From contig NZ_QGGB01000007.1 of the NCBI RefSeq assembly GCF_003150675.1, positions 62,001-126,000 of the forward strand: 64,000 bases of DNA, given 5' to 3'. Shown piece by piece: positions 1 to 64,000 of this stretch. Every line of letters begins with the position of its first letter. Position 1 is the first letter of the stretch. The translations under genes were made by a program, and so were the position numbers. The stretch comes from Rhodohalobacter mucosus. Lineage in GTDB: Bacteria; Bacteroidota; Rhodothermia; Balneolales; Balneolaceae. Under the pieces are notes generated by a model. That model saw only the letters and a list, made by a program, of their open reading frames with translations. It searched no databases and had not been told where the DNA came from.

Positions 1-1676
1 TGTATCAGACTTTGCTCACGATCTACCTGTTTAAATACCGAACCCTGAGCAACTTGAGTATCATATTTTTGGGCATACTCGTCTCGTTTTTCCGGAAGCA
101 AATATTTGAGGGGAGCATAAGCCGCTAAATTTAATTTCCTAATTTCTCTGTTTATCTCTTTAAGGGGAGGGAACTCATTCTTAAGATCAATATCAGGCTT
201 CTTGTTGATTGGCTTCAATCTTTCCGGAAATGTCCCAAAATCTTCACCTTTGAAATACTTAGTAATGTGCTTTCTCGATCTTGCAATAGTGAGTAAATCA
301 AGCAGTTTGAAATAATCAAAGTTCAGAGCATCTAATAGGGATTCGGTGGTTCGTTGCTCAGCTTCAAAATTCTGCCACTGATTGAATTTAGTTTGTGCCT
401 TTTTGAGGGTTTGCTCAATGCTATGAATGCCTGACTCATATAATGCGTCGTCGCTGCCTTCAGTTATAAAAGCCACCTGATTCTTAAGGTCATTCATTCG
501 GTTATTTACCGGGGTAGCCGAAAGCATTAATACTTTAGTCTTAACACCGCTTTTTATTATCTGGTGCATGAGCTTCCCGTAGCGGGTTACTCCATCTTTT
601 TTTGGCGGATTATTTCTAAAGTTATGTGATTCATCAATTACAATTAAATCATAAGTGCCCCAATTCACAGTCTCCAGATTGATATCACCTGACATACCAC
701 CATCCCTGGTAAGATCGGTATGGTTCAATACATCATAATTAAAGCGATCTTCAGCGAATAAATTTCTTTTATCATTTAATGTATAAATAGTCCAGTTATC
801 TCGGAGTTTCTTTGGAGCTAATACAAGAACTCGATCATTTCTCAACTCATAATACTTTATCACTGCAAGCGCCTCAAAGGTCTTTCCTAACCCTACACTA
901 TCCGCTATGATACATCCATTATGCTGCTCAATTTTACTAATGGCACTGATTACTCCGTCAATTTGAAATTTGTATAGTTTATTCCAAACCAGCGTGTTTT
1001 TTATGCCGGTACGAGTTTTCATAACCCGTTCCTCATCAATCAGATCTAATGAGTCCTTAAAAAGGTGATAGAGCGTTTGAAAGTATAATTTCTGAGGAGA
1101 TCTTGGCTTGTAAATGCTTTTTAATGAGTCAGAAAGTAATTCCATTGCTTCTTTACCGGAACCAGTATTATTCCATATTTGCTGAAACCAATTATTAAGC
1201 CGAAGCACATTATCATCATCCTCAAATAAACTATTCATCTCATGGCCAGAAGAAGGGATAACCCCAAGGCCAGAACTTGTTAATGTTGATGAACCATTAA
1301 TAACAGAATGTTCTCCCCCATCTTGAAACACCTCATAGTGGTTCGCATTTAGTGGGTCATAAGAACCTTTTACTTCTACTTTATCATTAAGCCATTCATC
1401 AAATTGCTTTGCCAAAGCTTGTACTGTAAGTTCATTTCGCAGCTCACGATCATTGACATCTCCGAGAATAGGAGGCAGGCCTTCAAGTTCCTCTGGAAAC
1501 ATATCTTTCAGAGAAATCAACAGCTTTACAGATTCAACCTGATTGAGCTCTTCACTAATAGCTGAATATCCAAACAAAGACAATTTTCTTGTTATGATAT
1601 TCAGTTTGTCCCCTTTACCAATAGCTTTTTTTAAAGCATCAAGTACACGCCCGTTGTCTCTGTTGTCTAAAATCAT
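1..1676 (-). CDS. SNF2-type DEAD/DEAH helicase with PLD-like N-terminus (partial, 3' end off window)
   Basis: About 558 N-terminal codons of a large SF2 ATPase are present; the gene runs off the left edge. The first ~140 residues look like a phospholipase-D-fold domain ending in a GSSTLTSSGL motif (about residues 125-135). The expected HxK catalytic pair reads H113-Y-E115, so the nuclease site is probably degenerate. The ATPase core follows: motif I DSVGLGKT (about 260-266), motif II DESH (about 348) and motif III LSATPVNN (about 386). C-terminal helicase motifs V-VI would lie outside the window. PLD/SNF2 proteins of this kind are common cargo of mobile and defence islands, which fits the neighbours. 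The ATG overlaps the stop of a short upstream reading frame (ATGA), suggesting it was once the second gene of a coupled pair. Confidence 0.85.
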   Translation of the reverse strand, partial: MILDNRDNGRVLDALKKAIGKGDKLNIITRKLSLFGYSAISEELNQVESVKLLISLKDMFPEELEGLPPILGDVNDRELRNELTVQALAKQFDEWLNDKVEVKGSYDPLNANHYEVFQDGGEHSVINGSSTLTSSGLGVIPSSGHEMNSLFEDDDNVLRLNNWFQQIWNNTGSGKEAMELLSDSLKSIYKPRSPQKLYFQTLYHLFKDSLDLIDEERVMKTRTGIKNTLVWNKLYKFQIDGVISAISKIEQHNGCIIADSVGLGKTFEALAVIKYYELRNDRVLVLAPKKLRDNWTIYTLNDKRNLFAEDRFNYDVLNHTDLTRDGGMSGDINLETVNWGTYDLIVIDESHNFRNNPPKKDGVTRYGKLMHQIIKSGVKTKVLMLSATPVNNRMNDLKNQVAFITEGSDDALYESGIHSIEQTLKKAQTKFNQWQNFEAEQRTTESLLDALNFDYFKLLDLLTIARSRKHITKYFKGEDFGTFPERLKPINKKPDIDLKNEFPPLKEINREIRKLNLAAYAPLKYLLPEKRDEYAQKYDTQVAQGSVFKQVDREQSLI

Positions 1677-1795
1677 TTATTAATTAACTTCTTTGCTAAT
1701 TTATACTCCCGATCAAACGGCACCTTCTCTATCCGAAATAATAATTTGGCAATGCAATCGCTCAACTTACGTAATAATAGGTAAATACTATTTAG
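1673..1795 (-). pseudogene. C-terminal remnant of a gene coupled to the helicase
   Basis: A 40-codon open frame with no start codon ends in a TGA that overlaps the helicase ATG. Its translation (…SDCIAKLLFRIEKVPF…KKLINK) has the composition of a real protein tail rather than of random sequence. An in-frame stop lies immediately upstream. I infer the decayed 3' end of a gene that used to precede the helicase. The family is not recognised and chance cannot be excluded. Confidence 0.3.
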
Positions 1796-2000
1796 TCACA
1801 TAAACTAATTCTCTTAATAGATAGTATATGGTACCTGTTTTTTGGTAATCGTTTCAAGTTATATCTACTCGAACAATTTCTATTGCATTTTTTTAATTCT
1901 TAGTGTGGAATATCCGAAATGTACTGTAATGTGCTCACCGAGTACGTGAATACCGCTTGGCTGACATCATGTCGTTATGAAACATCCATCAAATTTGTCA

Positions 2001-2441
2001 TTAAGATAAAATGAAGCATTCATCACTTGTGATATTTTTTAATGCACTTATCAAATCTATAAAAGGTTCCGTGTATTCAAGGACCATACTCTTATGTAAA
2101 TTTTTCGGATCCGGATACGCATTATTACCATATATCTTGATAGAATTATCCTCATAGAATATTTCAAAAGACCATTGTGTACCATCTAAAACATCAGATT
2201 CGTAATGCCTTGACCAGTTCCAAATCTCGATCCTATTTAAGATTTCCCGAAATTGTATCCATTGTTGCTCAGATGGATTAAAGACTTCTTCTTCCATAAA
2301 TAAGTATGATAATCCACTGTAATATTTCAATTTATTTCGTTCCAGTTCAATTTTAAATGAGGGACCATCATAACCTCCAATTTCAAAAAGCAGTTTTTTT
2401 GGCACAATATTTAAGGAATTCTCTTGCATAGATATTTTCAT
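2001..2441 (-). CDS. hypothetical protein, accessory island
   Basis: A 146-residue soluble protein with no signal peptide or membrane segment. The central part (about residues 75-110) carries W-N-W, DGTQWSFEI and YGNNAYPD. This pattern recurs in small uncharacterised proteins of Bacteroidota, some of which sit next to toxin genes, but I cannot assign a family or function. The gene lies between the helicase and the replication module with about 200-300 bp of AT-rich DNA on its downstream side. Its base composition matches the AT-rich island rather than the core genome to the right. Confidence 0.6.
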   Translation of the reverse strand: MKISMQENSLNIVPKKLLFEIGGYDGPSFKIELERNKLKYYSGLSYLFMEEEVFNPSEQQWIQFREILNRIEIWNWSRHYESDVLDGTQWSFEIFYEDNSIKIYGNNAYPDPKNLHKSMVLEYTEPFIDLISALKNITSDECFILS

Positions 2442-2470
2442 TGGTTCAAACCGAATATGGTCATAAAAAA

Positions 2471-2731
2471 CTAATTGTGTAGAATTTTTAGCTTCATTTT
2501 AGCAATTTCCTCATCCACATCTTCTTTTCTAACAACTAAATGCGCCGGTCTATTTGTCCGAAAGTTCTGAGCGATAGGTTTCGGGCTTAAAAGCGGCCGT
2601 ACACAATCATAAAACATACTGCTTCGCATTCCGGTTTTCTCTTCTACATAGACCTGAGCCTGTTTTATTGTCATCACTTCCAGGTTTACCAGGTATTCGA
2701 TATCAGTATTGTCTTTTTTTGTCATAATCAT
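2471..2731 (-). CDS. small putative DNA-binding protein (excisionase/HTH-like)
   Basis: An 86-residue charged protein. The N-terminal half (MTIKQAQVYVEEKTG…SSMFYD) resembles the winged-helix start of MerR/excisionase-type proteins, and the C-terminus has the VRKEDVDEEI pattern that often closes such domains. It could act as a recombination directionality factor or local regulator for the island; this is inferred from size, shape and context only. The next gene upstream on the same strand is the SF3 helicase, separated by the iteron cluster. Two ATGs near the start (codons 1 and 3) are both possible. Confidence 0.5.
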   Translation of the reverse strand: MIMTKKDNTDIEYLVNLEVMTIKQAQVYVEEKTGMRSSMFYDCVRPLLSPKPIAQNFRTNRPAHLVVRKEDVDEEIAKMKLKILHN

Positions 2732-2825
2732 GGGTAGTTAGTTAGTTATTGATGTTAGGTGCTGCCTTAAATATTAAACCTGCTTTTCTTAAAAAGTCCG
2801 GTTTGTGTGGCTGTTGCTGTAATTT

Positions 2826-3106
2826 GTTTCAAAAAGGAAAAAACGACGTTTATTCTTATGGAATGGCCGTTTTTGTTGAAACAGTTGTGGAAACATTGCT
2901 GTTTCAAGTTGATTTTAGTTTTAATTGGATACAATAAATTCAGATACTTACGATCTTCGATTTTGAAACTTTCTTGAAACATGAATGTTACCATTACAGG
3001 AGTCAATGTTTCAGCCGGTTTCAAAGAAGTTTCAAGAAAATGTTTCATAAAAAGTGTGTTTATAATGATTTTAAGTTCGTTTTATACCTTTTGAAACATT
3101 GAAACA
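2826..3106. repeat. GTTTCAA/TTGAAAC iteron-like cluster
   Basis: About ten copies of the heptamer GTTTCAA or its complement lie within 280 bp: 2826, 2876 (complement), 2901, 2963 (c), 2974 (c), 3018, 3029, 3092 (c) and 3100 (c), plus near copies GTTTCA at 3008 and 3042. No convincing gene lies here, although short frames cross it. The cluster sits just downstream of the replicative helicase gene. It could be a replication origin or the binding array of an island-encoded protein. Confidence 0.6.
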
Positions 3107-3155
3107 GAGATTTTCCAACTTTCACCGATCTCATATTACTGGTTAAAAAAATATG

Positions 3156-5507
3156 TCAGAATGGAGCTGACTCTTCATCAAGTGACTCTGTGTTTTTGGG
3201 TTGCAGGTCATCCTCTTCTTCGACAATTCCATTTTTCATCTTATAGGTTGTCCAGTCCGAGCTTCCAACCGGTCTGAACTTGTCCCAGTTAAAGGCATTT
3301 CTGAAAATTTCGATCTCTACCGCTTTAGGGATGGAATAGCCTCTTTGCCGGGTATAACCCATCGCAAATCCGGAGGCTGACTCGCCGATTGCCCAATTCA
3401 CGACCTTTAGATCGCCATTTTTTCCTAAATCGCTCAAGTCTTTCAACTTCTCATCCACGATATCCTTTCTGACAAGGCTATCGGTTCCACGTTTTTCCTG
3501 TTCGTAGATATCCCAAACTGCTTTCGCCCAGAACTTCAACCGGCCGTCTTCCATCCAGTTAAAATGGACAGTGGTGATTTTCTGCGCCTGAATAAGCGTA
3601 CCAATAGAGTCGATGTAATCGGAAAGCGGATCATGTCTTGCAGCAATTACCGCATTTCGAACGATTTCTTTACGTATAAAGCCAAAAAGCTTTTTATCAA
3701 TTAGCCCATCAATGCGGTCATGTAGTTTCTCCTGGATCAGTGTTTTGAATGATTCATCATCACTCTTTTCCAGCTCCCGGAATTCCAGTTCTACGTTGCT
3801 AATCTCCCGTCTGTACTCCGGTTTTAGCCAATGGTACACGGTGAGCAGTGAAGCAAACTGACTAATTTGTCGATCCTGAAGAACCGCATTTGAATCTCGT
3901 TGAGCAATATCCTGCTTAACCGTATCTCGGAGGTAGGATCTCATTCTATCGAGATCCCAGACAAATAGCTTTCGGTCAACCAGGTAGTAGTTCTGCATGT
4001 AGGAGATCATCAAAAGCTGAAGGATCTCTTTATTTTGCATCAGCCATTTCACATGTTGCTCCGGCCCACGAATGCTCTTCTTGTACTCGTAAATCAATGA
4101 CCGACTGAGCAGATGATCCGTGGCCGGTTTAAAGTTACTGCAAAACAGAGGCATGGTGCGCACCTCTTTGCGCTCCTTACCCCATTTATTCCCTTTTTTG
4201 ATGTTGGTTGGCCGGGGTTTAAGTTCGAACCAGGAGTTCCAGGTCTGATCTTCAATCTTCGCCTGTTTCCCCGGTACCTGGGGAACGTGCTCATCGATCC
4301 ACTGGGGGATCTGGGATTTCATTTCCAGGGCTTCATCCACCGAACGTGGCGGTGGCGTGTTCAAACTGTCCAGGTAATTAATTCCAAAGAAGTCCAGAAT
4401 ACGTTTTGCAACCTCACCTTTACCTACGTTTCCCTCTCCATACAGATACAAAAAGATGATATGCTTGAAGTGGCCATAGATTTCATCAAAGTAGATGTAG
4501 CTGAAGATGTAGGATAGAATGAGCTTTCCCCATTGATCAAACTCGCTATCTCCCCCAACCATTTTACAGAAGTGATACTCTACCTCTTTAAACTTCTCTT
4601 CGAAGCGTTCATCATCAAACAGCATCCGCATCGCTTTCTTGTAGTGCCCGGATGGATCGGCTACTCCTAACTCAAAGTGGGGGAGGTGTACAGCATCATC
4701 GGGTGGTTTAATGAACTTGTTATCACCAACGGGGAATGCGCCATCCTGAAGGGCAATTAACTGTAGTTGCTGGCCGGTTTTCTTGGGAAAGTTGATCAGA
4801 ACATTTCCGGCCAGAAAGTATTTCTCATTTTCAAAGGTAATGAAGCCGTAGTGATCGTACTCCCGGACGATCCTTGGTTTGTAGTAATGGTTGACATGCG
4901 ACCAGAAGCTGCGCATCTCCTCATTCCTCATGTTTTTCACTTCCAGAACATCCTTTTCCCAAACAGCTTTGGAAAACTCCTCAACGCTGTGGGTTTGACC
5001 GGGTTCAAACAGAAAGGGTTTGTAGATCGCTTCCTTAAACTTGAAGTATCGAATTCTGCCTTCATAGCTTCGATCCCAATCCTGGGTTTCAGAATTCCAC
5101 TTCTCAATGATCGAGTCCAGGAGGATGTCAAATTCCGTTACTACGATATTGTCACTGCCTTTTCTTCGGAACCATCGGTAGGTTTCATAATCCCTGAAAT
5201 ACTCCAGGCTATCCTGCTCGGCCTTCCACTGATCTTTCCATCGTTCAAACTCCACCTCCAGACGAATCTCCGCTTCCTGAATAGTGGCATCGTTTTTATA
5301 AGCCACGTACTCTGCCAGAGTGATGTAATTTCCTTTAGAATCATGGCAGCGGCCTTCATCCAGGTTTATTTCCAGATCAAAGCCTCCATGAATGATATTT
5401 TCTGCATTCGATATGACGGTCTGGTTCTCGTAAATATGTTGAAAATCGTCATACTCTCTTTTGAGCAGCCACCGCCAAAAATCTGCGTTATATGTTTCTA
5501 CCTGCAT
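3156..5507 (-). CDS. SF3/D5-type replicative helicase (phage/plasmid primase-helicase family)
   Basis: A 783-residue protein. A P-loop GEGNVGKG lies at about residue 357, preceded by the hydrophobic strand IIFLYLY. An acidic Walker-B-like WIDEH sits near residue 402, an SF3-style sensor strand ending in CSN near 460, and an arginine-containing LSRSLIYEY next. This order matches SF3 helicases of phages, satellites and integrative plasmids, where the protein unwinds the origin as a hexamer. The N-terminal 330 residues are not recognised and may hold a degenerate primase or origin-binding part. It overlaps the CHC2 primase gene by 10 bp, so the two are probably translationally coupled as primase and helicase. 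The C-terminus is acidic. Confidence 0.75.
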   Translation of the reverse strand: MQVETYNADFWRWLLKREYDDFQHIYENQTVISNAENIIHGGFDLEINLDEGRCHDSKGNYITLAEYVAYKNDATIQEAEIRLEVEFERWKDQWKAEQDSLEYFRDYETYRWFRRKGSDNIVVTEFDILLDSIIEKWNSETQDWDRSYEGRIRYFKFKEAIYKPFLFEPGQTHSVEEFSKAVWEKDVLEVKNMRNEEMRSFWSHVNHYYKPRIVREYDHYGFITFENEKYFLAGNVLINFPKKTGQQLQLIALQDGAFPVGDNKFIKPPDDAVHLPHFELGVADPSGHYKKAMRMLFDDERFEEKFKEVEYHFCKMVGGDSEFDQWGKLILSYIFSYIYFDEIYGHFKHIIFLYLYGEGNVGKGEVAKRILDFFGINYLDSLNTPPPRSVDEALEMKSQIPQWIDEHVPQVPGKQAKIEDQTWNSWFELKPRPTNIKKGNKWGKERKEVRTMPLFCSNFKPATDHLLSRSLIYEYKKSIRGPEQHVKWLMQNKEILQLLMISYMQNYYLVDRKLFVWDLDRMRSYLRDTVKQDIAQRDSNAVLQDRQISQFASLLTVYHWLKPEYRREISNVELEFRELEKSDDESFKTLIQEKLHDRIDGLIDKKLFGFIRKEIVRNAVIAARHDPLSDYIDSIGTLIQAQKITTVHFNWMEDGRLKFWAKAVWDIYEQEKRGTDSLVRKDIVDEKLKDLSDLGKNGDLKVVNWAIGESASGFAMGYTRQRGYSIPKAVEIEIFRNAFNWDKFRPVGSSDWTTYKMKNGIVEEEDDLQPKNTESLDEESAPF

Positions 5508-6265
5508 TCTTTCACCTCAGATTCTGGAGTCTTCTTATTCGAGTACTCAGTGATGTATACTGATCGAGTTAAAGCATCCGGAATTGTGGCCAGTAGTTTA
5601 ATGATATCGCTATGGCTGGGTTGTACGAATTCAATCACATAATGTATCCAGTCCATAGATATTCCATCAGCTGGTACTGTTATAGTGAATCCAGCATCCA
5701 GAGCAGCTTTTATGCAATCCTGGCTACTTTCCCAGTTGGTATTACGAATAACCAATTCACATCGATCGGTGTACTTTCGTAATGCATTGGCCTGGTCTTT
5801 CTGAAGTGGCGGAGATACTTTTACTGTTGGTGTGTTTTTAAATATATCCGCTGGCGTATCATCACAAATCACGGTAACGCATCCGGCCTTTCGTATGTCT
5901 GACCGAACATCTTTAAGATTAGGAATGGGTTCCTTTCCTCTAAATCTCTGTTCGGCTTTACCAGAACTATCTTTTTCAATGGAAATATGAAACCGGTCAG
6001 CGAACTGGTAGATCACCTCATGAAACTCTTTACCTTCGATACGCATCAAAAAATCGATGGCATCACCACCAAGTCCGCATCCGAAGCATTTATAAATGCC
6101 TTTCTGATCGGATACGTGAAAGGAGGGTGTCTTTTCTTCATGGAATGGGCAGCAGCCTTTCATTCCGTTCCCGGATCGCTTCAGCTCAACATAGTCTGAA
6201 ACGATACCGGTTATGTCATCACGGGAGAGATCCCGGATCTGATTGATTGCTTGTGTAAATGTCAT
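5498..6265 (-). CDS. CHC2 zinc-finger DNA primase-like protein
   Basis: A 255-residue protein beginning with a DnaG-type zinc ribbon: C39-x2-H42-x17-C60-x2-C63, with PFHEEKTPSFHV between the pairs and GGDAIDFLM after them. This exactly matches the CHC2 spacing. A full TOPRIM catalytic core is not obvious; residues 125-240 look like a shortened TOPRIM-like alpha/beta region (VTVICDDTPADIF…). The protein may therefore supply template recognition to the adjacent SF3 helicase, or be a minimal primase. It lies in a minus-strand operon between three small regulators and the helicase. Confidence 0.8.
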   Translation of the reverse strand: MTFTQAINQIRDLSRDDITGIVSDYVELKRSGNGMKGCCPFHEEKTPSFHVSDQKGIYKCFGCGLGGDAIDFLMRIEGKEFHEVIYQFADRFHISIEKDSSGKAEQRFRGKEPIPNLKDVRSDIRKAGCVTVICDDTPADIFKNTPTVKVSPPLQKDQANALRKYTDRCELVIRNTNWESSQDCIKAALDAGFTITVPADGISMDWIHYVIEFVQPSHSDIIKLLATIPDALTRSVYITEYSNKKTPESEVKECR

Positions 6266-6313
6266 AGTACAGGTACCCCGTAAATTTTCTTCATTTCGAT
6301 AATCAGTTACTAT

Positions 6314-6544
6314 TTATCGATTGTTGTGGTAGTTACGCAGTTCGAGTTGAGCCTTGGCTAAAATCTCTGCGGTAGTTTTAATATCCAGTGGTTCGGTAGG
6401 TGAGACGGTAGATGCAAACAGCTGGAGGTCTTCAGCTTCATATAAGATGGAAGCGATAAACCAAACCGTTGCCCTAATGTCATCCCGACCAATCGTGATA
6501 TTCTTGTCTTTTGCAATAATGGTCATGCTATTGATGTTGCTCAT
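6314..6544 (-). CDS. small hypothetical protein of the island operon
   Basis: A 76-residue protein using the ATG that forms an ATGA overlap with the preceding gene; an ATG three codons earlier is also available. It contains ITIGRDDIRATVWFIASILY in its middle and no recognisable motif. The coupling and position between a winged-helix gene and the primase mark it as part of the early operon of the mobile element. No function is assigned. Confidence 0.55.
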   Translation of the reverse strand: MSNINSMTIIAKDKNITIGRDDIRATVWFIASILYEAEDLQLFASTVSPTEPLDIKTTAEILAKAQLELRNYHNNR

Positions 6545-6798
6545 TTTCCCCAACGCTCCAGTTCGGAAAAATGAATCAGGTACCGTCCGGTCGGTGATTT
6601 TTTGAATTTTGATATGTTTCCTTTTCCCACATAGTTAGTAACGGTTCTATGCTGAAGGTTGGCTCGGTCGGCAAATTCTTTTGTGTCTAACCATTCGGAC
6701 TGTGGGATGGCATCGTGAACTAACCCTTTGACGTATTCAAGCTGACTTTCCAGACTATCTATGGCTTTAAATAGTTTTTGTTGTTTATCTGAGATCAC
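6541..6798 (-). CDS. helix-turn-helix (excisionase family) DNA-binding protein
   Basis: 85 residues. An N-terminal coiled helix (QKLFKAIDSLESQLEYVKG) is followed by a MerR/excisionase-like winged helix: EWLDTKEFADRANLQHRTVTNY, then GRYLIHFSELERW. This is the HTH_17 layout of Bacteroidota excisionase and regulatory proteins. It overlaps the upstream gene by 14 bp and the downstream gene by 4 bp. A role as an early regulator or excisionase is inferred from family and context. Confidence 0.7.
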   Translation of the reverse strand: MISDKQQKLFKAIDSLESQLEYVKGLVHDAIPQSEWLDTKEFADRANLQHRTVTNYVGKGNISKFKKSPTGRYLIHFSELERWGK

Positions 6799-7045
6799 GG
6801 GCTACCTCCATTTCTTGCCAAAATGAAGGGTTTTCCTTTCTACTGTCCGCAATGAAGTTTTTAATTGCGTCTCTTAACCAGGGTGTATTTTCGTGATGTT
6901 GGGCTACTCTTATGACTGCTGTATGGCTTACGCCACGAACCCCATTTGGCCTTACAACACTTTCTGCAAACTCTTTGAGCTGCATGTGATTCAGTGTTAG
7001 TGCAAGCTTTAGATCCCAATGGAGGTTGTGTTTTTTAATTGACAT
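6785..7045 (-). CDS. small putative DNA-binding protein, first gene of island operon
   Basis: 86 residues. The stretch LTLNHMQLKEFAESV…GVSHTAVIRVAQHHENTPWLRDAIKNFI looks like a helix-turn-helix with a recognition helix around SHTAVIRVA, and the tail is typical of phage Cro-like or ner-like regulators. It is the promoter-proximal gene of the minus-strand replication operon and is divergent from the repressor gene, as Cro-like genes commonly are. The family is not firmly recognised. Confidence 0.6.
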   Translation of the reverse strand: MSIKKHNLHWDLKLALTLNHMQLKEFAESVVRPNGVRGVSHTAVIRVAQHHENTPWLRDAIKNFIADSRKENPSFWQEMEVARDLR

Positions 7046-7052
7046 AAAATTC

Positions 7053-7076
7053 GTTAATTACATATGTTAGTTACAT
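7053..7076. promoter_or_regulatory. putative operator in the divergent repressor/operon region
   Basis: Two direct copies, GTTAATTACAT and GTTAGTTACAT, are offset by 13 bp and centred on an imperfect palindrome around ACATATGT. They lie between the divergent starts at 7045 (minus) and 7119 (plus). This is where a CI-type repressor would be expected to bind. The assignment is inference. Confidence 0.45.
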
Positions 7077-7118
7077 CCGTTTGAAAGCGGAGATGAAAAT
7101 AATCGTAAATAAACAATT

Positions 7119-7547
7119 TTGCCACGTAAATATTCAGATATAAACGAAATAGCTCGCCGGATCATCGCTTTAAGCGCTCTTTACCCAACTAATCGAGCAT
7201 TCTTAGATAAATGCGGAATTACGAATCATTCGTTAATAACCGATTTAAAGAAAAGAAGAATCAAAAATCCGGGTGCTGATATTCTGGTTAAGGTGGTAAA
7301 GGGATCGGGGTGCAGTGGATCCTGGTTGCTTACCGGACATGGTAATATGTTTGACAAAGCGACTACCTATATAGAAGAGGAGGTAGGGGTAAGCTATATC
7401 ATGATAAAAGAAACTTCGAACCTCATCGATGAATTTGAAAAAAGAATTGAAAGCGACGACTGTGAACTTACTGATGATCTACAATTAAAAATTTCCAAGT
7501 TGATGGTTAAGATTCTTGAACGGCGAATGGCAAAAGAATTACAATAA
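7119..7547 (+). CDS. phage-type repressor (CI-like, HTH N-terminus)
   Basis: A 142-residue protein. Residues 1-60 form an XRE-like helix-turn-helix (ARRIIALSALYPTNRAFLDKCGITNHSLITDLKK). The characteristic phrase GSWLLTGHGNMF follows, seen at the end of the DNA-binding domain in Bacteroidota prophage repressors. The C-terminal half is an acidic helical region without an S24 protease domain, so it is probably a non-cleavable repressor with a dimerisation helix. The start is TTG: the next upstream in-frame codon set contains a stop at 7110. It is divergent from the replication operon. Confidence 0.7.
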   Translation: MPRKYSDINEIARRIIALSALYPTNRAFLDKCGITNHSLITDLKKRRIKNPGADILVKVVKGSGCSGSWLLTGHGNMFDKATTYIEEEVGVSYIMIKETSNLIDEFEKRIESDDCELTDDLQLKISKLMVKILERRMAKELQ

Positions 7548-7771
7548 ACTTTTTTGAAGTACATAGAACAAAGTGCCTATATTCAAGAGCTAACAAATGT
7601 TAGCGAGTGGCAGTGATTGAAAATGATGACAGCAAACAAACGACATATCCCTTTTGGTGCCCATAACCGAACAATCGGAAAGGGTAAGAATTGCTTTGGT
7701 GTCCAAATTGGTGTCCATTTGTAATCACAAATCCCTGTGAGAGGGATAAAAACGCTGTTTATTACGTTGTA

Positions 7772-7845
7772 GGGCCCATAGCTCAGTTGGTCAGAGCAGT
7801 CGACTCATAATCGATTGGTCGCAGGTTCAAGTCCTGCCGGGCCCA
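7772..7845 (+). tRNA. tRNA-Ile2 (anticodon CAT, lysidine-modified type)
   Basis: A complete cloverleaf is visible: acceptor GGGCCCA/CGGGCCC with an A-C mismatch at its seventh pair, D arm GCTC…GAGC, anticodon loop CTCATAA, and T arm GCAGG-TTCAAGT-CCTGC. The GACTCATAATC anticodon context is that of tRNA-Ile2, which reads AUA after TilS makes lysidine, rather than of elongator Met. The CCA end is not encoded. tRNA genes are usual integration targets, but no duplicate of its 3' end is visible in the window. Confidence 0.9.
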
Positions 7846-7868
7846 CTACTTTATTTTGGGAAATATTC

Positions 7869-7887
7869 AGGGCAAAAATGCCCTTTT
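7869..7887 (+). terminator. rho-independent terminator after tRNA-Ile2
   Basis: A 6-bp stem AGGGCA/TGCCCT closes an AAAA loop and is followed by TTTT, 24 bp after the tRNA discriminator base. Confidence 0.65.
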
Positions 7888-7933
7888 ACGCACTTCTGAT
7901 CCCAAAAAAACCCTCAAAACTTACAGTTTGAAA

Positions 7934-7967
7934 GCGAGTGAAAGTGACTGGAAATGAGTCACTCGCT
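7934..7967. repeat. inverted repeat downstream of tRNA
   Basis: AGCGAGTG (7934-7941) pairs with CACTCGCT (7960-7967). A nested alternative AGTGACT/AGTCACT (7943-7949 and 7957-7963) gives a second mutually exclusive hairpin. Role unknown; it could be an island junction or a recombinase-binding site. Confidence 0.4.
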
Positions 7968-8060
7968 CACTTTTACTCCCATTTGTGGGGGCCATTTTTT
8001 GCTTGAATTCAGAACCCAAAAAAATGGCATATCTTAAAAAAGAGGAAAATACTATTACGC

Positions 8061-8233
8061 AAAGTGGCACACATCGATAGATGGGCAAAAAATGTCAACC
8101 CGGAAAGCTTTAGGCAACTAGACATAAAGACGTAGTTCAGTAGATGCTTAAAAAACTCCGTGAATTGGAGTTACTGGGTAAAATTGATCCGTTTGCACCC
8201 GGTTTTGATCCGAAGGAAGCATTAACGAGTTAG
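8061..8233 (+). pseudogene. broken reading frame remnant between tRNA and Fic gene
   Basis: Two fragments in different frames read like protein. One is a 24-codon piece from 8061 (KVAHIDRWAKNVNPESFRQL…) ending in TAG. The other is a 29-codon piece from an ATG at 8144 (MLKKLRELELLGKIDPFAP…) ending in TAG at 8231. A frameshift would join them. They may be the relic of an integrase or other island gene, but the family is not recognised. The rest of 7846-8318 holds no gene that I can see. Confidence 0.3.
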
Positions 8234-8318
8234 ATTTTCTACCTTAAAACCCGAATATTTAAATAAAACCTTTCTTAAACCCCGAAAGTTTAATATACTT
8301 TCAGTAAAAAGGCTTTTA

Positions 8319-9803
8319 ATGCCCACTTTTTTAGAGTCATTACCGGAGGTATTCGTATCCAGTACTGAGATATCTTCCCAGGTATCTCAGGCGGTTGCGG
8401 AGGGCAAGCTTAAAAAGCTAGCTTCCAGGTTGTATACAAAGAACATGCAGGATGAACCTGAAGTGATTGTTCGAAGGCATTGGTACGATCTGCTGAAGGA
8501 GTATTATCCCGATGCACTGATTGCCGACAGAACCGCACTTGAGAACAGTCCGGCTAAGGATGGTTCGGTATTTATTGTTTCATCCAAAAAGAGGAATACA
8601 GAACTGCCCGGACTGATTTTAAATCCGCGTAAGGGGAGAGGACCGTTGGAGAGTGATCTGCCGTTTATCAATGATCTTTGGATTAGTTCGGAACCAAGGG
8701 CACTGCTGGAAAACATGCGTCCATCGCGTGCAAGGAAGGGAACCGTTAGCCGCACGCTATCACGAGAGGAGATGGAGGAGAAGCTGGATAAGTTAATACG
8801 TTTAAAGGGCGAGGATTACGTCAATCAGATCAGGGATAAAGCCAGGGAGATTGCTAAAGAGCTGGATATGAAGAAGGAATTTCAAAAACTGGATGACCTG
8901 ATCGGTGCCTTGCAGGGGACAAGGTCAACAGAGCTAAAGTCAGACATTGCAAAAGCAAGAAAAGGAGACGAACCTTATGATCCGGATCGGGCTGAACTAT
9001 TTCTTAAGTTGTTTGAGGATCTGAAAGCAACTGCACCCGGTTCAAGATCTGCGAAAAACCTATCTCAGCAGGAACGAATTAACCTCTCGTTCTTTGAAGC
9101 TTATTTCTCCAATTTTATAGAAGGGACAGAGTTTGAGGTTGAAGAAGCTGCTGATATCGTATTCCGAAATGCTATCCCAACCGAAAGACCGGAAGATGCG
9201 CATGATGTACTAGGCACTTATAGAGTGGTATCAAACTATCGTGAAATGAACCGGGTGCCTAAGGATTATGATGATTTCATTGAAATACTTAGATACCGTC
9301 ATGCCGAAATATTGACCGCAAGAAAAGATAAAAATCCCGGCCAATTCAAGACGAAAGTGAACGTGGCCGGCAGCACACAATTTGTCCATCCCGATCTGGT
9401 AAAAGGTACCCTGCGCAAAGGATTTGAGATTTACCGTGCTTTGGAGTATTCCTTTCACAGGGCAGTATACATGATGTTTTTGGTGAGTGAGGTTCACCCA
9501 TTTGCAGATGGCAATGGCCGGGTAGCCCGAATCATGATGAATGCAGAGCTGGTATCGGTTATGGATCAGAAGATCATCATACCCATAGTATATCGGAACA
9601 ATTACATTGCTGCGTTAAAAACTCTGACCAATGATCGTCGTTCTGAACCTCTAATTCGGACTTTGGATTTTGGTCAAAAGTTTGCCCATTCAATAAATTG
9701 GAGTGATTACGAACATGTGCGAGGGCAGTTGGAGGAGTGTAATGCTTTTATGGATCCCAATGAGGCAGACAGGCAGGGGATTAGGTTGAGATTGCCGGTC
9801 TAA
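8319..9803 (+). CDS. Fic-domain protein with AbiEi-like N-terminal domain
   Basis: 494 residues. The catalytic Fic motif HPFADGNGR lies at 393-401, with MMNAEL after it, so AMPylation (or a related nucleotidyl transfer) chemistry is predicted. An inhibitory-helix motif SNFIEG at 264-269 fits [S/T]xxxE[G/N], placing it among Fic proteins restrained by their own N-terminal helix. The first ~45 residues (ISSQVSQAVAEGKLKKLASRLYT) resemble the winged helix of AbiEi-type antitoxins, and a helical linker (about 140-220) joins the halves. The combination suggests a self-inhibited, DNA-binding or self-regulating toxin-like protein. It is monocistronic, with a weakly defined promoter region upstream. 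Fic assignment is firm; the AbiEi-like call is by pattern. Confidence 0.85.
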   Translation: MPTFLESLPEVFVSSTEISSQVSQAVAEGKLKKLASRLYTKNMQDEPEVIVRRHWYDLLKEYYPDALIADRTALENSPAKDGSVFIVSSKKRNTELPGLILNPRKGRGPLESDLPFINDLWISSEPRALLENMRPSRARKGTVSRTLSREEMEEKLDKLIRLKGEDYVNQIRDKAREIAKELDMKKEFQKLDDLIGALQGTRSTELKSDIAKARKGDEPYDPDRAELFLKLFEDLKATAPGSRSAKNLSQQERINLSFFEAYFSNFIEGTEFEVEEAADIVFRNAIPTERPEDAHDVLGTYRVVSNYREMNRVPKDYDDFIEILRYRHAEILTARKDKNPGQFKTKVNVAGSTQFVHPDLVKGTLRKGFEIYRALEYSFHRAVYMMFLVSEVHPFADGNGRVARIMMNAELVSVMDQKIIIPIVYRNNYIAALKTLTNDRRSEPLIRTLDFGQKFAHSINWSDYEHVRGQLEECNAFMDPNEADRQGIRLRLPV

Positions 9804-9848
9804 TGACCCGTTTTGCTGATTATTCATTGAATCCAATTCCAACGCCAT

Positions 9849-10122
9849 CCCAACTATGCGAACCCTCCCTCTGGAAGCAGTCCGTCGGACTGGGTGACCA
9901 CCTACGACTATGACAGCCGGGGCCTTCTCACCGAGCGGGTATCCACCGACTCGGGAACTTCCCTGTACAGCTACGATTCGGCGGGGAACCTACGCTTCAG
10001 CCAGGATGCCAACCAGGCAGGGAGCAACGTGGCAAGCTACACCGGCTACGATTTTGCAAATCGTCCAACCGTTGAGGGAGTGACCGATATCGGGGCCACC
10101 ACCTTTGCCATCAACTACGCCA
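9849..10122 (+). pseudogene. RHS/YD-repeat protein fragment
   Basis: About 90 codons of YD-repeat sequence are present: TTYDYDSRGLLTERV, LYSYDSAGNLRF, YTGYDFANRPTVEGV. The frame enters with no start codon just after the Fic stop and loses similarity near 10122. It is higher in GC than the Fic gene. It is the relic of a large RHS/wall-associated protein gene or of an orphan tip cassette left by rearrangement. Confidence 0.7.
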
Positions 10123-10698
10123 AGGCTTCGTTGATCAAGAAAGCTTCGGAGTGCAGGCACTCTTTAGTATTTTTGTAACTGCGAGCACGAGATATTTATT
10201 CTTTCCAGCCATATCACATCTGTTTGATGGCTGATGGCGGGTAAGGAACTGCAAAACGAGAGATAAAAAGAGCCCTTGTTTGTTTAAAGAGGCGGTACGT
10301 CTAAATGATGACCGGTTCGGGGAATAGGGCGTACAGGGAATTAAAGAAATATTCGAATATTGGAAGAATATCTGCAACTCGAAGCTTGCATGGATTACTG
10401 GCACCAAGTGGTAACTACCCGGAACCGGAAGTGATCTCATACGGTTGAAGCCGGCAAAATGGCCGGTTATTCAAGACAGAAAGTAACCGGGAGTTGTAAA
10501 CATAGAACTGAAAAAGACCTAAAGGGATAATAGATAACCTGCAAGACTAACGATGCTCCAAAACCATATAATTAGGAGTCTCATTGAAATAATTCTCCCA
10601 ATTACCTGCATCTATGCACTAGTAAAAAATCTTATTTCCTGCGGACAGAACAGAATTTCGGGTGCAGATAAAAAAAAGGTAACTATTGGGACCATTAT
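10123..10698. other. intergenic stretch with decayed sequence
   Basis: No supported gene. A perfect 14-bp palindrome AATATTCGAATATT lies at 10348-10361. Short frames around 10330-10425 read like the tail of a protein (…EYLQLEACMDYWHQ… or …FEYWKNICNSKL…) but have no start. This probably marks the right-hand scar of the accessory island. Confidence 0.4.
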
Positions 10699-12603
10699 TC
10701 AATTAACCAATGATCCTGATGATCCTTTTTGTTTTTCATTTATTTCAAACGTGAGAACAGTTTTTAGACCATCACCTGTATTAAACATTTCAAGATCAGC
10801 TCCGAGTTGCATGCTTGAAATTTTGATAATTGTGATTCCCAATGTATTGGTTTCTTCAAAATTAAACTGTTCATCAACACCGACTCCATCGTCTTCTACA
10901 CTCATGCTAAGTCTGTTGCCGACTTTTTTGAGGGAAACACTAATGCTTCCAGAAGAGCGACCACTAAAAGCATGCGTCAATGAATTGGATACCAATTCGT
11001 TTAGAATAAATCCACAGGAAATGGCTTGATTGATATTTAACACAAGAGGCTCTATCTCCAGATTGATATCAAGTTTCAAACCTGGACTCTTATATATTTG
11101 TTCGATTTCATCAATCATCTCTTCAACATATTCGCGAAATGGTATATTGGAAAATGTCTCCGACTCGTACAATTTTTCATGGATTTTCGCCATCGATTTT
11201 ATCCGCAGCTGGTTAGCTCTGACCATTTCTTTAATTGATTCATCATCGGTGTGATAAAGGTTCATCTCAAGAAGGCCGGATATAATGGCTAAATTGTTTT
11301 TTACTCTGTGGTGTATTTCACCAAGCAATAACTCTTTTTCCTCAAGAGACTGCTGAATCTGTATATCCATTACTTTCCTCTCGGTAATATCATCCTGTAT
11401 GGCTATAAAACCCAGCAGGTGACCATCATTATCCAGAATTGGGTTACTTGAAAAATCGATTGTAAGCAATTCACCTTCTTTTGTTTTGTTAATTACTTCA
11501 CCCGTCATCACATCACCATCCAGGATCGTGTCCCAAAATTTCCTGTAAAACCTATCCTCCTGTTTTCCTGACTTTAAAATGCGAGGTGTTTTACCTGATA
11601 ACTCCTTAAAAGTGTACCCATATACTTTTTCAAATGACGGATTTACATATTGAAAAAATCCGTCTTTGTCCGTAATAAAAATAATGTTCTTAGAGCGTTC
11701 AATCCCGAGCTTCAATTTTAAAAGATCTTTTTGATTCTTAAGGCGTTCAGTTACATCCGTTATGATGGAGTAGAGCAGGATTTTACCTTGTAACTCAATC
11801 ATACCGCTAAACACCTCAACATCCCTGACACTACCATCTGATAGTCTGTGTTTAAACAGAAAATGGTTTCTCTTGGATGCTTTTGCTTTTTGCATTTCCT
11901 CCTGTATTTCATCAGGTGTCAGTGTGTTGATATCACTAATCTTCATTTTTTTTAACTCCTCAATAGACCAGCCATAATATTGTGTTGCGGCAGGATTGGC
12001 ATCTACAATGAAACCTGTGTCAGGGTTGATGATCAGCATTACCTTATGCTTATTCTCAAAAATACTCCTATACCTTACTTCGCTTTTAATTAAATCCTCC
12101 CTTGCTGCATAACGGTCGGAAATGTCTTCAATCATGCCAATTCCACCTACAGGTTCTTTAGACGCATTCTGGATTGGATGAAAAATTGCATTCACTGGAA
12201 CTGTCTTTCCGGATGTGACTGAAGTGTAGAATCCCTCGTGAGTGCTTTTATGTCCCTTCAAAGATTTTTTAACAGCTTTAACAATTTGTTTATCGGGTAA
12301 ATCCAGGAGACACAGCCCAACTACTTTATCATGCTGAGATCCCAGCAAATCCAGCAAGCTATCATTGCAGGCGGTAATAATGCCAAATGAATCGTATGAC
12401 ACTATTCCCACAGGTGCTTTTTCAAAAATGTTCTTATAGAAATGGTAGTCTTTGCTTTGATCCGGAGTAAGAGCAGAAACTGATGATTTGACTCGATTCA
12501 CCAATTCATTTATTTCTGATATTAAATCATCATTGTCTGATTTATTCGAAGTGAAAAGTGATTGAATACGATTCAAATCACTCAGAATTTGTTCATTTTT
12601 CAT
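10699..12603 (-). CDS. PAS-domain sensor histidine kinase (HisKA_2 type)
   Basis: 634 residues using the internal ATG (MKNEQILS…). An ATG 27 codons earlier would add a Cys-rich stretch unlike a kinase start. Three PAS domains follow in tandem (about 45-150, 175-285, 295-410, the last with FITDKDGFFQYVNPSF and a PAC-like IDFSSNPI). Next is a HisKA_2 dimerisation helix with the phospho-acceptor in LLGEIHHRVKNNLAIISGL. The HATPase domain has NELVSNSLTHAF, EDDGVGV and LGITIIK. No membrane segment is present, so it is a cytosolic sensor. No response regulator is adjacent, so partner and signal are unknown; the stand-alone receiver at 46941 is one possible type of partner. Confidence 0.9.
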   Translation of the reverse strand: MKNEQILSDLNRIQSLFTSNKSDNDDLISEINELVNRVKSSVSALTPDQSKDYHFYKNIFEKAPVGIVSYDSFGIITACNDSLLDLLGSQHDKVVGLCLLDLPDKQIVKAVKKSLKGHKSTHEGFYTSVTSGKTVPVNAIFHPIQNASKEPVGGIGMIEDISDRYAAREDLIKSEVRYRSIFENKHKVMLIINPDTGFIVDANPAATQYYGWSIEELKKMKISDINTLTPDEIQEEMQKAKASKRNHFLFKHRLSDGSVRDVEVFSGMIELQGKILLYSIITDVTERLKNQKDLLKLKLGIERSKNIIFITDKDGFFQYVNPSFEKVYGYTFKELSGKTPRILKSGKQEDRFYRKFWDTILDGDVMTGEVINKTKEGELLTIDFSSNPILDNDGHLLGFIAIQDDITERKVMDIQIQQSLEEKELLLGEIHHRVKNNLAIISGLLEMNLYHTDDESIKEMVRANQLRIKSMAKIHEKLYESETFSNIPFREYVEEMIDEIEQIYKSPGLKLDINLEIEPLVLNINQAISCGFILNELVSNSLTHAFSGRSSGSISVSLKKVGNRLSMSVEDDGVGVDEQFNFEETNTLGITIIKISSMQLGADLEMFNTGDGLKTVLTFEINEKQKGSSGSLVN

Positions 12604-13100
12604 TTCTACTGCTCTCTGAGATGAGTGAATTAAATTAAAAATAAAGCATAATTCACAATTAACTACATCTACGTTACTTATCAAAGTAATCGCAATGTTA
12701 TCACATTAACAATTCTGTTTAGTGTATTGATGTCTGTGTCGGAGCTGTGCCATCCTGTGCTGTTGGCCACACCAATTGATTGGGAGGAACTGAAGAGCAA
12801 AGACCTTCTATCTCATACTTATGCGGTGCAAAACAGTATATAAAGATCGTGCCACAAAGAGGATTTGTGAAAAAGAGATTTTCAGAGAGAGGTTAAATCG
12901 TTGTAGAAACCTGAGGCATTTAAATTTTTTCAGGAAGCAATTGCGGTCAACGTTGAGGATAGAGTTGGTCTGTCAATTGGCCGCACCTCATATTTTTATG
13001 CTTTGTATGGAATATAACCGTCTGTTTACAGGTGAAATTCATTTAATAAAAGCTCATCTTATGCAGGTCATTAATAACGCAATAAATTTGCCTGACCTGA
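12604..13100. other. intergenic region upstream of Wzi-like gene
   Basis: About 500 bp between divergent genes. An open frame at 12821-13117 encodes a Cys/Arg-rich 98-residue translation with no protein-like pattern; I do not call it. Promoters for both flanking genes should lie here but no clear element is visible. Confidence 0.5.
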
Positions 13101-14711
13101 ATGGCTTTGCCCTGTAATAACCTTGTTTACAAGATTTTTATATCACTTGGACTTTTTCTGCTATTGGCAGGAACCATAAACGGTCAGTCTCATCGCCTGG
13201 TCAATACGCACAGCTGGCAGTATGAGTACATCCAGCGGCTTCAGGAGAGGGGACATCTGCTTCAGCTCAACCCCACGGATCTCCCATATACGGAAGGTGA
13301 AATACGGGAAGCGCTGCGCAGCGTTTCGCTGCAGGATCTAGGCGACAGGGAAAGGGAGTGGTACAATCTTTTGTCCGAACGCTTTGAAGCGCGACCGGTA
13401 AATATCGACAGCATGCGCGTGGGAGGTCTCTTTGAGGGTGGTGCCCGGCGAAGCAGCAGCGACCGGCTGAACGTGATCGATCCGTCCGGCGATGGTGAGA
13501 TCATCCTGCCGCGCGGGAAATTGAACGGGTATATGGAGTGGAAAAACTGGATTGGTCAGGCAGGCGTAACCTTCGATTGGTTTTACGATATCGACCCGGA
13601 TGGGCTGGATACCGCCGACCGCCTCTACATTCGCAGCGAGGAAACCTATCTTGGCTACAATGGGGAGAGGGTGGAATTTTATGTCGGGCGTTTTGACAAT
13701 CACTGGAGCACCTATGGAAGGCAGGGGGCATTTCTGACCGACAATCCGCGGTCGTTTGATCAGATTCAGTTTAAGCTCGGATCGGAGAAACTCTCCTTCA
13801 GCACGCTTGTTGGCGAGCTGGATAATCTTAGATCTGATAGCACGTTCACGGGTCAACCTTCCCAGACAGGATCAATTTTAAGATACATTTATATGCACCG
13901 GCTCGATTGGAGCCCGTTTCCCAATCTAAAGCTGAGTTTTATCGAGGCTGAGCTTTACTATAGCCCGAATGCCGGTTTTTCGATCCGCAACCTTGTCCCA
14001 CTGCACTTCATGTTTTTTGAAAGTGATAATTTGCCTAAGAATGTGGGTGCAAATTTTATATTGGGTGGGAGTGTCTGGTATCAAAGTGGAAAATCCACTT
14101 TTTATATTCAGGCGATGTTGGATGATCTGATTGTAGAAAATCGCAGTGAGCTGCGTGAGAACGATGAACTCATCCCGACTACCTACACAATCAACAGTTC
14201 ATTGAAAGTGGCGGATATTGCGGACCGGTTTGACATGGGCCTGGAAGCGGACCTGGTGGGAGCTAATGCGTACCGGAGCAGACGGTTTCAGGATCAGTGG
14301 ACTTATGCCCAGCGGGGACTGGCCACAAATTTCAGTGACTATGTTCGAACAAAAGCGTATCTGACGTTTTATCCGGAGTGGTCGTCCGGTCTGAAAATAG
14401 AACCTGCGGTTACGTTCTACTGGAAAGGCACCGAAGATCTCAGAGAGCTTCGGACCTCTGTCGGCCCCGATGGCAGCCAGATTCCCGGAATCCTGGCGGG
14501 TACTATTGAGCGTACTGTGCGTCCTTCATTAAATCTGCGCTACCAGCCTGCGGGAATGAAACTTTTTGGGGAAGAGAATGACGTTCGTTTCAACATGTGG
14601 CTGGATGCAGACATCGGTGTCAACTACGTGGAAAACGCCAATAACATTGAGGGAGACACAACCAGCCCTTTTATCGGGCTTTTACGCTTTTTTGGGCAGG
14701 TTACATTCTGA
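13101..14711 (+). CDS. Wzi-like capsule-assembly outer-membrane beta-barrel protein
   Basis: 536 residues with a signal peptide (IFISLGLFLLLAGTINGQ). The mature N-terminus (WQYEYIQRLQERGHLL…PYTEGEIREAL) is the helical start typical of Caps_assemb_Wzi proteins in Bacteroidota. The remainder alternates short polar and aromatic strands (YLGYNGERVEFYVGRFDNHWS, NAGFSIRNLVPLHFMFFES, FYIQAMLDDL) and ends in FFGQVTF, an aromatic terminus suited to BAM insertion. Wzi proteins anchor exopolysaccharide at the cell surface in enterics; in this phylum the substrate is unproven. No capsule genes are next to it. Confidence 0.75.
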   Translation: MALPCNNLVYKIFISLGLFLLLAGTINGQSHRLVNTHSWQYEYIQRLQERGHLLQLNPTDLPYTEGEIREALRSVSLQDLGDREREWYNLLSERFEARPVNIDSMRVGGLFEGGARRSSSDRLNVIDPSGDGEIILPRGKLNGYMEWKNWIGQAGVTFDWFYDIDPDGLDTADRLYIRSEETYLGYNGERVEFYVGRFDNHWSTYGRQGAFLTDNPRSFDQIQFKLGSEKLSFSTLVGELDNLRSDSTFTGQPSQTGSILRYIYMHRLDWSPFPNLKLSFIEAELYYSPNAGFSIRNLVPLHFMFFESDNLPKNVGANFILGGSVWYQSGKSTFYIQAMLDDLIVENRSELRENDELIPTTYTINSSLKVADIADRFDMGLEADLVGANAYRSRRFQDQWTYAQRGLATNFSDYVRTKAYLTFYPEWSSGLKIEPAVTFYWKGTEDLRELRTSVGPDGSQIPGILAGTIERTVRPSLNLRYQPAGMKLFGEENDVRFNMWLDADIGVNYVENANNIEGDTTSPFIGLLRFFGQVTF

Positions 14712-14884
14712 GTATACCCTGCTATTGCTTTGCTCAACCAGATATGTCTCATCACTTCCTTATACCTGCCTGTTTTCTTCAGCCCGCATGGTTGACTGCT
14801 GATTAAGGGGTAAGGATGATGATGGAACCATATTACCCGAAATCGGTTTTTGTCCAGGAAACCGCCATTTAAATAAATACTTCT

Positions 14885-15472
14885 TTGAGTCGAGAACAGA
14901 TTATTACCCAAGAGATCTCTTTGAATGAAGCCTGGGAAAGGGTGATGGGATTGGTTTGTGAGGCCGCAGCAGGCGGATCTCACCCCTTCAGGTACGTGAC
15001 ACTGGCTACGGTGGATGAAGAAAAATCTCCGCAACAGCGAATGGTTGTGTTGCGGGACTTTGAGGATGCATCAATTTTCACAGTATACACGGATTGCCGG
15101 TCCGATAAGACCAGCCAGATAGCTCAAAATGACTCTGTAAGCCTTCTTTTTTATCATGGCGAGAAACGGCTTCAGTTGAGGGTTACGGGCAAGGCTGAGA
15201 TCGTGAATACCGGCGAGGAGCATGCGCGCAGATGGAAGAATGATGCAAGTACAACTCCCGAACCCTATTCCTCAGTTGTACCGCCGGGTGAGGAAATTGA
15301 GCATCCAGAAGAGGCTTACGAATGGGACTTAGAGGGAGCACCAAACTTTTGTATTATAAAAATAAGGGCATTCCATATGGAATTTCTGCAGCTGGACGGT
15401 GTAAAGCATATCAGGGGGATGAAAAGAAATCTCTCGGACGGCAAAAAAACTGTCGGATGGATATCGCCATAG
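14885..15472 (+). CDS. pyridoxamine 5'-phosphate oxidase family FMN-binding protein
   Basis: 195 residues. The split-barrel core is recognisable: FRYVTLATVDEEKSPQQRMVVLRDF, TVYTDCRSDKTSQIAQN and VSLLFYHGEKRLQLRVTGKAE. These are the FMN and phosphate-contacting strands of PNPOx-like proteins such as Alr4036. The C-terminal block WDLEGAPNFCIIKIRAFHMEFLQL is typical of general flavin reductase-like members rather than of PdxH, so vitamin B6 synthesis is not implied. The start is TTG, because a TAA lies in frame at 14870 and no ATG intervenes. Confidence 0.8.
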   Translation: MSREQIITQEISLNEAWERVMGLVCEAAAGGSHPFRYVTLATVDEEKSPQQRMVVLRDFEDASIFTVYTDCRSDKTSQIAQNDSVSLLFYHGEKRLQLRVTGKAEIVNTGEEHARRWKNDASTTPEPYSSVVPPGEEIEHPEEAYEWDLEGAPNFCIIKIRAFHMEFLQLDGVKHIRGMKRNLSDGKKTVGWISP

Positions 15473-15607
15473 AACATTTATTCAGCGCACCGTATCAAAC
15501 GCAAATTTGAAACCATAGGTTGTCTCTTATAAATGAATCTTATCTGAAGTATTCGAGTCAGTAAAAAACTTTCACAGAACACGTAAACAGTACAAAGGGG
15601 ACAAATC

Positions 15608-15970
15608 ATGGAATATCTGATAATTGCTTTAAAATTGATCGTTGGATTAAGCATTTTGAACGTTTGGCTCGTCCGGTCAAAAAAATCCACAGCCTGGAGG
15701 GGAGGTGATGCAAAGAATATTGAGGAGGAATTCAAAGCTTATGGCCTGCCGGTCTGGTTTATGTGGACGATCGGAACGCTGAAGGTGGTTCTGGCCATCC
15801 TGCTCATAGCCTCTATTTTCTACCCGCAGGTTGAGGCCGTTGCTGCGTACGGAATCGCATTTTTAATGCTGGGAGCCGTATCGATGCATATAAAAATCGG
15901 CGATCCCATCAAAAAATCGCTCCCTGCATTCACCTTCCTGGTACTATCCCTTGCAATAGCGCTGCTCTGA
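15608..15970 (+). CDS. DoxX-like membrane protein
   Basis: 120 residues, four predicted membrane segments (5-22, 50-70, 77-95, 101-120). The polar segment WRGGDAKNIEEEFKAYGLPVWF is the conserved loop of DoxX/DoxD-like proteins. Function in this branch is not established; members are linked to quinone or thiosulfate metabolism and to unknown membrane roles. It faces a second DoxX-like gene across the TTTTGCC repeat. Confidence 0.75.
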   Translation: MEYLIIALKLIVGLSILNVWLVRSKKSTAWRGGDAKNIEEEFKAYGLPVWFMWTIGTLKVVLAILLIASIFYPQVEAVAAYGIAFLMLGAVSMHIKIGDPIKKSLPAFTFLVLSLAIALL

Positions 15971-16159
15971 AGAGTAAGTTTGAGTTCAGGCAAAATTTAT
16001 TTGAAGCCTCAAATTCCCCTCTTTCCCAAGGAGGGGCCGGGGGTGGTTCACTAGATTGAGTGAAAAGGCAGAAGGCAAAAGTGAAAAGGGTTTTTTAAGT
16101 TTAAAATAAGCTCTTAAGTTGTTAATAAATTTGGTAAATAGATTATTTAGAAATAGCTT

Positions 16160-16285
16160 TTTTGCCTTTTGCCTTTTGCCTTTTGCCTTTTGCCTTTTGC
16201 CTTTTGCCTTTTGCCTTTTGCCTTTTGCCTTTTGCCTTTTGCCTTTTGCCTTTTGCCTTTTGCCTTTTGCCTTTTGCCTTTTGCC
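16160..16285. repeat. (TTTTGCC)18 heptanucleotide tandem repeat
   Basis: Eighteen perfect copies of TTTTGCC in register over 126 bp, followed by a partial TT. A degenerate inverted relative (AGGCAGAAGGCAAAAG) lies at about 16064-16079. The heptamer is open in all phases on the plus strand (cycling Phe-Cys-Leu-Leu-Pro-Phe-Ala), which creates a spurious reading frame. It sits in the intergenic space between two convergent DoxX-like genes, five bases from the end of the right-hand one. Confidence 0.95.
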
Positions 16286-16289
16286 TTAC

Positions 16290-16667
16290 CTAAAAAAGTT
16301 TGTAAAACACAAAAGCAAGCCACCCGTTGATCAGCAGAAATAATATGGACGGCAGAGCCTGCAGAACACTGTCTTTGATCCTTATGCGAACGATCAAAGC
16401 CACGAACATCATGGCAGTTAATCCCGCGGCGGCGAACAGGCCGATTACTGTGTAAATGAACCCGGTTAACAGCCCAATGGATCCCAATATCTGCAATGTT
16501 CCGGTTACCTTTCGCTGCAAATCACTAAGGCCGAATCGCTTGAACTCTTCTATCATCATTTGAGAGCAGAGGGACTGAAAGCCGTAGATAATGAAAAAAA
16601 CAGCATTAAGAACACATATAAATTGAAATACAGGGGTCAAGCTTCTTGAATTAGAGGGTGTAACCAA
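16290..16667 (-). CDS. DoxX-like family membrane protein
   Basis: 125 residues with four hydrophobic segments. The motif [31 protein letters not shown] is the DoxX_2 signature (E-F-x-R-x-G-L…G-x-L-x-x-L-G). It resembles its convergent neighbour at 15608 in topology but is not a close copy. Its stop codon is immediately beside the heptanucleotide repeat, so repeat-length changes could alter its 3' UTR or terminator. Confidence 0.75.
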
Positions 16668-16806
16668 TCAAATAGTTCTGCTATCTCATATAGGAGATAT
16701 ATTGGAAACAGAATTTCAGGGTTGATATAAGAGTATCCGCAGAAGCTTTAATTTGTCGGGTTCGTTCAGATTATTTATTAACCGTACCGCGGAACGTAAG
16801 TGAGTA

Positions 16807-17628
16807 TCAGTCCTGAGGATTGGCTGAATTCATAAACTCTCTCCAGCTCTCTTCGATCAGCTCTCTGGAGGCATAAAAGTTCTCGTTGTGTCCTCCACGC
16901 AGCCGCACAAAACGCTTCGGTTCTCCGGCAGCCTCAAAAAGACGCTCGCTGTGATGGATGGGAATGATCTCATCCTGCGGACTGTGCATGATCATTACGG
17001 GCACACCCTGAAGCCGGCTCAGGTACTCCTCAGTCGGAAAGCTGTATTTGACGAGAGCAGAGGGTACAAAAGGGTAGACGTCTCCTGCCATCTTCCGCAG
17101 ATTGGTAAAAGCCGAATCAAGCACCAGTCCGCCAGGTCTGATTTGCGTTGCTGCATAGGCAGCCACGGCCCCACCGAGCGATCGTCCGTTATGGAAGATA
17201 TTTTCGGATTCATAGCCTTTCTCATCCATCAGCGCTTCAGTAAATGCAAGAATATCCCTGTAGAGCCCCTGCTCACTTGGACGACCCTCGCTTTTCCCAT
17301 ATCCCCGGTAGTCGTACATCAGCACGGCCGCACCGCTGTCGAGCAGGGTCCTGGCAATTTCGATCCGATAGCTGATATTGCCCGCATTGCCGTGAGAGAG
17401 TACGATCACCCTGTTTGTTTCCTCATTGGGAAAGTACCAGCCGTGGATTCGAACCCCGTCTTCGGTTTCCGTCCAGACATCCTCCGCTTTCAATCCTGCA
17501 GATTCCGGTGTTTGAAGCATTCCGGATGCCGGCATAAAGAGCAGGCGATCCTGAAACAGGTACATCAGGATCAGTAAAATGAAAAATCCCGCTGCAATGG
17601 CTGCTATGGTCGACATAATTGATTTCAT
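16807..17628 (-). CDS. membrane-anchored alpha/beta hydrolase
   Basis: 273 residues. An N-terminal hydrophobic anchor (residues 4-24) is followed by an alpha/beta hydrolase core. The oxyanion motif is VLSHGNAGN, MYDYRGYGKSEG follows, and the nucleophile elbow is NGRSLGGAV (catalytic Ser). The Asp lies in MHSPQDEIIP and the His in LRGGHNEN. This is the BEM46/YfhR-like family, usually tethered at the inner membrane with the hydrolase domain outside the cytoplasm. The substrate is unknown. Monocistronic. Confidence 0.85.
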   Translation of the reverse strand: MKSIMSTIAAIAAGFFILLILMYLFQDRLLFMPASGMLQTPESAGLKAEDVWTETEDGVRIHGWYFPNEETNRVIVLSHGNAGNISYRIEIARTLLDSGAAVLMYDYRGYGKSEGRPSEQGLYRDILAFTEALMDEKGYESENIFHNGRSLGGAVAAYAATQIRPGGLVLDSAFTNLRKMAGDVYPFVPSALVKYSFPTEEYLSRLQGVPVMIMHSPQDEIIPIHHSERLFEAAGEPKRFVRLRGGHNENFYASRELIEESWREFMNSANPQD

Positions 17629-17822
17629 GGAAATTTGTGGTGAAGAATAAGGAAAATCATGAATGGATGTTAATGTGAAGCTTCATTCCGAAAGGGGCAA
17701 GGTACATGGATCATGGCACAAGGTGAATAGGCGACAAGCTGCAAGCTTCAGGTTGCTCATTGGTTGAAGAGACAATACTTCGTCCATCACTCATCGTCTA
17801 TCATCCATCCAATATCCTTCCA

Positions 17823-18411
17823 ACAACCCCTCGATCTTAATCCGGGCGTTGATCAAAATCCGGCCTCGGGGTGAGAATGGATGCTTCATTCTACCCCGGG
17901 TTACACCCGGGGCTATTGAGGTTCAACGCCACCGGCGTTGGAGGTTAGAGACCTGTAGAGGCGGCGCAGGAAAGAGTACTTCATGAATTTGGGATTCTGA
18001 TGCGCCGCTTCTGCAAAGCCCGCCACTTGTCATCCCGACTAAGTGAGCGTAGTGAACGCATGGAGGGATCTCCAAAAGTTTCAATAAGAGAATTCTTGCC
18101 ACAACCCCCTCGATACAAATCCGGGCGTTGATCAAAATCAGGCCTCGGGGTTGGAATGGTCGCCTCACATTACCCCGGGTTTCACCCGGGGCTATTGAGA
18201 TTCAACGCCTCCGGCGTTGGAGGTTAAGAGCCCTGTATTGGCGGCGCGGGAAAGAGTACTTCATGAATTTGGGATTCCGATGCGCCGTTTCTGCAAAGCC
18301 CGACTTTAGTCATCCCGACTAAGTGAGCGCAGTGAGTGCATGGAGGGATCTCCCAAAGTTTCATTAGGAGAATTCTTGCCACAACCCCCTCGGCACAAAT
18401 CCGGGCATTGG
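17823..18411. repeat. 2.1-copy tandem intergenic repeat of about 279 bp
   Basis: Unit 1 (17823-18100) and unit 2 (18101-18380) align over their whole length, and a third copy begins (18381-18411) before breaking off. Each unit contains internal palindromes: CCCCGGGTTACACCCGGGG-type, AACGCC…GGCGTT, and a block GTCATCCCGACTAAGTGAG…GGAGGGATCTC. The latter block resembles a sequence seen dispersed in many bacterial intergenic regions. No open frame longer than about 80 codons is protein-like. It occupies most of the 900-bp gap between the hydrolase and the PLP enzyme. Confidence 0.9.
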
Positions 18412-18471
18412 AGAAAGCCACAAGCTGCAGGTTTGATAAGGCGGAAATCTGCTTATTCAGGAAACTTCAAC

Positions 18472-18518
18472 CATCACTCATCGTACATCGTACATCGTCC
18501 ATCATCCATCGTCCATCA
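18472..18518. repeat. CATCGTC/CATCGTA short tandem repeat
   Basis: Imperfect 7-8-bp units of the type CATCGTAC and CATCGTC are iterated beside the stop codon of the PLP enzyme. A related copy lies at about 17781-17810, on the other side of the large tandem repeat, so the two short arrays bracket it. Confidence 0.7.
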
Positions 18519-18522
18519 CATA

Positions 18523-19641
18523 TCATTTTCCCAAGGCCTGATCAAGATCCTCCATCAAATCCTCCGGGTGTTCAAGGCCCACGCTGATGCGAATCAGCCT
18601 GGGGGGAGAGACCGAACCTTCGCCTTCGCTGCTTCCGCGGTGTTCCCATGTTGTTTCCACACCACCCAGGCTGGTGGCACGTTTGATAAGCTTCGACTTA
18701 CCAACCGCTTTACGGGCATCCTCTCCATCCCCTCTGATAAAGAATGAAATCATACCCCCATATCCATTCATCTGCTTTTTCGCAGTTTCGTACTGAGGGT
18801 GCGATTCCAGGCCAGGGTAATAGACCTCTGAAACGTTTTTGTGACCGGATAAAAACTGTGCTATCTCTTCAGCATGCTCATTATGCCCTTTCATCCGGTA
18901 GGAAAGGGTGCGTGTGCTGCGGCTGAGGAGCCAGCAGTCGTGCGGCGAGGGCACGGCGCCGCCCATGCGCTGTGTGAAGCGTATCTGTTGAAAAAATTCA
19001 TCGTTTTTTTTGCTCACTATGGCTCCGCCCAGAATGTCGCTATGGCCGCCAAAATATTTTGAGGTGGAGTGAAGAACCAGGTCGGCTCCGAGCTCAAGCG
19101 GAAGCTGATTCACCGGTGTGGGCCATGTATTGTCCACAATTACTTTGATATTGTTCTCATGGGCCAGACTGCTAAGCTCCCGGATATCCGTAATTCGCAT
19201 AAGCGGATTTGAGGGGGTCTCGATCCAGATCAGCCTGGTTTCGGGTCGTATACGCTGTTTTACGGTTTCCTGGGTCATATGGATAAAATCGGCCTCCAGT
19301 CCCCAACGCATCATAATATTCTTGATCATTTTTCGGTTGCCGGCATAAATATCCTCTGGAACGATGATATGATTGCCCGGTTTCAGCGCTTGCAGGGTGG
19401 CCGTAGCCGCCGCAATACCCGATGAAAATGCAGCTCCCTCTTCACCGCCTTCAAGGGTGGCAATCAGATGCTCGAACTGCAGCCGGTTCGGGTTGCCTAA
19501 TCGTGTGTAGTGAAGATCGCCTTCCCGGCGCCCTTCCGCGTCAATCTCAAAAATATTGCTTGGCGAAATGGGAGGGATAATCGCCTTGGAGGGATTCTCG
19601 ATATCGAGTCCGGCGTGTATGGCAAGTGTTTCAAATCGCAT
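18523..19641 (-). CDS. trans-sulfuration PLP enzyme (cystathionine gamma-synthase/lyase family)
   Basis: 372 residues, the usual length of Cys/Met metabolism PLP enzymes. Visible landmarks: YTRLGNPNRLQFEHLIATLEGGE (PLP-phosphate region of the neighbouring subunit), the SSGIAA loop, WIETPSNPLMRITDI, the aspartate of VIVDNTWPTP, and the PLP lysine in HSTSKYFGGHSD near residue 195. The C-terminal PRLIRISVGLEHPEDL block is intact. Gamma-synthase, gamma-lyase and beta-lyase cannot be separated by eye. It catalyses elimination or replacement at cystathionine-type substrates in the cytosol. No methionine or cysteine gene is adjacent. Confidence 0.85.
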   Translation of the reverse strand: MRFETLAIHAGLDIENPSKAIIPPISPSNIFEIDAEGRREGDLHYTRLGNPNRLQFEHLIATLEGGEEGAAFSSGIAAATATLQALKPGNHIIVPEDIYAGNRKMIKNIMMRWGLEADFIHMTQETVKQRIRPETRLIWIETPSNPLMRITDIRELSSLAHENNIKVIVDNTWPTPVNQLPLELGADLVLHSTSKYFGGHSDILGGAIVSKKNDEFFQQIRFTQRMGGAVPSPHDCWLLSRSTRTLSYRMKGHNEHAEEIAQFLSGHKNVSEVYYPGLESHPQYETAKKQMNGYGGMISFFIRGDGEDARKAVGKSKLIKRATSLGGVETTWEHRGSSEGEGSVSPPRLIRISVGLEHPEDLMEDLDQALGK

Positions 19642-19674
19642 AGTTCTGATAATTAGTTTATTGCCTATCTAAGT

Positions 19675-19761
19675 TTCTCGCAGATTATCGCAGATGAATT
19701 CGCTGATTTTCGCAGAGATTCTGCGTTTAACTGCGTCCTAATCTGCGTAACTCAGCGAGAA
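19675..19761. repeat. intergenic inverted repeat with CGCAGA/TCTGCG arms
   Basis: TTCTCGCAGATTA at the left is answered by TAATCTGCG and GCGAGAA at the right, with inner CGCAGA/TCTGCG repeats. The whole can fold into a long imperfect hairpin between divergent or tandem minus-strand genes. It resembles dispersed 'CTCGCAGA' repeats; it could also terminate the redox operon to its right. Confidence 0.5.
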
Positions 19762-19798
19762 CGTGAGTGGTAGAAGATGGAATTAAGCTGTTCGAAAT

Positions 19799-20254
19799 CT
19801 AAGCTTTTTCACCAATCTTTACGACCGGTTTCATCACCACCTTCGTCTTGATGGAGCGGGTTATTAGACAGATCTCTTCTGCTTTTTCCAATAGCCGGTG
19901 CGCTTTCTTTTCTCTGTTTGGATCAGTTATGAGCAGCTCCGGTTCAATCAGGATATCACTCATCACAAACTTACCGTTTTCACGGCTCATCCTGCCCTTG
20001 CTCCTCACTGTCAGGCTCTCAAACGGAAATTTGGAGTACTCTGCTACGGCTGTGAACGAGGTGAAAAAGCAGCTGCTTACGGATGCCGTAAAAAGGTGCT
20101 CGGGAGACCAGATTCCTTCCACACCGCCCGGAAATTCGGGGGGAGTGGCAACCTCAATAACATCGTTAAGGGCGTCGGACTCCATTACTCCGATCCGTCC
20201 CTCTTTCCATTTAAGATCTACTTCAAAAATATGCTCTTCGTTTTCGCTACTCAT
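19799..20254 (-). CDS. OsmC family peroxide-reducing protein
   Basis: 151 residues. Both redox cysteines are in family context: the first in FTASVSSCFFTSF and the second in LLEKAEEICLITRSIKTKV. OsmC/Ohr proteins reduce organic hydroperoxides with these thiols. The ATG lies inside the end of the thioredoxin gene (8-bp overlap), implying translational coupling; thioredoxin is a plausible electron donor. The C-terminus VVMKPVVKIGEKA is typical of the YhfA-like branch. Confidence 0.85.
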   Translation of the reverse strand: MSSENEEHIFEVDLKWKEGRIGVMESDALNDVIEVATPPEFPGGVEGIWSPEHLFTASVSSCFFTSFTAVAEYSKFPFESLTVRSKGRMSRENGKFVMSDILIEPELLITDPNREKKAHRLLEKAEEICLITRSIKTKVVMKPVVKIGEKA

Positions 20255-20573
20255 GTTCGCTCAGTTTTTGCCGGATCACGGATTCCAGTTGTGCTGCAGG
20301 TACAACACCAGCCTGCTGCCAGAGAACCTGGCCGTTTTTAAAAAGGATCAGATTTGGAATGCCGCGTACCTGGTAGCGAATGGCAACATCCGGATTTTTT
20401 TCCGTATCAATTTTGATAATGTTCAGGTCATCACCCATTCGCTGCTTCAGCTCTTTAAGAATAGGAGGCATCATTCGGCAGGGAGCACACCAGTCTGCAT
20501 AAAAATCAACCAGAACGGGGGTTTCGCCTTTGATTACCTCCGAAAAGCTTTTTGTTTTAATATCGGTACTCAT
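20247..20573 (-). CDS. trxA: thioredoxin
   Basis: 108 residues, full length for a thioredoxin. The active site is W28-C29-A30-P31-C32 within VDFYADWCAPCRMM, and the cis-proline loop is VRGIPNLILFKNG. The CAPC rather than CGPC centre is found in many Bacteroidota thioredoxins and shifts redox potential slightly. It is coupled to the OsmC gene and preceded 25 bp upstream by a small membrane protein gene. Confidence 0.92.
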   Translation of the reverse strand: MSTDIKTKSFSEVIKGETPVLVDFYADWCAPCRMMPPILKELKQRMGDDLNIIKIDTEKNPDVAIRYQVRGIPNLILFKNGQVLWQQAGVVPAAQLESVIRQKLSEHE

Positions 20574-20597
20574 AGTTAATAACTCTTTATTGTTTCC

Positions 20598-20834
20598 TTA
20601 TAATTCAAATTTATTGCGATCCTCTCTGCTTAAATCAGAACCCGGAATGCGGCATTGACCCGCAATGCATCCGGTGCAGGTAACAGCCTGATAAAGCAAA
20701 AAGACGGAAATGATCCCGGATACGGGCGCGCTGTTTACAAGCCAGTTCATGGCAAACAAAAGGCCCAGAACAAGCGTAACCCATCTCATCGGATGCCAGC
20801 CAGAGGCGCGAAGTTTTGCAGATAATGAATTCAT
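20598..20834 (-). CDS. small membrane protein with Cys pair, redox operon
   Basis: 78 residues. The N-terminal half (GWHPMRWVTLVLGLLFAMNWL) and the following hydrophobic stretch give two membrane segments in the manner of DUF2892/YgaP-tail proteins. The motif YQAVTCTGCIAGQC has three cysteines facing one side of the membrane. It leads the thioredoxin/OsmC cluster, so a thiol-based or sulfur-handling role is plausible but unproven. Confidence 0.65.
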   Translation of the reverse strand: MNSLSAKLRASGWHPMRWVTLVLGLLFAMNWLVNSAPVSGIISVFLLYQAVTCTGCIAGQCRIPGSDLSREDRNKFEL

Positions 20835-21051
20835 TTTACCTGTTTTTGATGAATAAAGGCAGGTTACAAAAAAACGGGACGCCGTGCATCAGGGATACCC
20901 TGATTATGTCAGAAGCGCATGCCTGTTACACTTTACAACGTGTATAAGAGCAAAATGTGCAGTCTGGCATAATGACGGAATCTGGCTCTGTCAGCTTCAG
21001 AGGGCGGGGAGAGAAGATGTATTGCAGAGTGTTCTGATGTTTAGAGATTCT

Positions 21052-21495
21052 TCAGGCTTGTGATGATTCAGCTTCACAACGCTCTTTCAGCGCCACGTTC
21101 ATATTCTGAAAACCTGTTTTTGTTTTTTTCAGAATGCCCGGCATCAGACGTGGAAGTATTCCTGAAAACGTTTCACCATGTTTAAGACTGGTACTTCCGT
21201 TGGGAAGCGGGTTTAAAATAAAATAGTGCTCACCGTCAAAAAGCCCCTTGATGAAGAGTTTTCCTTTCCACCGGAATTCATGATGTGGTTCAGCCCGGAG
21301 CACGCGGGGTGTAAAATTCATCTCTTTTTCACCCGGAAGCTGAAGCGTGACCGAAAGGGTATGCCCCGGAGAAACGTCTCCCTCAATGGATTTCACAAAC
21401 GGGTTCCACTCCGGGTAAGATTGAAAATCCATGAGCACATTCCAGACGTTTTGCAGCGGTGTGTGGATGTGAATAACAGTCTCAATTTTCTTCAT
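21052..21495 (-). CDS. SRPBCC (START-like) domain protein
   Basis: 147 residues matching the Polyketide_cyc2/SRPBCC helix-grip fold: IHIHTPLQNVWNVLMDFQSYPEWNPFVKSIEG at the start, a central FTPRVLRAEPHHEFRWKGKL, and GSTSLKHGETFSG before the long C-terminal helix. These proteins bind hydrophobic ligands in a cavity. No ligand can be deduced. Its promoter would lie in the 340-bp AT-rich gap to its right, which it shares with the aminotransferase gene. Confidence 0.8.
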   Translation of the reverse strand: MKKIETVIHIHTPLQNVWNVLMDFQSYPEWNPFVKSIEGDVSPGHTLSVTLQLPGEKEMNFTPRVLRAEPHHEFRWKGKLFIKGLFDGEHYFILNPLPNGSTSLKHGETFSGILPRLMPGILKKTKTGFQNMNVALKERCEAESSQA

Positions 21496-21841
21496 GATAA
21501 AACAGCTTTACAGATAACACCCGGCTTCTGATACATTCCGGAAAGCGGGTATGCATGAATTTCACAATTGTTAGATGGATGGGAATCTTAAAACCCCTAC
21601 GCGCTATACGAACAAATCGTTATAAAGTTGTGAAAATGTAAAAATTTATGAAAAAATTGCGCTCTTGATGTATTTCCTGGAAAGATTTTGGCATTCATCA
21701 GGTGCAACCGAAACGGTGAAAAGAACAACTATCCCGTTTTTCATGTATCAAAAAATAAAAAAAGCAGTATGCCATTTTAAAGGTGAAAAGCTATTTTTAA
21801 GCATATGTACACAACCTCAACCCAAACCGGATTGAATTAAG

Positions 21842-22705
21842 ATGATCGTATATCTGAATGGAAAATTTTTAGAACAACAGAAAGCAGCCGTTTCGGTTGC
21901 GGACAGGGGCTTTATTTTTGGTGACGGTATATACGAGGTAATACGGGTGGTTGAAGGTAAGTTCATTATGGAGAATGAGCATTTGTCCCGTCTGGATGAG
22001 GGCCTGAACGGACTCCGAATCCGGCTTGATGAGGATATACGTACATCTATTCCGGAAATAGGCAGAGAGCTGCTCAAAAAAAACGGACATTTAACCGGTG
22101 AAGCGACCGTTTATCTTCAGGTTACCCGCGGTGCGGCCACTCCCAGAACCCATGAATTTCCAATAGATCCGGTCGAGCCGACTCTGTTTATGTCCACCAA
22201 ACCATTTAAGCCTCATAAAAAACTTCACGAAATGGGAACCGATGCCATTACACTGCCTGATGTTCGGTGGATGAGGTGTAATCTGAAGACCATCAATTTA
22301 CTTCCCAACACTCTGGCAAAGCAGGCTGCAAAGGATGCGGGAGTAAACAGCGCGGTAATGATTCGTGACGGCGTGATTACAGAAAGTCCGAATGCCAATA
22401 TTTTCTGCGTGAAAAATGGTGTTCTTCATACCTTTCCTTCTTCAAATTACATTCTGAACGGCATTACCCGGAGAGCCGTGCTGAACATTGCATCACAGGA
22501 AGAGATCCCGCTGGTGCAGGAACCGGTGCGTTTGGAGGAGATCGCAATTATTGAAGAGCTTTTCTTTTCCGGAACCACTACTGATATCCAGCCTGTTACG
22601 GTAATTGACGGCAAACCGGTAGGGAATGGAAAACCGGGACCCGTAACCAGGAAAATCCAAAAAGCATACGGGAAGATGCTGTATTCCGGCAACCTTTCTG
22701 CATAA
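21842..22705 (+). CDS. dat: D-amino-acid aminotransferase (class IV)
   Basis: 287 residues of a fold-type IV PLP enzyme. Key parts are ADRGFIFGDGIYEVIRV (substrate side), the PLP lysine K149 in RCNLKTINLLPN, the glutamate in DGVITESPNANIFCV, and LNGITRRAVL, which binds the PLP phosphate. The DVRWMRCNLK context and LNGITR closely resemble D-alanine aminotransferase of Bacillus rather than IlvE or PabC. It likely makes D-glutamate or D-alanine for peptidoglycan. It stands alone; the ATG follows the expected distance after an AT-rich leader. Confidence 0.85.
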   Translation: MIVYLNGKFLEQQKAAVSVADRGFIFGDGIYEVIRVVEGKFIMENEHLSRLDEGLNGLRIRLDEDIRTSIPEIGRELLKKNGHLTGEATVYLQVTRGAATPRTHEFPIDPVEPTLFMSTKPFKPHKKLHEMGTDAITLPDVRWMRCNLKTINLLPNTLAKQAAKDAGVNSAVMIRDGVITESPNANIFCVKNGVLHTFPSSNYILNGITRRAVLNIASQEEIPLVQEPVRLEEIAIIEELFFSGTTTDIQPVTVIDGKPVGNGKPGPVTRKIQKAYGKMLYSGNLSA

Positions 22706-22759
22706 GGGTGCACTTCTTAAGCTGGTGCAATAGCCGAAATCACTGAATAAAAGGCTCTT

Positions 22760-22878
22760 TTAGGGGCTTTCCCTACGGTTACATCTTTGCTAATCATTAT
22801 CCTCAATCGCACTTAGGGGTTTCCCTTATATAAGGTAATGGTTGGTTTGACTATTCTAAGATCAGAAAAAATAGTCAA
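22760..22878 (+). promoter_or_regulatory. promoter/leader region with three palindromic elements
   Basis: Upstream of the DksA-like gene there are two copies of TTAGGGG(C)TTTCCCT (22760-22774 and 22813-22826). A perfect palindrome CCTTATATAAGG (22824-22835) covers a possible -10 region. A hairpin TTGACTATT/AATAGTCAA (22847-22855 with 22870-22878) ends 22 bp before the chosen start. The array suggests regulated transcription; the binding proteins are unknown. Confidence 0.5.
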
Positions 22879-22900
22879 CGGAAACCGTAACCTCACAGCC

Positions 22901-23335
22901 ATGGAAACCCTGAAGAGAAAAACCGAGAGCCAAAAACTGTATGAAACGAACCTGAATGAGAATGAGCTGGCTTACTTTGAAGCCATTATTCTGAGGAAAC
23001 GAGAGGAGGCCGAGGAAGAGCTGGACTACCTGATGGGTTCTCTGGAAAATCAGAGACTGAACGATGATGATGACGCTTCTTCACTTTCGCACCACATGGG
23101 CGACCTGGGCAGTAAAGAGGAGAGCATGGATCTTACGTATCGTCTGATTGAGAGAAATAAAAAATTTATCGGAGAGCTGAATCGCGCACTTACCCGAATT
23201 GAGAATGGTACATATGGGATCTGCCGCGCAACCGGCAAGCCGATAGAGAAAGAACGACTGGAGTTTGCTCCTCATACAAGGTATAGCATTGCAGCAAAGA
23301 AAAGCGGGCTCGATAAAAAGCCGGTTACCGCATAA
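22901..23335 (+). CDS. TraR/DksA-family regulator with degenerate zinc finger
   Basis: 144 residues from METLKRKT; an ATG 21 codons earlier would translate across the leader hairpin and looks unlikely. A long coiled-coil (about 15-95, ending in LNRALTRIENGTYG) is followed by ICRATGKPIEKERLEFAPHTRYSIAAK. Of the four zinc cysteines in DksA only the first remains (C-T-S-A pattern), as in Bacteroidota relatives. Such proteins insert the coiled coil into the RNA polymerase secondary channel in response to starvation signals. An acidic LNDDDDASSLSHHMGD sits near the coiled-coil tip. Confidence 0.85.
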   Translation: METLKRKTESQKLYETNLNENELAYFEAIILRKREEAEEELDYLMGSLENQRLNDDDDASSLSHHMGDLGSKEESMDLTYRLIERNKKFIGELNRALTRIENGTYGICRATGKPIEKERLEFAPHTRYSIAAKKSGLDKKPVTA

Positions 23336-23396
23336 GTCAAAGCAGGCGTATCAGTAAAAAAACACCGAACTGTTTTCGGGAAATAAACGTGTAAAT

Positions 23397-23434
23397 AAAA
23401 AAGCCGCTCTCGCGAATACGCGGAGCGGCTTTAA
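23397..23434. terminator. bidirectional rho-independent terminator
   Basis: A strong GC stem AAGCCGCTC…GAGCGGCTT with an inner CGCG/CGCG and flanking A/T runs on both sides lies between the convergent DksA-like and cold-shock genes. Confidence 0.85.
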
Positions 23435-23456
23435 ATGTATAAAAGCAGGTTTGTGC

Positions 23457-23675
23457 TTATTCGTACGTAAGGCTTCTTACGTCAACGGCACTTAACCCTT
23501 TAGGTGTTTCCTCTACGGAGAATTCAACTTCTTCACCGTCTTCAAGTCCCTGATTCGGTCCCAGATTTTCTACATTATTTCTGTGTACAAAGATGTCTTT
23601 TCCACCTTCGTTGGGTTCGATAAAGCCGAAGCCTTTTTCTGCATCGAACCATTTTACTTTGCCTTGTTGTGTCAT
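23457..23675 (-). CDS. cold-shock domain protein (Csp)
   Basis: 72 residues, a single cold-shock domain. RNP1 KGFGFIEP and RNP2 DIFVHRNN are intact, and the start MTQQGKVKWFDAEKGFGFI is canonical. It binds single-stranded RNA/DNA and melts structure. The 170-bp region to its right should contain a long 5' UTR, as many csp genes have, but no diagnostic element is recognised there. Confidence 0.95.
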   Translation of the reverse strand: MTQQGKVKWFDAEKGFGFIEPNEGGKDIFVHRNNVENLGPNQGLEDGEEVEFSVEETPKGLSAVDVRSLTYE

Positions 23676-23848
23676 TGTATTGTATTGGTATAATTAATTC
23701 ACCCAGGAGAAGATTCAAAGAGTAAGAGTTGGGTTAACGCGTCCGTCCAAAGAAGTGCTTTACCAGGTGTCGTTATGTTTAACGTTCCCATTATACGTGT
23801 TTTAATAACCAATAGCTATTGAGGCGCCAAAGTTTCTGTAATAATCGA

Positions 23849-24109
23849 TTAGCAGACATCTCCGCTATCCGGATCAATGTAGCATCCGTCGCCGCTCAGT
23901 GACCTTGACCACTCCAGCTCGCCGGCCAAATTTCTGAACCACTCCTCCATATCCTCTCCGGGCAGAATTTTCCGGTCTCCCTCCGTGATAAAACATGGAT
24001 CGGCAGATTCGTCGGTTACCGTGCGGTAAGCCAGAACAAGATCACGTAACCGTTCTTCTATTCGATCGGCACGGTCGTCGGAAGATTTTCTGTGAAGTGT
24101 AATCATCAA
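23849..24109 (-). CDS. small acidic hypothetical protein
   Basis: 86 residues, strongly charged, with a helical N-terminus (DDRADRIEERLRDLVLAYRTV). A regular C-terminal part ends in GDGCYIDPDSGDVC. The two terminal cysteines and FITEGDRKILPGEDM suggest a folded domain reminiscent of thiol or small-molecule-binding proteins, but no family is recognised. Monocistronic, upstream of a 420-bp gap. Confidence 0.6.
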   Translation of the reverse strand: MMITLHRKSSDDRADRIEERLRDLVLAYRTVTDESADPCFITEGDRKILPGEDMEEWFRNLAGELEWSRSLSGDGCYIDPDSGDVC

Positions 24110-24532
24110 TACTGCCCGTAATTTTTTTCACGTAAAATTCGCGGTATGATATAAGATCTAACAATTTTCGCAGGTTTTATAAATAAAATCTTTTTTGACA
24201 TAAAGACGTCTGACGGACTGCATCAGATTGAATTTGCACGTGAAAACCGGGTCGGAATACAGGGTTGAAATCCGGAGCACATCCGCTGATGAGCAGGTAG
24301 CGGCAATATATGTAAGTCCTTTCAGTCAGCTACATCCAGCCTTTAGCGACCCAACTTATATGAAAACAATATATTGGATGATATAGTTGCTGATTGCTGA
24401 CAACGATCAACCGGCCGCAAACCACTAACAACCCAAGCTAACAAGCCACCGTTTTACCATGCTATTCCCGATCATTTCCCGTACATTTCAACCTTAATAA
24501 ATCTATCGAAATACACCCTTACATTTCATTCA
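24110..24532. other. intergenic region, no gene seen
   Basis: AT-rich DNA between divergent genes. No RNA gene, strong hairpin or conserved motif is apparent. Confidence 0.5.
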
Positions 24533-25759
24533 ATGACCTATCTGGCTTTTGTCAGAAAAGAAAAGAGGCTCTTATCCTTTGCAGTCTCATTTACCTTTTT
24601 TTCAAGTTTCGGACAGACGTTTCTCATCTCCCTTTTTGTACCCTACATGCTTACAGCATTTAATCTGAGCAATGCGTCATTTGGTTCTCTCTACTCCGCG
24701 GCCACTCTTACCGGAGCATTTGCGCTGCCCTGGCTTGGTCAGCTGATCGACAGAATCCCCCTTCGTCAGTACAGTCTTTTTGTTGCTTTGGGCCTCTTTG
24801 CATCGGCACTGTTAATGGCTTTATCCTGGCATATATCCATTCTTTTTGCTGCATTGATAATGCTTCGTGTTACGGGCCAGGGGCTGAGCTCCCATACGGC
24901 ACAAACCACCATGGCACGTTTCGATGACGGCAACAGAGGGAAAGCCCTCAGTATATCGGCTCTTGGATTCCCTTTGGGAGAAGCCGTCTTGCCTGCGTGT
25001 ATCGCTTTTTTACTGGCCGCGATGCACTGGCAGTCTGTATGGATGCTGATAGCCGCTGTCATTGGTGTGTTCTTTATTCCGTTGATCTGGTTCCTTGTAA
25101 AACCGGGTACGCAGGTGGAAACCCCGGACGAAAGTGCAGCAGCAGATTTGAAGCCGCCGGGTACAGCTGAAAGCTATCGCGCCATTATTACAGATTCACG
25201 TATTTGGTTTATCATCCCGGCCATTTTGATGCCACCTTTCTGGGTAACGGGCCTGTTTCTGTATCAGGTGTCGGTGGCGGAAGATCTTGGATGGACAGCA
25301 GCACTGATTGCTTCTGCATTTATACCTTTTGCTGTTCTGCGAATTCTCAGCGGACTTATTTCAGGTCCTCTGATCGACCGTTTTTCTGCTAAATCTCTTT
25401 TTCCCTCTTTGCTTCTTCCCATGCTTGCGGGACTTACATTTCCTGTCTTTTTTAGCGGAAACTGGACCGTTTTTCTATACATGGCTCTTGTAGGGGCAAC
25501 CCTGGGGTATAGCGGCACACTGAAATCTGCGCTATGGGCCGAGATGTATGGAACTCGCGTCATTGGAACAGTTCAAAGCCTGTTTGCATCCCTGTCCGTT
25601 TTCAGCACCGCGATGAGTCCGTTTATTGCCGGCTGGATGCTTGACAATGGATACACTCTCGATAACCTGTTTATGATAGCGCTCATCACCACGATGGTTT
25701 CGGTGCTGCTGTCACTTCGGATCTTGCCTGTATTTAATGGCAGAAACCGGAAAGTGTAG
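24533..25759 (+). CDS. MFS transporter
   Basis: 408 residues with twelve hydrophobic segments. The loop between helices 2 and 3 reads GQLIDRIPLRQYSLFV, a variant of the MFS G-x-x-x-D-R motif, and the equivalent second-half loop GPLIDRFSAKSLF is present. The family resembles CynX/NimT or oxalate-formate-type carriers, but substrate cannot be inferred. It is followed by no coupled gene; MsrA begins 165 bp later. Confidence 0.85.
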   Translation: MTYLAFVRKEKRLLSFAVSFTFFSSFGQTFLISLFVPYMLTAFNLSNASFGSLYSAATLTGAFALPWLGQLIDRIPLRQYSLFVALGLFASALLMALSWHISILFAALIMLRVTGQGLSSHTAQTTMARFDDGNRGKALSISALGFPLGEAVLPACIAFLLAAMHWQSVWMLIAAVIGVFFIPLIWFLVKPGTQVETPDESAAADLKPPGTAESYRAIITDSRIWFIIPAILMPPFWVTGLFLYQVSVAEDLGWTAALIASAFIPFAVLRILSGLISGPLIDRFSAKSLFPSLLLPMLAGLTFPVFFSGNWTVFLYMALVGATLGYSGTLKSALWAEMYGTRVIGTVQSLFASLSVFSTAMSPFIAGWMLDNGYTLDNLFMIALITTMVSVLLSLRILPVFNGRNRKV

Positions 25760-25924
25760 ATGATGCAGTGAGAGTACGAAATAAGGAATGAACAAATAGT
25801 CTTCCCACAAACTCTCAAGCCGAACAGACTTAATTTTTGATCGCAGAATACCGGGCGGTACGGGCACGTTTTACAAAAATCTTTCGTTAAAATGCAAAAC
25901 CCATACTTCAGAGTAAGACATACG

Positions 25925-26566
25925 ATGAAACTTACAGTCATTATATCCATTATTTTATCGCTCACAGCTATGAACCAAACTTCACCGGACAAAGAGATCA
26001 ACAATACAGTTGAAAATGAGAATGAATATAAAACGGCTGTTTTGGGTGCAGGTTGTTTCTGGTGTGTGGAAGCGATCTATCAGCGCGTTAACGGGGTCGT
26101 AGCCGTTGAATCAGGATATGCAGGAGGCCATGTTGAAAATCCGACCTATAATCAGGTAGTGAGCGGCAAAACAGGACATGCAGAAGTGGCAAAGGTTACG
26201 TTCGATCCGGAAGAGATTACCTTCGAGGAGATACTTGAAGTTTTCTGGCACACCCATAATCCCACAACGCTGAATCGTCAGGGTGCTGACGTGGGCACAC
26301 AGTATCGATCCGCAATTTTTTACAACTCGCTCGAGCAGAAGCAGATTGCTGAGGAGTCGCTCAAGAAAACAGACGCATCCGGTCTTTGGGAGGATCCCAT
26401 AGTTACGGAGATAACCCCGCTCAGCAACTACAGTGTAGCGGAAAATTATCACCAAAACTATTTTAACAATAATCCGAATGCCGGCTACTGCTCTGTTGTC
26501 ATTGCACCCAAAGTGGCAAAATTCAAAAAAGACTTTCCTCACCTGTGGCAGGAGTCTCTGGAATGA
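25925..26566 (+). CDS. msrA: peptide methionine (S)-S-oxide reductase MsrA
   Basis: 213 residues from MKLTVIIS; an ATG eleven codons earlier lacks a signal-like start. A hydrophobic leader (residues 1-17) suggests export. The catalytic motif GAGCFWC places the sulfenic-acid cysteine at 44, and the substrate pocket YAGGHVENPTYNQVVSGKTGHAEV is complete. DVGTQYRSAIFY and NPNAGYC (resolving cysteine) follow. It repairs oxidised Met residues in the envelope. It may share a transcript with the DUF2911 gene 86 bp downstream. Confidence 0.92.
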   Translation: MKLTVIISIILSLTAMNQTSPDKEINNTVENENEYKTAVLGAGCFWCVEAIYQRVNGVVAVESGYAGGHVENPTYNQVVSGKTGHAEVAKVTFDPEEITFEEILEVFWHTHNPTTLNRQGADVGTQYRSAIFYNSLEQKQIAEESLKKTDASGLWEDPIVTEITPLSNYSVAENYHQNYFNNNPNAGYCSVVIAPKVAKFKKDFPHLWQESLE

Positions 26567-26652
26567 GGCGGATTATGAATGTATGAGGGGATATGAGAAA
26601 TACTCATTATGTTACAGCTCAATATTACCAAACACCACTAAACTAACTGACT

Positions 26653-27210
26653 ATGATTAAATACAGCTTTTCACTATTGATTGGTGCCATTCTGATGATA
26701 TTAACAACGGCGGATCTTTCTGCGCAGGAGCGCCAGACTGAAAGGGTGATGGTAAGCCCGAATGCGTCTGTTTCCCAGACAATCGGCCTGACCGACATAC
26801 TGGTAACCTATGGACGTCCTGCTGTCAGAGATCGTGAAATTTTTGGCGGATTGGTTCCCTTTGGAGAAGTGTGGAGAACCGGAGCTAATGAGTCTACCGT
26901 TGTTGTATTCCCAGAAGACGTTCGCGTTCAGGACGAAATGGTGCCTGCAGGAACCTACTCGCTTTATACGATACCGGGTGAGGATGAGTGGACCGTTATA
27001 TTTAACAACTTGATCTCATGGGGCACCCAATACGATGAAGCTGAAGACTTTCTTCGCGTCATGGCCTCTCCTGAAGATAGCCACTACGTAGAGCAGATGA
27101 TGATCTACTTCGAGAACGTTTCTGCCGAAGCAGGCGATCTGGTAATTCACTGGGCCAACACCAAGGTGCCCGTAACCGTAGAGCCCGTTGCCGAATTGCC
27201 TGACAACTGA
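26653..27210 (+). CDS. DUF2911 domain protein, exported
   Basis: 185 residues with signal peptide (FSLLIGAILMILTTADLSAQ). The DUF2911 core is clear: VTYGRPAVRDREIFGGLVPFGEVWRTGANESTVV, then PAGTYSLYTIPGEDEWTVIFN. These periplasmic proteins are widespread in Bacteroidota and of unknown function. A strong terminator follows. Confidence 0.85.
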   Translation: MIKYSFSLLIGAILMILTTADLSAQERQTERVMVSPNASVSQTIGLTDILVTYGRPAVRDREIFGGLVPFGEVWRTGANESTVVVFPEDVRVQDEMVPAGTYSLYTIPGEDEWTVIFNNLISWGTQYDEAEDFLRVMASPEDSHYVEQMMIYFENVSAEAGDLVIHWANTKVPVTVEPVAELPDN

Positions 27211-27243
27211 TTCCCTGAATCTGATACTTAATTTCTGAATGTT

Positions 27244-27276
27244 AAAAAGCCCCGAATTTTTTCGGGGCTTTTTTTT
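27244..27276. terminator. rho-independent terminator
   Basis: AAGCCCCGAA-TTTT-TTCGGGGCTT with a T run of eight after and an A run before, so it can serve both the DUF2911 gene and the convergent receptor gene. Confidence 0.9.
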
Positions 27277-27338
27277 ATGCCAGGATAGTTTGTTTTATAT
27301 GCGCAAACTGCTTCCGCATTTCAGTACTCTACTATACT

Positions 27339-29819
27339 TCAGAAAGCAATCTCCAGGTTAAAGAGTACATTTCTGCCGGCCTGCGGATAATAGTAGTTGA
27401 AAAACTGCTCCTCACCTCCGGCTATCCACCCGAACGTGTACCCGTTGGAGACATAGTTGCTGTTTAACAGGTTATTGAACTGTAGCGATGCTGTAAGGCT
27501 GCTCAGATAGGGAATATCGCTGAATCCATAATTCAGTATAAGATCATTAACCCAGTAGGGATCGATAGAACGATCACGGTTTTCGGTATTGTCAAGGTAC
27601 TGACGGGATACATAGCGTGAGTTCCACTCTGCTTCGAATGATCCGCGGTTGAAAGTAAGCACCGAACCTGAAATTACGGAAGGTGAGAATGCGATATCTA
27701 CATCCCGAAAAATCCGGGATTGCTGGCCGCCCTGATCAAAATCATCCAGAAAACGCTCATACTCATCTATTTTATTCCGGCTCAGGGTGAGATTACCGTC
27801 CCATCTCAAATCAGAACTGATTCGGAGTCCTGCCTGGAGCTCAATGCCGGCCCGGTAGCTGTCAGGAACGTTTTCACGAACGTATCCGCCAACGTCGTTA
27901 ACGGCACCGGTTAAAATGAGCTGATCCCTGTACTGCATGTAGTAAAGATTGACAGCTGCTGAAAATCGGCTGAATGTTCCGTTATACCCAAGCTCATAGT
28001 CTATCATGCGCTCCGGATCAGGCCGGCTTTCAATACTGGTGTCGACATAATCGCGGCGGGTTGGCTCTTTTCCACCCACGCTAACCGAGGCGAATGCGCG
28101 ATGCCCGTCAGCAAGGCGGTATACTATACCGGCTTTGGGATTGAAAAAGGGCAAATTATCTTTCTGAGTCACATCCGTTATATCTCCGGTATTGTCATCA
28201 ACCCTAAGTCCCACAAAACGGTAGGTAACCAGCCGGTACTGTAAATCACCATATACATTCAGGCTCGGATTGAGGTAGTAGTTCAGCTTTGCATAGGCAT
28301 TGAAATCGGTTTTGAAACCGTTATTGTCGTAGTACCGGTCTCCAATATCGCTGTTACCTGCAAAACGCGCCCAGATTACCTCACCGAAATGATCGCCGTC
28401 ATATTCATTATAGCCTCCGCCCAATGTCAGGTCCCACGCCTGGGTTTGCTCTATATTTGTTGATGCCACCACACCGTAGAAGTGGTTATCGAGCCAGCGC
28501 CTGCGCACAATATCACTCTCCATTACCGTTTCACCGCCAACCGTAACCGGTGCGATACCGTATGTATCCAGGTCATCATTTCTCCGGAACTGCTCAAAAT
28601 ATCCGCGTCCATAGGTATAATGGAGTGATGCGTTGCTCACCCAGCTGTCGTTGTGCATGAAAGAATAGTGCAGCTGATAATGATCCTGCTGGTAGTTATC
28701 TACCTGGTTTTCATATCGAAATTCATTGAATCGCCTGTTCCCCAGATTATTGCGCCAATGCTGCGCATCCTCTTCGCTCAGAAATAGGTTGGATATGTAG
28801 GATTCGAGCTGTGCGGCGTTGCCGGTCAGAATCGGCTCGGGTACTCCGTTCCAGGCCTGGTAGGTAACCTCACGTCCGGAAAATACGTCCGCTTTCAGCA
28901 GGCTTCGGTTACCGTGTCTCGCGGCTGAAAGATAGAAAGAGCGCAAATCAGAAGAAGCCCGGTCGATATATCCGTCGGATTCGATTTTTGACAGCCTGCC
29001 TTCAACCTGCCATCCGTTGTCGAGCAGACCGGACCCAAGCTGAACATTGGCTTTCCGGGTCCCGAAAGATCCCGTGCCGGTTGTAACCCGTCCATATGGA
29101 GTATTGTTAAGCAATGCAGTCTGCAGGTTAAGTGTTGCGCCGAATGCCCCGGCACCGTGAGTGGAAGTTCCAACACCCCGCTGGATCTGGATATTTTGCG
29201 TGGACGATGCCAGGTCCGGCAGGTTTACCCAGAATACTCCATGCGATTCGGAGTCGTTTAGCGGAATGCCGTTGATGGTTACATTGATTCGTCCCGGATC
29301 CACCCCGCGTATGCGGATACCCGTATAGCCGATACCAGCTCCTGCATCGGATGTAGAAACCACGGACGGTGTATTGTTGATGATATAGGGGATATCCTGC
29401 CCCAGATTCCGGCTTTCAATCTCCCCACGGTTTACATTTTGATAGGCTATCGGTGTGGAATCGTCTACGCGAAGCGCACTTACGAATACCTCACCGCTGA
29501 GTACGGTAGTCGGATCAAGCCGAACAGTAAGCAAGCTTCCTCGCTCAATCTCTTCTATAGGGATGATTTCATCGCTGAAACCAACATATGATATAGTGAG
29601 AGACCCCGTATTGGATTCAGGAGTTATGGAAAAGCGGCCATCCCGTCCGGTTGACGTTCCGTTTGACGTTCCGGTTTCCAAAATGGTGGCGCCCGCAAGA
29701 GGATTGTCGTTTTCTGCATTCAGAACCCGCCCCCGGATGGATTGAGCGAGTATATCAGGAATAATCAGAACCGCAAGGAGCAGTGAAAGGGTAAGATGTA
29801 GTATTGACTTTAAAAACAT
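27339..29819 (-). CDS. TonB-dependent receptor, probable thiamine or thiamine-precursor importer
   Basis: 826 residues. Signal peptide (LTLSLLLAVLIIPDILA), then a carboxypeptidase-regulatory-like domain (IRGRVLNAENDNPLAGATI…GRFSI). Next come a plug with IRIRGVDPGRINVTINGIPLND and a 22-strand-type barrel ending in NVLFNLEIAF. A TPP riboswitch lies directly upstream on the same strand. The receptor therefore very probably takes up thiamine or a precursor, matching the omr1-type receptors predicted in this phylum. No pnuT/tnr3 neighbour is present, so an inner-membrane partner must lie elsewhere. Confidence 0.9.
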   Translation of the reverse strand: MFLKSILHLTLSLLLAVLIIPDILAQSIRGRVLNAENDNPLAGATILETGTSNGTSTGRDGRFSITPESNTGSLTISYVGFSDEIIPIEEIERGSLLTVRLDPTTVLSGEVFVSALRVDDSTPIAYQNVNRGEIESRNLGQDIPYIINNTPSVVSTSDAGAGIGYTGIRIRGVDPGRINVTINGIPLNDSESHGVFWVNLPDLASSTQNIQIQRGVGTSTHGAGAFGATLNLQTALLNNTPYGRVTTGTGSFGTRKANVQLGSGLLDNGWQVEGRLSKIESDGYIDRASSDLRSFYLSAARHGNRSLLKADVFSGREVTYQAWNGVPEPILTGNAAQLESYISNLFLSEEDAQHWRNNLGNRRFNEFRYENQVDNYQQDHYQLHYSFMHNDSWVSNASLHYTYGRGYFEQFRRNDDLDTYGIAPVTVGGETVMESDIVRRRWLDNHFYGVVASTNIEQTQAWDLTLGGGYNEYDGDHFGEVIWARFAGNSDIGDRYYDNNGFKTDFNAYAKLNYYLNPSLNVYGDLQYRLVTYRFVGLRVDDNTGDITDVTQKDNLPFFNPKAGIVYRLADGHRAFASVSVGGKEPTRRDYVDTSIESRPDPERMIDYELGYNGTFSRFSAAVNLYYMQYRDQLILTGAVNDVGGYVRENVPDSYRAGIELQAGLRISSDLRWDGNLTLSRNKIDEYERFLDDFDQGGQQSRIFRDVDIAFSPSVISGSVLTFNRGSFEAEWNSRYVSRQYLDNTENRDRSIDPYWVNDLILNYGFSDIPYLSSLTASLQFNNLLNSNYVSNGYTFGWIAGGEEQFFNYYYPQAGRNVLFNLEIAF

Positions 29820-29823
29820 GATG

Positions 29824-29855
29824 CCTCCATCAATTTAAAATACGATTGAAGGAGG
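29824..29855 (-). promoter_or_regulatory. Shine-Dalgarno-sequestering hairpin (riboswitch expression platform)
   Basis: In the mRNA sense, CCTCCTTCAAT pairs with ATTGATGGAGG across a 10-nt loop, eleven base pairs with one T-T mismatch. The GGAGG is the ribosome site four bases from the receptor ATG. A second hairpin GTTTCAG/CTGAAAC lies between it and the aptamer. The upstream GGGGG of the aptamer P1 region could pair with CCCCC next to the anti-SD, giving an on/off switch; that alternative pairing is inference. Confidence 0.7.
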
Positions 29856-29898
29856 GGGACAGCGCGGTTTCAGATAAGATTCTGAAACTGCTGCAGAT

Positions 29899-29985
29899 CG
29901 AATCGGTTTCCCTACGCCGGCATGACCCGGTTCAGGTTCACAGGGTATGATCTCAGTTCCGGTTTGCTCCGGAACACCCCCAACC
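29899..29985 (-). promoter_or_regulatory. TPP (thiamine pyrophosphate) riboswitch
   Basis: Read on the minus strand: P1/P2 start GGTTGGGGGTG, P3-variable arm TTCCGGAGCAAACCGGAA, then the THI-box CTGAGATCATACCC. GTGAACCTGAACCGGGTCATGCCGGCGTAGGGAAACC follows in separate blocks. The conserved CTGAGA, ACCC, GAACCTGA and GCGTAGGGA elements are all present in order. It precedes only the TonB-dependent receptor. Confidence 0.95.
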
Positions 29986-30182
29986 TTGTTCAGTTGAATC
30001 GGAAAAATAGGCGTTAGCTGACCTTTTTTCAAATAGGTTGAAACAGAAACCGGCTCCTTTGCAAAGTTGCTGAAAATTCAGGCAAATATTTTCTACTTTC
30101 ATCTGACTTGATACATGCGTGGTACCGGCCCGTAACCAGAATAATTCATCAGGCAAAACTGAAATTAAAGATTCGTCCCGGA

Positions 30183-31460
30183 ATGATGAGAATTGTGAAT
30201 GGCACTCAGTTCAGTGCGTATGGAAATCCCATTCAGGTTTTCCTCCTGCTTTTAGTGACTGTTATCTCCGCATGCTCAACTGTAAACAGTGAAAGGGAAA
30301 CGGAGGAATTCCTTAGGGAGCATATTGAATGGCTATCAGGCGAAGAAAGGGCAGGGAGGCTTGCAGGCAGTGCAGAGGAGGCTGCAACAGCCAACTACCT
30401 GGAAAATATTTTTCTGCAATTCGGGTTGGAGCCGGCTGGAGATGAGGACACATATGTTCAGCAATTTGTTCTCAGCGGCCCGATGCCTGAGGCAATGGGA
30501 GTGGAAAACTATCAGTCCAGAAACGTCCTCGGATTGATCAGGGGCACTGAATTTCAAAATCAGTATATCATTGTAGGAGCTCATTACGATGGTCAGGGGA
30601 ACGGCGGAATGATCTCAATGAATCACGGAGGGGAACCGTCAATTCATTATTCAGCCGATGACAATGCTTCCGGTACAAGCGGACTTCTTTTGCTGGCCAA
30701 AAGATTTGCGGAAAATCCTGCCCGCCGCTCTGTTCTTTTTGCAGCTTTTTCGGGCGAGGAGCTGGGATTGATCGGATCTCGCCATATGGCAGACCACCTG
30801 GAAATGCCGCGCGACTCCTTATTGGCAATGATCAATCTCGATATGATCGGGAGGCTGGATGGATCCGGTGTAACTATTTTTGGAACAGGTACAAGTTCTG
30901 CCTGGAGTTCGATACTCCGGAAAACACCCGTTCCCGACTCTCTAACGATCGTTTCAGCGCCGTCGGGCACCGGTGCAAGCGACCATACGTCATTTTATGA
31001 TATCAATATTCCCGTACTGCATTACTTTTCCGGAATACATGACCAGTATCACAGGGAATCGGACACTGCAGAGCTGATCGACTACACAGGGATGATGATG
31101 ATTCTGGATCATGCGGAGGGTGTGGTCCGCAACCTTGCAGAATACAGTCCTGAAGAGGTTACTTTTACTGAAACAGCTGGTGGTCGTCCTGAAGGCATGC
31201 CGTCGGGTACTGTTACGCTGGGCGTTTTTCCCGATTACACATGGTCAGGTAACGGCTTCCGGTTAGACGGAGTGAATAAGGGCAGTGTCGCCGAACGGGG
31301 AGGGATAGAGCCGGGCGATGTAATTATCCGAATGGATGACATGGAAATCACCGATATTTATGATTATATGGAGGCACTTGCAGAGTTTAGCATCGGACAG
31401 AGTGTGGATGTGATTGTAAACAGAAACGGTGAAACAGTTGAACTCCGGATTACATTTTAA
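30183..31460 (+). CDS. M28-family metallopeptidase with C-terminal PDZ domain, lipoprotein
   Basis: 425 residues from the ATG at 30183. A lipobox (LLVTVISAC) ends the signal sequence. The M28 zinc ligands are visible: H and D in VGAHYDGQG and YSADDNASG, the catalytic Glu pair in FSGEELGLIG, D in INLDMIGRLDG, and H near HYFSGIHDQYHRESD. A PDZ domain occupies the last ~90 residues (GVNKGSVAERGGIEPGDVIIRMDD). It is a probable periplasmic aminopeptidase or carboxypeptidase. The TPR lipoprotein gene starts 22 bp after its stop, so they probably form an operon. Confidence 0.88.
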   Translation: MMRIVNGTQFSAYGNPIQVFLLLLVTVISACSTVNSERETEEFLREHIEWLSGEERAGRLAGSAEEAATANYLENIFLQFGLEPAGDEDTYVQQFVLSGPMPEAMGVENYQSRNVLGLIRGTEFQNQYIIVGAHYDGQGNGGMISMNHGGEPSIHYSADDNASGTSGLLLLAKRFAENPARRSVLFAAFSGEELGLIGSRHMADHLEMPRDSLLAMINLDMIGRLDGSGVTIFGTGTSSAWSSILRKTPVPDSLTIVSAPSGTGASDHTSFYDINIPVLHYFSGIHDQYHRESDTAELIDYTGMMMILDHAEGVVRNLAEYSPEEVTFTETAGGRPEGMPSGTVTLGVFPDYTWSGNGFRLDGVNKGSVAERGGIEPGDVIIRMDDMEITDIYDYMEALAEFSIGQSVDVIVNRNGETVELRITF

Positions 31461-31482
31461 TCACCTTATTTATCAAAATCGT

Positions 31483-32430
31483 ATGAAAAATCTGATCAGT
31501 TCTTCAATTATTCTCGCGCTTATTATAACAGGAACAGCCTGCTCAGGAAGTTCAGATACAGGGCTTGCAGACGTACCCGAAGGTGCTCAGGCCGTTTCAC
31601 TTCTTGGAGAACCGCTTTACAAGCCTGAGCTTCCGGACGAAGTGTACACTACATACACAGAAAATTTTGAAGAGGCACTGACCGGATACAGAACTGATCC
31701 GGAAAACGCAGAGTCAATCATCTGGCTTGGAAGGCGTACGGCTTATCTTGGCGAGTATCGCGAAGCAGTGAAAATTTTTACGGAAGGAGTATTCAAGCAT
31801 CCGGAAGACCCGCGTTTTTATCGCCATCGCGGCCATCGTTACATAACCCTGCGTCAGTTTGATGAAGCCATTCAGGATCTGGAGCGTGCGGCGGAGCTGA
31901 TGCGAAGCGGACCCGATATGGTAGAACCGGACGGATTGCCGAACGCCTTGAATAAACCCGTGAGCACCCTTAAATCAAACGTCTGGTATCATCTGGGGCT
32001 TGCATACTACCTGAAGGGGGAGTACAGGAACGCCGCAGATGCCTATGAGAATGCCTTTGAACTCGATCTGACGGATGACATGCGTATAGCAACTCTCTAT
32101 TGGTACTACTCGGCACTGAAGCGAATGGGTATGGATGAGGAAGCAGGTATCGCAGTGGCGGGAGTTAATCCGGACATTGAACTGATCGAAAATGACGTCT
32201 ATCTGAACCTGATTCTGGTATTTGATGGTATTTTCGATGCCGACCACCTGATGGAAACGGCAGACGATGCCGTTCAAAATGCGGCACTGGCATATGGCCT
32301 TGGCAACTGGCACTATATGAACGGACGCCGGGCGAGAGCGTTTGAGATATGGAACAATATCCTTGAACTGCCTAACTGGGCAGCTTTTGGCTATATCGCT
32401 GCTGAATCAGAACTGGTGAGGGAAAGATAG
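31483..32430 (+). CDS. TPR-repeat lipoprotein
   Basis: 315 residues with a lipoprotein signal ending in ALIITGTACSGSS. Tetratricopeptide repeats are evident: AESIIWLGRRTAYLGEYREAVKIF, PRFYRHRGHRYITLRQFDEAIQDLERA, and VWYHLGLAYYLKGEYRNAADAYENAFEL. The remainder continues helical. It is likely a scaffolding partner of the upstream peptidase in the periplasm; that link is from gene order only. Confidence 0.85.
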   Translation: MKNLISSSIILALIITGTACSGSSDTGLADVPEGAQAVSLLGEPLYKPELPDEVYTTYTENFEEALTGYRTDPENAESIIWLGRRTAYLGEYREAVKIFTEGVFKHPEDPRFYRHRGHRYITLRQFDEAIQDLERAAELMRSGPDMVEPDGLPNALNKPVSTLKSNVWYHLGLAYYLKGEYRNAADAYENAFELDLTDDMRIATLYWYYSALKRMGMDEEAGIAVAGVNPDIELIENDVYLNLILVFDGIFDADHLMETADDAVQNAALAYGLGNWHYMNGRRARAFEIWNNILELPNWAAFGYIAAESELVRER

Positions 32431-32436
32431 TATTTG

Positions 32437-32515
32437 GTCTTGAGTCTTGAGTAGTGAGAGGGGATGATGACTGGTGATTTCCATGTCTCACGTTTAACGT
32501 CTCCCGCCTCAAGAC
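32437..32515. repeat. inverted repeat between TPR gene and smc
   Basis: GTCTTGAG occurs twice at about 32437-32451 and is answered by CTCAAGAC at 32508-32515, with GTCTCACG/GTCTCCCG-like units between. It may act as a bidirectional terminator for the convergent genes. Confidence 0.5.
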
Positions 32516-32521
32516 TAAAAG

Positions 32522-35500
32522 TTACGCTTCCGCCACTTCATCCAGTTTCACGCCTACCAGGCGGCTCACGCCGGTTTCAGGCATGGTAACACCGTACATC
32601 ATCTCCGCTTTCGACATGGTCTTTTTGTTGTGAGTAATGATGATAAACTGTGTGTCTTCACTGAATTTGCGAATCATAGCAGCAAACCGCTCAATATTGG
32701 CGTCATCCAGCGGAGCATCAACTTCATCGAGAACGCAGAAGGGGGAAGGTTTCACAAGGTAGATGGCAAAGAGGAGCGCAATGGCAGTCAGGGTTTTTTC
32801 ACCGCCGGAGAGCTGATTGATGCTGGACGGCCTTTTTCCCTTGGGATTTGCGCGAATATCTATTTTGGCTTCAAGCGGATCCTGATCCTCTCCTTCGTCA
32901 CGTATCATGAGGTCGCAGAAATCGTCCTCATGAAAAAGCGTATTGAAGACTGTTTTAAAGTTGTTACGTATTTTCTCAAATGTTTCGTTGAACCGTTCGG
33001 TGGCTGTACTGTTAATCTCATCGATTGTTTCCCGCATTTCCGCTTCAGCTTTTTGAAGGTCATCGATCTGCTCTTCATAGAAAGAGAGTCTCTCTTTCTC
33101 CTCACGGAATTCGTCTATAGCAAGCGGATTTACATCACCGATCTTATTCAGTTTTTGCCGCAGCCACCCGATGCGGGCTTTCGCCTCTTCCGGAGTGGTT
33201 TCGTCGGGCAGTTGTTCGGTTACCTGATCCATCAGAATGCCATATGTTTCCCAGATGTGGTCGGAATGAGACTGAGCCTGCAATTCAAACTTTTCCCGGG
33301 CCATACTTAAGTGATGAACCAGCTCCAGATTAACCTCTTTCCTTCGGCGAAGCTCCTTGAGCTCCTTCTCGATCTCATTGATGGCGCCCCTCTGCCTGCT
33401 GCTGGCCTCTTCTGCTTCAGCCAGTTTCTGATCCGCTTCCGATTTTTGTGAACGGCTGCCTTCAAGCTGCTTTTCGGTCTGCTCAATCACCTCTTTGAAG
33501 GTCTCAATTTTATTCCGGCTTTCACTCTGAAGCTCCTTTCTGGAGGCAAGCCGCGTCTTCATGCTGCTGATTCCATTTTCAGCTCGTTCCAGGTCTTTCT
33601 CCAGGTTATCAGCCTTGTTTTTGACATCCTGATGTTTCAGCTGTGCGTCATTGTACCGGTTTTGTGCAATGGCGCGTTCCTCCTCAAGCTTTCTGAGAAT
33701 CTCTTTTTTCTCTTCCTGAAGGCCACTCAGCTCAGTAATCTTCTGCTGCAGTTCTTTTTGCCGGGGATGAAGAGTGTCGAGTTCTTCTCTTGCTGTATCC
33801 TGGTTGGAGAGAAGACGCACTTTCCGGCTATTGAGTTCCTGAATATTTTTTTCATAAACCTGAATGGAAGATTGGTAACGGCTTGATTGCTGCTCAGCCT
33901 CACGCGATCTCTGCTGAATTTGCCTTATGCTCGCCCGTATGGAATCCAGATTGTGTGAGTCTATTTCCTCATTCAGTTTTTGAAGCTCATTTTCACGCTG
34001 GGTAATGGATTTTTCGTATCGGTTTGATTCCGTATTCAGTTTCTCAACTTTATCCTTCAGCGCCAGGCGTATTCCGGCTTGCTTATGGTTGCTTCCGCTT
34101 TTCAGGAAACGGGAAGCGGTGAGAAGATCTCCGTCGCGGGTTACGGCAGAGGTGGCCTCATCTTTTTCCAGTATGCTCACCGCATTTTCAAGGTCATCCA
34201 CCAGCAGGGTGGACCCAAGCAGCAGTTGAACAACCGGTGCGTAGGAGCTATCGGAACCAACATGCCGGGCAATGGATTTTTCATGAACCGAATAGCTCTT
34301 TTTCAGTTCAGAAAGAGGAATGAACGTAGCTTTGCCTTTGCCATTCTCTTTCAGAATACGTGATGCCTTAAGGGCATCGCCCATATTTTTTACTATCACA
34401 AAGTGAATTGATTCGCCCAGCGCAGTTTCAAGAGCCGATGCAAGCTCCTCTTTTGTATTCAGCAAATCCCCAACCGTACTGAGAAGCGCAAATTGGTCAC
34501 CATGTTCTTTTTGGAGAAAACTAATGGATGAGGGCAGTCCCGCACCAGACTCTGCAAGATTGCCAAGAAGGGAAATTTCAGATTCCACTGCATCCTTCCT
34601 GCTTTTAAGCGATCTAATTTCATCCCGCAGCGTCTCCCGTTTCTCCTCCAGGTTTTGACGGATACGGGATGATTCTTCAAGCCTTTTTTCCTCCGACTTC
34701 AGCTCTGAGTCTATAGAATCAAGTTTTTCACGTGTGAGGCTAAGCTCGCCTTTTGCATTTTCAATCTCGTCTTTAAGATCTCGGATGTCACCGTCTATTC
34801 TGAGCTGATCATCTTCAGTATTTTCAAGCCTGGATTCAATTTTAATTCTGTCGGATTGCAGCCCGGATAGTTTTCGGCTAAGATCGCTGATCTCAATTTC
34901 CAGTTCATAGAGTTCATGACGCACTTTTGTAAACTGCTGCTGGACATCAGCAAATTTCTCTTTCGACTCTTTGAGGCTCAGGGCAGAGCGTTCACGTTCG
35001 TCCGAAAAGTTTTCCAGCTTGCTGATGCTTTGCTCGCGAAGCTGTTCAAGCTCGGCCAGATCTTTGCCGCCCTGTTCAATATCGGATTGATGCTGCCTGA
35101 TCACCCCCTCCTCATTTACAATCTTTTCACGGGTAATTTTGAGGTTGGTCTCCATTTCGCGAATGGATGAGTGCAGCTGACTCACCCTGCGCTGCGCTTC
35201 CGCCTGATGCCGCTCTTTCTCAATCAGTAAGGTTCTGGCTTTTTCCTCACTTTCTTCAAGTTCCTCCACGCGTGAACCGATCTCTTTCTTTTCCTTTTCC
35301 GCGTTGGATATCCGTGTCTGCAGCGGTTCCAGCTCTTCGCGGATCGTGCTTAGTTCATGAAGTGTGTAAGCTTTATCCAGATGCTCCAGCTCAGTTTTAT
35401 ACTTTTTGGCTTTACCCGCTTTTTCTGCCTGTAATTCGAGCGAGCGGGTCTTTTTCCGAACTTCGATCAGAATATCTTCAAGTCTTTGCAGATCCTTCAG

Positions 35501-36052
35501 AGTGTCATCGAGTTTCCTTATCGTCTGCCTGCGCTTCTCCTTATATCGTGTAACGCCTGCTGCCTCTTCAAAAAGCCGCCTTCTGTCATTGTTTCTGTCA
35601 TTCAGGATCTCCTCAACCATTTTCAGCTCAATTACCGAATAAGCATCCGAACTCATTCCAGTGTCCATGAAGAGATCCATGATGTCTTTGAGCCGGCAGG
35701 GTGTGTTGTTAATGAGATACTCACTGTCGCCAGAACGGTAAAGTCTGCGTGTGATCGTGAGCTCACTGTACTCCACAGGCAGTATACCCTTATCGTTCAC
35801 AAATGTCAGGGACACGTCAGCCATTCCCAATGCCTTCTTTTTGGCGGTACCGTTAAAAATGACATTGCTCATGGCGCTGGAACGCAGCAGGGTAGGACGC
35901 TGCTCACCAAGTACCCACCGGAGGGCATCTACAATATTGGATTTTCCACAGCCATTTGGCCCAACGATTGCGGTGATTCCGCTGTCGAACTTTACATGTG
36001 TCTTGTGGGCAAAACTTTTAAAGCCGTGTAATTGTAGATCGGAAATATACAT
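32522..36052 (-). CDS. smc: chromosome segregation protein SMC
   Basis: 1176 residues, normal for bacterial SMC. The N-terminal ATPase half has GPNGCGKSN at about 32-40 and WVLGEQRPTLLR. Two long coiled coils (about 165-480 and 670-1000) flank a hinge (about 510-640) that includes GLPSSISFLQKEHG. The C-terminal half carries the ABC signature LSGGEKTLTAIALLFA near 1079, Walker B CVLDEVDAPLDD and the D-loop. It condenses and organises the chromosome with ScpAB. It is followed, after a 160-bp gap, by the translation operon on the same strand, but separate transcription is likely. Confidence 0.96.
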   Translation of the reverse strand: MYISDLQLHGFKSFAHKTHVKFDSGITAIVGPNGCGKSNIVDALRWVLGEQRPTLLRSSAMSNVIFNGTAKKKALGMADVSLTFVNDKGILPVEYSELTITRRLYRSGDSEYLINNTPCRLKDIMDLFMDTGMSSDAYSVIELKMVEEILNDRNNDRRRLFEEAAGVTRYKEKRRQTIRKLDDTLKDLQRLEDILIEVRKKTRSLELQAEKAGKAKKYKTELEHLDKAYTLHELSTIREELEPLQTRISNAEKEKKEIGSRVEELEESEEKARTLLIEKERHQAEAQRRVSQLHSSIREMETNLKITREKIVNEEGVIRQHQSDIEQGGKDLAELEQLREQSISKLENFSDERERSALSLKESKEKFADVQQQFTKVRHELYELEIEISDLSRKLSGLQSDRIKIESRLENTEDDQLRIDGDIRDLKDEIENAKGELSLTREKLDSIDSELKSEEKRLEESSRIRQNLEEKRETLRDEIRSLKSRKDAVESEISLLGNLAESGAGLPSSISFLQKEHGDQFALLSTVGDLLNTKEELASALETALGESIHFVIVKNMGDALKASRILKENGKGKATFIPLSELKKSYSVHEKSIARHVGSDSSYAPVVQLLLGSTLLVDDLENAVSILEKDEATSAVTRDGDLLTASRFLKSGSNHKQAGIRLALKDKVEKLNTESNRYEKSITQRENELQKLNEEIDSHNLDSIRASIRQIQQRSREAEQQSSRYQSSIQVYEKNIQELNSRKVRLLSNQDTAREELDTLHPRQKELQQKITELSGLQEEKKEILRKLEEERAIAQNRYNDAQLKHQDVKNKADNLEKDLERAENGISSMKTRLASRKELQSESRNKIETFKEVIEQTEKQLEGSRSQKSEADQKLAEAEEASSRQRGAINEIEKELKELRRRKEVNLELVHHLSMAREKFELQAQSHSDHIWETYGILMDQVTEQLPDETTPEEAKARIGWLRQKLNKIGDVNPLAIDEFREEKERLSFYEEQIDDLQKAEAEMRETIDEINSTATERFNETFEKIRNNFKTVFNTLFHEDDFCDLMIRDEGEDQDPLEAKIDIRANPKGKRPSSINQLSGGEKTLTAIALLFAIYLVKPSPFCVLDEVDAPLDDANIERFAAMIRKFSEDTQFIIITHNKKTMSKAEMMYGVTMPETGVSRLVGVKLDEVAEA

Positions 36053-36216
36053 GCATGCAAAAATAACAAAAGGAAATCCGGAAAGGAAGCTTCGAAAAGA
36101 GAATAGTTATGCGTTTTCTTCTGAAGCACTCACGGCTGCATTGATGCAGCGTGCGTGACACTCTGCAGAGACAAATCCGTAGAAATGTATCCGTTCACAA
36201 ATAACGGATAACAACC

Positions 36217-36786
36217 CTATACCGTCATAATTTCCGATTCCTTTACTTCGAGCATATCATCCACCAGCTTGATATACTTGTCGGTGAGATTCTGAACGGT
36301 ATCTTCCGCTTCGAAACGACTGTCTTCGGGAAGCGACTCCTCCTGCACGGTTTTCTTGATTTCGTCGTTCGCGTCACGGCGTGAATTACGAATACTGATA
36401 CGGGCTTTTTCAGCCACTTCCTTGGCATGTTTTACAAGCTCTACACGTCTCTCTTCCGAAAGCATGGGAAGCGGTATTCGGATCAGCGAACCATCGTTGT
36501 TCGGATTGAGGCCGAGTCCGGATGCCATAATGGCTTTTTCAATGTCTTCCATAGTTGATTTATCGAACGGCTGCACGACCAAAAGCCGTGCTTCCGGTGC
36601 AGAGACGGAAGCAAGCTGGTTCAGCGGAGTCTGCGATCCATAGTAGTTCACTTTAATACCGTCAAGAAGGGTAGGGCTTGCCTTACCGGCTCGGATATGG
36701 GAGAATTCTTTCTTGCAGAAAGAAGCAGCTTCTTTCATGTTCTCTTCGGCACTGTCGATAATCAGTTCTAGTTCTTCAGATATCAT
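36217..36786 (-). CDS. frr: ribosome recycling factor
   Basis: 189 residues, standard length. It has the family hallmarks FSHIRAGKASPTLLDGIKVNYYGSQTPLNQLASVSAPE, the DKSTMEDIEKAI helix, and LSEERRVELVKHAKEVAEKARISIRNSRRDAN. It dissociates post-termination ribosomes with EF-G. It is the last gene of the rplM to frr cluster, 79 bp after pyrH. Confidence 0.97.
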   Translation of the reverse strand: MISEELELIIDSAEENMKEAASFCKKEFSHIRAGKASPTLLDGIKVNYYGSQTPLNQLASVSAPEARLLVVQPFDKSTMEDIEKAIMASGLGLNPNNDGSLIRIPLPMLSEERRVELVKHAKEVAEKARISIRNSRRDANDEIKKTVQEESLPEDSRFEAEDTVQNLTDKYIKLVDDMLEVKESEIMTV

Positions 36787-36865
36787 GTCTCAGTAGATAA
36801 ATTTCAGAAGATTTGGCTGTTGATATAGGCGTACAGGTAACGGTAGGGAGAAGTTACTAAAATGC

Positions 36866-37588
36866 TTATTGATCCCAAACTACCGTAGATCCGATCGACT
36901 GATTTTCGCAGACTACCTTTTTCAGATTGCCTTTTATATTCATGTTAAAAACAATGATCGGTGTCTTGTTATCTCGACAAAGAGTAAATGCGGTCAGATC
37001 CATGACATTCAGCCGTTTGTTTAGTACTTCATCACCGGTAATGGTATCAAATTTCACGGCGTCCTTATTTTTTTCGGGATCCGAATCATAGATTCCATCC
37101 ACGCGGGTGCCTTTGAGTATTACATCGGCTTCGATTTCTATGGCCCGAAGGGAGGCTGCGGTGTCTGTGGTAAAATAGGGGTTTCCGGTTCCGGCTCCGA
37201 ACATAACAACCCTGCCTTTCTCCAGGTGGCGGATGGCGCGACGGCGGATATAGGGTTCCGCAATTTCTTCCATTCGGATTGCGCTCATCAGACGTGTGTG
37301 CACATTTTTTCTTTCCAGGGCATCCTGCAGAGCCATGCTGTTGATCATTGTGGCCAGCATTCCCATATAATCACCCTGCACGCGGTCCATGCCGGCTGTT
37401 GCCCCTTTAACCCCTCTGAATATATTTCCGCCGCCGATTACAACACAAACTTCTATTCCCTCAGCCTGCACGGCTTTAATCTCCTCTGCGTATTGGTCAA
37501 GGATGTCTGCGTCAATACCGTGTCCCTGTTCTCCAAGCAGGGCTTCGCCGCTTAGTTTCAATAAAATACGCTGATATTTATTTGCCAC
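36866..37588 (-). CDS. pyrH: UMP kinase (uridylate kinase)
   Basis: 240 residues. It shows [51 protein letters not shown] and [17 protein letters not shown], which are the nucleotide and UMP-binding segments of bacterial hexameric UMP kinase. It phosphorylates UMP to UDP. The pyrH-frr order is highly conserved. A terminator hairpin lies just upstream, separating it partly from tsf. Confidence 0.97.
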
Positions 37589-37620
37589 GCTGATCTATCA
37601 GTTTAATCATTATCGGATAC

Positions 37621-37653
37621 AAAAAAGGCCACCTGATGAAGGTAGCCTTTTTT
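37621..37653 (-). terminator. intra-operon terminator between tsf and pyrH
   Basis: On the minus strand AAAAAAGGC-ACCT…AGGT-GCCTTTTTT forms a stem with one internal mismatch and a six-T tail, 10 bp after the tsf stop. It would attenuate transcription into pyrH-frr. Confidence 0.8.
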
Positions 37654-37663
37654 AAAGAATTAT

Positions 37664-38494
37664 TTAAGCTTCGCCGAGCTGCAATCGGTGAAACGATGTA
37701 ACCAGCGGAGCGTTGTTTTGCTCCAGGAACTCCTTGACGGTAATTCCATTGTCTTTCACAAATTTTTGCTCAAGCAATACCCGCTCTTCATAGAATCGAC
37801 GCAATTTGCCCTTAGCGGCTTTTTCTGCAATCTCTTCCGGTTTGCCTTCATTAATGAGCTGCTCTTTGGCAATTTCAAGCTCCTTGTCGATGACCGAAGC
37901 ATCAACACCGTCCCGGGTCACGGCAAGAGGGTTCATAGCTGCAATCTGCATTGCTACATCTTTGCCAACCTGGTCGTCTGTGAGATTTCCGTCAAACTCC
38001 ACGATAACGGCAAGCTGATTGCCGGGGTGGATATAATCAATCAGTGTGCCATCGCTGTCGACATACACCACACGATTAATCTCAATTTTTTCACCAATTT
38101 TGCCAACCATGCTTTCAAGGTGTTTTTCGATGGTGAGTCCATCTACTTCTTCCTTGAGAAGCTCGTCTACAGAGTTGATTTTTCCTGCAAAAGCAGCATC
38201 AAGAAATGCTTTTGCCTGGTCCTGAAAATCTTCGTTCCGGGCAACAAAATCTGTTTCACAGTTTAATTCAACTGCCGATGCGCGCTTGTTGTCGTCGCTC
38301 AGTTTTGTGAATATGAGGCCTTCATTGGCATCACGCTCAGCGCGTTTTTCAGAGACCTTCTGGCCTTTTTTGCGAAGGATTTCAATGGCTGCTTCCATAT
38401 CGCCGTCAGCTTCGGTGAGGGCCTTCTTGCAATCCATCATGCCCGCGCCTGTCGCTTCGCGAAGTTTCATTACATCTTTTGCACTAATACTCAT
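37664..38494 (-). CDS. tsf: translation elongation factor Ts
   Basis: 276 residues. The EF-Tu-binding N-terminus KLREATGAGMMDCKKALTEADGDMEAAIEILRKKG is diagnostic. CETDFVARN and VAMQIAAMNPLAVT mark the core, and VKEFLEQNNAPLVTSFHRLQLGEA the C-terminus. It recycles EF-Tu-GDP. It directly follows rpsB, separated by 18 bp. Confidence 0.97.
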   Translation of the reverse strand: MSISAKDVMKLREATGAGMMDCKKALTEADGDMEAAIEILRKKGQKVSEKRAERDANEGLIFTKLSDDNKRASAVELNCETDFVARNEDFQDQAKAFLDAAFAGKINSVDELLKEEVDGLTIEKHLESMVGKIGEKIEINRVVYVDSDGTLIDYIHPGNQLAVIVEFDGNLTDDQVGKDVAMQIAAMNPLAVTRDGVDASVIDKELEIAKEQLINEGKPEEIAEKAAKGKLRRFYEERVLLEQKFVKDNGITVKEFLEQNNAPLVTSFHRLQLGEA

Positions 38495-38512
38495 TTTTTT
38501 ATAAAAAAGGGT

Positions 38513-39436
38513 TTACGATTGAGGTTTCAGCTCTTCCTGATTATCTGAACTCTCTTCAGAGTCGCCGTCGGAATCAGAATCAGATGTACTGCCTGAATCT
38601 GAAGCTTTATCAGATTCGGTGGTTTTACGTCGTCTTTTTCTTCGTTTGGGCTTTGCTGCTGAAGTTTTTTGGCTTTCTTCTTCACCGGCCGATTCTTTTT
38701 TGCCGGCAGCAGCTGCTTCTTCCATGAGTTCTTCCTCTTTCATGGCCTCACGTTCTGCATTGCCTTCAATAATGGCGTCTGCGATCAGTGATGTTACCAG
38801 CTGTATAGTTCTTGCTGAGTCATCATTGGCCGGAATAATATGATCCGGAATGTCAGGGTCACTGTTGGTGTCGACCATGCCGATGATCGGGATGTTGAGC
38901 TTCACCGCTTCATTCATAGCGATGTGCTCCTTAATGGTATCTACAACAAAAATAGCGCCCGGAATGCGGGTCATGTTTGCGATACCGCCAAGTGTTTGCT
39001 CCAGTTTTTCCCGTTCACGATCGAGCATAAGACCTTCTTTCTTGGTGAGTTCCTCGAAAGTGCCGTCGGTTTTCATTCGCTCAATCTCTTCCATTCGAGA
39101 GATACTTTTACGAACGGTGGAGAAGTTTGTAAGCATTCCACCAAGCCAGCGGTGAGTTACAAAAGGCATTCCACAACGGATGGCTTCGGTACGGATAATT
39201 TCCTGAGCCTGTTTCTTGGTACCTACAAATAAAATGGTTTTGCCTGCTCTGGCAAGTTTGGTTACCTGGTCGAGGGCTTCCTGAAGATAGCCCTGAGACT
39301 TTTTGAGATCGATAATGTGGATCCCGTTACGCTGCATAAAGATGAATTCCTTCATCTTGGGGTTCCAGCGGCGGGTGAGATGTCCGAAGTGAGCTCCGGA
39401 TTTGAGTAGTTCTTCTACTGATGCTGCTTTAGGCAT
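38513..39436 (-). CDS. rpsB: 30S ribosomal protein S2 with acidic C-terminal extension
   Basis: 307 residues, about 60 longer than the Escherichia coli protein. The S2 core is canonical: [20 protein letters not shown]…[45 protein letters not shown]. The extra tail (about residues 240-307) is first Lys/Arg-rich ([10 protein letters not shown]) and then an Asp/Ser/Glu run ([17 protein letters not shown]). This is low complexity, surface-exposed and probably disordered. Tails of this sort vary among Bacteroidota S2 proteins. First gene of the rpsB-tsf pair. Confidence 0.96.
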
Positions 39437-39626
39437 AATTTAGATATGTATGTTTGAGTTAATCCTCTACACAGGTCAGTCTCCGAACGCCAACCCCAAC
39501 CTTGTTATCAGGAAAGAGCACCCGGCGCAGAGTCGCTGTGTATGTGTGATAGAAAAAAAGGTATATGATTCAGAGTGCAAGGCACAGAGTTGCCTGTACC
39601 ATGTAACATGTGCCTTGAACCGTTGC

Positions 39627-40022
39627 TTACCGCTTGGAGAACTGGAATTTCTTTCTCGCCTTTGGCTGACCATATTTTTTACGCTCAACCATTCTGTCAT
39701 CACGGGTTAAAAGTCCTTTCTCTTTTAACGCAGAGTGAACATCTTCATTGAGATCATCCAGTGCGCGGGCAAGAGCAAGTGAAATTGCACCTGCCTGACC
39801 GGTTATTCCGCCGCCGCGTACAGTTACCTTAATGTCATAGTTACCGTCAAGACCTGTAACGTCAAGAGGCAGACGCGCAATATTCAGACGCGCTTTTGTC
39901 TTGAAATAATCATCGATCGGCTTGCTGTTAACCAGGAAACTTCCTTTGCCTTCATCAATATAGAGGCGGGCAGTCGAGGTTTTTCTTCTTCCGATATAGT
40001 TTGCTTTAGCCATGTCGGGCAA
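39627..40022 (-). CDS. rpsI: 30S ribosomal protein S9
   Basis: 131 residues, normal length. It has YIGRRKTSTARLYIDEGKG at the N-terminus, VRGGGITGQAGAISLALARAL in the middle, and the basic tail ending in RKKFQFSKR that reaches the P-site tRNA. Its ATG lies directly against the rplM stop. Confidence 0.97.
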   Translation of the reverse strand: MPDMAKANYIGRRKTSTARLYIDEGKGSFLVNSKPIDDYFKTKARLNIARLPLDVTGLDGNYDIKVTVRGGGITGQAGAISLALARALDDLNEDVHSALKEKGLLTRDDRMVERKKYGQPKARKKFQFSKR

Positions 40023-40466
40023 TTAATTCTCTTTAATTTCAGGTTTTTGTGCGGAATGCGGATGCACAGGTCCGGCGTATACGCGTAAATTTTTCATCAA
40101 TTGACGTCCGAGCTTGTTTTTTGGAAGCATTCCTTTAACGGCAATGGTAATTAACGAGGTCGGGTCTTTTTCCATCAGATCTTTGGCGGTGGAAAATGTT
40201 TCGCTTCCAATGTAGCCGGTATGACGGAAATATTGTTTATTGGTAAACTTTTTACCGGTCAGTTTCACTTTTTCCGCATTGATTACAATAACGTTATCTC
40301 CGGTATCGATATGCGGTGTGAATTCCGGTTTGTTCTTTCCGCGTAAAATTGTGGCAACACGTGTGCTGAGCCGGCCAAGAGGCTGATCTTCCGCATCCAC
40401 GATAACCCACTCCTTATGGGTTGTGGAAGGTGTTGCACTGTAAGTTTTATTGCTGATCGTATTCAC
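40023..40466 (-). CDS. rplM: 50S ribosomal protein L13
   Basis: 147 residues. Visible family blocks are EWVIVDAEDQPLGRLSTRVATILRGKNKPEFTPHIDTGD, NAEKVKLTGKKF and AVKGMLPKNKLGRQLMKNLRVYAG. It is the first gene of the rplM-rpsI pair and probably of the whole downstream translation cluster. A promoter should lie in the 170-bp gap to its right; no clear element was recognised. Confidence 0.97.
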   Translation of the reverse strand: MNTISNKTYSATPSTTHKEWVIVDAEDQPLGRLSTRVATILRGKNKPEFTPHIDTGDNVIVINAEKVKLTGKKFTNKQYFRHTGYIGSETFSTAKDLMEKDPTSLITIAVKGMLPKNKLGRQLMKNLRVYAGPVHPHSAQKPEIKEN

Positions 40467-40579
40467 GATAAATTTGTTCGTTTTTATGCAAAATTGGAAA
40501 GTCGAAAAAGATACAGGGATTTCTCGTGTATTGCAACAGATTTGATGCTGAAAAACCCGTATGCCGGTACTGATTGTAG

Positions 40580-40608
40580 AAAAAGCCGGCCGATAACGGT
40601 TTTCGGCC
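40580..40608 (-). terminator. terminator after the dienelactone hydrolase-like gene
   Basis: GGCCGA…TCGGCC stem with 9-nt loop; on the minus strand it is followed within a few bases by TTTTTC. Confidence 0.55.
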
Positions 40609-40635
40609 CAGACTTACCCCAAAGGAATCGAATTA

Positions 40636-41466
40636 TTACGGTGTTTCCCCATTGAATGTCTGATCAAAAAATTCATTCATTTCCTGCCATGACAGAGAAT
40701 CAACGTCTGCGTTATAAGCCAGCGGCAGACCAAATGCAACCCCAAGTGAATCGGCTGCCGGATTGGTATATGCATGAGTGGCTCCCTCATAATTGACATA
40801 TCTGAAGTCCGCGTTTACACGTTCAAGAGCACCGGTCAGATTTTCCACATCTTCAGCGCTGATCAGTGGGTCTTCCGCACCGTTCAGGATAAGTATCCGG
40901 CTTTGGATCTCATCTTGCGGCATGACCGGAAGCTGAAGACCCGCATGAAACGCCGCTACGGCGTCCAGATCGGCACCCGTATTTGCCATCGCCAGAATCA
41001 GGCTTCCGCCAAAACAGTATCCAATAGCTCCCGTTTGTCCGGCATCAACCAGCGGATGATCCTTCAGTGTTTCCAGGGCAGCATTAAACCGGGCCTGAGC
41101 GGTATCAAAATTGCCCATGACGCTTCCTGAAAACTCCATTGCCTCCTCAGGGTGCTGAGCAACTTGTCCATCTCCGTACATGTCAACGGCCAGCGCAACA
41201 TACCCCATCTCCGCAAGTTTTTCTGCACTGTTGCGTGCATGTTCATTATGCCCCCACCATTCATGAACCACCAATATTCCCGGGCGAACATTCTCTGAAG
41301 ACTCATCGTATGCGATGTAGCCGTTCATTGTAATCTCTCCAGCAGTGTAAACCACCTCCTCGCCTGTAATGGATTGAGCCACCTTGTCAGCGGGTTCAGG
41401 TTGTGCGCAGGATATGAGGAGAAAAGTAAATGGGAGGATTAATAGTGCAGGTTTAAACAATTTCAT
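40636..41466 (-). CDS. dienelactone hydrolase family lipoprotein
   Basis: 276 residues with a lipobox (PFTFLLISCAQ). The hydrolase core resembles DLH: ILVVHEWWGHNEHARNSAEKLAEMGYVALAVDMYGDGQ, the nucleophile cysteine in AIGYCFGGS, the Asp in LNGAEDPLIS, and the His in EGATHAYTNP. Cys as nucleophile is the dienelactone hydrolase hallmark. Substrate unknown; probably an envelope esterase. Monocistronic. Confidence 0.85.
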   Translation of the reverse strand: MKLFKPALLILPFTFLLISCAQPEPADKVAQSITGEEVVYTAGEITMNGYIAYDESSENVRPGILVVHEWWGHNEHARNSAEKLAEMGYVALAVDMYGDGQVAQHPEEAMEFSGSVMGNFDTAQARFNAALETLKDHPLVDAGQTGAIGYCFGGSLILAMANTGADLDAVAAFHAGLQLPVMPQDEIQSRILILNGAEDPLISAEDVENLTGALERVNADFRYVNYEGATHAYTNPAADSLGVAFGLPLAYNADVDSLSWQEMNEFFDQTFNGETP

Positions 41467-41565
41467 AATGGTGTTGGGTTTGGGTTTTATGAATTCAACA
41501 ATTTGATTTGCCGCTAATGTTCCATCCCACTACCGATGGAAAAATACGGACAGTTACCGTAAGGG

Positions 41566-42315
41566 TCAGAAAAATGCCTGCGCCAGGAAAGCAAACATTG
41601 TCGCAAAAAGAGCGGAGAGCAATGTGCCGATCAGTATATACTCTGCAAAGGTACGATTGCCAAAATCAGGATACCTTACAATTCCCTTTGCGGCGAGGAT
41701 AAATCCAACGGCTGCATACTGCTGAAGCAGGATAAAAATGAAGACAAATATTCTTTCCAGGAAACCTATCACTCTTCCTGTCCTGTATTCCTGCTCATTT
41801 ATAACCTGTCCTTTGTTTCCTACCGGTGAAAGGCCCAGCCTGGTGAGCATAAGCCTTACCATGATATTGGCTTCGTTCAGTATGATTAAAAATCCAAAAA
41901 GAACGGCCTGAATCGCAAGCCAGTCGGTATCCTGATGCTCACCCTCTCCGCCGGGCGTAAACATTTCGATCAGGTAGTTTTCAAATCCATAAATCCACGA
42001 TACAGGATTCAGGTTGTAGAGACGGCTTGTTAAAAGAGCTATGATTGCGGTATGAATAAGCAGCAGAATGAACCTGTTTCTGTTCAGGTTTCTTGCATCC
42101 CTTTCAAGCAGACCTGTAAGCCAGGGCGATAATGCCAGATACATGAATAGCAGCAGGAAACCGGTATTAAGCTCAAAAAAAATCAGAACCGGAAAGGGGA
42201 TAAGGGCCATAATCACACGGCTGCGTACGTCTGTGGTACCCTCATCGCGCAGGGTGAGATACAGCCGCGAAAGCAGGATCATATTCATTACCGAGAAAAA
42301 CAGAATGTAGTTCAT
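41566..42315 (-). CDS. polytopic membrane protein, partner of SatD
   Basis: 249 residues with about seven hydrophobic segments (around 3-20, 35-62, 80-98, 130-150, 188-212, 228-249). Soluble loops include RSRV, a Gly/Glu-rich MFTPGGEGEHQDTDW and the cytosolic-type GNKGQVINEQEYRTGRV. No known domain is recognised. Its ATG lies 9 bp after the satD stop, so the two genes form one operon behind the palindrome array. A membrane effector or sensor partner of SatD is a reasonable inference, nothing more. Confidence 0.75.
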   Translation of the reverse strand: MNYILFFSVMNMILLSRLYLTLRDEGTTDVRSRVIMALIPFPVLIFFELNTGFLLLFMYLALSPWLTGLLERDARNLNRNRFILLLIHTAIIALLTSRLYNLNPVSWIYGFENYLIEMFTPGGEGEHQDTDWLAIQAVLFGFLIILNEANIMVRLMLTRLGLSPVGNKGQVINEQEYRTGRVIGFLERIFVFIFILLQQYAAVGFILAAKGIVRYPDFGNRTFAEYILIGTLLSALFATMFAFLAQAFF

Positions 42316-42324
42316 AATCTCTTG

Positions 42325-42948
42325 TTACTTATTCAGCAAATTCGCGATTCCCGAAGTGAATTCAAGTACGGCTTCCAGGTTACCGGCATGAATATTCTTA
42401 TAGACTGCCACATCTGATAGATTCAATTCCGCAGCAATCTGCCTGACCTCCATCCCGGAACAAAGGCGCTCCATAATCAGGAATCGGTTTAGTCTCCATG
42501 ATCTTAAATCGGCAGTCAGCAGTTTAAACGAACTGTTGGCCAGTGAATCATACAGGGTATGTCCCGTTTCAACCCTGAAAAGCTGTTTCTCTTTTTTAAG
42601 GACCTCAATACCGTTTCTGGCCCTGTGAAAAGCGGGGCCGTCCATTCCAATTGAGCGTGTTTTATTGACAGGGGTGTCAATACCTCCGGTGCCGATGGCC
42701 CAGCGAACCATCACCGGATGAATAGCCGCCGCGACAATCCAGATATGGTGAAAGAGGTCATTGGCATCTTTATAAAGTGCCTGGAATTCGTCGCCAAGGG
42801 TTAGTGTATAGGGTGATACAACGCTTTCACTTAAAAGCCTGTCATCCCCAAATATCTCTTCCAGAATCACCTGAGTCTTTCGCCGTGTTTCTCTGTCCAG
42901 CTCTTTCGATGATTCAAGATCACCAATGATGGCAATGTATTTATTCAT
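42325..42948 (-). CDS. satD: SatD-family protein with C-terminal helix-turn-helix
   Basis: 207 residues. The SatD core starts YIAIIGDLESSKEL (D10) and continues to SPYTLTLGDEFQALY (D53, E54), VRWAIGTGG (R82, G86-G89) and GMDGPAFHRARNGIE (about 101-115). The spacing and these residues recall class III nucleotide cyclases (two metal aspartates, GDxF/GDAxxA strand, R-x-GIxxG, and the G…A…R helix). I state this similarity as inference. The C-terminal 60 residues hold an HTH of sigma-region-4/LuxR type (VRQIAAELNLSDVAVYKNIHAGNLE). SatD is known from the streptococcal sat (secretion and acid tolerance) operon; function is unresolved. Confidence 0.85.
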   Translation of the reverse strand: MNKYIAIIGDLESSKELDRETRRKTQVILEEIFGDDRLLSESVVSPYTLTLGDEFQALYKDANDLFHHIWIVAAAIHPVMVRWAIGTGGIDTPVNKTRSIGMDGPAFHRARNGIEVLKKEKQLFRVETGHTLYDSLANSSFKLLTADLRSWRLNRFLIMERLCSGMEVRQIAAELNLSDVAVYKNIHAGNLEAVLEFTSGIANLLNK

Positions 42949-42951
42949 ATA

Positions 42952-43022
42952 AACCTGTTTGGTTTGTTTGTGATGTATTTAACCAAATCAGTTAATAATG
43001 TCAATATTTAACCTAAAAGGTT
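42952..43022. promoter_or_regulatory. three palindromic operators on an exact 29-bp period
   Basis: AACC-TGTTT-GGTT at 42952-42964, AACC-AAATC-AGTT at 42981-42993 and AACC-TAAAA-GGTT at 43010-43022 have centres at 42958, 42987 and 43016. The first lies 3 bp from the satD start codon. Identical half-sites and equal spacing (just under three helical turns) indicate cooperative binding of one regulator. SatD itself, with its HTH, is a candidate autoregulator. Confidence 0.75.
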
Positions 43023-43367
43023 AATAAAATACAAACACCACTTGAAATTACAGCGTGGTATATGAACAATATGCGCCTAGAAAAAATGTTATCAGGCATA
43101 TTTTATATAACATAGAATAACATTACTCATACAAAAAATAATAATACTTATATGCATCGAATTAAATTTTGAGAAGAAGTGCCTGCATCATAATTTAATA
43201 GGAGTTGCCTGAGTTAAAAGCACATCCACAAGGCGCCAACTACTGCTCATCAAGTTTAAGTATGTCAGCTATTTGCCGATGCATGTCTGTCAGTTATACA
43301 CTGAACAGCTTGTCTCTTATTGAGCCGTGAAAAAAAAGCAGAGCAAACATAAACAAGGCAGTAATAC
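43023..43367. other. intergenic region between satD operators and hydrolase gene
   Basis: About 345 bp of very AT-rich DNA. The satD promoter must lie at its left end. No gene, RNA or further repeat is seen. Confidence 0.5.
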
Positions 43368-44540
43368 CTATCGGAGTGCACTGTAAATGATGCCCGCAAA
43401 CTCCTCCAGTACACTGCTGTCAAGCCATCTGGTTACGATAACAAGATCGTTCTCCTCATCTACGAGTATATAGTTTCCCCCAAAACCCGCAGCGTAGTAA
43501 ACGTGGTCCGGAACGTTTTCCCATTGGGTATCTCCTTTTAGGGTCCACCACATGTATCCATACGAAGGAGTGGGTTCTGATGGAGTTTGAGCCAGCTCAA
43601 TCCACTCTTCAGAGATCAATTGTTCTCCACGCCAATTGCCTTTCCTGGCAAAAAGCAGCCCGAAACGTGCCTGATCGTATGTATTAATGAACATGCCGCC
43701 GCCATGATGGCCGCCGCCGCTCACCGACTGCATTTCGATTCCGTCAATGAGAACCATGGCATTGTCATATCCAAACCATCTCCATGTTGTGCCTGCCCCG
43801 ATAGGATCCATTATTTCTCTCCTTAGCATCATGGGGAGCGGCTCCCTGACAACGTGTAAAAGGGAATATGCAAGCAGGTTAACGCGCACATCATTGTACT
43901 TGAATAATGTACCGGGTTCATTGAGTTCGCGCATGCGCCATGAATCCAGGTCTCCCTGTCTGGAAGGGCGATCGGCCCAGTCATCGATGCCAAATAGAGA
44001 TCCGTACCAGTCGGACGATTGATTCAGTAGGTGATCCCAGGTAATGCCTGAATTGTGTTCACCGTCAAATGTGCTGTCCCAAACATAGTTTTTTACAGGA
44101 TGGTCCAGGTCACGTATAAGGCCTCTATCCCATGCCAGGCCGGCTGCGGTCGAGAGGTAGCTCTTGGTTACACTGAAGGTCATATCCACACGATCAAGAT
44201 CACCCCAGGAGGCTGCAATGTACCCGTCCTTAATAATCATGCCTGCCGGTCCACCGCGTTCTTTAACAGGTCCTGCCAGCCCGTGATAGGGCTCACGACT
44301 GAATCCCTGCAAGATGGCAACTCTAAGATCTCGATCCACACTGTTTTCATTACTCTCTGCGAGGGTGACGGCCTCATTTATCAGTGACGCATCCAAACCC
44401 AGATCTTCCGCGCTTCTGGTTTCCCATTCCGAACCCGCCGGCGGATAATAAAGATTCTGTGCAGAAAGGGCTTGCGGCCCGCATAATAACAGTACCGTGT
44501 AGAGGAATAGAGCGGATATGGCTGATCGATTAGTAAACAT
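43368..44540 (-). CDS. beta-lactamase/penicillin-binding fold serine hydrolase (class C family), exported
   Basis: 390 residues with signal peptide (ALFLYTVLLLCGPQALSAQ). The catalytic SxxK is S-V-T-K in DMTFSVTKSYLSTAAGLA, the YxN-like element is FKYNDVRVNLLAYSL, and YGYMWWTL plus YAAGFGGNYILV shape the third box. This is the beta-lactamase-related esterase/peptidase group (Pfam Beta-lactamase), usually not an antibiotic-resistance enzyme. It is preceded by the BtuB-like receptor 68 bp upstream, on the same strand. Confidence 0.85.
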   Translation of the reverse strand: MFTNRSAISALFLYTVLLLCGPQALSAQNLYYPPAGSEWETRSAEDLGLDASLINEAVTLAESNENSVDRDLRVAILQGFSREPYHGLAGPVKERGGPAGMIIKDGYIAASWGDLDRVDMTFSVTKSYLSTAAGLAWDRGLIRDLDHPVKNYVWDSTFDGEHNSGITWDHLLNQSSDWYGSLFGIDDWADRPSRQGDLDSWRMRELNEPGTLFKYNDVRVNLLAYSLLHVVREPLPMMLRREIMDPIGAGTTWRWFGYDNAMVLIDGIEMQSVSGGGHHGGGMFINTYDQARFGLLFARKGNWRGEQLISEEWIELAQTPSEPTPSYGYMWWTLKGDTQWENVPDHVYYAAGFGGNYILVDEENDLVIVTRWLDSSVLEEFAGIIYSALR

Positions 44541-44608
44541 AGTAAGAATGTCGTTTTTGAATAAGTATGTTTGACCGAAGTCAATGTAGATAATTTACAG
44601 AACAGACA

Positions 44609-46609
44609 TTAACGAAAATCAAATCGCACCCCAAACATTGCCCATCTTCCCGGCATTGGAGGGCCCAATATTTCCTGATAGCGCCTGTCGGTCAGATTCA
44701 GAATTTTTGAGTAAACCGAGAAGGCTCCGCTTAGCTGATAGTCAAGATTCAGATGGGTAAGAAAAACTTCACCCGGTACCTCAGCCGCAATGGGTTCGGC
44801 TGTTTCGGGAGATCTTACCCTGAATGAGGATTGTGACACAATTGAAAGATTGTTCAAACGAAGGCCCAGGTTCAGGGAGAACTGATGGGAGGGATGGTTT
44901 GCTATATATTTTGAAACATTTCCGGTGTCGGCGGATGTGCGAAGGTATGTGTAGGATATATCGGCCGATCCCATGGAGTTCCGGCTCATGCGTTTTTCAT
45001 GCGCCAATAAGATTTCAACCCCGGATGTCTGAGCGCTTGATATGTTCCGGGTATAAAAATACATCTCACCGGGCTGCAGATTGTCAGCGTTGCCTATTTC
45101 CGACGAGTTTGTGAGTACATAGTCTATCAAGTCGTCTGAGGTTCTGTAGAACCCCGTTACTGAAACTCTTGTGTTTCCGGAAGCTCTCCAGTCGGCGCCT
45201 GCATCCACGGTTATCGAGCGCTCAGGGAGGAGGTCAGGATTTCCAATATTTCTGCCGGGGGTAAGGTTGGGGATTTGGGAAGAAATATATCTTTCAGTGA
45301 AATCACCGACACGAATCGCTTTTCCCGCAGAGGTCCTTAAAGTCAGATTATTCAGGGTGTAAGATGCGCTCAGCTGCGGAAGCAGGTCACGGTTTCCGCG
45401 GTTGTCGAACTGAAGGCGTGCGCTTGCGGTAATGTTTGTTCTGGAAATTGGGTTTAATTGTGTGATCAGATATATGCCTCCTAAGAGCTCATCATGATTA
45501 CCGCGATCTGTGCTATTTATGGTTCTGTTCGAAAACTGAGCTCCGGCCATGATTCGCTGCAGGCCAAGCAGAGAATGTGAGGGATCACTCATAATTTGGT
45601 GAGAAAAATTTGCAAAAGTACGTCCGGTGGTGTGCTCATTCGGCTCAATTCCGATACGCGAATTGAAATCAAAAATATCGTCAACCATGCGGTACGACAG
45701 GTTGAACTCGCTCCGGTTTTTACCCGTGTCGCGTGTGATGGAAGAGAGAACCCATCGGCTTGTTATCTCTTCCACAGATTCGTCAAAGGCGCTTCTTGTG
45801 TAAAAATACCGCGCACTGAAATCCCTGTAATCCAGCCCTCCGCGCACATAGAGCGACCAGTTTCTGGCAGGCCTGTAGGAGAAGGATACGGATGAATTTC
45901 GTAGCGTAAAGAAGTTGCGGTAAAATTCCCGGTCCGAGACGCCCTCTTCAAATCCAGGATTGGGCAGCTTTTCGCCATCCGATTCCACAGATCGAAGGGA
46001 AGCACTCATTCTCCATCGGGTGCCCTGAAGCTCAAGGGCGCCATCTGCCAGGTAGAGACTGTTCTGACCTCCCGAAACTTCGGCCGTTGCATAATTCACA
46101 AGCCTGCTGCCCCGGGTCACTTCACGCTCCATGTAGGTTTTTGTCTTGATGTGAATCACTCCGCCAACAGCATCAGCGCCGTAGGATGCGCTGGATGGGC
46201 CTCTGACAATTTCTATTTGACCTATTTCGGAAAGCGAAACAGGAATATTGGTATTGAAATGTGCGGTCAGAGGATCGTTAAGGGGTGCGTTATCGAGCAT
46301 AAACAGCACCTGTGAAAAGGTGGAGCCGCGTATCCCTACATCAGACTGTATTCCAAAACCCTGACGTGAATTCAGATTCAGGCCCGGCAGCGAGCGAATA
46401 AGCTCGTCTACTGATGTAACGGGCAGCTGCCGTATATCGGCCTGAGTTAAAACTGATACGTGCTTCCCGCTTTCCGACACCGTTGAGGAAATCCTGGATG
46501 CAGTAACCTGTATAGAATCAAGTTCAACTGTAGTCTGTGCAAAAAGTTCAAATGGGACGGTAAGGATTAGTGCCAGCAGCATTGGAATGCAGAGTTCTAC
46601 TCTTTTCAT
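44609..46609 (-). CDS. BtuB-like TonB-dependent receptor
   Basis: 666 residues. Signal peptide, TonB-box region TVELDSIQVTAS, plug domain (VDELIRSLPGLNLNSRQGFG…DVGIRGSTFSQVLFMLDNAPLNDP…IEIVRGPSSASYGADAVGGVIHI), and a 22-strand barrel ending in RWAMFGVRFDFR. It lacks the N-terminal regulatory-like domain of the first receptor and resembles vitamin B12 or small-metallophore receptors. A structured leader RNA lies upstream. Substrate not proven. The serine hydrolase gene downstream may share its transcript. Confidence 0.88.
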   Translation of the reverse strand: MKRVELCIPMLLALILTVPFELFAQTTVELDSIQVTASRISSTVSESGKHVSVLTQADIRQLPVTSVDELIRSLPGLNLNSRQGFGIQSDVGIRGSTFSQVLFMLDNAPLNDPLTAHFNTNIPVSLSEIGQIEIVRGPSSASYGADAVGGVIHIKTKTYMEREVTRGSRLVNYATAEVSGGQNSLYLADGALELQGTRWRMSASLRSVESDGEKLPNPGFEEGVSDREFYRNFFTLRNSSVSFSYRPARNWSLYVRGGLDYRDFSARYFYTRSAFDESVEEITSRWVLSSITRDTGKNRSEFNLSYRMVDDIFDFNSRIGIEPNEHTTGRTFANFSHQIMSDPSHSLLGLQRIMAGAQFSNRTINSTDRGNHDELLGGIYLITQLNPISRTNITASARLQFDNRGNRDLLPQLSASYTLNNLTLRTSAGKAIRVGDFTERYISSQIPNLTPGRNIGNPDLLPERSITVDAGADWRASGNTRVSVTGFYRTSDDLIDYVLTNSSEIGNADNLQPGEMYFYTRNISSAQTSGVEILLAHEKRMSRNSMGSADISYTYLRTSADTGNVSKYIANHPSHQFSLNLGLRLNNLSIVSQSSFRVRSPETAEPIAAEVPGEVFLTHLNLDYQLSGAFSVYSKILNLTDRRYQEILGPPMPGRWAMFGVRFDFR

Positions 46610-46660
46610 CGGGAGACGCAGGTAATATGGGTTAAAAATGAAATTTTTATGGAATTGATT

Positions 46661-46798
46661 TTGACCCGTACAAGGTAGCAGGCACAGCTGTGCGGGTCAA
46701 TGAGGAATCCCATCAGTGAGATGCCATAGCCACAAGAAAACATTACTTACTTGTGATGAGCAGGGTGTTCCTCAGTTATAAATACATGCAGCACCAAA
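46661..46798 (-). promoter_or_regulatory. structured 5' leader RNA of the BtuB-like receptor (possible riboswitch)
   Basis: On the transcript TGAGGAA and TTCCTCA (46768-46774 and 46701-46707) close a junction. It contains CACAAG/CTTGTG (46750-46755 and 46731-46736) and CATC/GATG. The junction is followed by TTGACCCG/CGGGTCAA (46661-46668 and 46693-46700), which encloses the palindrome GCACAGCTGTGC. TTGGTGC at the 5' side and GACCCGCA…CTGTG resemble pieces of a cobalamin riboswitch, but AGGGAA and the full B12 box are missing. Confidence 0.5.
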
Positions 46799-46940
46799 GA
46801 AGAGATGGAACAAGAGAAGAAATTATCCTACTCGGCAGACTGGATTGAAAATGTAATAACTAGGGCTGAATACTGCAGCGGTTTATAGTTCAACACCGCA
46901 GCCGGTAAGTCAGAAAAATCGTTCAGTAAGAAAAAGCCTG

Positions 46941-47324
46941 TTAGTCCGTCATGCTGTCGGCGTTAACGGCCTTTAAAAATGTCTGCTGAAGGTTTCTTTT
47001 ATTGATAGGCTTGGAAAGAATATCTATATGAAAGGTCTTGATAGCCCGCTGATAGTTGTAGCGGTCTGTATTTCCTGTAATGTAAATCACCGGAATCTGG
47101 GAAACCTCCTGAATTTGTTGTGTTGCACTGATACCGTCAATATCATCGTGAAGGGAAATATCCATGGTGATGATATCCGGTTTCATATCAAGTGCCATAT
47201 CAATAGCTTCACGTCCTGTTCTGGCTTTTCCGATAACTTCGTAACCGAATTCGGTTATCATACTTTCAAGAACCATCGACTGAATCATTTCATCTTCTAC
47301 AATGAGAACTCGTGCTGTATTCAT
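46941..47324 (-). CDS. stand-alone response regulator receiver protein (CheY-like)
   Basis: 127 residues, only a receiver domain. The acidic pocket is VLIVEDEMIQ, the phospho-acceptor Asp sits in IITMDISL, the Thr/Ser switch in VIYITGNTD, and the Lys in ILSKPINK. The chosen ATG starts MNTARVLIVEDE. Single-domain regulators of this sort receive phosphate from HisKA_2 kinases such as the one at 10699. No output domain is present. Confidence 0.9.
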   Translation of the reverse strand: MNTARVLIVEDEMIQSMVLESMITEFGYEVIGKARTGREAIDMALDMKPDIITMDISLHDDIDGISATQQIQEVSQIPVIYITGNTDRYNYQRAIKTFHIDILSKPINKRNLQQTFLKAVNADSMTD

Positions 47325-47336
47325 GAGAGCCACCAA

Positions 47337-47661
47337 TGGGGTTTATCGGCCTCCGCGCAGAAAAAAGAGAATTGCAGGAAGCAGGTCTGAGAACCGTTAT
47401 TTTGTTAGATTAAGAGCAAATTGGTATCAGCAGGAAAAATAGTGCTGATATGGTAGTAATTAGTACAAACAGGGTAATTAGAGATATTTCGCTCCTAAGT
47501 TGGCAGGTTTTTTAGATTTTATCAAATTTTTAGAATAATCCAATCTTTTAACTAACATTTATTATCTCTGTAAGAAGTTGCTATTTATAGATTAAATGCA
47601 CTTTTATGGTGCAATAAATATTCGATTTCTAATATAATAATTCAGAAAATAATGGGGTTTA
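47337..47661. other. intergenic region
   Basis: About 325 bp of AT-rich DNA between divergent genes, with no feature that I can support beyond expected promoters. Confidence 0.5.
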
Positions 47662-48702
47662 ATGGCAGAATTCAGTGAATTTTGGTGGATTGGTATGATG
47701 CTTGCAGCCTTTGCAGGCGGTGCATTCGGCGCAGCCATAGGGGCTTTACCGGCATTCATATTTACAGGGTTTATGGTGATTCTGGGCGAAGGTCTGCGCG
47801 TTCTTAGCGGAGATTTGTCCGGTTTTGCGGGGTATGATCCTGAATTGCTTAGCTCAGCAACCATAACATCACAGATAGCATTCGGCCCGGTTTTTGGTCC
47901 GCATATTAGCTTTGCAGCCGGTGCTGCGGCATCGGCGTATGCCGCTAAAAGGGGATATATGAAAACCGGTTTTCCCTACCATGAGTCCAAAAATATCGGT
48001 TACGCCCTCGGCCCCAAACCGGACGTACTGTTTGTAGGCGGGCTGTTTGGCATTCTGGGATTCGGGATCACTACACTCTCTTCCACGTTCTCACTGCCGT
48101 GGGATCCGATTGCAGTAGCAGTTGTACTCTCCGCTTTTGCACATCGTCTATTTCTGGGGTACCCATTGATCGGAAGTGCACCGAAAGGGTTTCTCAACAT
48201 GAAACCGTTTGAAGAACTTGAAAAGAGGGAGGGCAACTCTGAAAGGCTTCTGATAGAACCCTGGCTGGGACACCAGTATAAATGGGGTGATGTATCCATG
48301 CTCGGATTAGTCGTTGGCATACTGGCCGCATTTATCACGTATCAAACCGGAAGTGCATTTTTGCCGTTTGGAATCAGTGCGGCATCACTCTTCTTTCTGA
48401 ATCTCGGTGTGCAGAAATTTCCGGTTACACACCACATTTCACTGGTAGGAAGTACCGCTGTGCTGGCAGTTTCAGGCGGTTCCTTTGAAGAGTATTCCCT
48501 TGCATTGGTTCTCATAATTGGTGCACTGTTCGGGATTATCTCCGCTTTATTGGGTGAGCTTACCCAGCGGATATTCTATTCGCATGGCGATACTCATCTT
48601 GATCCTCCCGCTTTCGCTATTGTACTTAGCACTTTTTTGATTGTGCTTTTGTACTGGTCGGGTTTGATTTCAGATACATCCTGGATCCCGGTTCCTTTTT
48701 GA
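47662..48702 (+). CDS. large polytopic membrane protein of unknown function
   Basis: 346 residues, about nine hydrophobic segments. The N-terminal LAAFAGGAFGAAIGALPAFIFTGFMVILGEG and the later LVLIIGALFGIISALLGEL are Gly-rich helices typical of small-molecule transport proteins. An unusual soluble section (EELEKREGNSERLLIEPWLGHQYKW) separates two halves. A central HISFAAGAAASAYAAKRGYM is distinctive. No family is recognised. Not coupled to neighbours. Confidence 0.75.
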   Translation: MAEFSEFWWIGMMLAAFAGGAFGAAIGALPAFIFTGFMVILGEGLRVLSGDLSGFAGYDPELLSSATITSQIAFGPVFGPHISFAAGAAASAYAAKRGYMKTGFPYHESKNIGYALGPKPDVLFVGGLFGILGFGITTLSSTFSLPWDPIAVAVVLSAFAHRLFLGYPLIGSAPKGFLNMKPFEELEKREGNSERLLIEPWLGHQYKWGDVSMLGLVVGILAAFITYQTGSAFLPFGISAASLFFLNLGVQKFPVTHHISLVGSTAVLAVSGGSFEEYSLALVLIIGALFGIISALLGELTQRIFYSHGDTHLDPPAFAIVLSTFLIVLLYWSGLISDTSWIPVPF

Positions 48703-48731
48703 GGAAACTTCAGATACAGTCCAGTCCTGGG

Positions 48732-49571
48732 TCAGGTTCGATTCAATATAAATCGTTTGGGAAGCCTGTAATCCAGTGCGCCTATTCCAAACAGGGCATA
48801 ATCGTACCTTGCCGGATCAAGCGGATCCAGTTGAATCAGAGTTTGAGTGAGTTCGTTAACAGATTTCCAGTCATTTGTTCTTCTCGACAAAAGTCCATAA
48901 CGACGAGCTTGCCTGGCAACATGTACATCAAACGGGATCATGAGTTCAGAGGGTTTAATAAATGACCATATTCCCGGATCCACCGGACTCCCATCCCTGA
49001 TTGTCCAGCGCAGGTACATATACAGACGTTTACAGGGGCTTCCCTTTTCCGGGTTGGAGACATGTTTCACTGTTCGGCCGGCAAGATCACTGCTTCTCCG
49101 GAAAAACTCCTCATGAAATACAGCCAGGAAGTGTCTGCCCTGATTTTCACCGATCCTGTAGCACCGGTTCCAGAATGCTTCAAAATCTCTGAATTCAGTG
49201 TATATCTGCTGCAATGCAAGAAGCAGCCCATGAATGTCGATCGGTTTGAAAGTGCGGTGCCTGAAATTGTTGAACCGGCTGAATTCGGCCTGGTTGTAGT
49301 TGCTCACAAATTCGTACGGAGAATAATCCATGCGTTTCAGCAATTCGTCCGCTTTGGCAATCACGATATCCCGCCGGCCCCAGGCCATGGTGGCAGCCAG
49401 AAACCCCGCAATCTCCATGTCTTTTTTGTCCGTATACATATGCATGAACCGAACCGGATCATCCTTGATGTAGCTATGTCTTTCAACCCTGTTATTGATG
49501 TCGTCTAAATAGGGTTTTAACTCTCGCAATTTTGCCAGGGAACGTGTTCTGAGCTTTGGAAGAGTGTTCAT
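48732..49571 (-). CDS. TIGR02757 family protein (DUF2400)
   Basis: 279 residues, the family length. It matches the family by FLAATMAWGRRDIVIAKADELLKRM, the W-N-R…HFLAVFHEEFF middle section, RLYMYLRWTIRDG, DVHVARQARRYGLLSRRTNDWKSVNELT, and PARYDYALFGIGALD near the C-terminus. Function is unknown; the HhH-like end and its repeated occurrence next to mutY suggest a nucleic-acid role. Its start overlaps the mutY stop by 4 bp (ATGA), so the two are translated as a pair. Confidence 0.88.
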   Translation of the reverse strand: MNTLPKLRTRSLAKLRELKPYLDDINNRVERHSYIKDDPVRFMHMYTDKKDMEIAGFLAATMAWGRRDIVIAKADELLKRMDYSPYEFVSNYNQAEFSRFNNFRHRTFKPIDIHGLLLALQQIYTEFRDFEAFWNRCYRIGENQGRHFLAVFHEEFFRRSSDLAGRTVKHVSNPEKGSPCKRLYMYLRWTIRDGSPVDPGIWSFIKPSELMIPFDVHVARQARRYGLLSRRTNDWKSVNELTQTLIQLDPLDPARYDYALFGIGALDYRLPKRFILNRT

Positions 49572-50665
49572 TTTATCAGAAAACGTTTCAAATCCTCAGG
49601 CTGCATGTTTTGCAGGCCTTCAACCAGTATTTTATTGGCTTTTGGAAATGGGTGCTGCTCTAGTTCGTCCAGGCTCACCCATTTTAGTTTTTCACTTGAT
49701 TTGGGTTGGGGGTTGCCGGAGATGATGGTGCACCAGTAAGCATGCAGTGTAATTTTGAAGTGAGAGTAGGCATGTTTGAGCTGCATGTATTTTTCAGACA
49801 CACGAACCTCAACGCCAAGCTCTTCACGCAGCTCTCTGATTACGGTCTCTTCCAGAGATTCACCGGTATCATTTTTTCCGCCGGGAAATTCCCATAGTCC
49901 TCCGAGCATCGCATCTTCAGGACGCAGCGCAATCAGTAGTTTTCCTGATTGATTGACGATCAATCCAACTCCAATTTTGTGATGCGGGATTTTTTTTGCT
50001 TTCGACTTGTAGGGAATTACGTCTGTTCGTGATGTTTGGTTTGCAATACATCCCGCCGAAACAGGGCATGAACTGCACTGTGGATTTTTTGGCGTACAAA
50101 CGGTAGCGCCCAGCTCCATAACGGCCTGATTAAAATCACCCGGTTCATTATTCGGAATGAGCTCTTCAGCATGTTCGCGAACCCGGTTCCTTACCGAAGC
50201 TGAACGTATATCCTCCTCTATCCCAAAGTATCGGGTTATCACACGAATCACATTGCCGTCTACCACTGCATAGGGTTTGTTGAAAGCAATGCTCAAAATG
50301 GCGGCTGCACTGTACGGGCCAATGCCCTTAAGTGCCGAAATTTTCTCATAGGTGTCCGGCAGGCGTCCGTCATACTTATCTGCAACGGTCCTGGCTGCAT
50401 CGTGCAGATTGCGGCCGCGGCTGTAGTATCCTAACCCTTCCCAAAGTTTTAATACCTGCTGCCGATCGGCATTTGCAAGATGATGTACTGTTGGGAATGC
50501 CGCCAGGAACCTGTGCCAGTACGGGATTACCGTATCGACCCGTGTTTGCTGGAGCATAATTTCAGAAACCCAGATCCGATAGGGATCGTCGGTTTTTCGC
50601 CAGGGCAGATCACGTTTTTCACGCCGGTACCAGGTGAGTAAATTTTCCGCAAATCTGTCAGACAC
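49568..50665 (-). CDS. mutY: A/G-specific adenine DNA glycosylase MutY
   Basis: 365 residues. The catalytic domain has LPWRKTDDPYRIWVSEIMLQQTRVDTV, the helix-hairpin-helix LKGIGPYSAAAILSIAFNKPYAVVDGNVIRV with the essential Asp, and the [4Fe-4S] ligands C-x6-C-x2-C-x5-C in VCTPKNPQCSSCPVSAGC. A C-terminal Nudix-like oxoG-recognition domain contains GLWEFPGGKNDTGESLEETVIRELREELG. It removes adenine opposite 8-oxoguanine. It starts 1 bp after the stop of the upstream gene and overlaps the next gene. Confidence 0.96.
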   Translation of the reverse strand: MSDRFAENLLTWYRREKRDLPWRKTDDPYRIWVSEIMLQQTRVDTVIPYWHRFLAAFPTVHHLANADRQQVLKLWEGLGYYSRGRNLHDAARTVADKYDGRLPDTYEKISALKGIGPYSAAAILSIAFNKPYAVVDGNVIRVITRYFGIEEDIRSASVRNRVREHAEELIPNNEPGDFNQAVMELGATVCTPKNPQCSSCPVSAGCIANQTSRTDVIPYKSKAKKIPHHKIGVGLIVNQSGKLLIALRPEDAMLGGLWEFPGGKNDTGESLEETVIRELREELGVEVRVSEKYMQLKHAYSHFKITLHAYWCTIISGNPQPKSSEKLKWVSLDELEQHPFPKANKILVEGLQNMQPEDLKRFLIK

Positions 50666-50666
50666 G

Positions 50667-52250
50667 CTACCGGCCGTTCTCTAAATCGGATTCATCTTCA
50701 GAGATTTCCAATACCTGAATCTCCACATCCTGGGAGGCAGCTGCACCGTACTGGTCGGTTGCAACAATTTCGAATCGGTGCGTACCCACCTGTCGAATGC
50801 TGGGGTTCCAGGTGAACTGGCCGGTTCGCTCGTCGAGTCGCGCTCCATCCGGCAGATCCACGGCGAGGTAACGGATCAAATCCTTGTTCATACCATCAGG
50901 ATCAACGGCCTTGATTTCGAGCTGAAAGGCCTCATTTATTGGAATTGTAATAGGTCTGAGCGGAGTAAAACGGGGCGGTGAATTGAATGGCCGCAATTCT
51001 ACCATGAAAGATACGGAGTGATTCTCTCCTTCGGGGGTGGTTGCAAAGATTTCTATTCTGTGCCGCCCTGTTTGAGTTGCTGTAGGCTGCCAGTAAAATG
51101 TATTTCCCCGGATACGTGCATTGGTAAATGGTGCTTCATAACTGAATGATACATCCGTTTCAACACTGTTTTCAAGAGTAAGGGGAAGAAGCAGCGGTTT
51201 TGGAAAGGGAAGTATGATATCCTCGATATCCGCAATTTTGAGTGGACCGTTGTCCCGCAGAACGGTTGAATCATCATCGCTGATCTGCATTGTGACAGGA
51301 GCAATATTGTCAAAATTGGAAACCCAGAGTTCATTCTCAGTCACGGTAAAGTGATTTCCGGCCTGCTCGTTCAACCGCCATGCTGATATACGGGAATTCT
51401 GATCATAATCACCGAGCCAGAGCACATGACCGGAAGTCTGAAAAACGATCGTATCGTTCCAGGAAGATAGTTTTTTGATTGAGGTGCCCGCATCAGCGAT
51501 CACGTTTGTGCGTCCATCCGAATTAATCAGGAATACACGGCCTTCAGAGTCGGAGCCAACCAGCTCATTCTCTGTCAGGAAAAGTTTTTCAGCTGCACGG
51601 TCGAGTCGTACACGTTCATCGTGAACTGCTGTTGGAGGATTTTCAGAATCAGTTCGGTCCCTGCTCACCCTGTAGATATCGATTCTGTTCCCGCCGCTCA
51701 AAACGTATAGAATTTGTTCATTATCTGATACCAGGCTCTGAACCGGCTGCCCGCGAAAGCGATCCTGATCCAGAATCATAATTTCGGAATCGACGCTTTC
51801 AGGATTTGACAGATCCAGCGTTCCGAGACCGTTTTCGCCCAGCGCAAGGTAGAGTTTATTGCCGATGCGGCTTACGGAGTTGGGAGCGGACGGGAGGAGA
51901 GTGGAGGAGTAAACGCCCAGTACCGATGTTGGTTCCACTACCGTCAGCCTCCTTCCGTTGCCGTAAAGGTAGGCGAAACGGATGTCGCTTTGAAGGGTAT
52001 TTCCTCTCTGCTGCATGCCCGTCGAAGAGTAGAGCCACTGCAGCGAATCGCTGTGTGCCCTGAATACAACCAATCCTTCGGTCTCCGATAGCGCGTAGAG
52101 ATGCGTTTCAGAACTTTCGATGGCGGTAATGTCGGGTATTTCGAGCTGCCGGGCCGGGTTTAAGCTCCACTGTGCAAAAGCAGAATCAACCGTTATAAGA
52201 CAAATGGGAAAGAGGACAAGAAAAGTAAGCGTACGATATAGTTTTTGCAT
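50667..52250 (-). CDS. secreted beta-propeller/Ig-like domain protein
   Basis: 527 residues from MQKLYRTL, which supplies a signal peptide (LTFLVLFPICLITVDSAFA); an ATG 15 codons earlier would disrupt it. The N-terminal ~330 residues form repeated LYLALGENGLGTLDLS-type blades of a propeller. The C-terminus has two cadherin/Ig-like repeats, FNSPPRFTPLRPITIPINEAFQLEIKAVDPDGM and TFYWQPTATQTGRHRIEIFATTPEG. It sits directly upstream of mutY. Surface or adhesin-type role inferred only from architecture. Confidence 0.8.
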   Translation of the reverse strand: MQKLYRTLTFLVLFPICLITVDSAFAQWSLNPARQLEIPDITAIESSETHLYALSETEGLVVFRAHSDSLQWLYSSTGMQQRGNTLQSDIRFAYLYGNGRRLTVVEPTSVLGVYSSTLLPSAPNSVSRIGNKLYLALGENGLGTLDLSNPESVDSEIMILDQDRFRGQPVQSLVSDNEQILYVLSGGNRIDIYRVSRDRTDSENPPTAVHDERVRLDRAAEKLFLTENELVGSDSEGRVFLINSDGRTNVIADAGTSIKKLSSWNDTIVFQTSGHVLWLGDYDQNSRISAWRLNEQAGNHFTVTENELWVSNFDNIAPVTMQISDDDSTVLRDNGPLKIADIEDIILPFPKPLLLPLTLENSVETDVSFSYEAPFTNARIRGNTFYWQPTATQTGRHRIEIFATTPEGENHSVSFMVELRPFNSPPRFTPLRPITIPINEAFQLEIKAVDPDGMNKDLIRYLAVDLPDGARLDERTGQFTWNPSIRQVGTHRFEIVATDQYGAAASQDVEIQVLEISEDESDLENGR

Positions 52251-52267
52251 AGGTAAAAGAGTCATTT

Positions 52268-53242
52268 TTATAGCCATCCATGCTTTCGGTACCATGTCAG
52301 TGTTCTTGAAATTCCCTCACTGAGTGAGTACTCCGGCTTGAAATCAAGTTCCCTTGCCGCTTTCTCATATGAACAGGTCCATTCAAGAATCATTTCATTG
52401 GCTTTTTCCCGGTTTAATACCGGATAGGAACCAAATAAAGAGCCGGTTGTTTCAACAGCACCCGCAATTTTTTTTACCCAGGCCGGATTCAGCTTAACAG
52501 GAATATTTTTTTTACCGAGTACAGTGGATACAATGTCGCGGATCTTGTTCCAGTTTGCAATCTCGGGACCGCTGATGAAGTAAGTGTGGATTCCGGGCTC
52601 GCTCTGATTCGCAGCTTTTAATAGTGCCTGTATCACATCCTGAACATACATGATGGAGAGTTCCGGATGGTTTCCGGAGCCTACAATAGGCGCAATCCCG
52701 TACTTCATCATTTTAAATAAAGTGAAAATCTGGTCTTCCCGGGGTCCGTAAACTGCCGGCGGGCGAAGTATGGTTACCGACATATTCTCGGGCGCCAAAC
52801 GATGTACCAGCTGCTCCATTCGTTTTTTTGATTCACCGTATCGGCTCACCGGATTCAGCAAACTATTCTCTGTGAGCGGTGTTCCGCTGCTGGGCCCGGC
52901 AGCTGCCAGCGATGACAGAATCACAAGTTTGCGGACACCTTTTTTTTCTGCAATTCGCAACAGATTTTCGGTGGCTTCAACGTTGGCATAATCGAATTCT
53001 TTCTGAGATGGAGCTTTTACAACGGCTGCGAGATGAAAAATGACATCTTCTTTATCGATCACCCTGTTGAGTACATGGAGCGAATGAAGATCGCCGCTAA
53101 CTTTCTTGTAGGTTTTTCCTTCAAGCCACTTTTCACGCGATCGAACCAGACATTTTACAATATCGTAGTCAGGATGTTCAATAAGTGCATCTGCAAGATG
53201 ACTGCCAATAAATCCGGTACCGCCGGTAACAAATGCGTTCAT
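52268..53242 (-). CDS. NAD-dependent epimerase/reductase (candidate ceramide reductase CerR)
   Basis: 324 residues of an extended short-chain dehydrogenase. The Rossmann motif is VTGGTGFIGSHLADAL, with catalytic Y-x3-K in SRYGESKKRM and the serine in ILSSLAAAGPSSG. The substrate domain (RPPAVYGPREDQIFTLF…FISGPEIANWNKI) is of the NDUFA9/3-beta-HSD kind rather than sugar epimerase. It is divergent from a GT4/serine palmitoyltransferase/GNAT run. Bacterial ceramide pathways use such a reductase on the 3-oxo intermediate, so CerR is a good candidate, by context. Confidence 0.75.
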   Translation of the reverse strand: MNAFVTGGTGFIGSHLADALIEHPDYDIVKCLVRSREKWLEGKTYKKVSGDLHSLHVLNRVIDKEDVIFHLAAVVKAPSQKEFDYANVEATENLLRIAEKKGVRKLVILSSLAAAGPSSGTPLTENSLLNPVSRYGESKKRMEQLVHRLAPENMSVTILRPPAVYGPREDQIFTLFKMMKYGIAPIVGSGNHPELSIMYVQDVIQALLKAANQSEPGIHTYFISGPEIANWNKIRDIVSTVLGKKNIPVKLNPAWVKKIAGAVETTGSLFGSYPVLNREKANEMILEWTCSYEKAARELDFKPEYSLSEGISRTLTWYRKHGWL

Positions 53243-53451
53243 TAAATTTGTATATTCAACCTGTTAAAAAAATTCAGGTAATCTGCAGTCTGATTTACGA
53301 TGCTGCAAATAAAAATATTGTACTGTCTGCAACCTTATGCTCATTTGCAGCGTGTATACGGATGGCATATAAATTCGATTCGTACTGTGCCCAAAGCATG
53401 AGGAGACACTCCGACAGAAGATACAAAGATGGCGCTTGCATTTAAAACAGC

Positions 53452-54579
53452 ATGACTGAAATTCGTGTAGCACTATTTACCGGGAACTACCATCATGTAC
53501 GCGACGGCGTATCTCTTACACTCAACAGATTGGTGGCCTACCTGATGGAAAATGGCGTGAAAGTACTGGTTTTAGGCCCAACTATTGAAAATCCCGCCCT
53601 GAAACATAACGGTACCCTTGTTCCGGTTCCCTCTATTCGGCTTCCGGGCAGGCCTGAATACAGGATCACCACATCGTTTCCGGCTGAAGCGCAAAAGGAG
53701 CTGGAGCAGTTCAGCCCCACTCTGGTGCACATTGCCACACCCGACCTGCTGGGTTTTAAAGCACTGAAATGGGCTGAAAAGAACGAGGTGCCCGTTGTAT
53801 CATCATACCACACCCATTTTACAAGCTATCTGAAATACTACAAATTATCTCTTATTGAACCATTTCTGTGGAAGTACCTGAAATGGTTTTATGCGCGATG
53901 CAGGCACCTCTATGTGCCCACTCCTTCAATGGCTGAATGGCTGAAGGAAAAGGGCGTTGAATGCGAACTTAAAATATGGGCAAGGGGGATTGAAAGCTCA
54001 GAGTTCAGCCCCCAGAATAGAGACCTCTCGTGGAGAAGATCGAACGGATTTGAGGATGATGATCTTGTCATCACCTTTGTATCGAGGCTTGTTTGGGAGA
54101 AAAACCTAAGATTGTTTGCAGATGTAGTAAAACGGCTGATGGAGAAATATGACAATGTGAAAGCATTGATTGTTGGAGACGGTCCTGCAGCTGATGAATT
54201 AAAGAAGATGTTCCCCGAAGCGGTATATGCAGGATTTCTGAAGGGGGAGAATCTCTCCAAAGCGTATGCGGGAAGCGATATATTCTTTTTCCCATCCGAC
54301 ACAGAGACATTTGGCAATGTTACCCTTGAGGCCATGGCAAGCGGCCTGCCCTGCGTTGTGGCCAATGCTGCCGGCAGTAAATCGCTGGTGCAAAACAGCG
54401 TAAATGGTTATCTGCTTCCGGTTGAGGAACCGGAAGCATTTTATACAGCCCTGGAAAAATTAATATTGGATGATCAGCTGAGAGAGGAAATGGGGGAAAA
54501 ATCGGTTGATATGGCACAAAATTACTCCTGGGAATCGATTAACGGTAAACTGCTTGAATACTACAGGCAGGTTGTCTGA
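53452..54579 (+). CDS. GT4 family glycosyltransferase
   Basis: 375 residues, GT-B fold. The N-domain starts VALFTGNYHHVRDGVSLTLNRLVAYL with the Gly loop. The C-domain has VSRLVWEKNLRLFADVV and IVGDGPAADELK. The E-x7-E motif is in SDTETFGNVTLEAMASGLPCVV (donor binding). It resembles the MgtA/PimB-type alpha-glycosyltransferases that act on lipid acceptors. The next GT4 gene starts 20 bp later. A lipid-glycosylation role is inferred from the SPT neighbourhood. Confidence 0.88.
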   Translation: MTEIRVALFTGNYHHVRDGVSLTLNRLVAYLMENGVKVLVLGPTIENPALKHNGTLVPVPSIRLPGRPEYRITTSFPAEAQKELEQFSPTLVHIATPDLLGFKALKWAEKNEVPVVSSYHTHFTSYLKYYKLSLIEPFLWKYLKWFYARCRHLYVPTPSMAEWLKEKGVECELKIWARGIESSEFSPQNRDLSWRRSNGFEDDDLVITFVSRLVWEKNLRLFADVVKRLMEKYDNVKALIVGDGPAADELKKMFPEAVYAGFLKGENLSKAYAGSDIFFFPSDTETFGNVTLEAMASGLPCVVANAAGSKSLVQNSVNGYLLPVEEPEAFYTALEKLILDDQLREEMGEKSVDMAQNYSWESINGKLLEYYRQVV

Positions 54580-54599
54580 AAAAAGGATCGTAACAAGAT

Positions 54600-55709
54600 T
54601 TGAAAATTCTCTATATATCACATCTTCATCCACCTGCCGGAAAGCCGCTGAAAAATCTGGGCGGAATGCAGAATGTCAGTATGCAGCTGGTAAAAACGAT
54701 GGAAAAAAGAGATGACGTGGAGCTGTTTACCATTATTCATCAGGCATCCTGGAGAATGATTGGTCTGAAAACATTTCTTTTTCTGTTTACGCTTCTGTGG
54801 AAAATACCCGCTGCCATAAAAAAGCATAATCCGGACGTGATTCTGTTCTCATCGATGGTAACCGCTGCAATTCTTCCCTTCCTGTTGAAAAAACCATCTG
54901 TACCCTGTGCTACGATCAATCATGGCCAGGACGTAACTCTTCCGGTTAAAATCTATCAATGGTATTTACCCATTGTTTTCAGGCACCTTGACGGTGTAAT
55001 ATCTGTTTCGGAAGCTACCCGGAGGGCATGTATCAGTCGTGGCATGAAGCCAGAGAAAGGAGGGGTGCTTCCAAACGGCATTCATACGGACGTTCTGGCA
55101 GAGTTGCCATCAAAAGAAGATGCAAGAAAGCGCATCGAAAAAGAGTTCAATATAAATCTGAGCGGTCGTTATATTCTATTATCGGTGGGTCGCCAGGTAA
55201 AAAGAAAAGGTCATGCGTGGTTTATTGACAATGTTTTGCCAAATCTTGAATCAAATGTGATATTCTTGATTATTGGAGACGGCCCGGAACATGAAAAGAT
55301 TTGGCAGGCGAGGGAGAGAGCTGCGGGGAAACAAAATATACTGATTGCAGGTAAACAACCTGATGCGGTACTGAATGCAGCTTACGCCGCTGCAGATCTT
55401 TTTATTATGCCCAACATCCCGGTTGAGGGAGACATGGAGGGTTTTGGAATTGTATTGCTGGAGGCAAACCGTGCAGGTGTTCCGGCTGTTGCGGCCGATT
55501 TGGAGGGAATCAAAGATGTAATTGTTCAGGGAGTGAATGGTTACAGGGTCCCGAGCGGAAACGCCGAAGAGTTTGCTGAACGAATAGATGAAACCCTAAA
55601 AAATGAATTGAAAGAGCTGTCTTTAAAAGCCAGAGAATTTGTGATAAATACATTCAGCTGGAATTCGGTTGTCGATAAATATGTAACATTTCTGAAAAGA
55701 CTGAATTAA
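54600..55709 (+). CDS. GT4 family glycosyltransferase
   Basis: 369 residues beginning with TTG (KILYISHLHPPAG), the family start. It shows GGMQNVSMQL, VISVSEATRRACISRGM, VGRQVKRKGHAWFIDNVLPN and IIGDGPEHEKIW. The donor site is in EGDMEGFGIVLLEANRAGVPAVAADLEG. A membrane-proximal hydrophobic helix (LFLFTLLWKIPAA) may dock on the inner leaflet. It is in tandem with the preceding GT4, probably adding successive sugars. Confidence 0.85.
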   Translation: MKILYISHLHPPAGKPLKNLGGMQNVSMQLVKTMEKRDDVELFTIIHQASWRMIGLKTFLFLFTLLWKIPAAIKKHNPDVILFSSMVTAAILPFLLKKPSVPCATINHGQDVTLPVKIYQWYLPIVFRHLDGVISVSEATRRACISRGMKPEKGGVLPNGIHTDVLAELPSKEDARKRIEKEFNINLSGRYILLSVGRQVKRKGHAWFIDNVLPNLESNVIFLIIGDGPEHEKIWQARERAAGKQNILIAGKQPDAVLNAAYAAADLFIMPNIPVEGDMEGFGIVLLEANRAGVPAVAADLEGIKDVIVQGVNGYRVPSGNAEEFAERIDETLKNELKELSLKAREFVINTFSWNSVVDKYVTFLKRLN

Positions 55710-55793
55710 TCGCTTAACTCTGGCGTTTCGATAATTTGATAGAAACGTAATACTAGGTATATTTACCTGTTTAACAAAACGCAACACTCCGAC

Positions 55794-57038
55794 ATGGCCG
55801 ACACTACAGCCAAAACTACATATTCGAAGGTTTTTCAAAAAGCGTACGATTTTACAAAGGCTGATGAAATCAAGGAGATGGGTCTTTACCCGTATTTTAA
55901 ACCTCTTCAGGCCACCGACGGAACAATTGTTAAAATTGAGGGCCGTGATGTTATCATGGCAGGATCCAATAACTATCTGGGCCTTACCAATGATCCGCGC
56001 ACCATTAAAGCGGCTCAGGACGTAATTAAGTTTTACGGTACCGGCTGCACAGGATCAAGATACCTAAACGGCACGCTGGATCTTCACCTCGAGCTCGAGG
56101 AGAAGCTTGCTGTATTCATGAACAAAGAAGCCTGCGTACTGTTCAGTACGGGCTACCAGACCAATGAAGGGTCTATTCAGACAATTGCCGACAGAAACGA
56201 CATTATTTTTTCCGATAAGGACAATCACGCTTGTATTGTTGTGGGAACGCAGGTGTCGAATGCCAAAACTGTTCGATACCGTCACAACGATATGGACCAC
56301 CTCAGAAATCTGCTCGCAAAAGCGGATCCGGATGCAGGAAAGATTATCGTAAGTGACGGAGTGTTCTCGATGTCGGGTACGCTTGCAAAAATTCCGGAAA
56401 TGGTTCAGATTAAAAATGAGTTCGGAGCAGGCCTTTATCTTGACGATGCGCATGCAGTAGGGGTGATAGGTGAAGGTGGACGAGGTTCTGCCTCTGTATT
56501 CGGCCTGATGGATGATGTGGATCTGATCAGCGGCACATTCTCGAAGTCATTTGCTTCACTCGGCGGATTTCTGGTAGGAGACAGAACCGTTATCGAATAC
56601 ATCCGTCATAAGTCACCCGCCCATATCTTTAGTGCGAGCATGCCGCCTGCGAATGTTGCAACTGTCCTTAAATCTCTTGAAATACTGCAAGAAGAGCCAT
56701 GGAGGCTTCAGCGGCTGGAAGAGATATCTACCTACATGAGAACAAATTTGAAAGAGCTCGGATTTAATGTATGGTCGAGCCAAACCCCCATTATACCTGT
56801 TGTAATCGGTGAGATGATGAAGTGTTTCCAGTTCTGGAAAGACCTGTTCGAAGAAGGGGTGTATGTAAATGCAGTGGTGCCACCTGCTGTTCCGAGAGGA
56901 CAGGCCCTGGTGCGCACAAGTTATATGGCAACCCATACAGATGAACACCTCGACAGGATTCTCGATGCATTCCGCACCGTGGGAATAAAACATGGAATTA
57001 TTGATAAAAACGGAAAATCGCTGATAGATGTAGAGTGA
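55794..57038 (+). CDS. spt: serine palmitoyltransferase
   Basis: 414 residues of the alpha-oxoamine synthase family. The N-terminus (YSKVFQKAYDF…MGLYPYFKPLQATDG) is the soluble bacterial SPT type. ISFSTG-like CVLFSTGYQTNEGSIQTI, the DDAHAVGVIGEGGRG motif and the PLP lysine K251 in SGTFSKSFASLGGFLVGD distinguish SPT from KBL/BioF (which have GTLGKA). It condenses serine with a long acyl-CoA or acyl-ACP to start sphingolipid synthesis. The GNAT gene overlaps it by 4 bp. Confidence 0.9.
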   Translation: MADTTAKTTYSKVFQKAYDFTKADEIKEMGLYPYFKPLQATDGTIVKIEGRDVIMAGSNNYLGLTNDPRTIKAAQDVIKFYGTGCTGSRYLNGTLDLHLELEEKLAVFMNKEACVLFSTGYQTNEGSIQTIADRNDIIFSDKDNHACIVVGTQVSNAKTVRYRHNDMDHLRNLLAKADPDAGKIIVSDGVFSMSGTLAKIPEMVQIKNEFGAGLYLDDAHAVGVIGEGGRGSASVFGLMDDVDLISGTFSKSFASLGGFLVGDRTVIEYIRHKSPAHIFSASMPPANVATVLKSLEILQEEPWRLQRLEEISTYMRTNLKELGFNVWSSQTPIIPVVIGEMMKCFQFWKDLFEEGVYVNAVVPPAVPRGQALVRTSYMATHTDEHLDRILDAFRTVGIKHGIIDKNGKSLIDVE

Positions 57039-58177
57039 AGCCAGTGGACCAGGCCCCTGTAACCAACAGCATCACCATCGTTACAACGGATGCGGAGAAA
57101 AAAGAATTTATCCGTTTTCCATACCATCATTACCAGGACGAACCCTTTTGGGTCCCCCCTCTGCTGATGGAGCAGAAAAAGCTCCTTAGCACCAAAAAAA
57201 ATCCCTTCTTCAATAACGCAGAGATGGCTCTGTTTTTGGCAGAGCACAATGGAGAGCCTGCAGGCAGAATTGCAGCGATTATTGATCACAGATATAATGA
57301 ATATCACAATGAGAAGACCGGCTTTTTTGGGTTCTTCGATGTGATAGATAATCAGGGAACTGCTGACCTCCTTTTCAGAATTGCAGAAGAATGGCTTCGC
57401 GAAAGGGGTATGAATGAGGTTATGGGACCTGCCAATCCCGGCATGATGGATGAAATCGGAATACTTGTGGAGGGTTTTGAAAAGTACCCTACCATACTTA
57501 TGCCCTATCATAAGCGCTATTATGATAAAATACTGCAACAAGGAGGTTATGAGAAGGCGATGGACCTTTTTACCTATCTTGTAACGCAGGATTCGGTTGA
57601 CCGCGAGCGAGCTAACCGTGCTGTTGAAATTGTAAAAAGAAGGCTTCCTGATATACGAATCCGCCCAATCAATCTAAAAAAGATTGGTGAGGAGATTAAA
57701 ATTATCAGAAGCATATTTAATGCTGCCTGGAAAGATAACTGGGGCTTTATTCCGCTATCGGAAGAGGAATTTAATTCGCTTGCAGCTCACCTGAAAACCA
57801 TTGTGGACCCCAATTTTGCCCATGTAGCTGAAATCAACGGGGAAGCAGTGGGGTTTTCCGTGGCGCTTCCTGACTACAATCAGATTCTGAGAGATATGGA
57901 CGGAAAATTGTTTCCGTTTGGATTTCTGAAAATACTGTTGCGGAAAAAAAAGATCGATAAGATACGCACAGCACTGATGGGTGTGAAGCCGGAACATCAG
58001 GGGAAAGGAATTGATGTGCTTCTGCACCGCGAAGCTATTGAGAACGGCCTCAAACAAGGCATGTACTCTTCGGAAGTAGGCTGGATTCTGGAAAACAACG
58101 TGCAGATGATAAGGGTGGCAGAACGTATAGGCGGCGAGCTGGACAAGGTTTACCGCATGTACCGGAAAAAACTTTGA
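57035..58177 (+). CDS. GNAT-fold protein, candidate bacterial ceramide synthase
   Basis: 380 residues starting with GTG inside the SPT stop (GTGA overlap), so strict translational coupling. The first half (FIRFPYHHYQDEPFWVPPLLMEQKKLL…FFGFFDVIDNQGTADLLF) is a degenerate GNAT domain. The second contains HVAEINGEAVGFSVALPDYNQIL and ALMGVKPEHQGKGIDVLLHREAIENGL, a recognisable acyl-CoA-binding GNAT core. Bacterial ceramide synthases are of this large GNAT-like type, and coupling to SPT makes N-acylation of sphinganine (or its oxo form) the likely role. Function is inferred. Confidence 0.7.
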   Translation: MKPVDQAPVTNSITIVTTDAEKKEFIRFPYHHYQDEPFWVPPLLMEQKKLLSTKKNPFFNNAEMALFLAEHNGEPAGRIAAIIDHRYNEYHNEKTGFFGFFDVIDNQGTADLLFRIAEEWLRERGMNEVMGPANPGMMDEIGILVEGFEKYPTILMPYHKRYYDKILQQGGYEKAMDLFTYLVTQDSVDRERANRAVEIVKRRLPDIRIRPINLKKIGEEIKIIRSIFNAAWKDNWGFIPLSEEEFNSLAAHLKTIVDPNFAHVAEINGEAVGFSVALPDYNQILRDMDGKLFPFGFLKILLRKKKIDKIRTALMGVKPEHQGKGIDVLLHREAIENGLKQGMYSSEVGWILENNVQMIRVAERIGGELDKVYRMYRKKL

Positions 58178-58201
58178 CGTTGCAAGGGCGGCAATCGCCG
58201 G

Positions 58202-59371
58202 TTAGCTGAGTTTTTTACGGCGCATCTTTTCATATATGCTAAAAAGAAGATCAAAATGTTCATCTACAGTGCAGATCAAATCTTCTGCAGCCTGTAATGC
58301 TGCCTGGCAAAGCTCACTTCGATCCCGGTTTGAGATAGACAGAAGGGCTTCGGCGAGCTCATCTTGCTTACCGGTTGCATAGATTTCCGAGTACTCTTTG
58401 CCGGCAAGTTCTACAGCTCCTCCGCGGTCGGGAACCACAATTGGCAGACCGCTGCAAAGTGCTTCGGCAACGACAAGACCATATGTCTCAGCTCCTGAGC
58501 CGTGTACAAAGAAATCTGCACTTGCCAGAATATCTGCAAGATCATCCCGGTTTGAGGTAAATCCCATCAATTTTACATGGTCAGACTTGTCCGACTTATG
58601 TTTAATCCACCTCTTGAGGGGTCCGGACCCGAAAATAATAAGCCCCATCTCTTTTTTTTCAGAAGCCTTAATAAATCCATCAATAATAGTGCTGAGGCGT
58701 TTTTCAGGATGAAAGCGGCTAATGCTGACAAAGAGTGATGCATTTTCACCCAATCCAAGCTCTCTGAGTAACTTCTTTCTGAGTTCATTGCTGCGGCGCT
58801 GAGGAGAAAAAAAGGATTTATTGATGCCGAACGGTACTGCAACAGGGTTTTTGAGCCCAAATTCACGAACCCGGGCCTGAAGCCACTGTCCGCTTACAAT
58901 GGTTGCATCAAATTTGTGACTGAGACGCTTCAGGTAGTTCCAGTAAAACCCAAACATCCGGTCAACCTGATCCATAGAAATCAGGTTTCCCAATAGTGTT
59001 TGCGGATAGACGGCAACAGGGTCCTGGTGGAAAATGAGGGATTTTACCGCATCGCCCTCCCAGTTTCCCGCAAAGTGACCGCCGGTCCACGCAGATGATC
59101 CTTCCACAATGTCTGGTTTTTCCCTGTCAAGAATCCGATGTACCTCCTTTTGTCGCCAGAGAATTACATATCTGGGATCAAGCGGAAGCGGAGGCCCTTG
59201 TACCCATATCACCCGACCGCCAAAACGCTCCTCTTCTCCGGCTTCGCGGCCCGGAGCAACCACAATCATCTCATGGCCGAGTCTTGCTGCTGCCTTCAGC
59301 TTTTGATTAATATAGGTTTTAACACCGCCGCCCTGGTCGGTATAGAATTCAGCGACGTCAATTACTTTCAT
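58202..59371 (-). CDS. GT4 family glycosyltransferase
   Basis: 389 residues, convergent with the GNAT gene and only 25 bp from it. Landmarks: VAEFYTDQGGGVKTYINQKLKAA, ISRFHPEKRLSTIIDGF, LIIFGSGPLKRW, and the donor motif GAETYGLVVAEALCSGLPIVVPDRGGAVEL. It belongs to the alpha-mannosyl/glucosyltransferase-like GT4 branch. It may finish the sugar headgroup assembled by the two plus-strand GT4 enzymes. Confidence 0.85.
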   Translation of the reverse strand: MKVIDVAEFYTDQGGGVKTYINQKLKAAARLGHEMIVVAPGREAGEEERFGGRVIWVQGPPLPLDPRYVILWRQKEVHRILDREKPDIVEGSSAWTGGHFAGNWEGDAVKSLIFHQDPVAVYPQTLLGNLISMDQVDRMFGFYWNYLKRLSHKFDATIVSGQWLQARVREFGLKNPVAVPFGINKSFFSPQRRSNELRKKLLRELGLGENASLFVSISRFHPEKRLSTIIDGFIKASEKKEMGLIIFGSGPLKRWIKHKSDKSDHVKLMGFTSNRDDLADILASADFFVHGSGAETYGLVVAEALCSGLPIVVPDRGGAVELAGKEYSEIYATGKQDELAEALLSISNRDRSELCQAALQAAEDLICTVDEHFDLLFSIYEKMRRKKLS

Positions 59372-59690
59372 AGAATAATGATTGGATGGAACGGCCCGAA
59401 CGGTCTTGCGGCAGTATAATGACTCCGGTTATAAAAAGTGGTGCTGCAGGCCATTTTCCTCTATAGGGTTTACTTCTGTGACGATTGATGAAAAGTAGCG
59501 GTTTTGAATTTGTATGCAAAAGATCTCACGCAGAGAAAGATCAACCTAACCATTCATTGAGAGCATTATGAGAAATATGCAGAAGGAGATGAACGTAATT
59601 TAATGAATTATTGAAAGCGCTTTTCTTCAAATTCAGGCGAAAATTCCATACATTTTAAAACTGTAAGTAATGCGAAACCAATAGAAAAAG
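59372..59690. other. intergenic region
   Basis: About 320 bp between divergent genes. No RNA or repeat is recognised; the fumC promoter should lie in its right half. Confidence 0.5.
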
Positions 59691-61085
59691 ATGAGCGATT
59701 ACCGTATCGAGAAAGATTCCATGGGTGAAGTGAAAGTGCCTGTTAATGCTTATTATGGTGCCCAGACACAGCGTGCTTTTGAAAATTTTCCGATCAGCAG
59801 AATAAGATTCAGCCGGTCATTTATATCCGCTCTTGGCCAGATTAAAAAATGTGCAGCGGCCGTAAACTCAAAGCTTGGCTTAATTGATAAATCTGTTGCT
59901 GATGTGGTACAAGAGGCTGCCGGAGAGGTAATGGCAGGGAAATTTGACGATGACTTTGTACTCGATATTTTTCAGACCGGTTCAGGCACTTCCACGAACA
60001 TGAATGCCAACGAAATTATTGCCAGGCGTGCCAATGAATTGATTAATGATGCCGAATCGCCCATCCACCCAAACGACCATGTAAACTTCGGGCAGAGTTC
60101 AAATGATGTAATTCCGACTGCCATCCGGATTGCGGCCGTAACGGATGTGCGGAAGAATTTACTGCCGGCCCTTGAGCATCTGCATAGCACACTTCTAGAG
60201 AAGGGTGAGCAATATAAAGAGGTAGTTAAAACGGGCAGAACTCATCTGATGGATGCTATGCCGGTTACATTTCTGCAAGAATTCAGTGGATATGCCAGAC
60301 AGGTTGAGCTTGGCATGGAGAGGCTGCGTTCGGCGTTGGGCAGAATGGCTGAACTGCCACAGGGTGGAACCGCTGTCGGTACAGGAATCAATACGCATAA
60401 AGAGTTTGGCAGGCGTTTTGCGGCTGAGCTTGCATCCGAAACAGATTTCGAATTCAAAGAAGCATCCAATCATTTTGAGGCGCAGGCTACCGTGGATGCA
60501 CCGGTTGAGCTTAGTTCACAACTGAAAACCATCGCTGTCGGGCTTATGAAGATTGGCAATGATTTCAGATGGATGAATTCAGGTCCAAACAGTGGTATCG
60601 GAGAGGTTCAGCTTCAGGCCCTGCAGCCGGGTTCCTCGATCATGCCCGGAAAAGTAAATCCGGTGATTGAAGAGTCGCTCACCATGGCCTGTGCACAGGT
60701 TATCGGAAACGATACAACCATTACCGTAGCAGGTCAATCCGGTAATTTTGAACTGAATGTCATGCTTCCTGTAGTTGCGCACAATCTGCTGCAATCAATT
60801 GAAATTCTGGCTAATGCTGCAAGAAATTTTGCGGAACGTTCTGTAAAAGGTTTGAGCGTTCGCGAAGAACGGATACAGGAAATGGTTGGGAAAAACCCGA
60901 TTTTGGTAACCGCCCTGAATCCGCTGATCGGATACGACAAAGCGGCAAAAATCGCAAAGAAAGCATTTTCGGAAAACCGTGCGGTTTTTGAAGTGGCAAA
61001 AGAGATGACCGACCTGTCGGATGAGGACTTGCGCAAAGCGCTGGATCCCATGAACATGACATACGGTGGTTTCACGGAGTCGTAA
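59691..61085 (+). CDS. fumC: fumarate hydratase class II
   Basis: 464 residues, normal for class II fumarase. TGSGTSTNMNANEIIARRA (substrate loop), GQSSNDVIPTAIRI, KTGRTHLMDAMPVTFLQEF with the catalytic His, and GSSIMPGKVNPVIEESL (mobile loop with the catalytic serine) are all intact. It interconverts fumarate and malate in the TCA cycle. It is monocistronic and precedes the E1 gene, consistent with a central-carbon neighbourhood. Confidence 0.96.
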   Translation: MSDYRIEKDSMGEVKVPVNAYYGAQTQRAFENFPISRIRFSRSFISALGQIKKCAAAVNSKLGLIDKSVADVVQEAAGEVMAGKFDDDFVLDIFQTGSGTSTNMNANEIIARRANELINDAESPIHPNDHVNFGQSSNDVIPTAIRIAAVTDVRKNLLPALEHLHSTLLEKGEQYKEVVKTGRTHLMDAMPVTFLQEFSGYARQVELGMERLRSALGRMAELPQGGTAVGTGINTHKEFGRRFAAELASETDFEFKEASNHFEAQATVDAPVELSSQLKTIAVGLMKIGNDFRWMNSGPNSGIGEVQLQALQPGSSIMPGKVNPVIEESLTMACAQVIGNDTTITVAGQSGNFELNVMLPVVAHNLLQSIEILANAARNFAERSVKGLSVREERIQEMVGKNPILVTALNPLIGYDKAAKIAKKAFSENRAVFEVAKEMTDLSDEDLRKALDPMNMTYGGFTES

Positions 61086-61275
61086 AATATTTTAGGTACG
61101 GGAACAATTCTCCCTTATTTTTCTTTCTGTTGATTTTCAGAAACTTTACTTATCCGAGAAGCCGGACGAGTTAAGTACAATAAATTATTCATCAGGTTGA
61201 TACAGCATACAGGCTAAACGTTAGCCTGCGGTGCAACGGTTTAACAGGTAAATATTCAGATATAATTACTGATTT

Positions 61276-63687
61276 ATGAAGAGCAAAGAAGCATCTAACA
61301 CCACCTATTCAAAAAAACAAACCACCGAAATCCTGAATGATTTCAAACTTGCCTGTATGAGCCGCCAGATGTCGTTGCTCGGACGAAAAGAGGTGCTGAC
61401 AGGAAAAGCCAAGTTCGGAATTTTCGGCGACGGCAAGGAGCTTCCTCAGTTGGTGTTGGCAAAGTTCTTCAAAAAGGGAGATTTCCGTTCAGGATATTAC
61501 CGCGATCAGACTCTGATGATGGCAATTGGAGAACTTACAGTGGAACAGTTTTTTGCCCAGCTGTATGCCAATCCCAGTCTCGAAGAAGATCCGCATTCCG
61601 GAGGACGCCAGATGAATGCCCATTTCGCGACACGCCTGATCAATGAAGACGGTAGCTGGAAAGATCAAACCGCAACAAAAAATACATCCGCAGACCTATC
61701 TCCCACGGCCGGACAGATGCCACGACTTTTGGGTCTTGCTCAGGCATCGAAGGTGTATCGCGAAAACGAGCTTCTGAAAGACTGGAATGAATTTTCTGAT
61801 AACGGCAATGAAATCGCCTGGGGCACGATCGGAGATGCCAGTACATCGGAAGGATTGTTTTGGGAGACCGTAAATGCAGCCGGTGTACTTCAGGTGCCAA
61901 TGGTTCTCTCTGTGTGGGACGACGGTTATGGAATTTCGGTTGCTAAAAAGTACCAGACAACCAAAGAAAGTATTTCAAAGGTGCTAAGGGGATTCAAGCG
62001 AACCAAATCAGAACCTGGATTTGAGATTTTTACTGTGAAAGCATGGGATTATGAAGAACTTCTTACCACGTATCATGACGCTCAGACTGTGGCGCGCGAA
62101 GAGCATGTCCCGGTTCTGATTCATGTAGAGGATGTAACCCAGCCCCAGGGACATTCCACTTCAGGCTCTCATGAACGGTATAAAAACGAGGAACGGCTGG
62201 AATGGGAAGTTGAACACTGCTGTATAAACAAATTTAAAAATTGGATCCAGAATGAAGGGATTGCAGGCAGCAAAAAACTGCAATCAATTGAAGATGAAGC
62301 AAAAAAGGAGGTAAAAGAGGCGCAAAAAAGGGCATGGCAAACTTTCCAGGAGCCCATTAAACAGCAAAAAGAGGAGCTTCTGGCACTTTTCGATAGCCTT
62401 TTACAGACTTATGGTGATCAAAACCGGCTGACCGAGATTCAAACTCAGCTAAAAAGAAAGAATAGTCCCCTCCGCAAGGATGTGATCTCTTCGGCAAGGA
62501 GAGCTCTATTTGCATTGCGGGGTAAAGAGTCACAGGCCATGTCCGACCTTAAAAACTGGCTGGAGTCTCTGAATGAGGAAAACAATGAATTCTTTAATTC
62601 AAATCTTTACAGCGAAACGCCAAAGTCACCCGTTCATGTGGAAGAAGTGCCGCCTCAGTACGATGAGGAAGCAAAAAAGGTGGATGGCAGAATGGTTCTT
62701 CGCGATAATTTTGACACCCTGTTTGAAAAAAATCCCAATACGATTGTGTTCGGGGAGGATGTGGGAACACTCGGTGGAGTGAACCTGGGCCTTGAGGGTT
62801 TGCAGGAAAAATATGGCAAACTGCGGGTAAGCGATACCGGGATCCGTGAAGCTACAATTCTGGGACAGGGTATGGGCATGGCTCTGCGGGGTCTGCGGCC
62901 TATTGCAGAGATACAGTATCTGGATTATCTGCTCTATTGCTTTCAGGGCCTGAGCGATGATGTGGCAACGATCCGTTATCGTACTGTAGGCGGACAGGCT
63001 TATCCGCTTATTGTGAGAACAAGGGGCCACAGGCTGGAGGGAATCTGGCATTCCGGCTCACCAATGGGTGTGCTTGTAAATGGCCTTCGCGGAGTTCATG
63101 TATGCGTGCCAAGAAACCTGACTGATGCTGCAGGTTTCTACAATACCCTTTTGCAGGGAGACGACCCTGCACTGGTTATAGAGCCCCTCAACGCATACCG
63201 CCTCAAAGAAAAACTGCCCCAAAATCTTGGTGAATTTACAGTACCTCTCGGTATTCCGAAAATTATCCGGGAAGGCACGGATATTACCGTCGTATCCTAT
63301 GGCTCCACCTGTAATATTATTGAGAGCGTGCTCCCGGATCTGGAAGATGCAGGGATTTCGGTTGAACTGATTGATGTGAGGACACTACTGCCATTCGATC
63401 GCAACAACATGATCGTTGAATCACTGAAGAAAACGAATCGAATCCTTTTTGTTGACGAAGATGTGCCCGGAGGCGGTACAGGGTTTATGATGCAGCAGGT
63501 AATTGACGGGCAGGGCGGCTATCGTTATCTCGACAGCGAAGCAAAATGCCTGTCAGCTAAAGATCACCGCCCGGCATACGCATCCGACGGGGACTATTTT
63601 TCCAAACCGGCTGCCGAGGATATTATCGAAGCTATCTACGAAATCATGCATGAGGCGAACCCTGCGATGTACCCTTCAATAAGGTAA
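61276..63687 (+). CDS. fused alpha/beta E1 component of a 2-oxoacid dehydrogenase
   Basis: 803 residues that join both E1 subunits. The alpha part has the TPP motif GDASTSEGLFWETVNAAGVLQVPMV…DDGYGIS from residue 186 and the GHSTSGSHERYK loop. A charged, Lys/Glu-rich linker runs from about 345 to 455. The beta part begins near 463 (DGRMVLRDNFDTLF) with FGEDVGTLGGVNLGL, DTGIREATILGQGMGMALRGLRPIAEIQYLDYL and LIDVRTLLPFD. The substrate may be branched-chain oxoacids, pyruvate or both. E2 and E3 genes are not adjacent. Confidence 0.92.
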   Translation: MKSKEASNTTYSKKQTTEILNDFKLACMSRQMSLLGRKEVLTGKAKFGIFGDGKELPQLVLAKFFKKGDFRSGYYRDQTLMMAIGELTVEQFFAQLYANPSLEEDPHSGGRQMNAHFATRLINEDGSWKDQTATKNTSADLSPTAGQMPRLLGLAQASKVYRENELLKDWNEFSDNGNEIAWGTIGDASTSEGLFWETVNAAGVLQVPMVLSVWDDGYGISVAKKYQTTKESISKVLRGFKRTKSEPGFEIFTVKAWDYEELLTTYHDAQTVAREEHVPVLIHVEDVTQPQGHSTSGSHERYKNEERLEWEVEHCCINKFKNWIQNEGIAGSKKLQSIEDEAKKEVKEAQKRAWQTFQEPIKQQKEELLALFDSLLQTYGDQNRLTEIQTQLKRKNSPLRKDVISSARRALFALRGKESQAMSDLKNWLESLNEENNEFFNSNLYSETPKSPVHVEEVPPQYDEEAKKVDGRMVLRDNFDTLFEKNPNTIVFGEDVGTLGGVNLGLEGLQEKYGKLRVSDTGIREATILGQGMGMALRGLRPIAEIQYLDYLLYCFQGLSDDVATIRYRTVGGQAYPLIVRTRGHRLEGIWHSGSPMGVLVNGLRGVHVCVPRNLTDAAGFYNTLLQGDDPALVIEPLNAYRLKEKLPQNLGEFTVPLGIPKIIREGTDITVVSYGSTCNIIESVLPDLEDAGISVELIDVRTLLPFDRNNMIVESLKKTNRILFVDEDVPGGGTGFMMQQVIDGQGGYRYLDSEAKCLSAKDHRPAYASDGDYFSKPAAEDIIEAIYEIMHEANPAMYPSIR

Positions 63688-63853
63688 CATTGCAGGTGAA
63701 GTGCATTATGTGAATCCGTGTGAAAGCTCATTTCTCTTAATCTTCTAGGGAAAGGAAATGCCCAAATTCATCTGAGCGGATGGCTTATGTATGGAGCAGG
63801 AAGGGCATGCATTGCAGATTGACTGCTGCGCAGCTACGGAGTTATTAAATGGC

Positions 63854-64000
63854 TCAAAGGATCATCCAGTCGAGGAAAATGAAGATCCAGATAATTGGCA
63901 GGTAAACAAACGAGGCGAACATCAGCGATTTGGCTGTAGGGTTGTCGCGGTAATACGAGAACCGGATGCCATACCAGATAAAGCCCAGTGTAGTAATGAT
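63854..64000 (-). CDS. probable heme O synthase (protoheme IX farnesyltransferase), C-terminal fragment
   Basis: 49 codons before a TGA, open to the right edge. The translation (TTLGFIWYGIRFSYYRDN…KSLMFASFVYLPIIWIFIFLDWMIL) has the two C-terminal membrane helices and the KSLMFASFVYLPI pattern that close CtaB/CyoE-type UbiA-family prenyltransferases. The protein would convert heme B to heme O for a terminal oxidase. The rest of the gene lies outside the window. Confidence 0.6.
   Translation of the reverse strand: MITTLGFIWYGIRFSYYRDNPTAKSLMFASFVYLPIIWIFIFLDWMIL

Follow-up and report, generated by a model that had tools for sequence, protein, structure and literature searches.

A palindrome array of constant 28–29 bp pitch upstream of satD in many bacterial phyla and haloarchaea, likely the operators of SatD itself

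The satD gene of Rhodohalobacter mucosus is preceded by three regularly spaced palindromes, and this array is one case of a widespread array found before satD in many bacterial phyla and in haloarchaea. Across these lineages the DNA words vary and the spacing of 28–29 bp remains constant; the sites, their conservation, their pitch and their words are all shown computationally. The array likely represents SatD's own operators, bound by SatD as stacked dimers that would repress their own operon, although there are no binding or expression data for this.

The window, meaning the whole stretch of 64,000 nucleotides that was analysed (contig NZ_QGGB01000007.1, positions 62,001 to 126,000), contains the following features at this locus, listed by position in the window:

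41566..42315, minus strand: operon partner, a 249-aa multi-helix membrane protein with a C-terminal domain in common with DUF3307
42325..42948, minus strand: satD, 207 aa, PF16264, with a cyclase-fold domain (~1-130) and a C-terminal HTH (153-206)
42952..42964, minus strand: putative operator 1, AACCTGTTTGGTT, perfect, overlapping the satD RBS
42954..42956, minus strand: AGG of the satD RBS, inside operator 1 and 5 nt from the ATG (42948), read from the sequence
42976..42981, minus strand: predicted -10 TAAATA, 17 bp from the -35 and abutting operator 2, inferred from the sequence
42981..42993, minus strand: putative operator 2, AACCAAATCAGTT, one mismatch, between the predicted -35 and -10
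42999..43004, minus strand: predicted -35 TTGACA, a consensus match lying between operators 2 and 3
43010..43022, minus strand: putative operator 3, AACCTAAAAGGTT, perfect, upstream of the predicted -35

The operator centres lie at 42958, 42987 and 43016, giving a pitch of exactly 29 + 29 bp, and the claim of the first-pass annotation that three palindromes stand at the start of satD with exact 29-bp centre spacing therefore held, with the same centres. Its claim that each site has one degenerate half failed for the outer two sites, which are perfect, and is true of the middle site only. The periodicity had also been judged not to be due to chance, and this held. There are 40 AACC-N5-GGTT sites with up to one mismatch in the window against 23.8 expected, or about 1 per 1.6–2.7 kb, and by arithmetic from the site density an exact 29 + 29 triple would be expected ~1e-5 times or less per window. 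A pattern search of the whole 3.9-Mb genome for AACYN5RGTT - N15-17 - AACYN5RGTT returned the satD array as its sole occurrence. The further claim that the first site covers the ribosome-binding region of satD was likewise upheld by the position of the AGG within operator 1.

Read on the satD strand, the predicted promoter is TTGACA-17-TAAATA, and operator 2 fills the spacer between its -35 and -10. This placement rests on a consensus match only. In the satD promoters of relatives, TTGA[CT] clusters at phase +12 from the centre of the upstream site, as does the -35 in the window, and at some satD loci there are 4–6 sites, with an array reaching upstream of the likely promoter. Phase +5 in the promoter scan was rejected, being a self-match of the operator.

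The first-pass annotation had proposed a search for the same spacing upstream of satD in related genomes, and this phylogenetic footprint was passed strongly, far beyond the genus. PF16264 was present in 76 of 394 Bacteroidota genomes, which together with further relatives gave 97 distinct satD genes, and their upstream regions were searched for similar palindromes in pairs, with every period from 18 to 60 bp scored. The best period was 28 or 29 bp in 76 of these 97 genes (29 in 55, 28 in 21), and was 55–58 bp, about double, in 15 more. In the controls, 28/29 was best in only 13 of 187 upstream regions of other genes (7%) and in 112 of 2425 shuffles (5%), and the single very high-scoring control region is itself an array, in the gap between satD and the DUF3307-like gene of locus L079. 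As periodic palindromes have two dyads per period, the automatically chosen dyad axis sometimes fell on the spacer, and GC-weighted scoring with a centre-free k-mer comparison was used instead. Palindrome-period scoring of the Bacteroidota set found no clear array upstream of satD in some loci (L039, L084 and L093).

Two arrangements depart from the general pattern. Loci L079 (2050-2300) and L084 have a satD without an upstream array of its own and a strong 29-bp array before the downstream DUF3307-like gene, with the palindromes ATACAACC/GGTTGTAT or TACAAGC/GCTTGTA. In L039 and L117 (Fodinibius), satD has no recognisable array although close relatives carry one, for which a recent loss of the promoter can be entertained as an explanation.

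A scan of GTDB genomes with the pattern MDGPAF[HY], made at the protein level only, gave 80 loci, mostly from other phyla, with Balneolaceae, Gammaproteobacteria, Verrucomicrobia, Chloroflexi, Spirochaetes, Ignavibacteria, Calditrichota, Acidobacteria and others represented; some of these loci come from the same species as in the Bacteroidota set. The best upstream period was 28 in 31 loci and 29 in 28, amounting to 59/80, with shuffles of the same set giving a best period of 27–29 in 148/1600, and the AACCn5GGTT word is retained within this MDGPAF[HY] clade. All five plasmid satD genes (three haloarchaeal and two alphaproteobacterial) also had a best period of 28 or 29, each scoring above all 60 of its shuffles. 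Since L191, L192 and L195 are satD operons that have 29-bp arrays and are carried by haloarchaeal plasmids, the system is present in archaea too. The upstream regions of Firmicutes satD were outside the comparison.

The SatD protein of the window passes Pfam PF16264 (E 2.4e-25, 89.9 bits against a cut-off of 29). No informative name was obtained from PHROGs, PADLOC or NCBIfam, and a PDB sequence search gave no significant match. The fold, which is shown computationally, comes from a nine-sequence AlphaFold2 model (pLDDT 93.9) in which an alpha/beta domain is followed at the C-terminus by a helical HTH whose helices span residues 153-163, 168-175, 179-188 and 191-206. The top Foldseek matches in the PDB were Ma1120, Rv1900c, Rv1264, MJ0145, the DosC GGDEF domain and OptS, headed by class III cyclases. 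The cyclase matches had a probability of 1.0 with moderate TM values, about 0.4–0.5, and with a TM of about 0.4 the likeness to cyclases is therefore a statement at the level of fold. The GD..xS and GD(E/S)FQ motifs are conserved, with D10, S14 and D53 in 164/165 homologues and Q56 in 162/165, and D10 and D53 are predicted, by motif and fold and without structure superposition, to be the cyclase metal-binding aspartates. Where the transition-state pair is concerned, the position equivalent to the Asn is F/L/Y (F107) and Arg111 is found in 118/165 (alignment by eye); the F/L/Y at the catalytic Asn position makes cyclase chemistry of SatD doubtful.

The array words follow the SatD clade, and include AACCn5GGTT, TTCAAC/GTTGAA, TTGAAC/GTTCAA, GTTTCA/TGAAAC, TTGCA/TGCAA, TATCGGC/GCCGATA, TATAAG/CTTATA, ATTCGA/TCGAAT and TATTAGTCT/AGACTAATA, among others. 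Where one genome has two satD genes (7 genomes), the two words are unrelated, with a similarity of 0.04–0.14 against a background median of 0.11, and in most comparisons the paralogue arrays resemble those of SatD relatives in other genomes. Diverged satD orthologues in different genomes, on the other hand, mostly share words (similarity ~0.2–0.47, with some values lower). Among 163 SatD proteins, array distance correlates with HTH distance once divergence of the N-terminal domain is removed, with a partial r of 0.17 vs <=0.08 in 300 permutations. N-terminal-domain distance keeps an equal partial correlation with array distance, as is expected from shared descent.

Covariation, again shown computationally, points to the recognition helix, which in the AACC clade reads S-E-V-A-V-Y-K-N around residue 180. 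Across 49 clear AACC arrays, the mutual information between residue 180 and the base flanking AACC was 1.50 bits (z 11), the first of 207 columns. Arginine is paired with G in 11/11 cases, lysine with C in 7/7, proline with T in 5/5 and valine with T in 8/10, while Q180 is split between A and C and does not fix the flanking base of AACC arrays. Arg-G, Gln-A and hydrophobic-T are chemically usual contacts. The R-G pairing was seen in Gammaproteobacteria, Spirochaetes, Verrucomicrobia, Myxococcales and Ignavibacteria. When the flanking base was predicted in genomes searched later, 4/4 callable bases were right, which is a small set, and L210, gapped by the aligner and read by eye, has SERAVYKN with six G flanks and fits R-G. 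In phylogenetically matched pairs the association of residue 180 was retained (p = 0.004), yet this was not the single best column and several others scored similarly, so that part of the signal is put down to shared ancestry, which is not fully excluded. The suggestion in the first-pass annotation that control is exerted by SatD's own HTH is supported by this covariation, by an array dedicated to satD and by words that follow the SatD clade and not the host.

In most satD loci for which the flank is present, the gene after satD codes for a membrane protein, and the junction is usually an ATGA overlap or a gap of a few bases; the operon is also shown computationally. The partner in the window had no Pfam match, PF11750 (DUF3307) included, and its C-terminal domain aligns to DUF3307-type partners with an hhalign probability of 99.7 (E 3e-25), with the pattern G..IG.LER...GF..AAK...R...EY.LIGTLLS. 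There are three partner types whose C-terminal domain is common with DUF3307, apparently so for the third, ~110-aa, type, and the haloarchaeal plasmid records have SatD annotated adjacent to DUF3307. SatD is now tied in this way to DUF3307-type membrane proteins. A fold search with the partner model (pLDDT 77.6) yielded nothing with an E-value under 0.001. Of 28 partner proteins, 2 matched MASE2 (a membrane sensor domain of cyclases and GGDEF proteins) with a best E of 0.0018; this is too weak a match to build on, though worth noting given the cyclase fold of SatD.

In the mechanism that we propose, SatD would bind each palindrome, presumably as a dimer, through its HTH, and the dimers would stack along the DNA at the fixed 28–29 bp pitch, presumably through their cyclase-fold domains. 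As this pitch corresponds to 2.67–2.76 turns, successive dimers would wind round the DNA instead of sharing one face of it. In the window, both the -35/-10 region and the RBS fall under the array, from which it is inferred that SatD represses its own operon, that is, satD and the DUF3307-type membrane partner. The signal that loosens or tightens the array would likely be a nucleotide bound to the cyclase-fold domain, with the partner perhaps in control of it. Binding, repression, cooperativity and the ligand are all inferred, and the tight cooperative control claimed in the first-pass annotation is plausible from the fixed pitch but not shown.

The alternative that survives best, although we consider it unlikely, is that SatD binds the array as an activator or a ligand-dependent switch and not as a plain repressor. 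In its favour are the several loci with 4–6 sites, whose arrays reach past the likely promoter on its upstream side, and a fold that suggests a ligand-sensing domain. Against it, an operator between -35 and -10, as in the window and many relatives, is the usual layout for repression, as is the operator over the RBS in the window.

Control of satD by a different host regulator bound to the array appears very unlikely. Direct data on SatD binding are lacking and multi-site promoters are common, but the words of paralogues differ within one genome and match those of SatD clade-mates elsewhere, the site covaries with SatD residue 180, the array is found nowhere else in the genome, and other phyla and haloarchaeal plasmid satD have the same pitch. 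There is similarly little to recommend the view of the array as a segregation, iteron or nucleoprotein-filament (centromere-like) site placed by chance in the satD promoter. Three to six regular palindromes beside the gene of their binder do recall iterons and parS/parC clusters, and the HTH of one SatD member weakly matches ParB-type models; however, satD arrays are mostly chromosomal, the neighbour is a membrane protein with no adjoining ParA or Rep gene, and the arrays enclose a consensus promoter whose phase recurs. RNA hairpins in the leader (attenuation), suggested by inverted repeats adjoining the start codon, are all but ruled out, since the predicted promoter contains operator 2 and has operator 3 upstream of it, and a helical-phase pitch with words that change by protein clade fits DNA recognition.

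The proposed autorepression by SatD has parallels in known systems. Lambda CI and iteron-type autorepressors likewise have a number of spaced palindromes over the promoter of their own gene, whereas the satD pitch is fixed at 28–29 bp across phyla while the word diversifies, and the regulator fold is unrelated. In its fold and two aspartates (D10, D53), SatD is like class III adenylyl/guanylyl cyclases, GGDEF, GTP cyclohydrolase III and mCpol/OptS, but at the position aligned by eye with the catalytic Asn it has F/L/Y, and its layout is a compact single domain with an HTH. Rv0386 of Mycobacterium and its relatives combine a class III cyclase and a LuxR-HTH in one protein (see PMC2447327, PMC3466318). 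Those proteins share with SatD a cyclase-type domain and an HTH in one chain, but they are large and have an ATPase domain, whereas SatD has only ~200 aa and is accompanied by a membrane partner and an operator array of its own. A search of the open-access literature found no description of a SatD operator, DNA binding or structure, and within that literature the autoregulatory array system is apparently undescribed.

SatD takes its name from the sat (secretion and acid tolerance) operon of Streptococcus mutans. Autoregulation would give a first testable function to a widespread family that is almost undescribed in the open-access literature searched. In S. pyogenes, satD was reported as an essential accessory gene (PMC11323703), and being essential yet accessory may reflect the lethal loss of the repressor of a harmful partner; this is an inference, the streptococcal locus being unexamined. 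A bolder reading, which remains no more than a possibility, has SatD as a transcription factor that senses (or makes) a nucleotide and whose dimers form a helical row on DNA, with the pitch set by the cyclase-fold domains, the word drifting with the recognition helix and the membrane partner feeding in the signal, all taken jointly. If true, this would be a one-protein cyclase-fold switch in bacteria and haloarchaea.

Constant spacing with drifting words makes these arrays a good natural series for reading an HTH recognition code, and the series also suits asking how protein-protein geometry constrains operators. The genomes with two satD-operon paralogues and unrelated words (G004, G015, G019, G110, G211, G257 and G325) offer a natural test of orthogonality.
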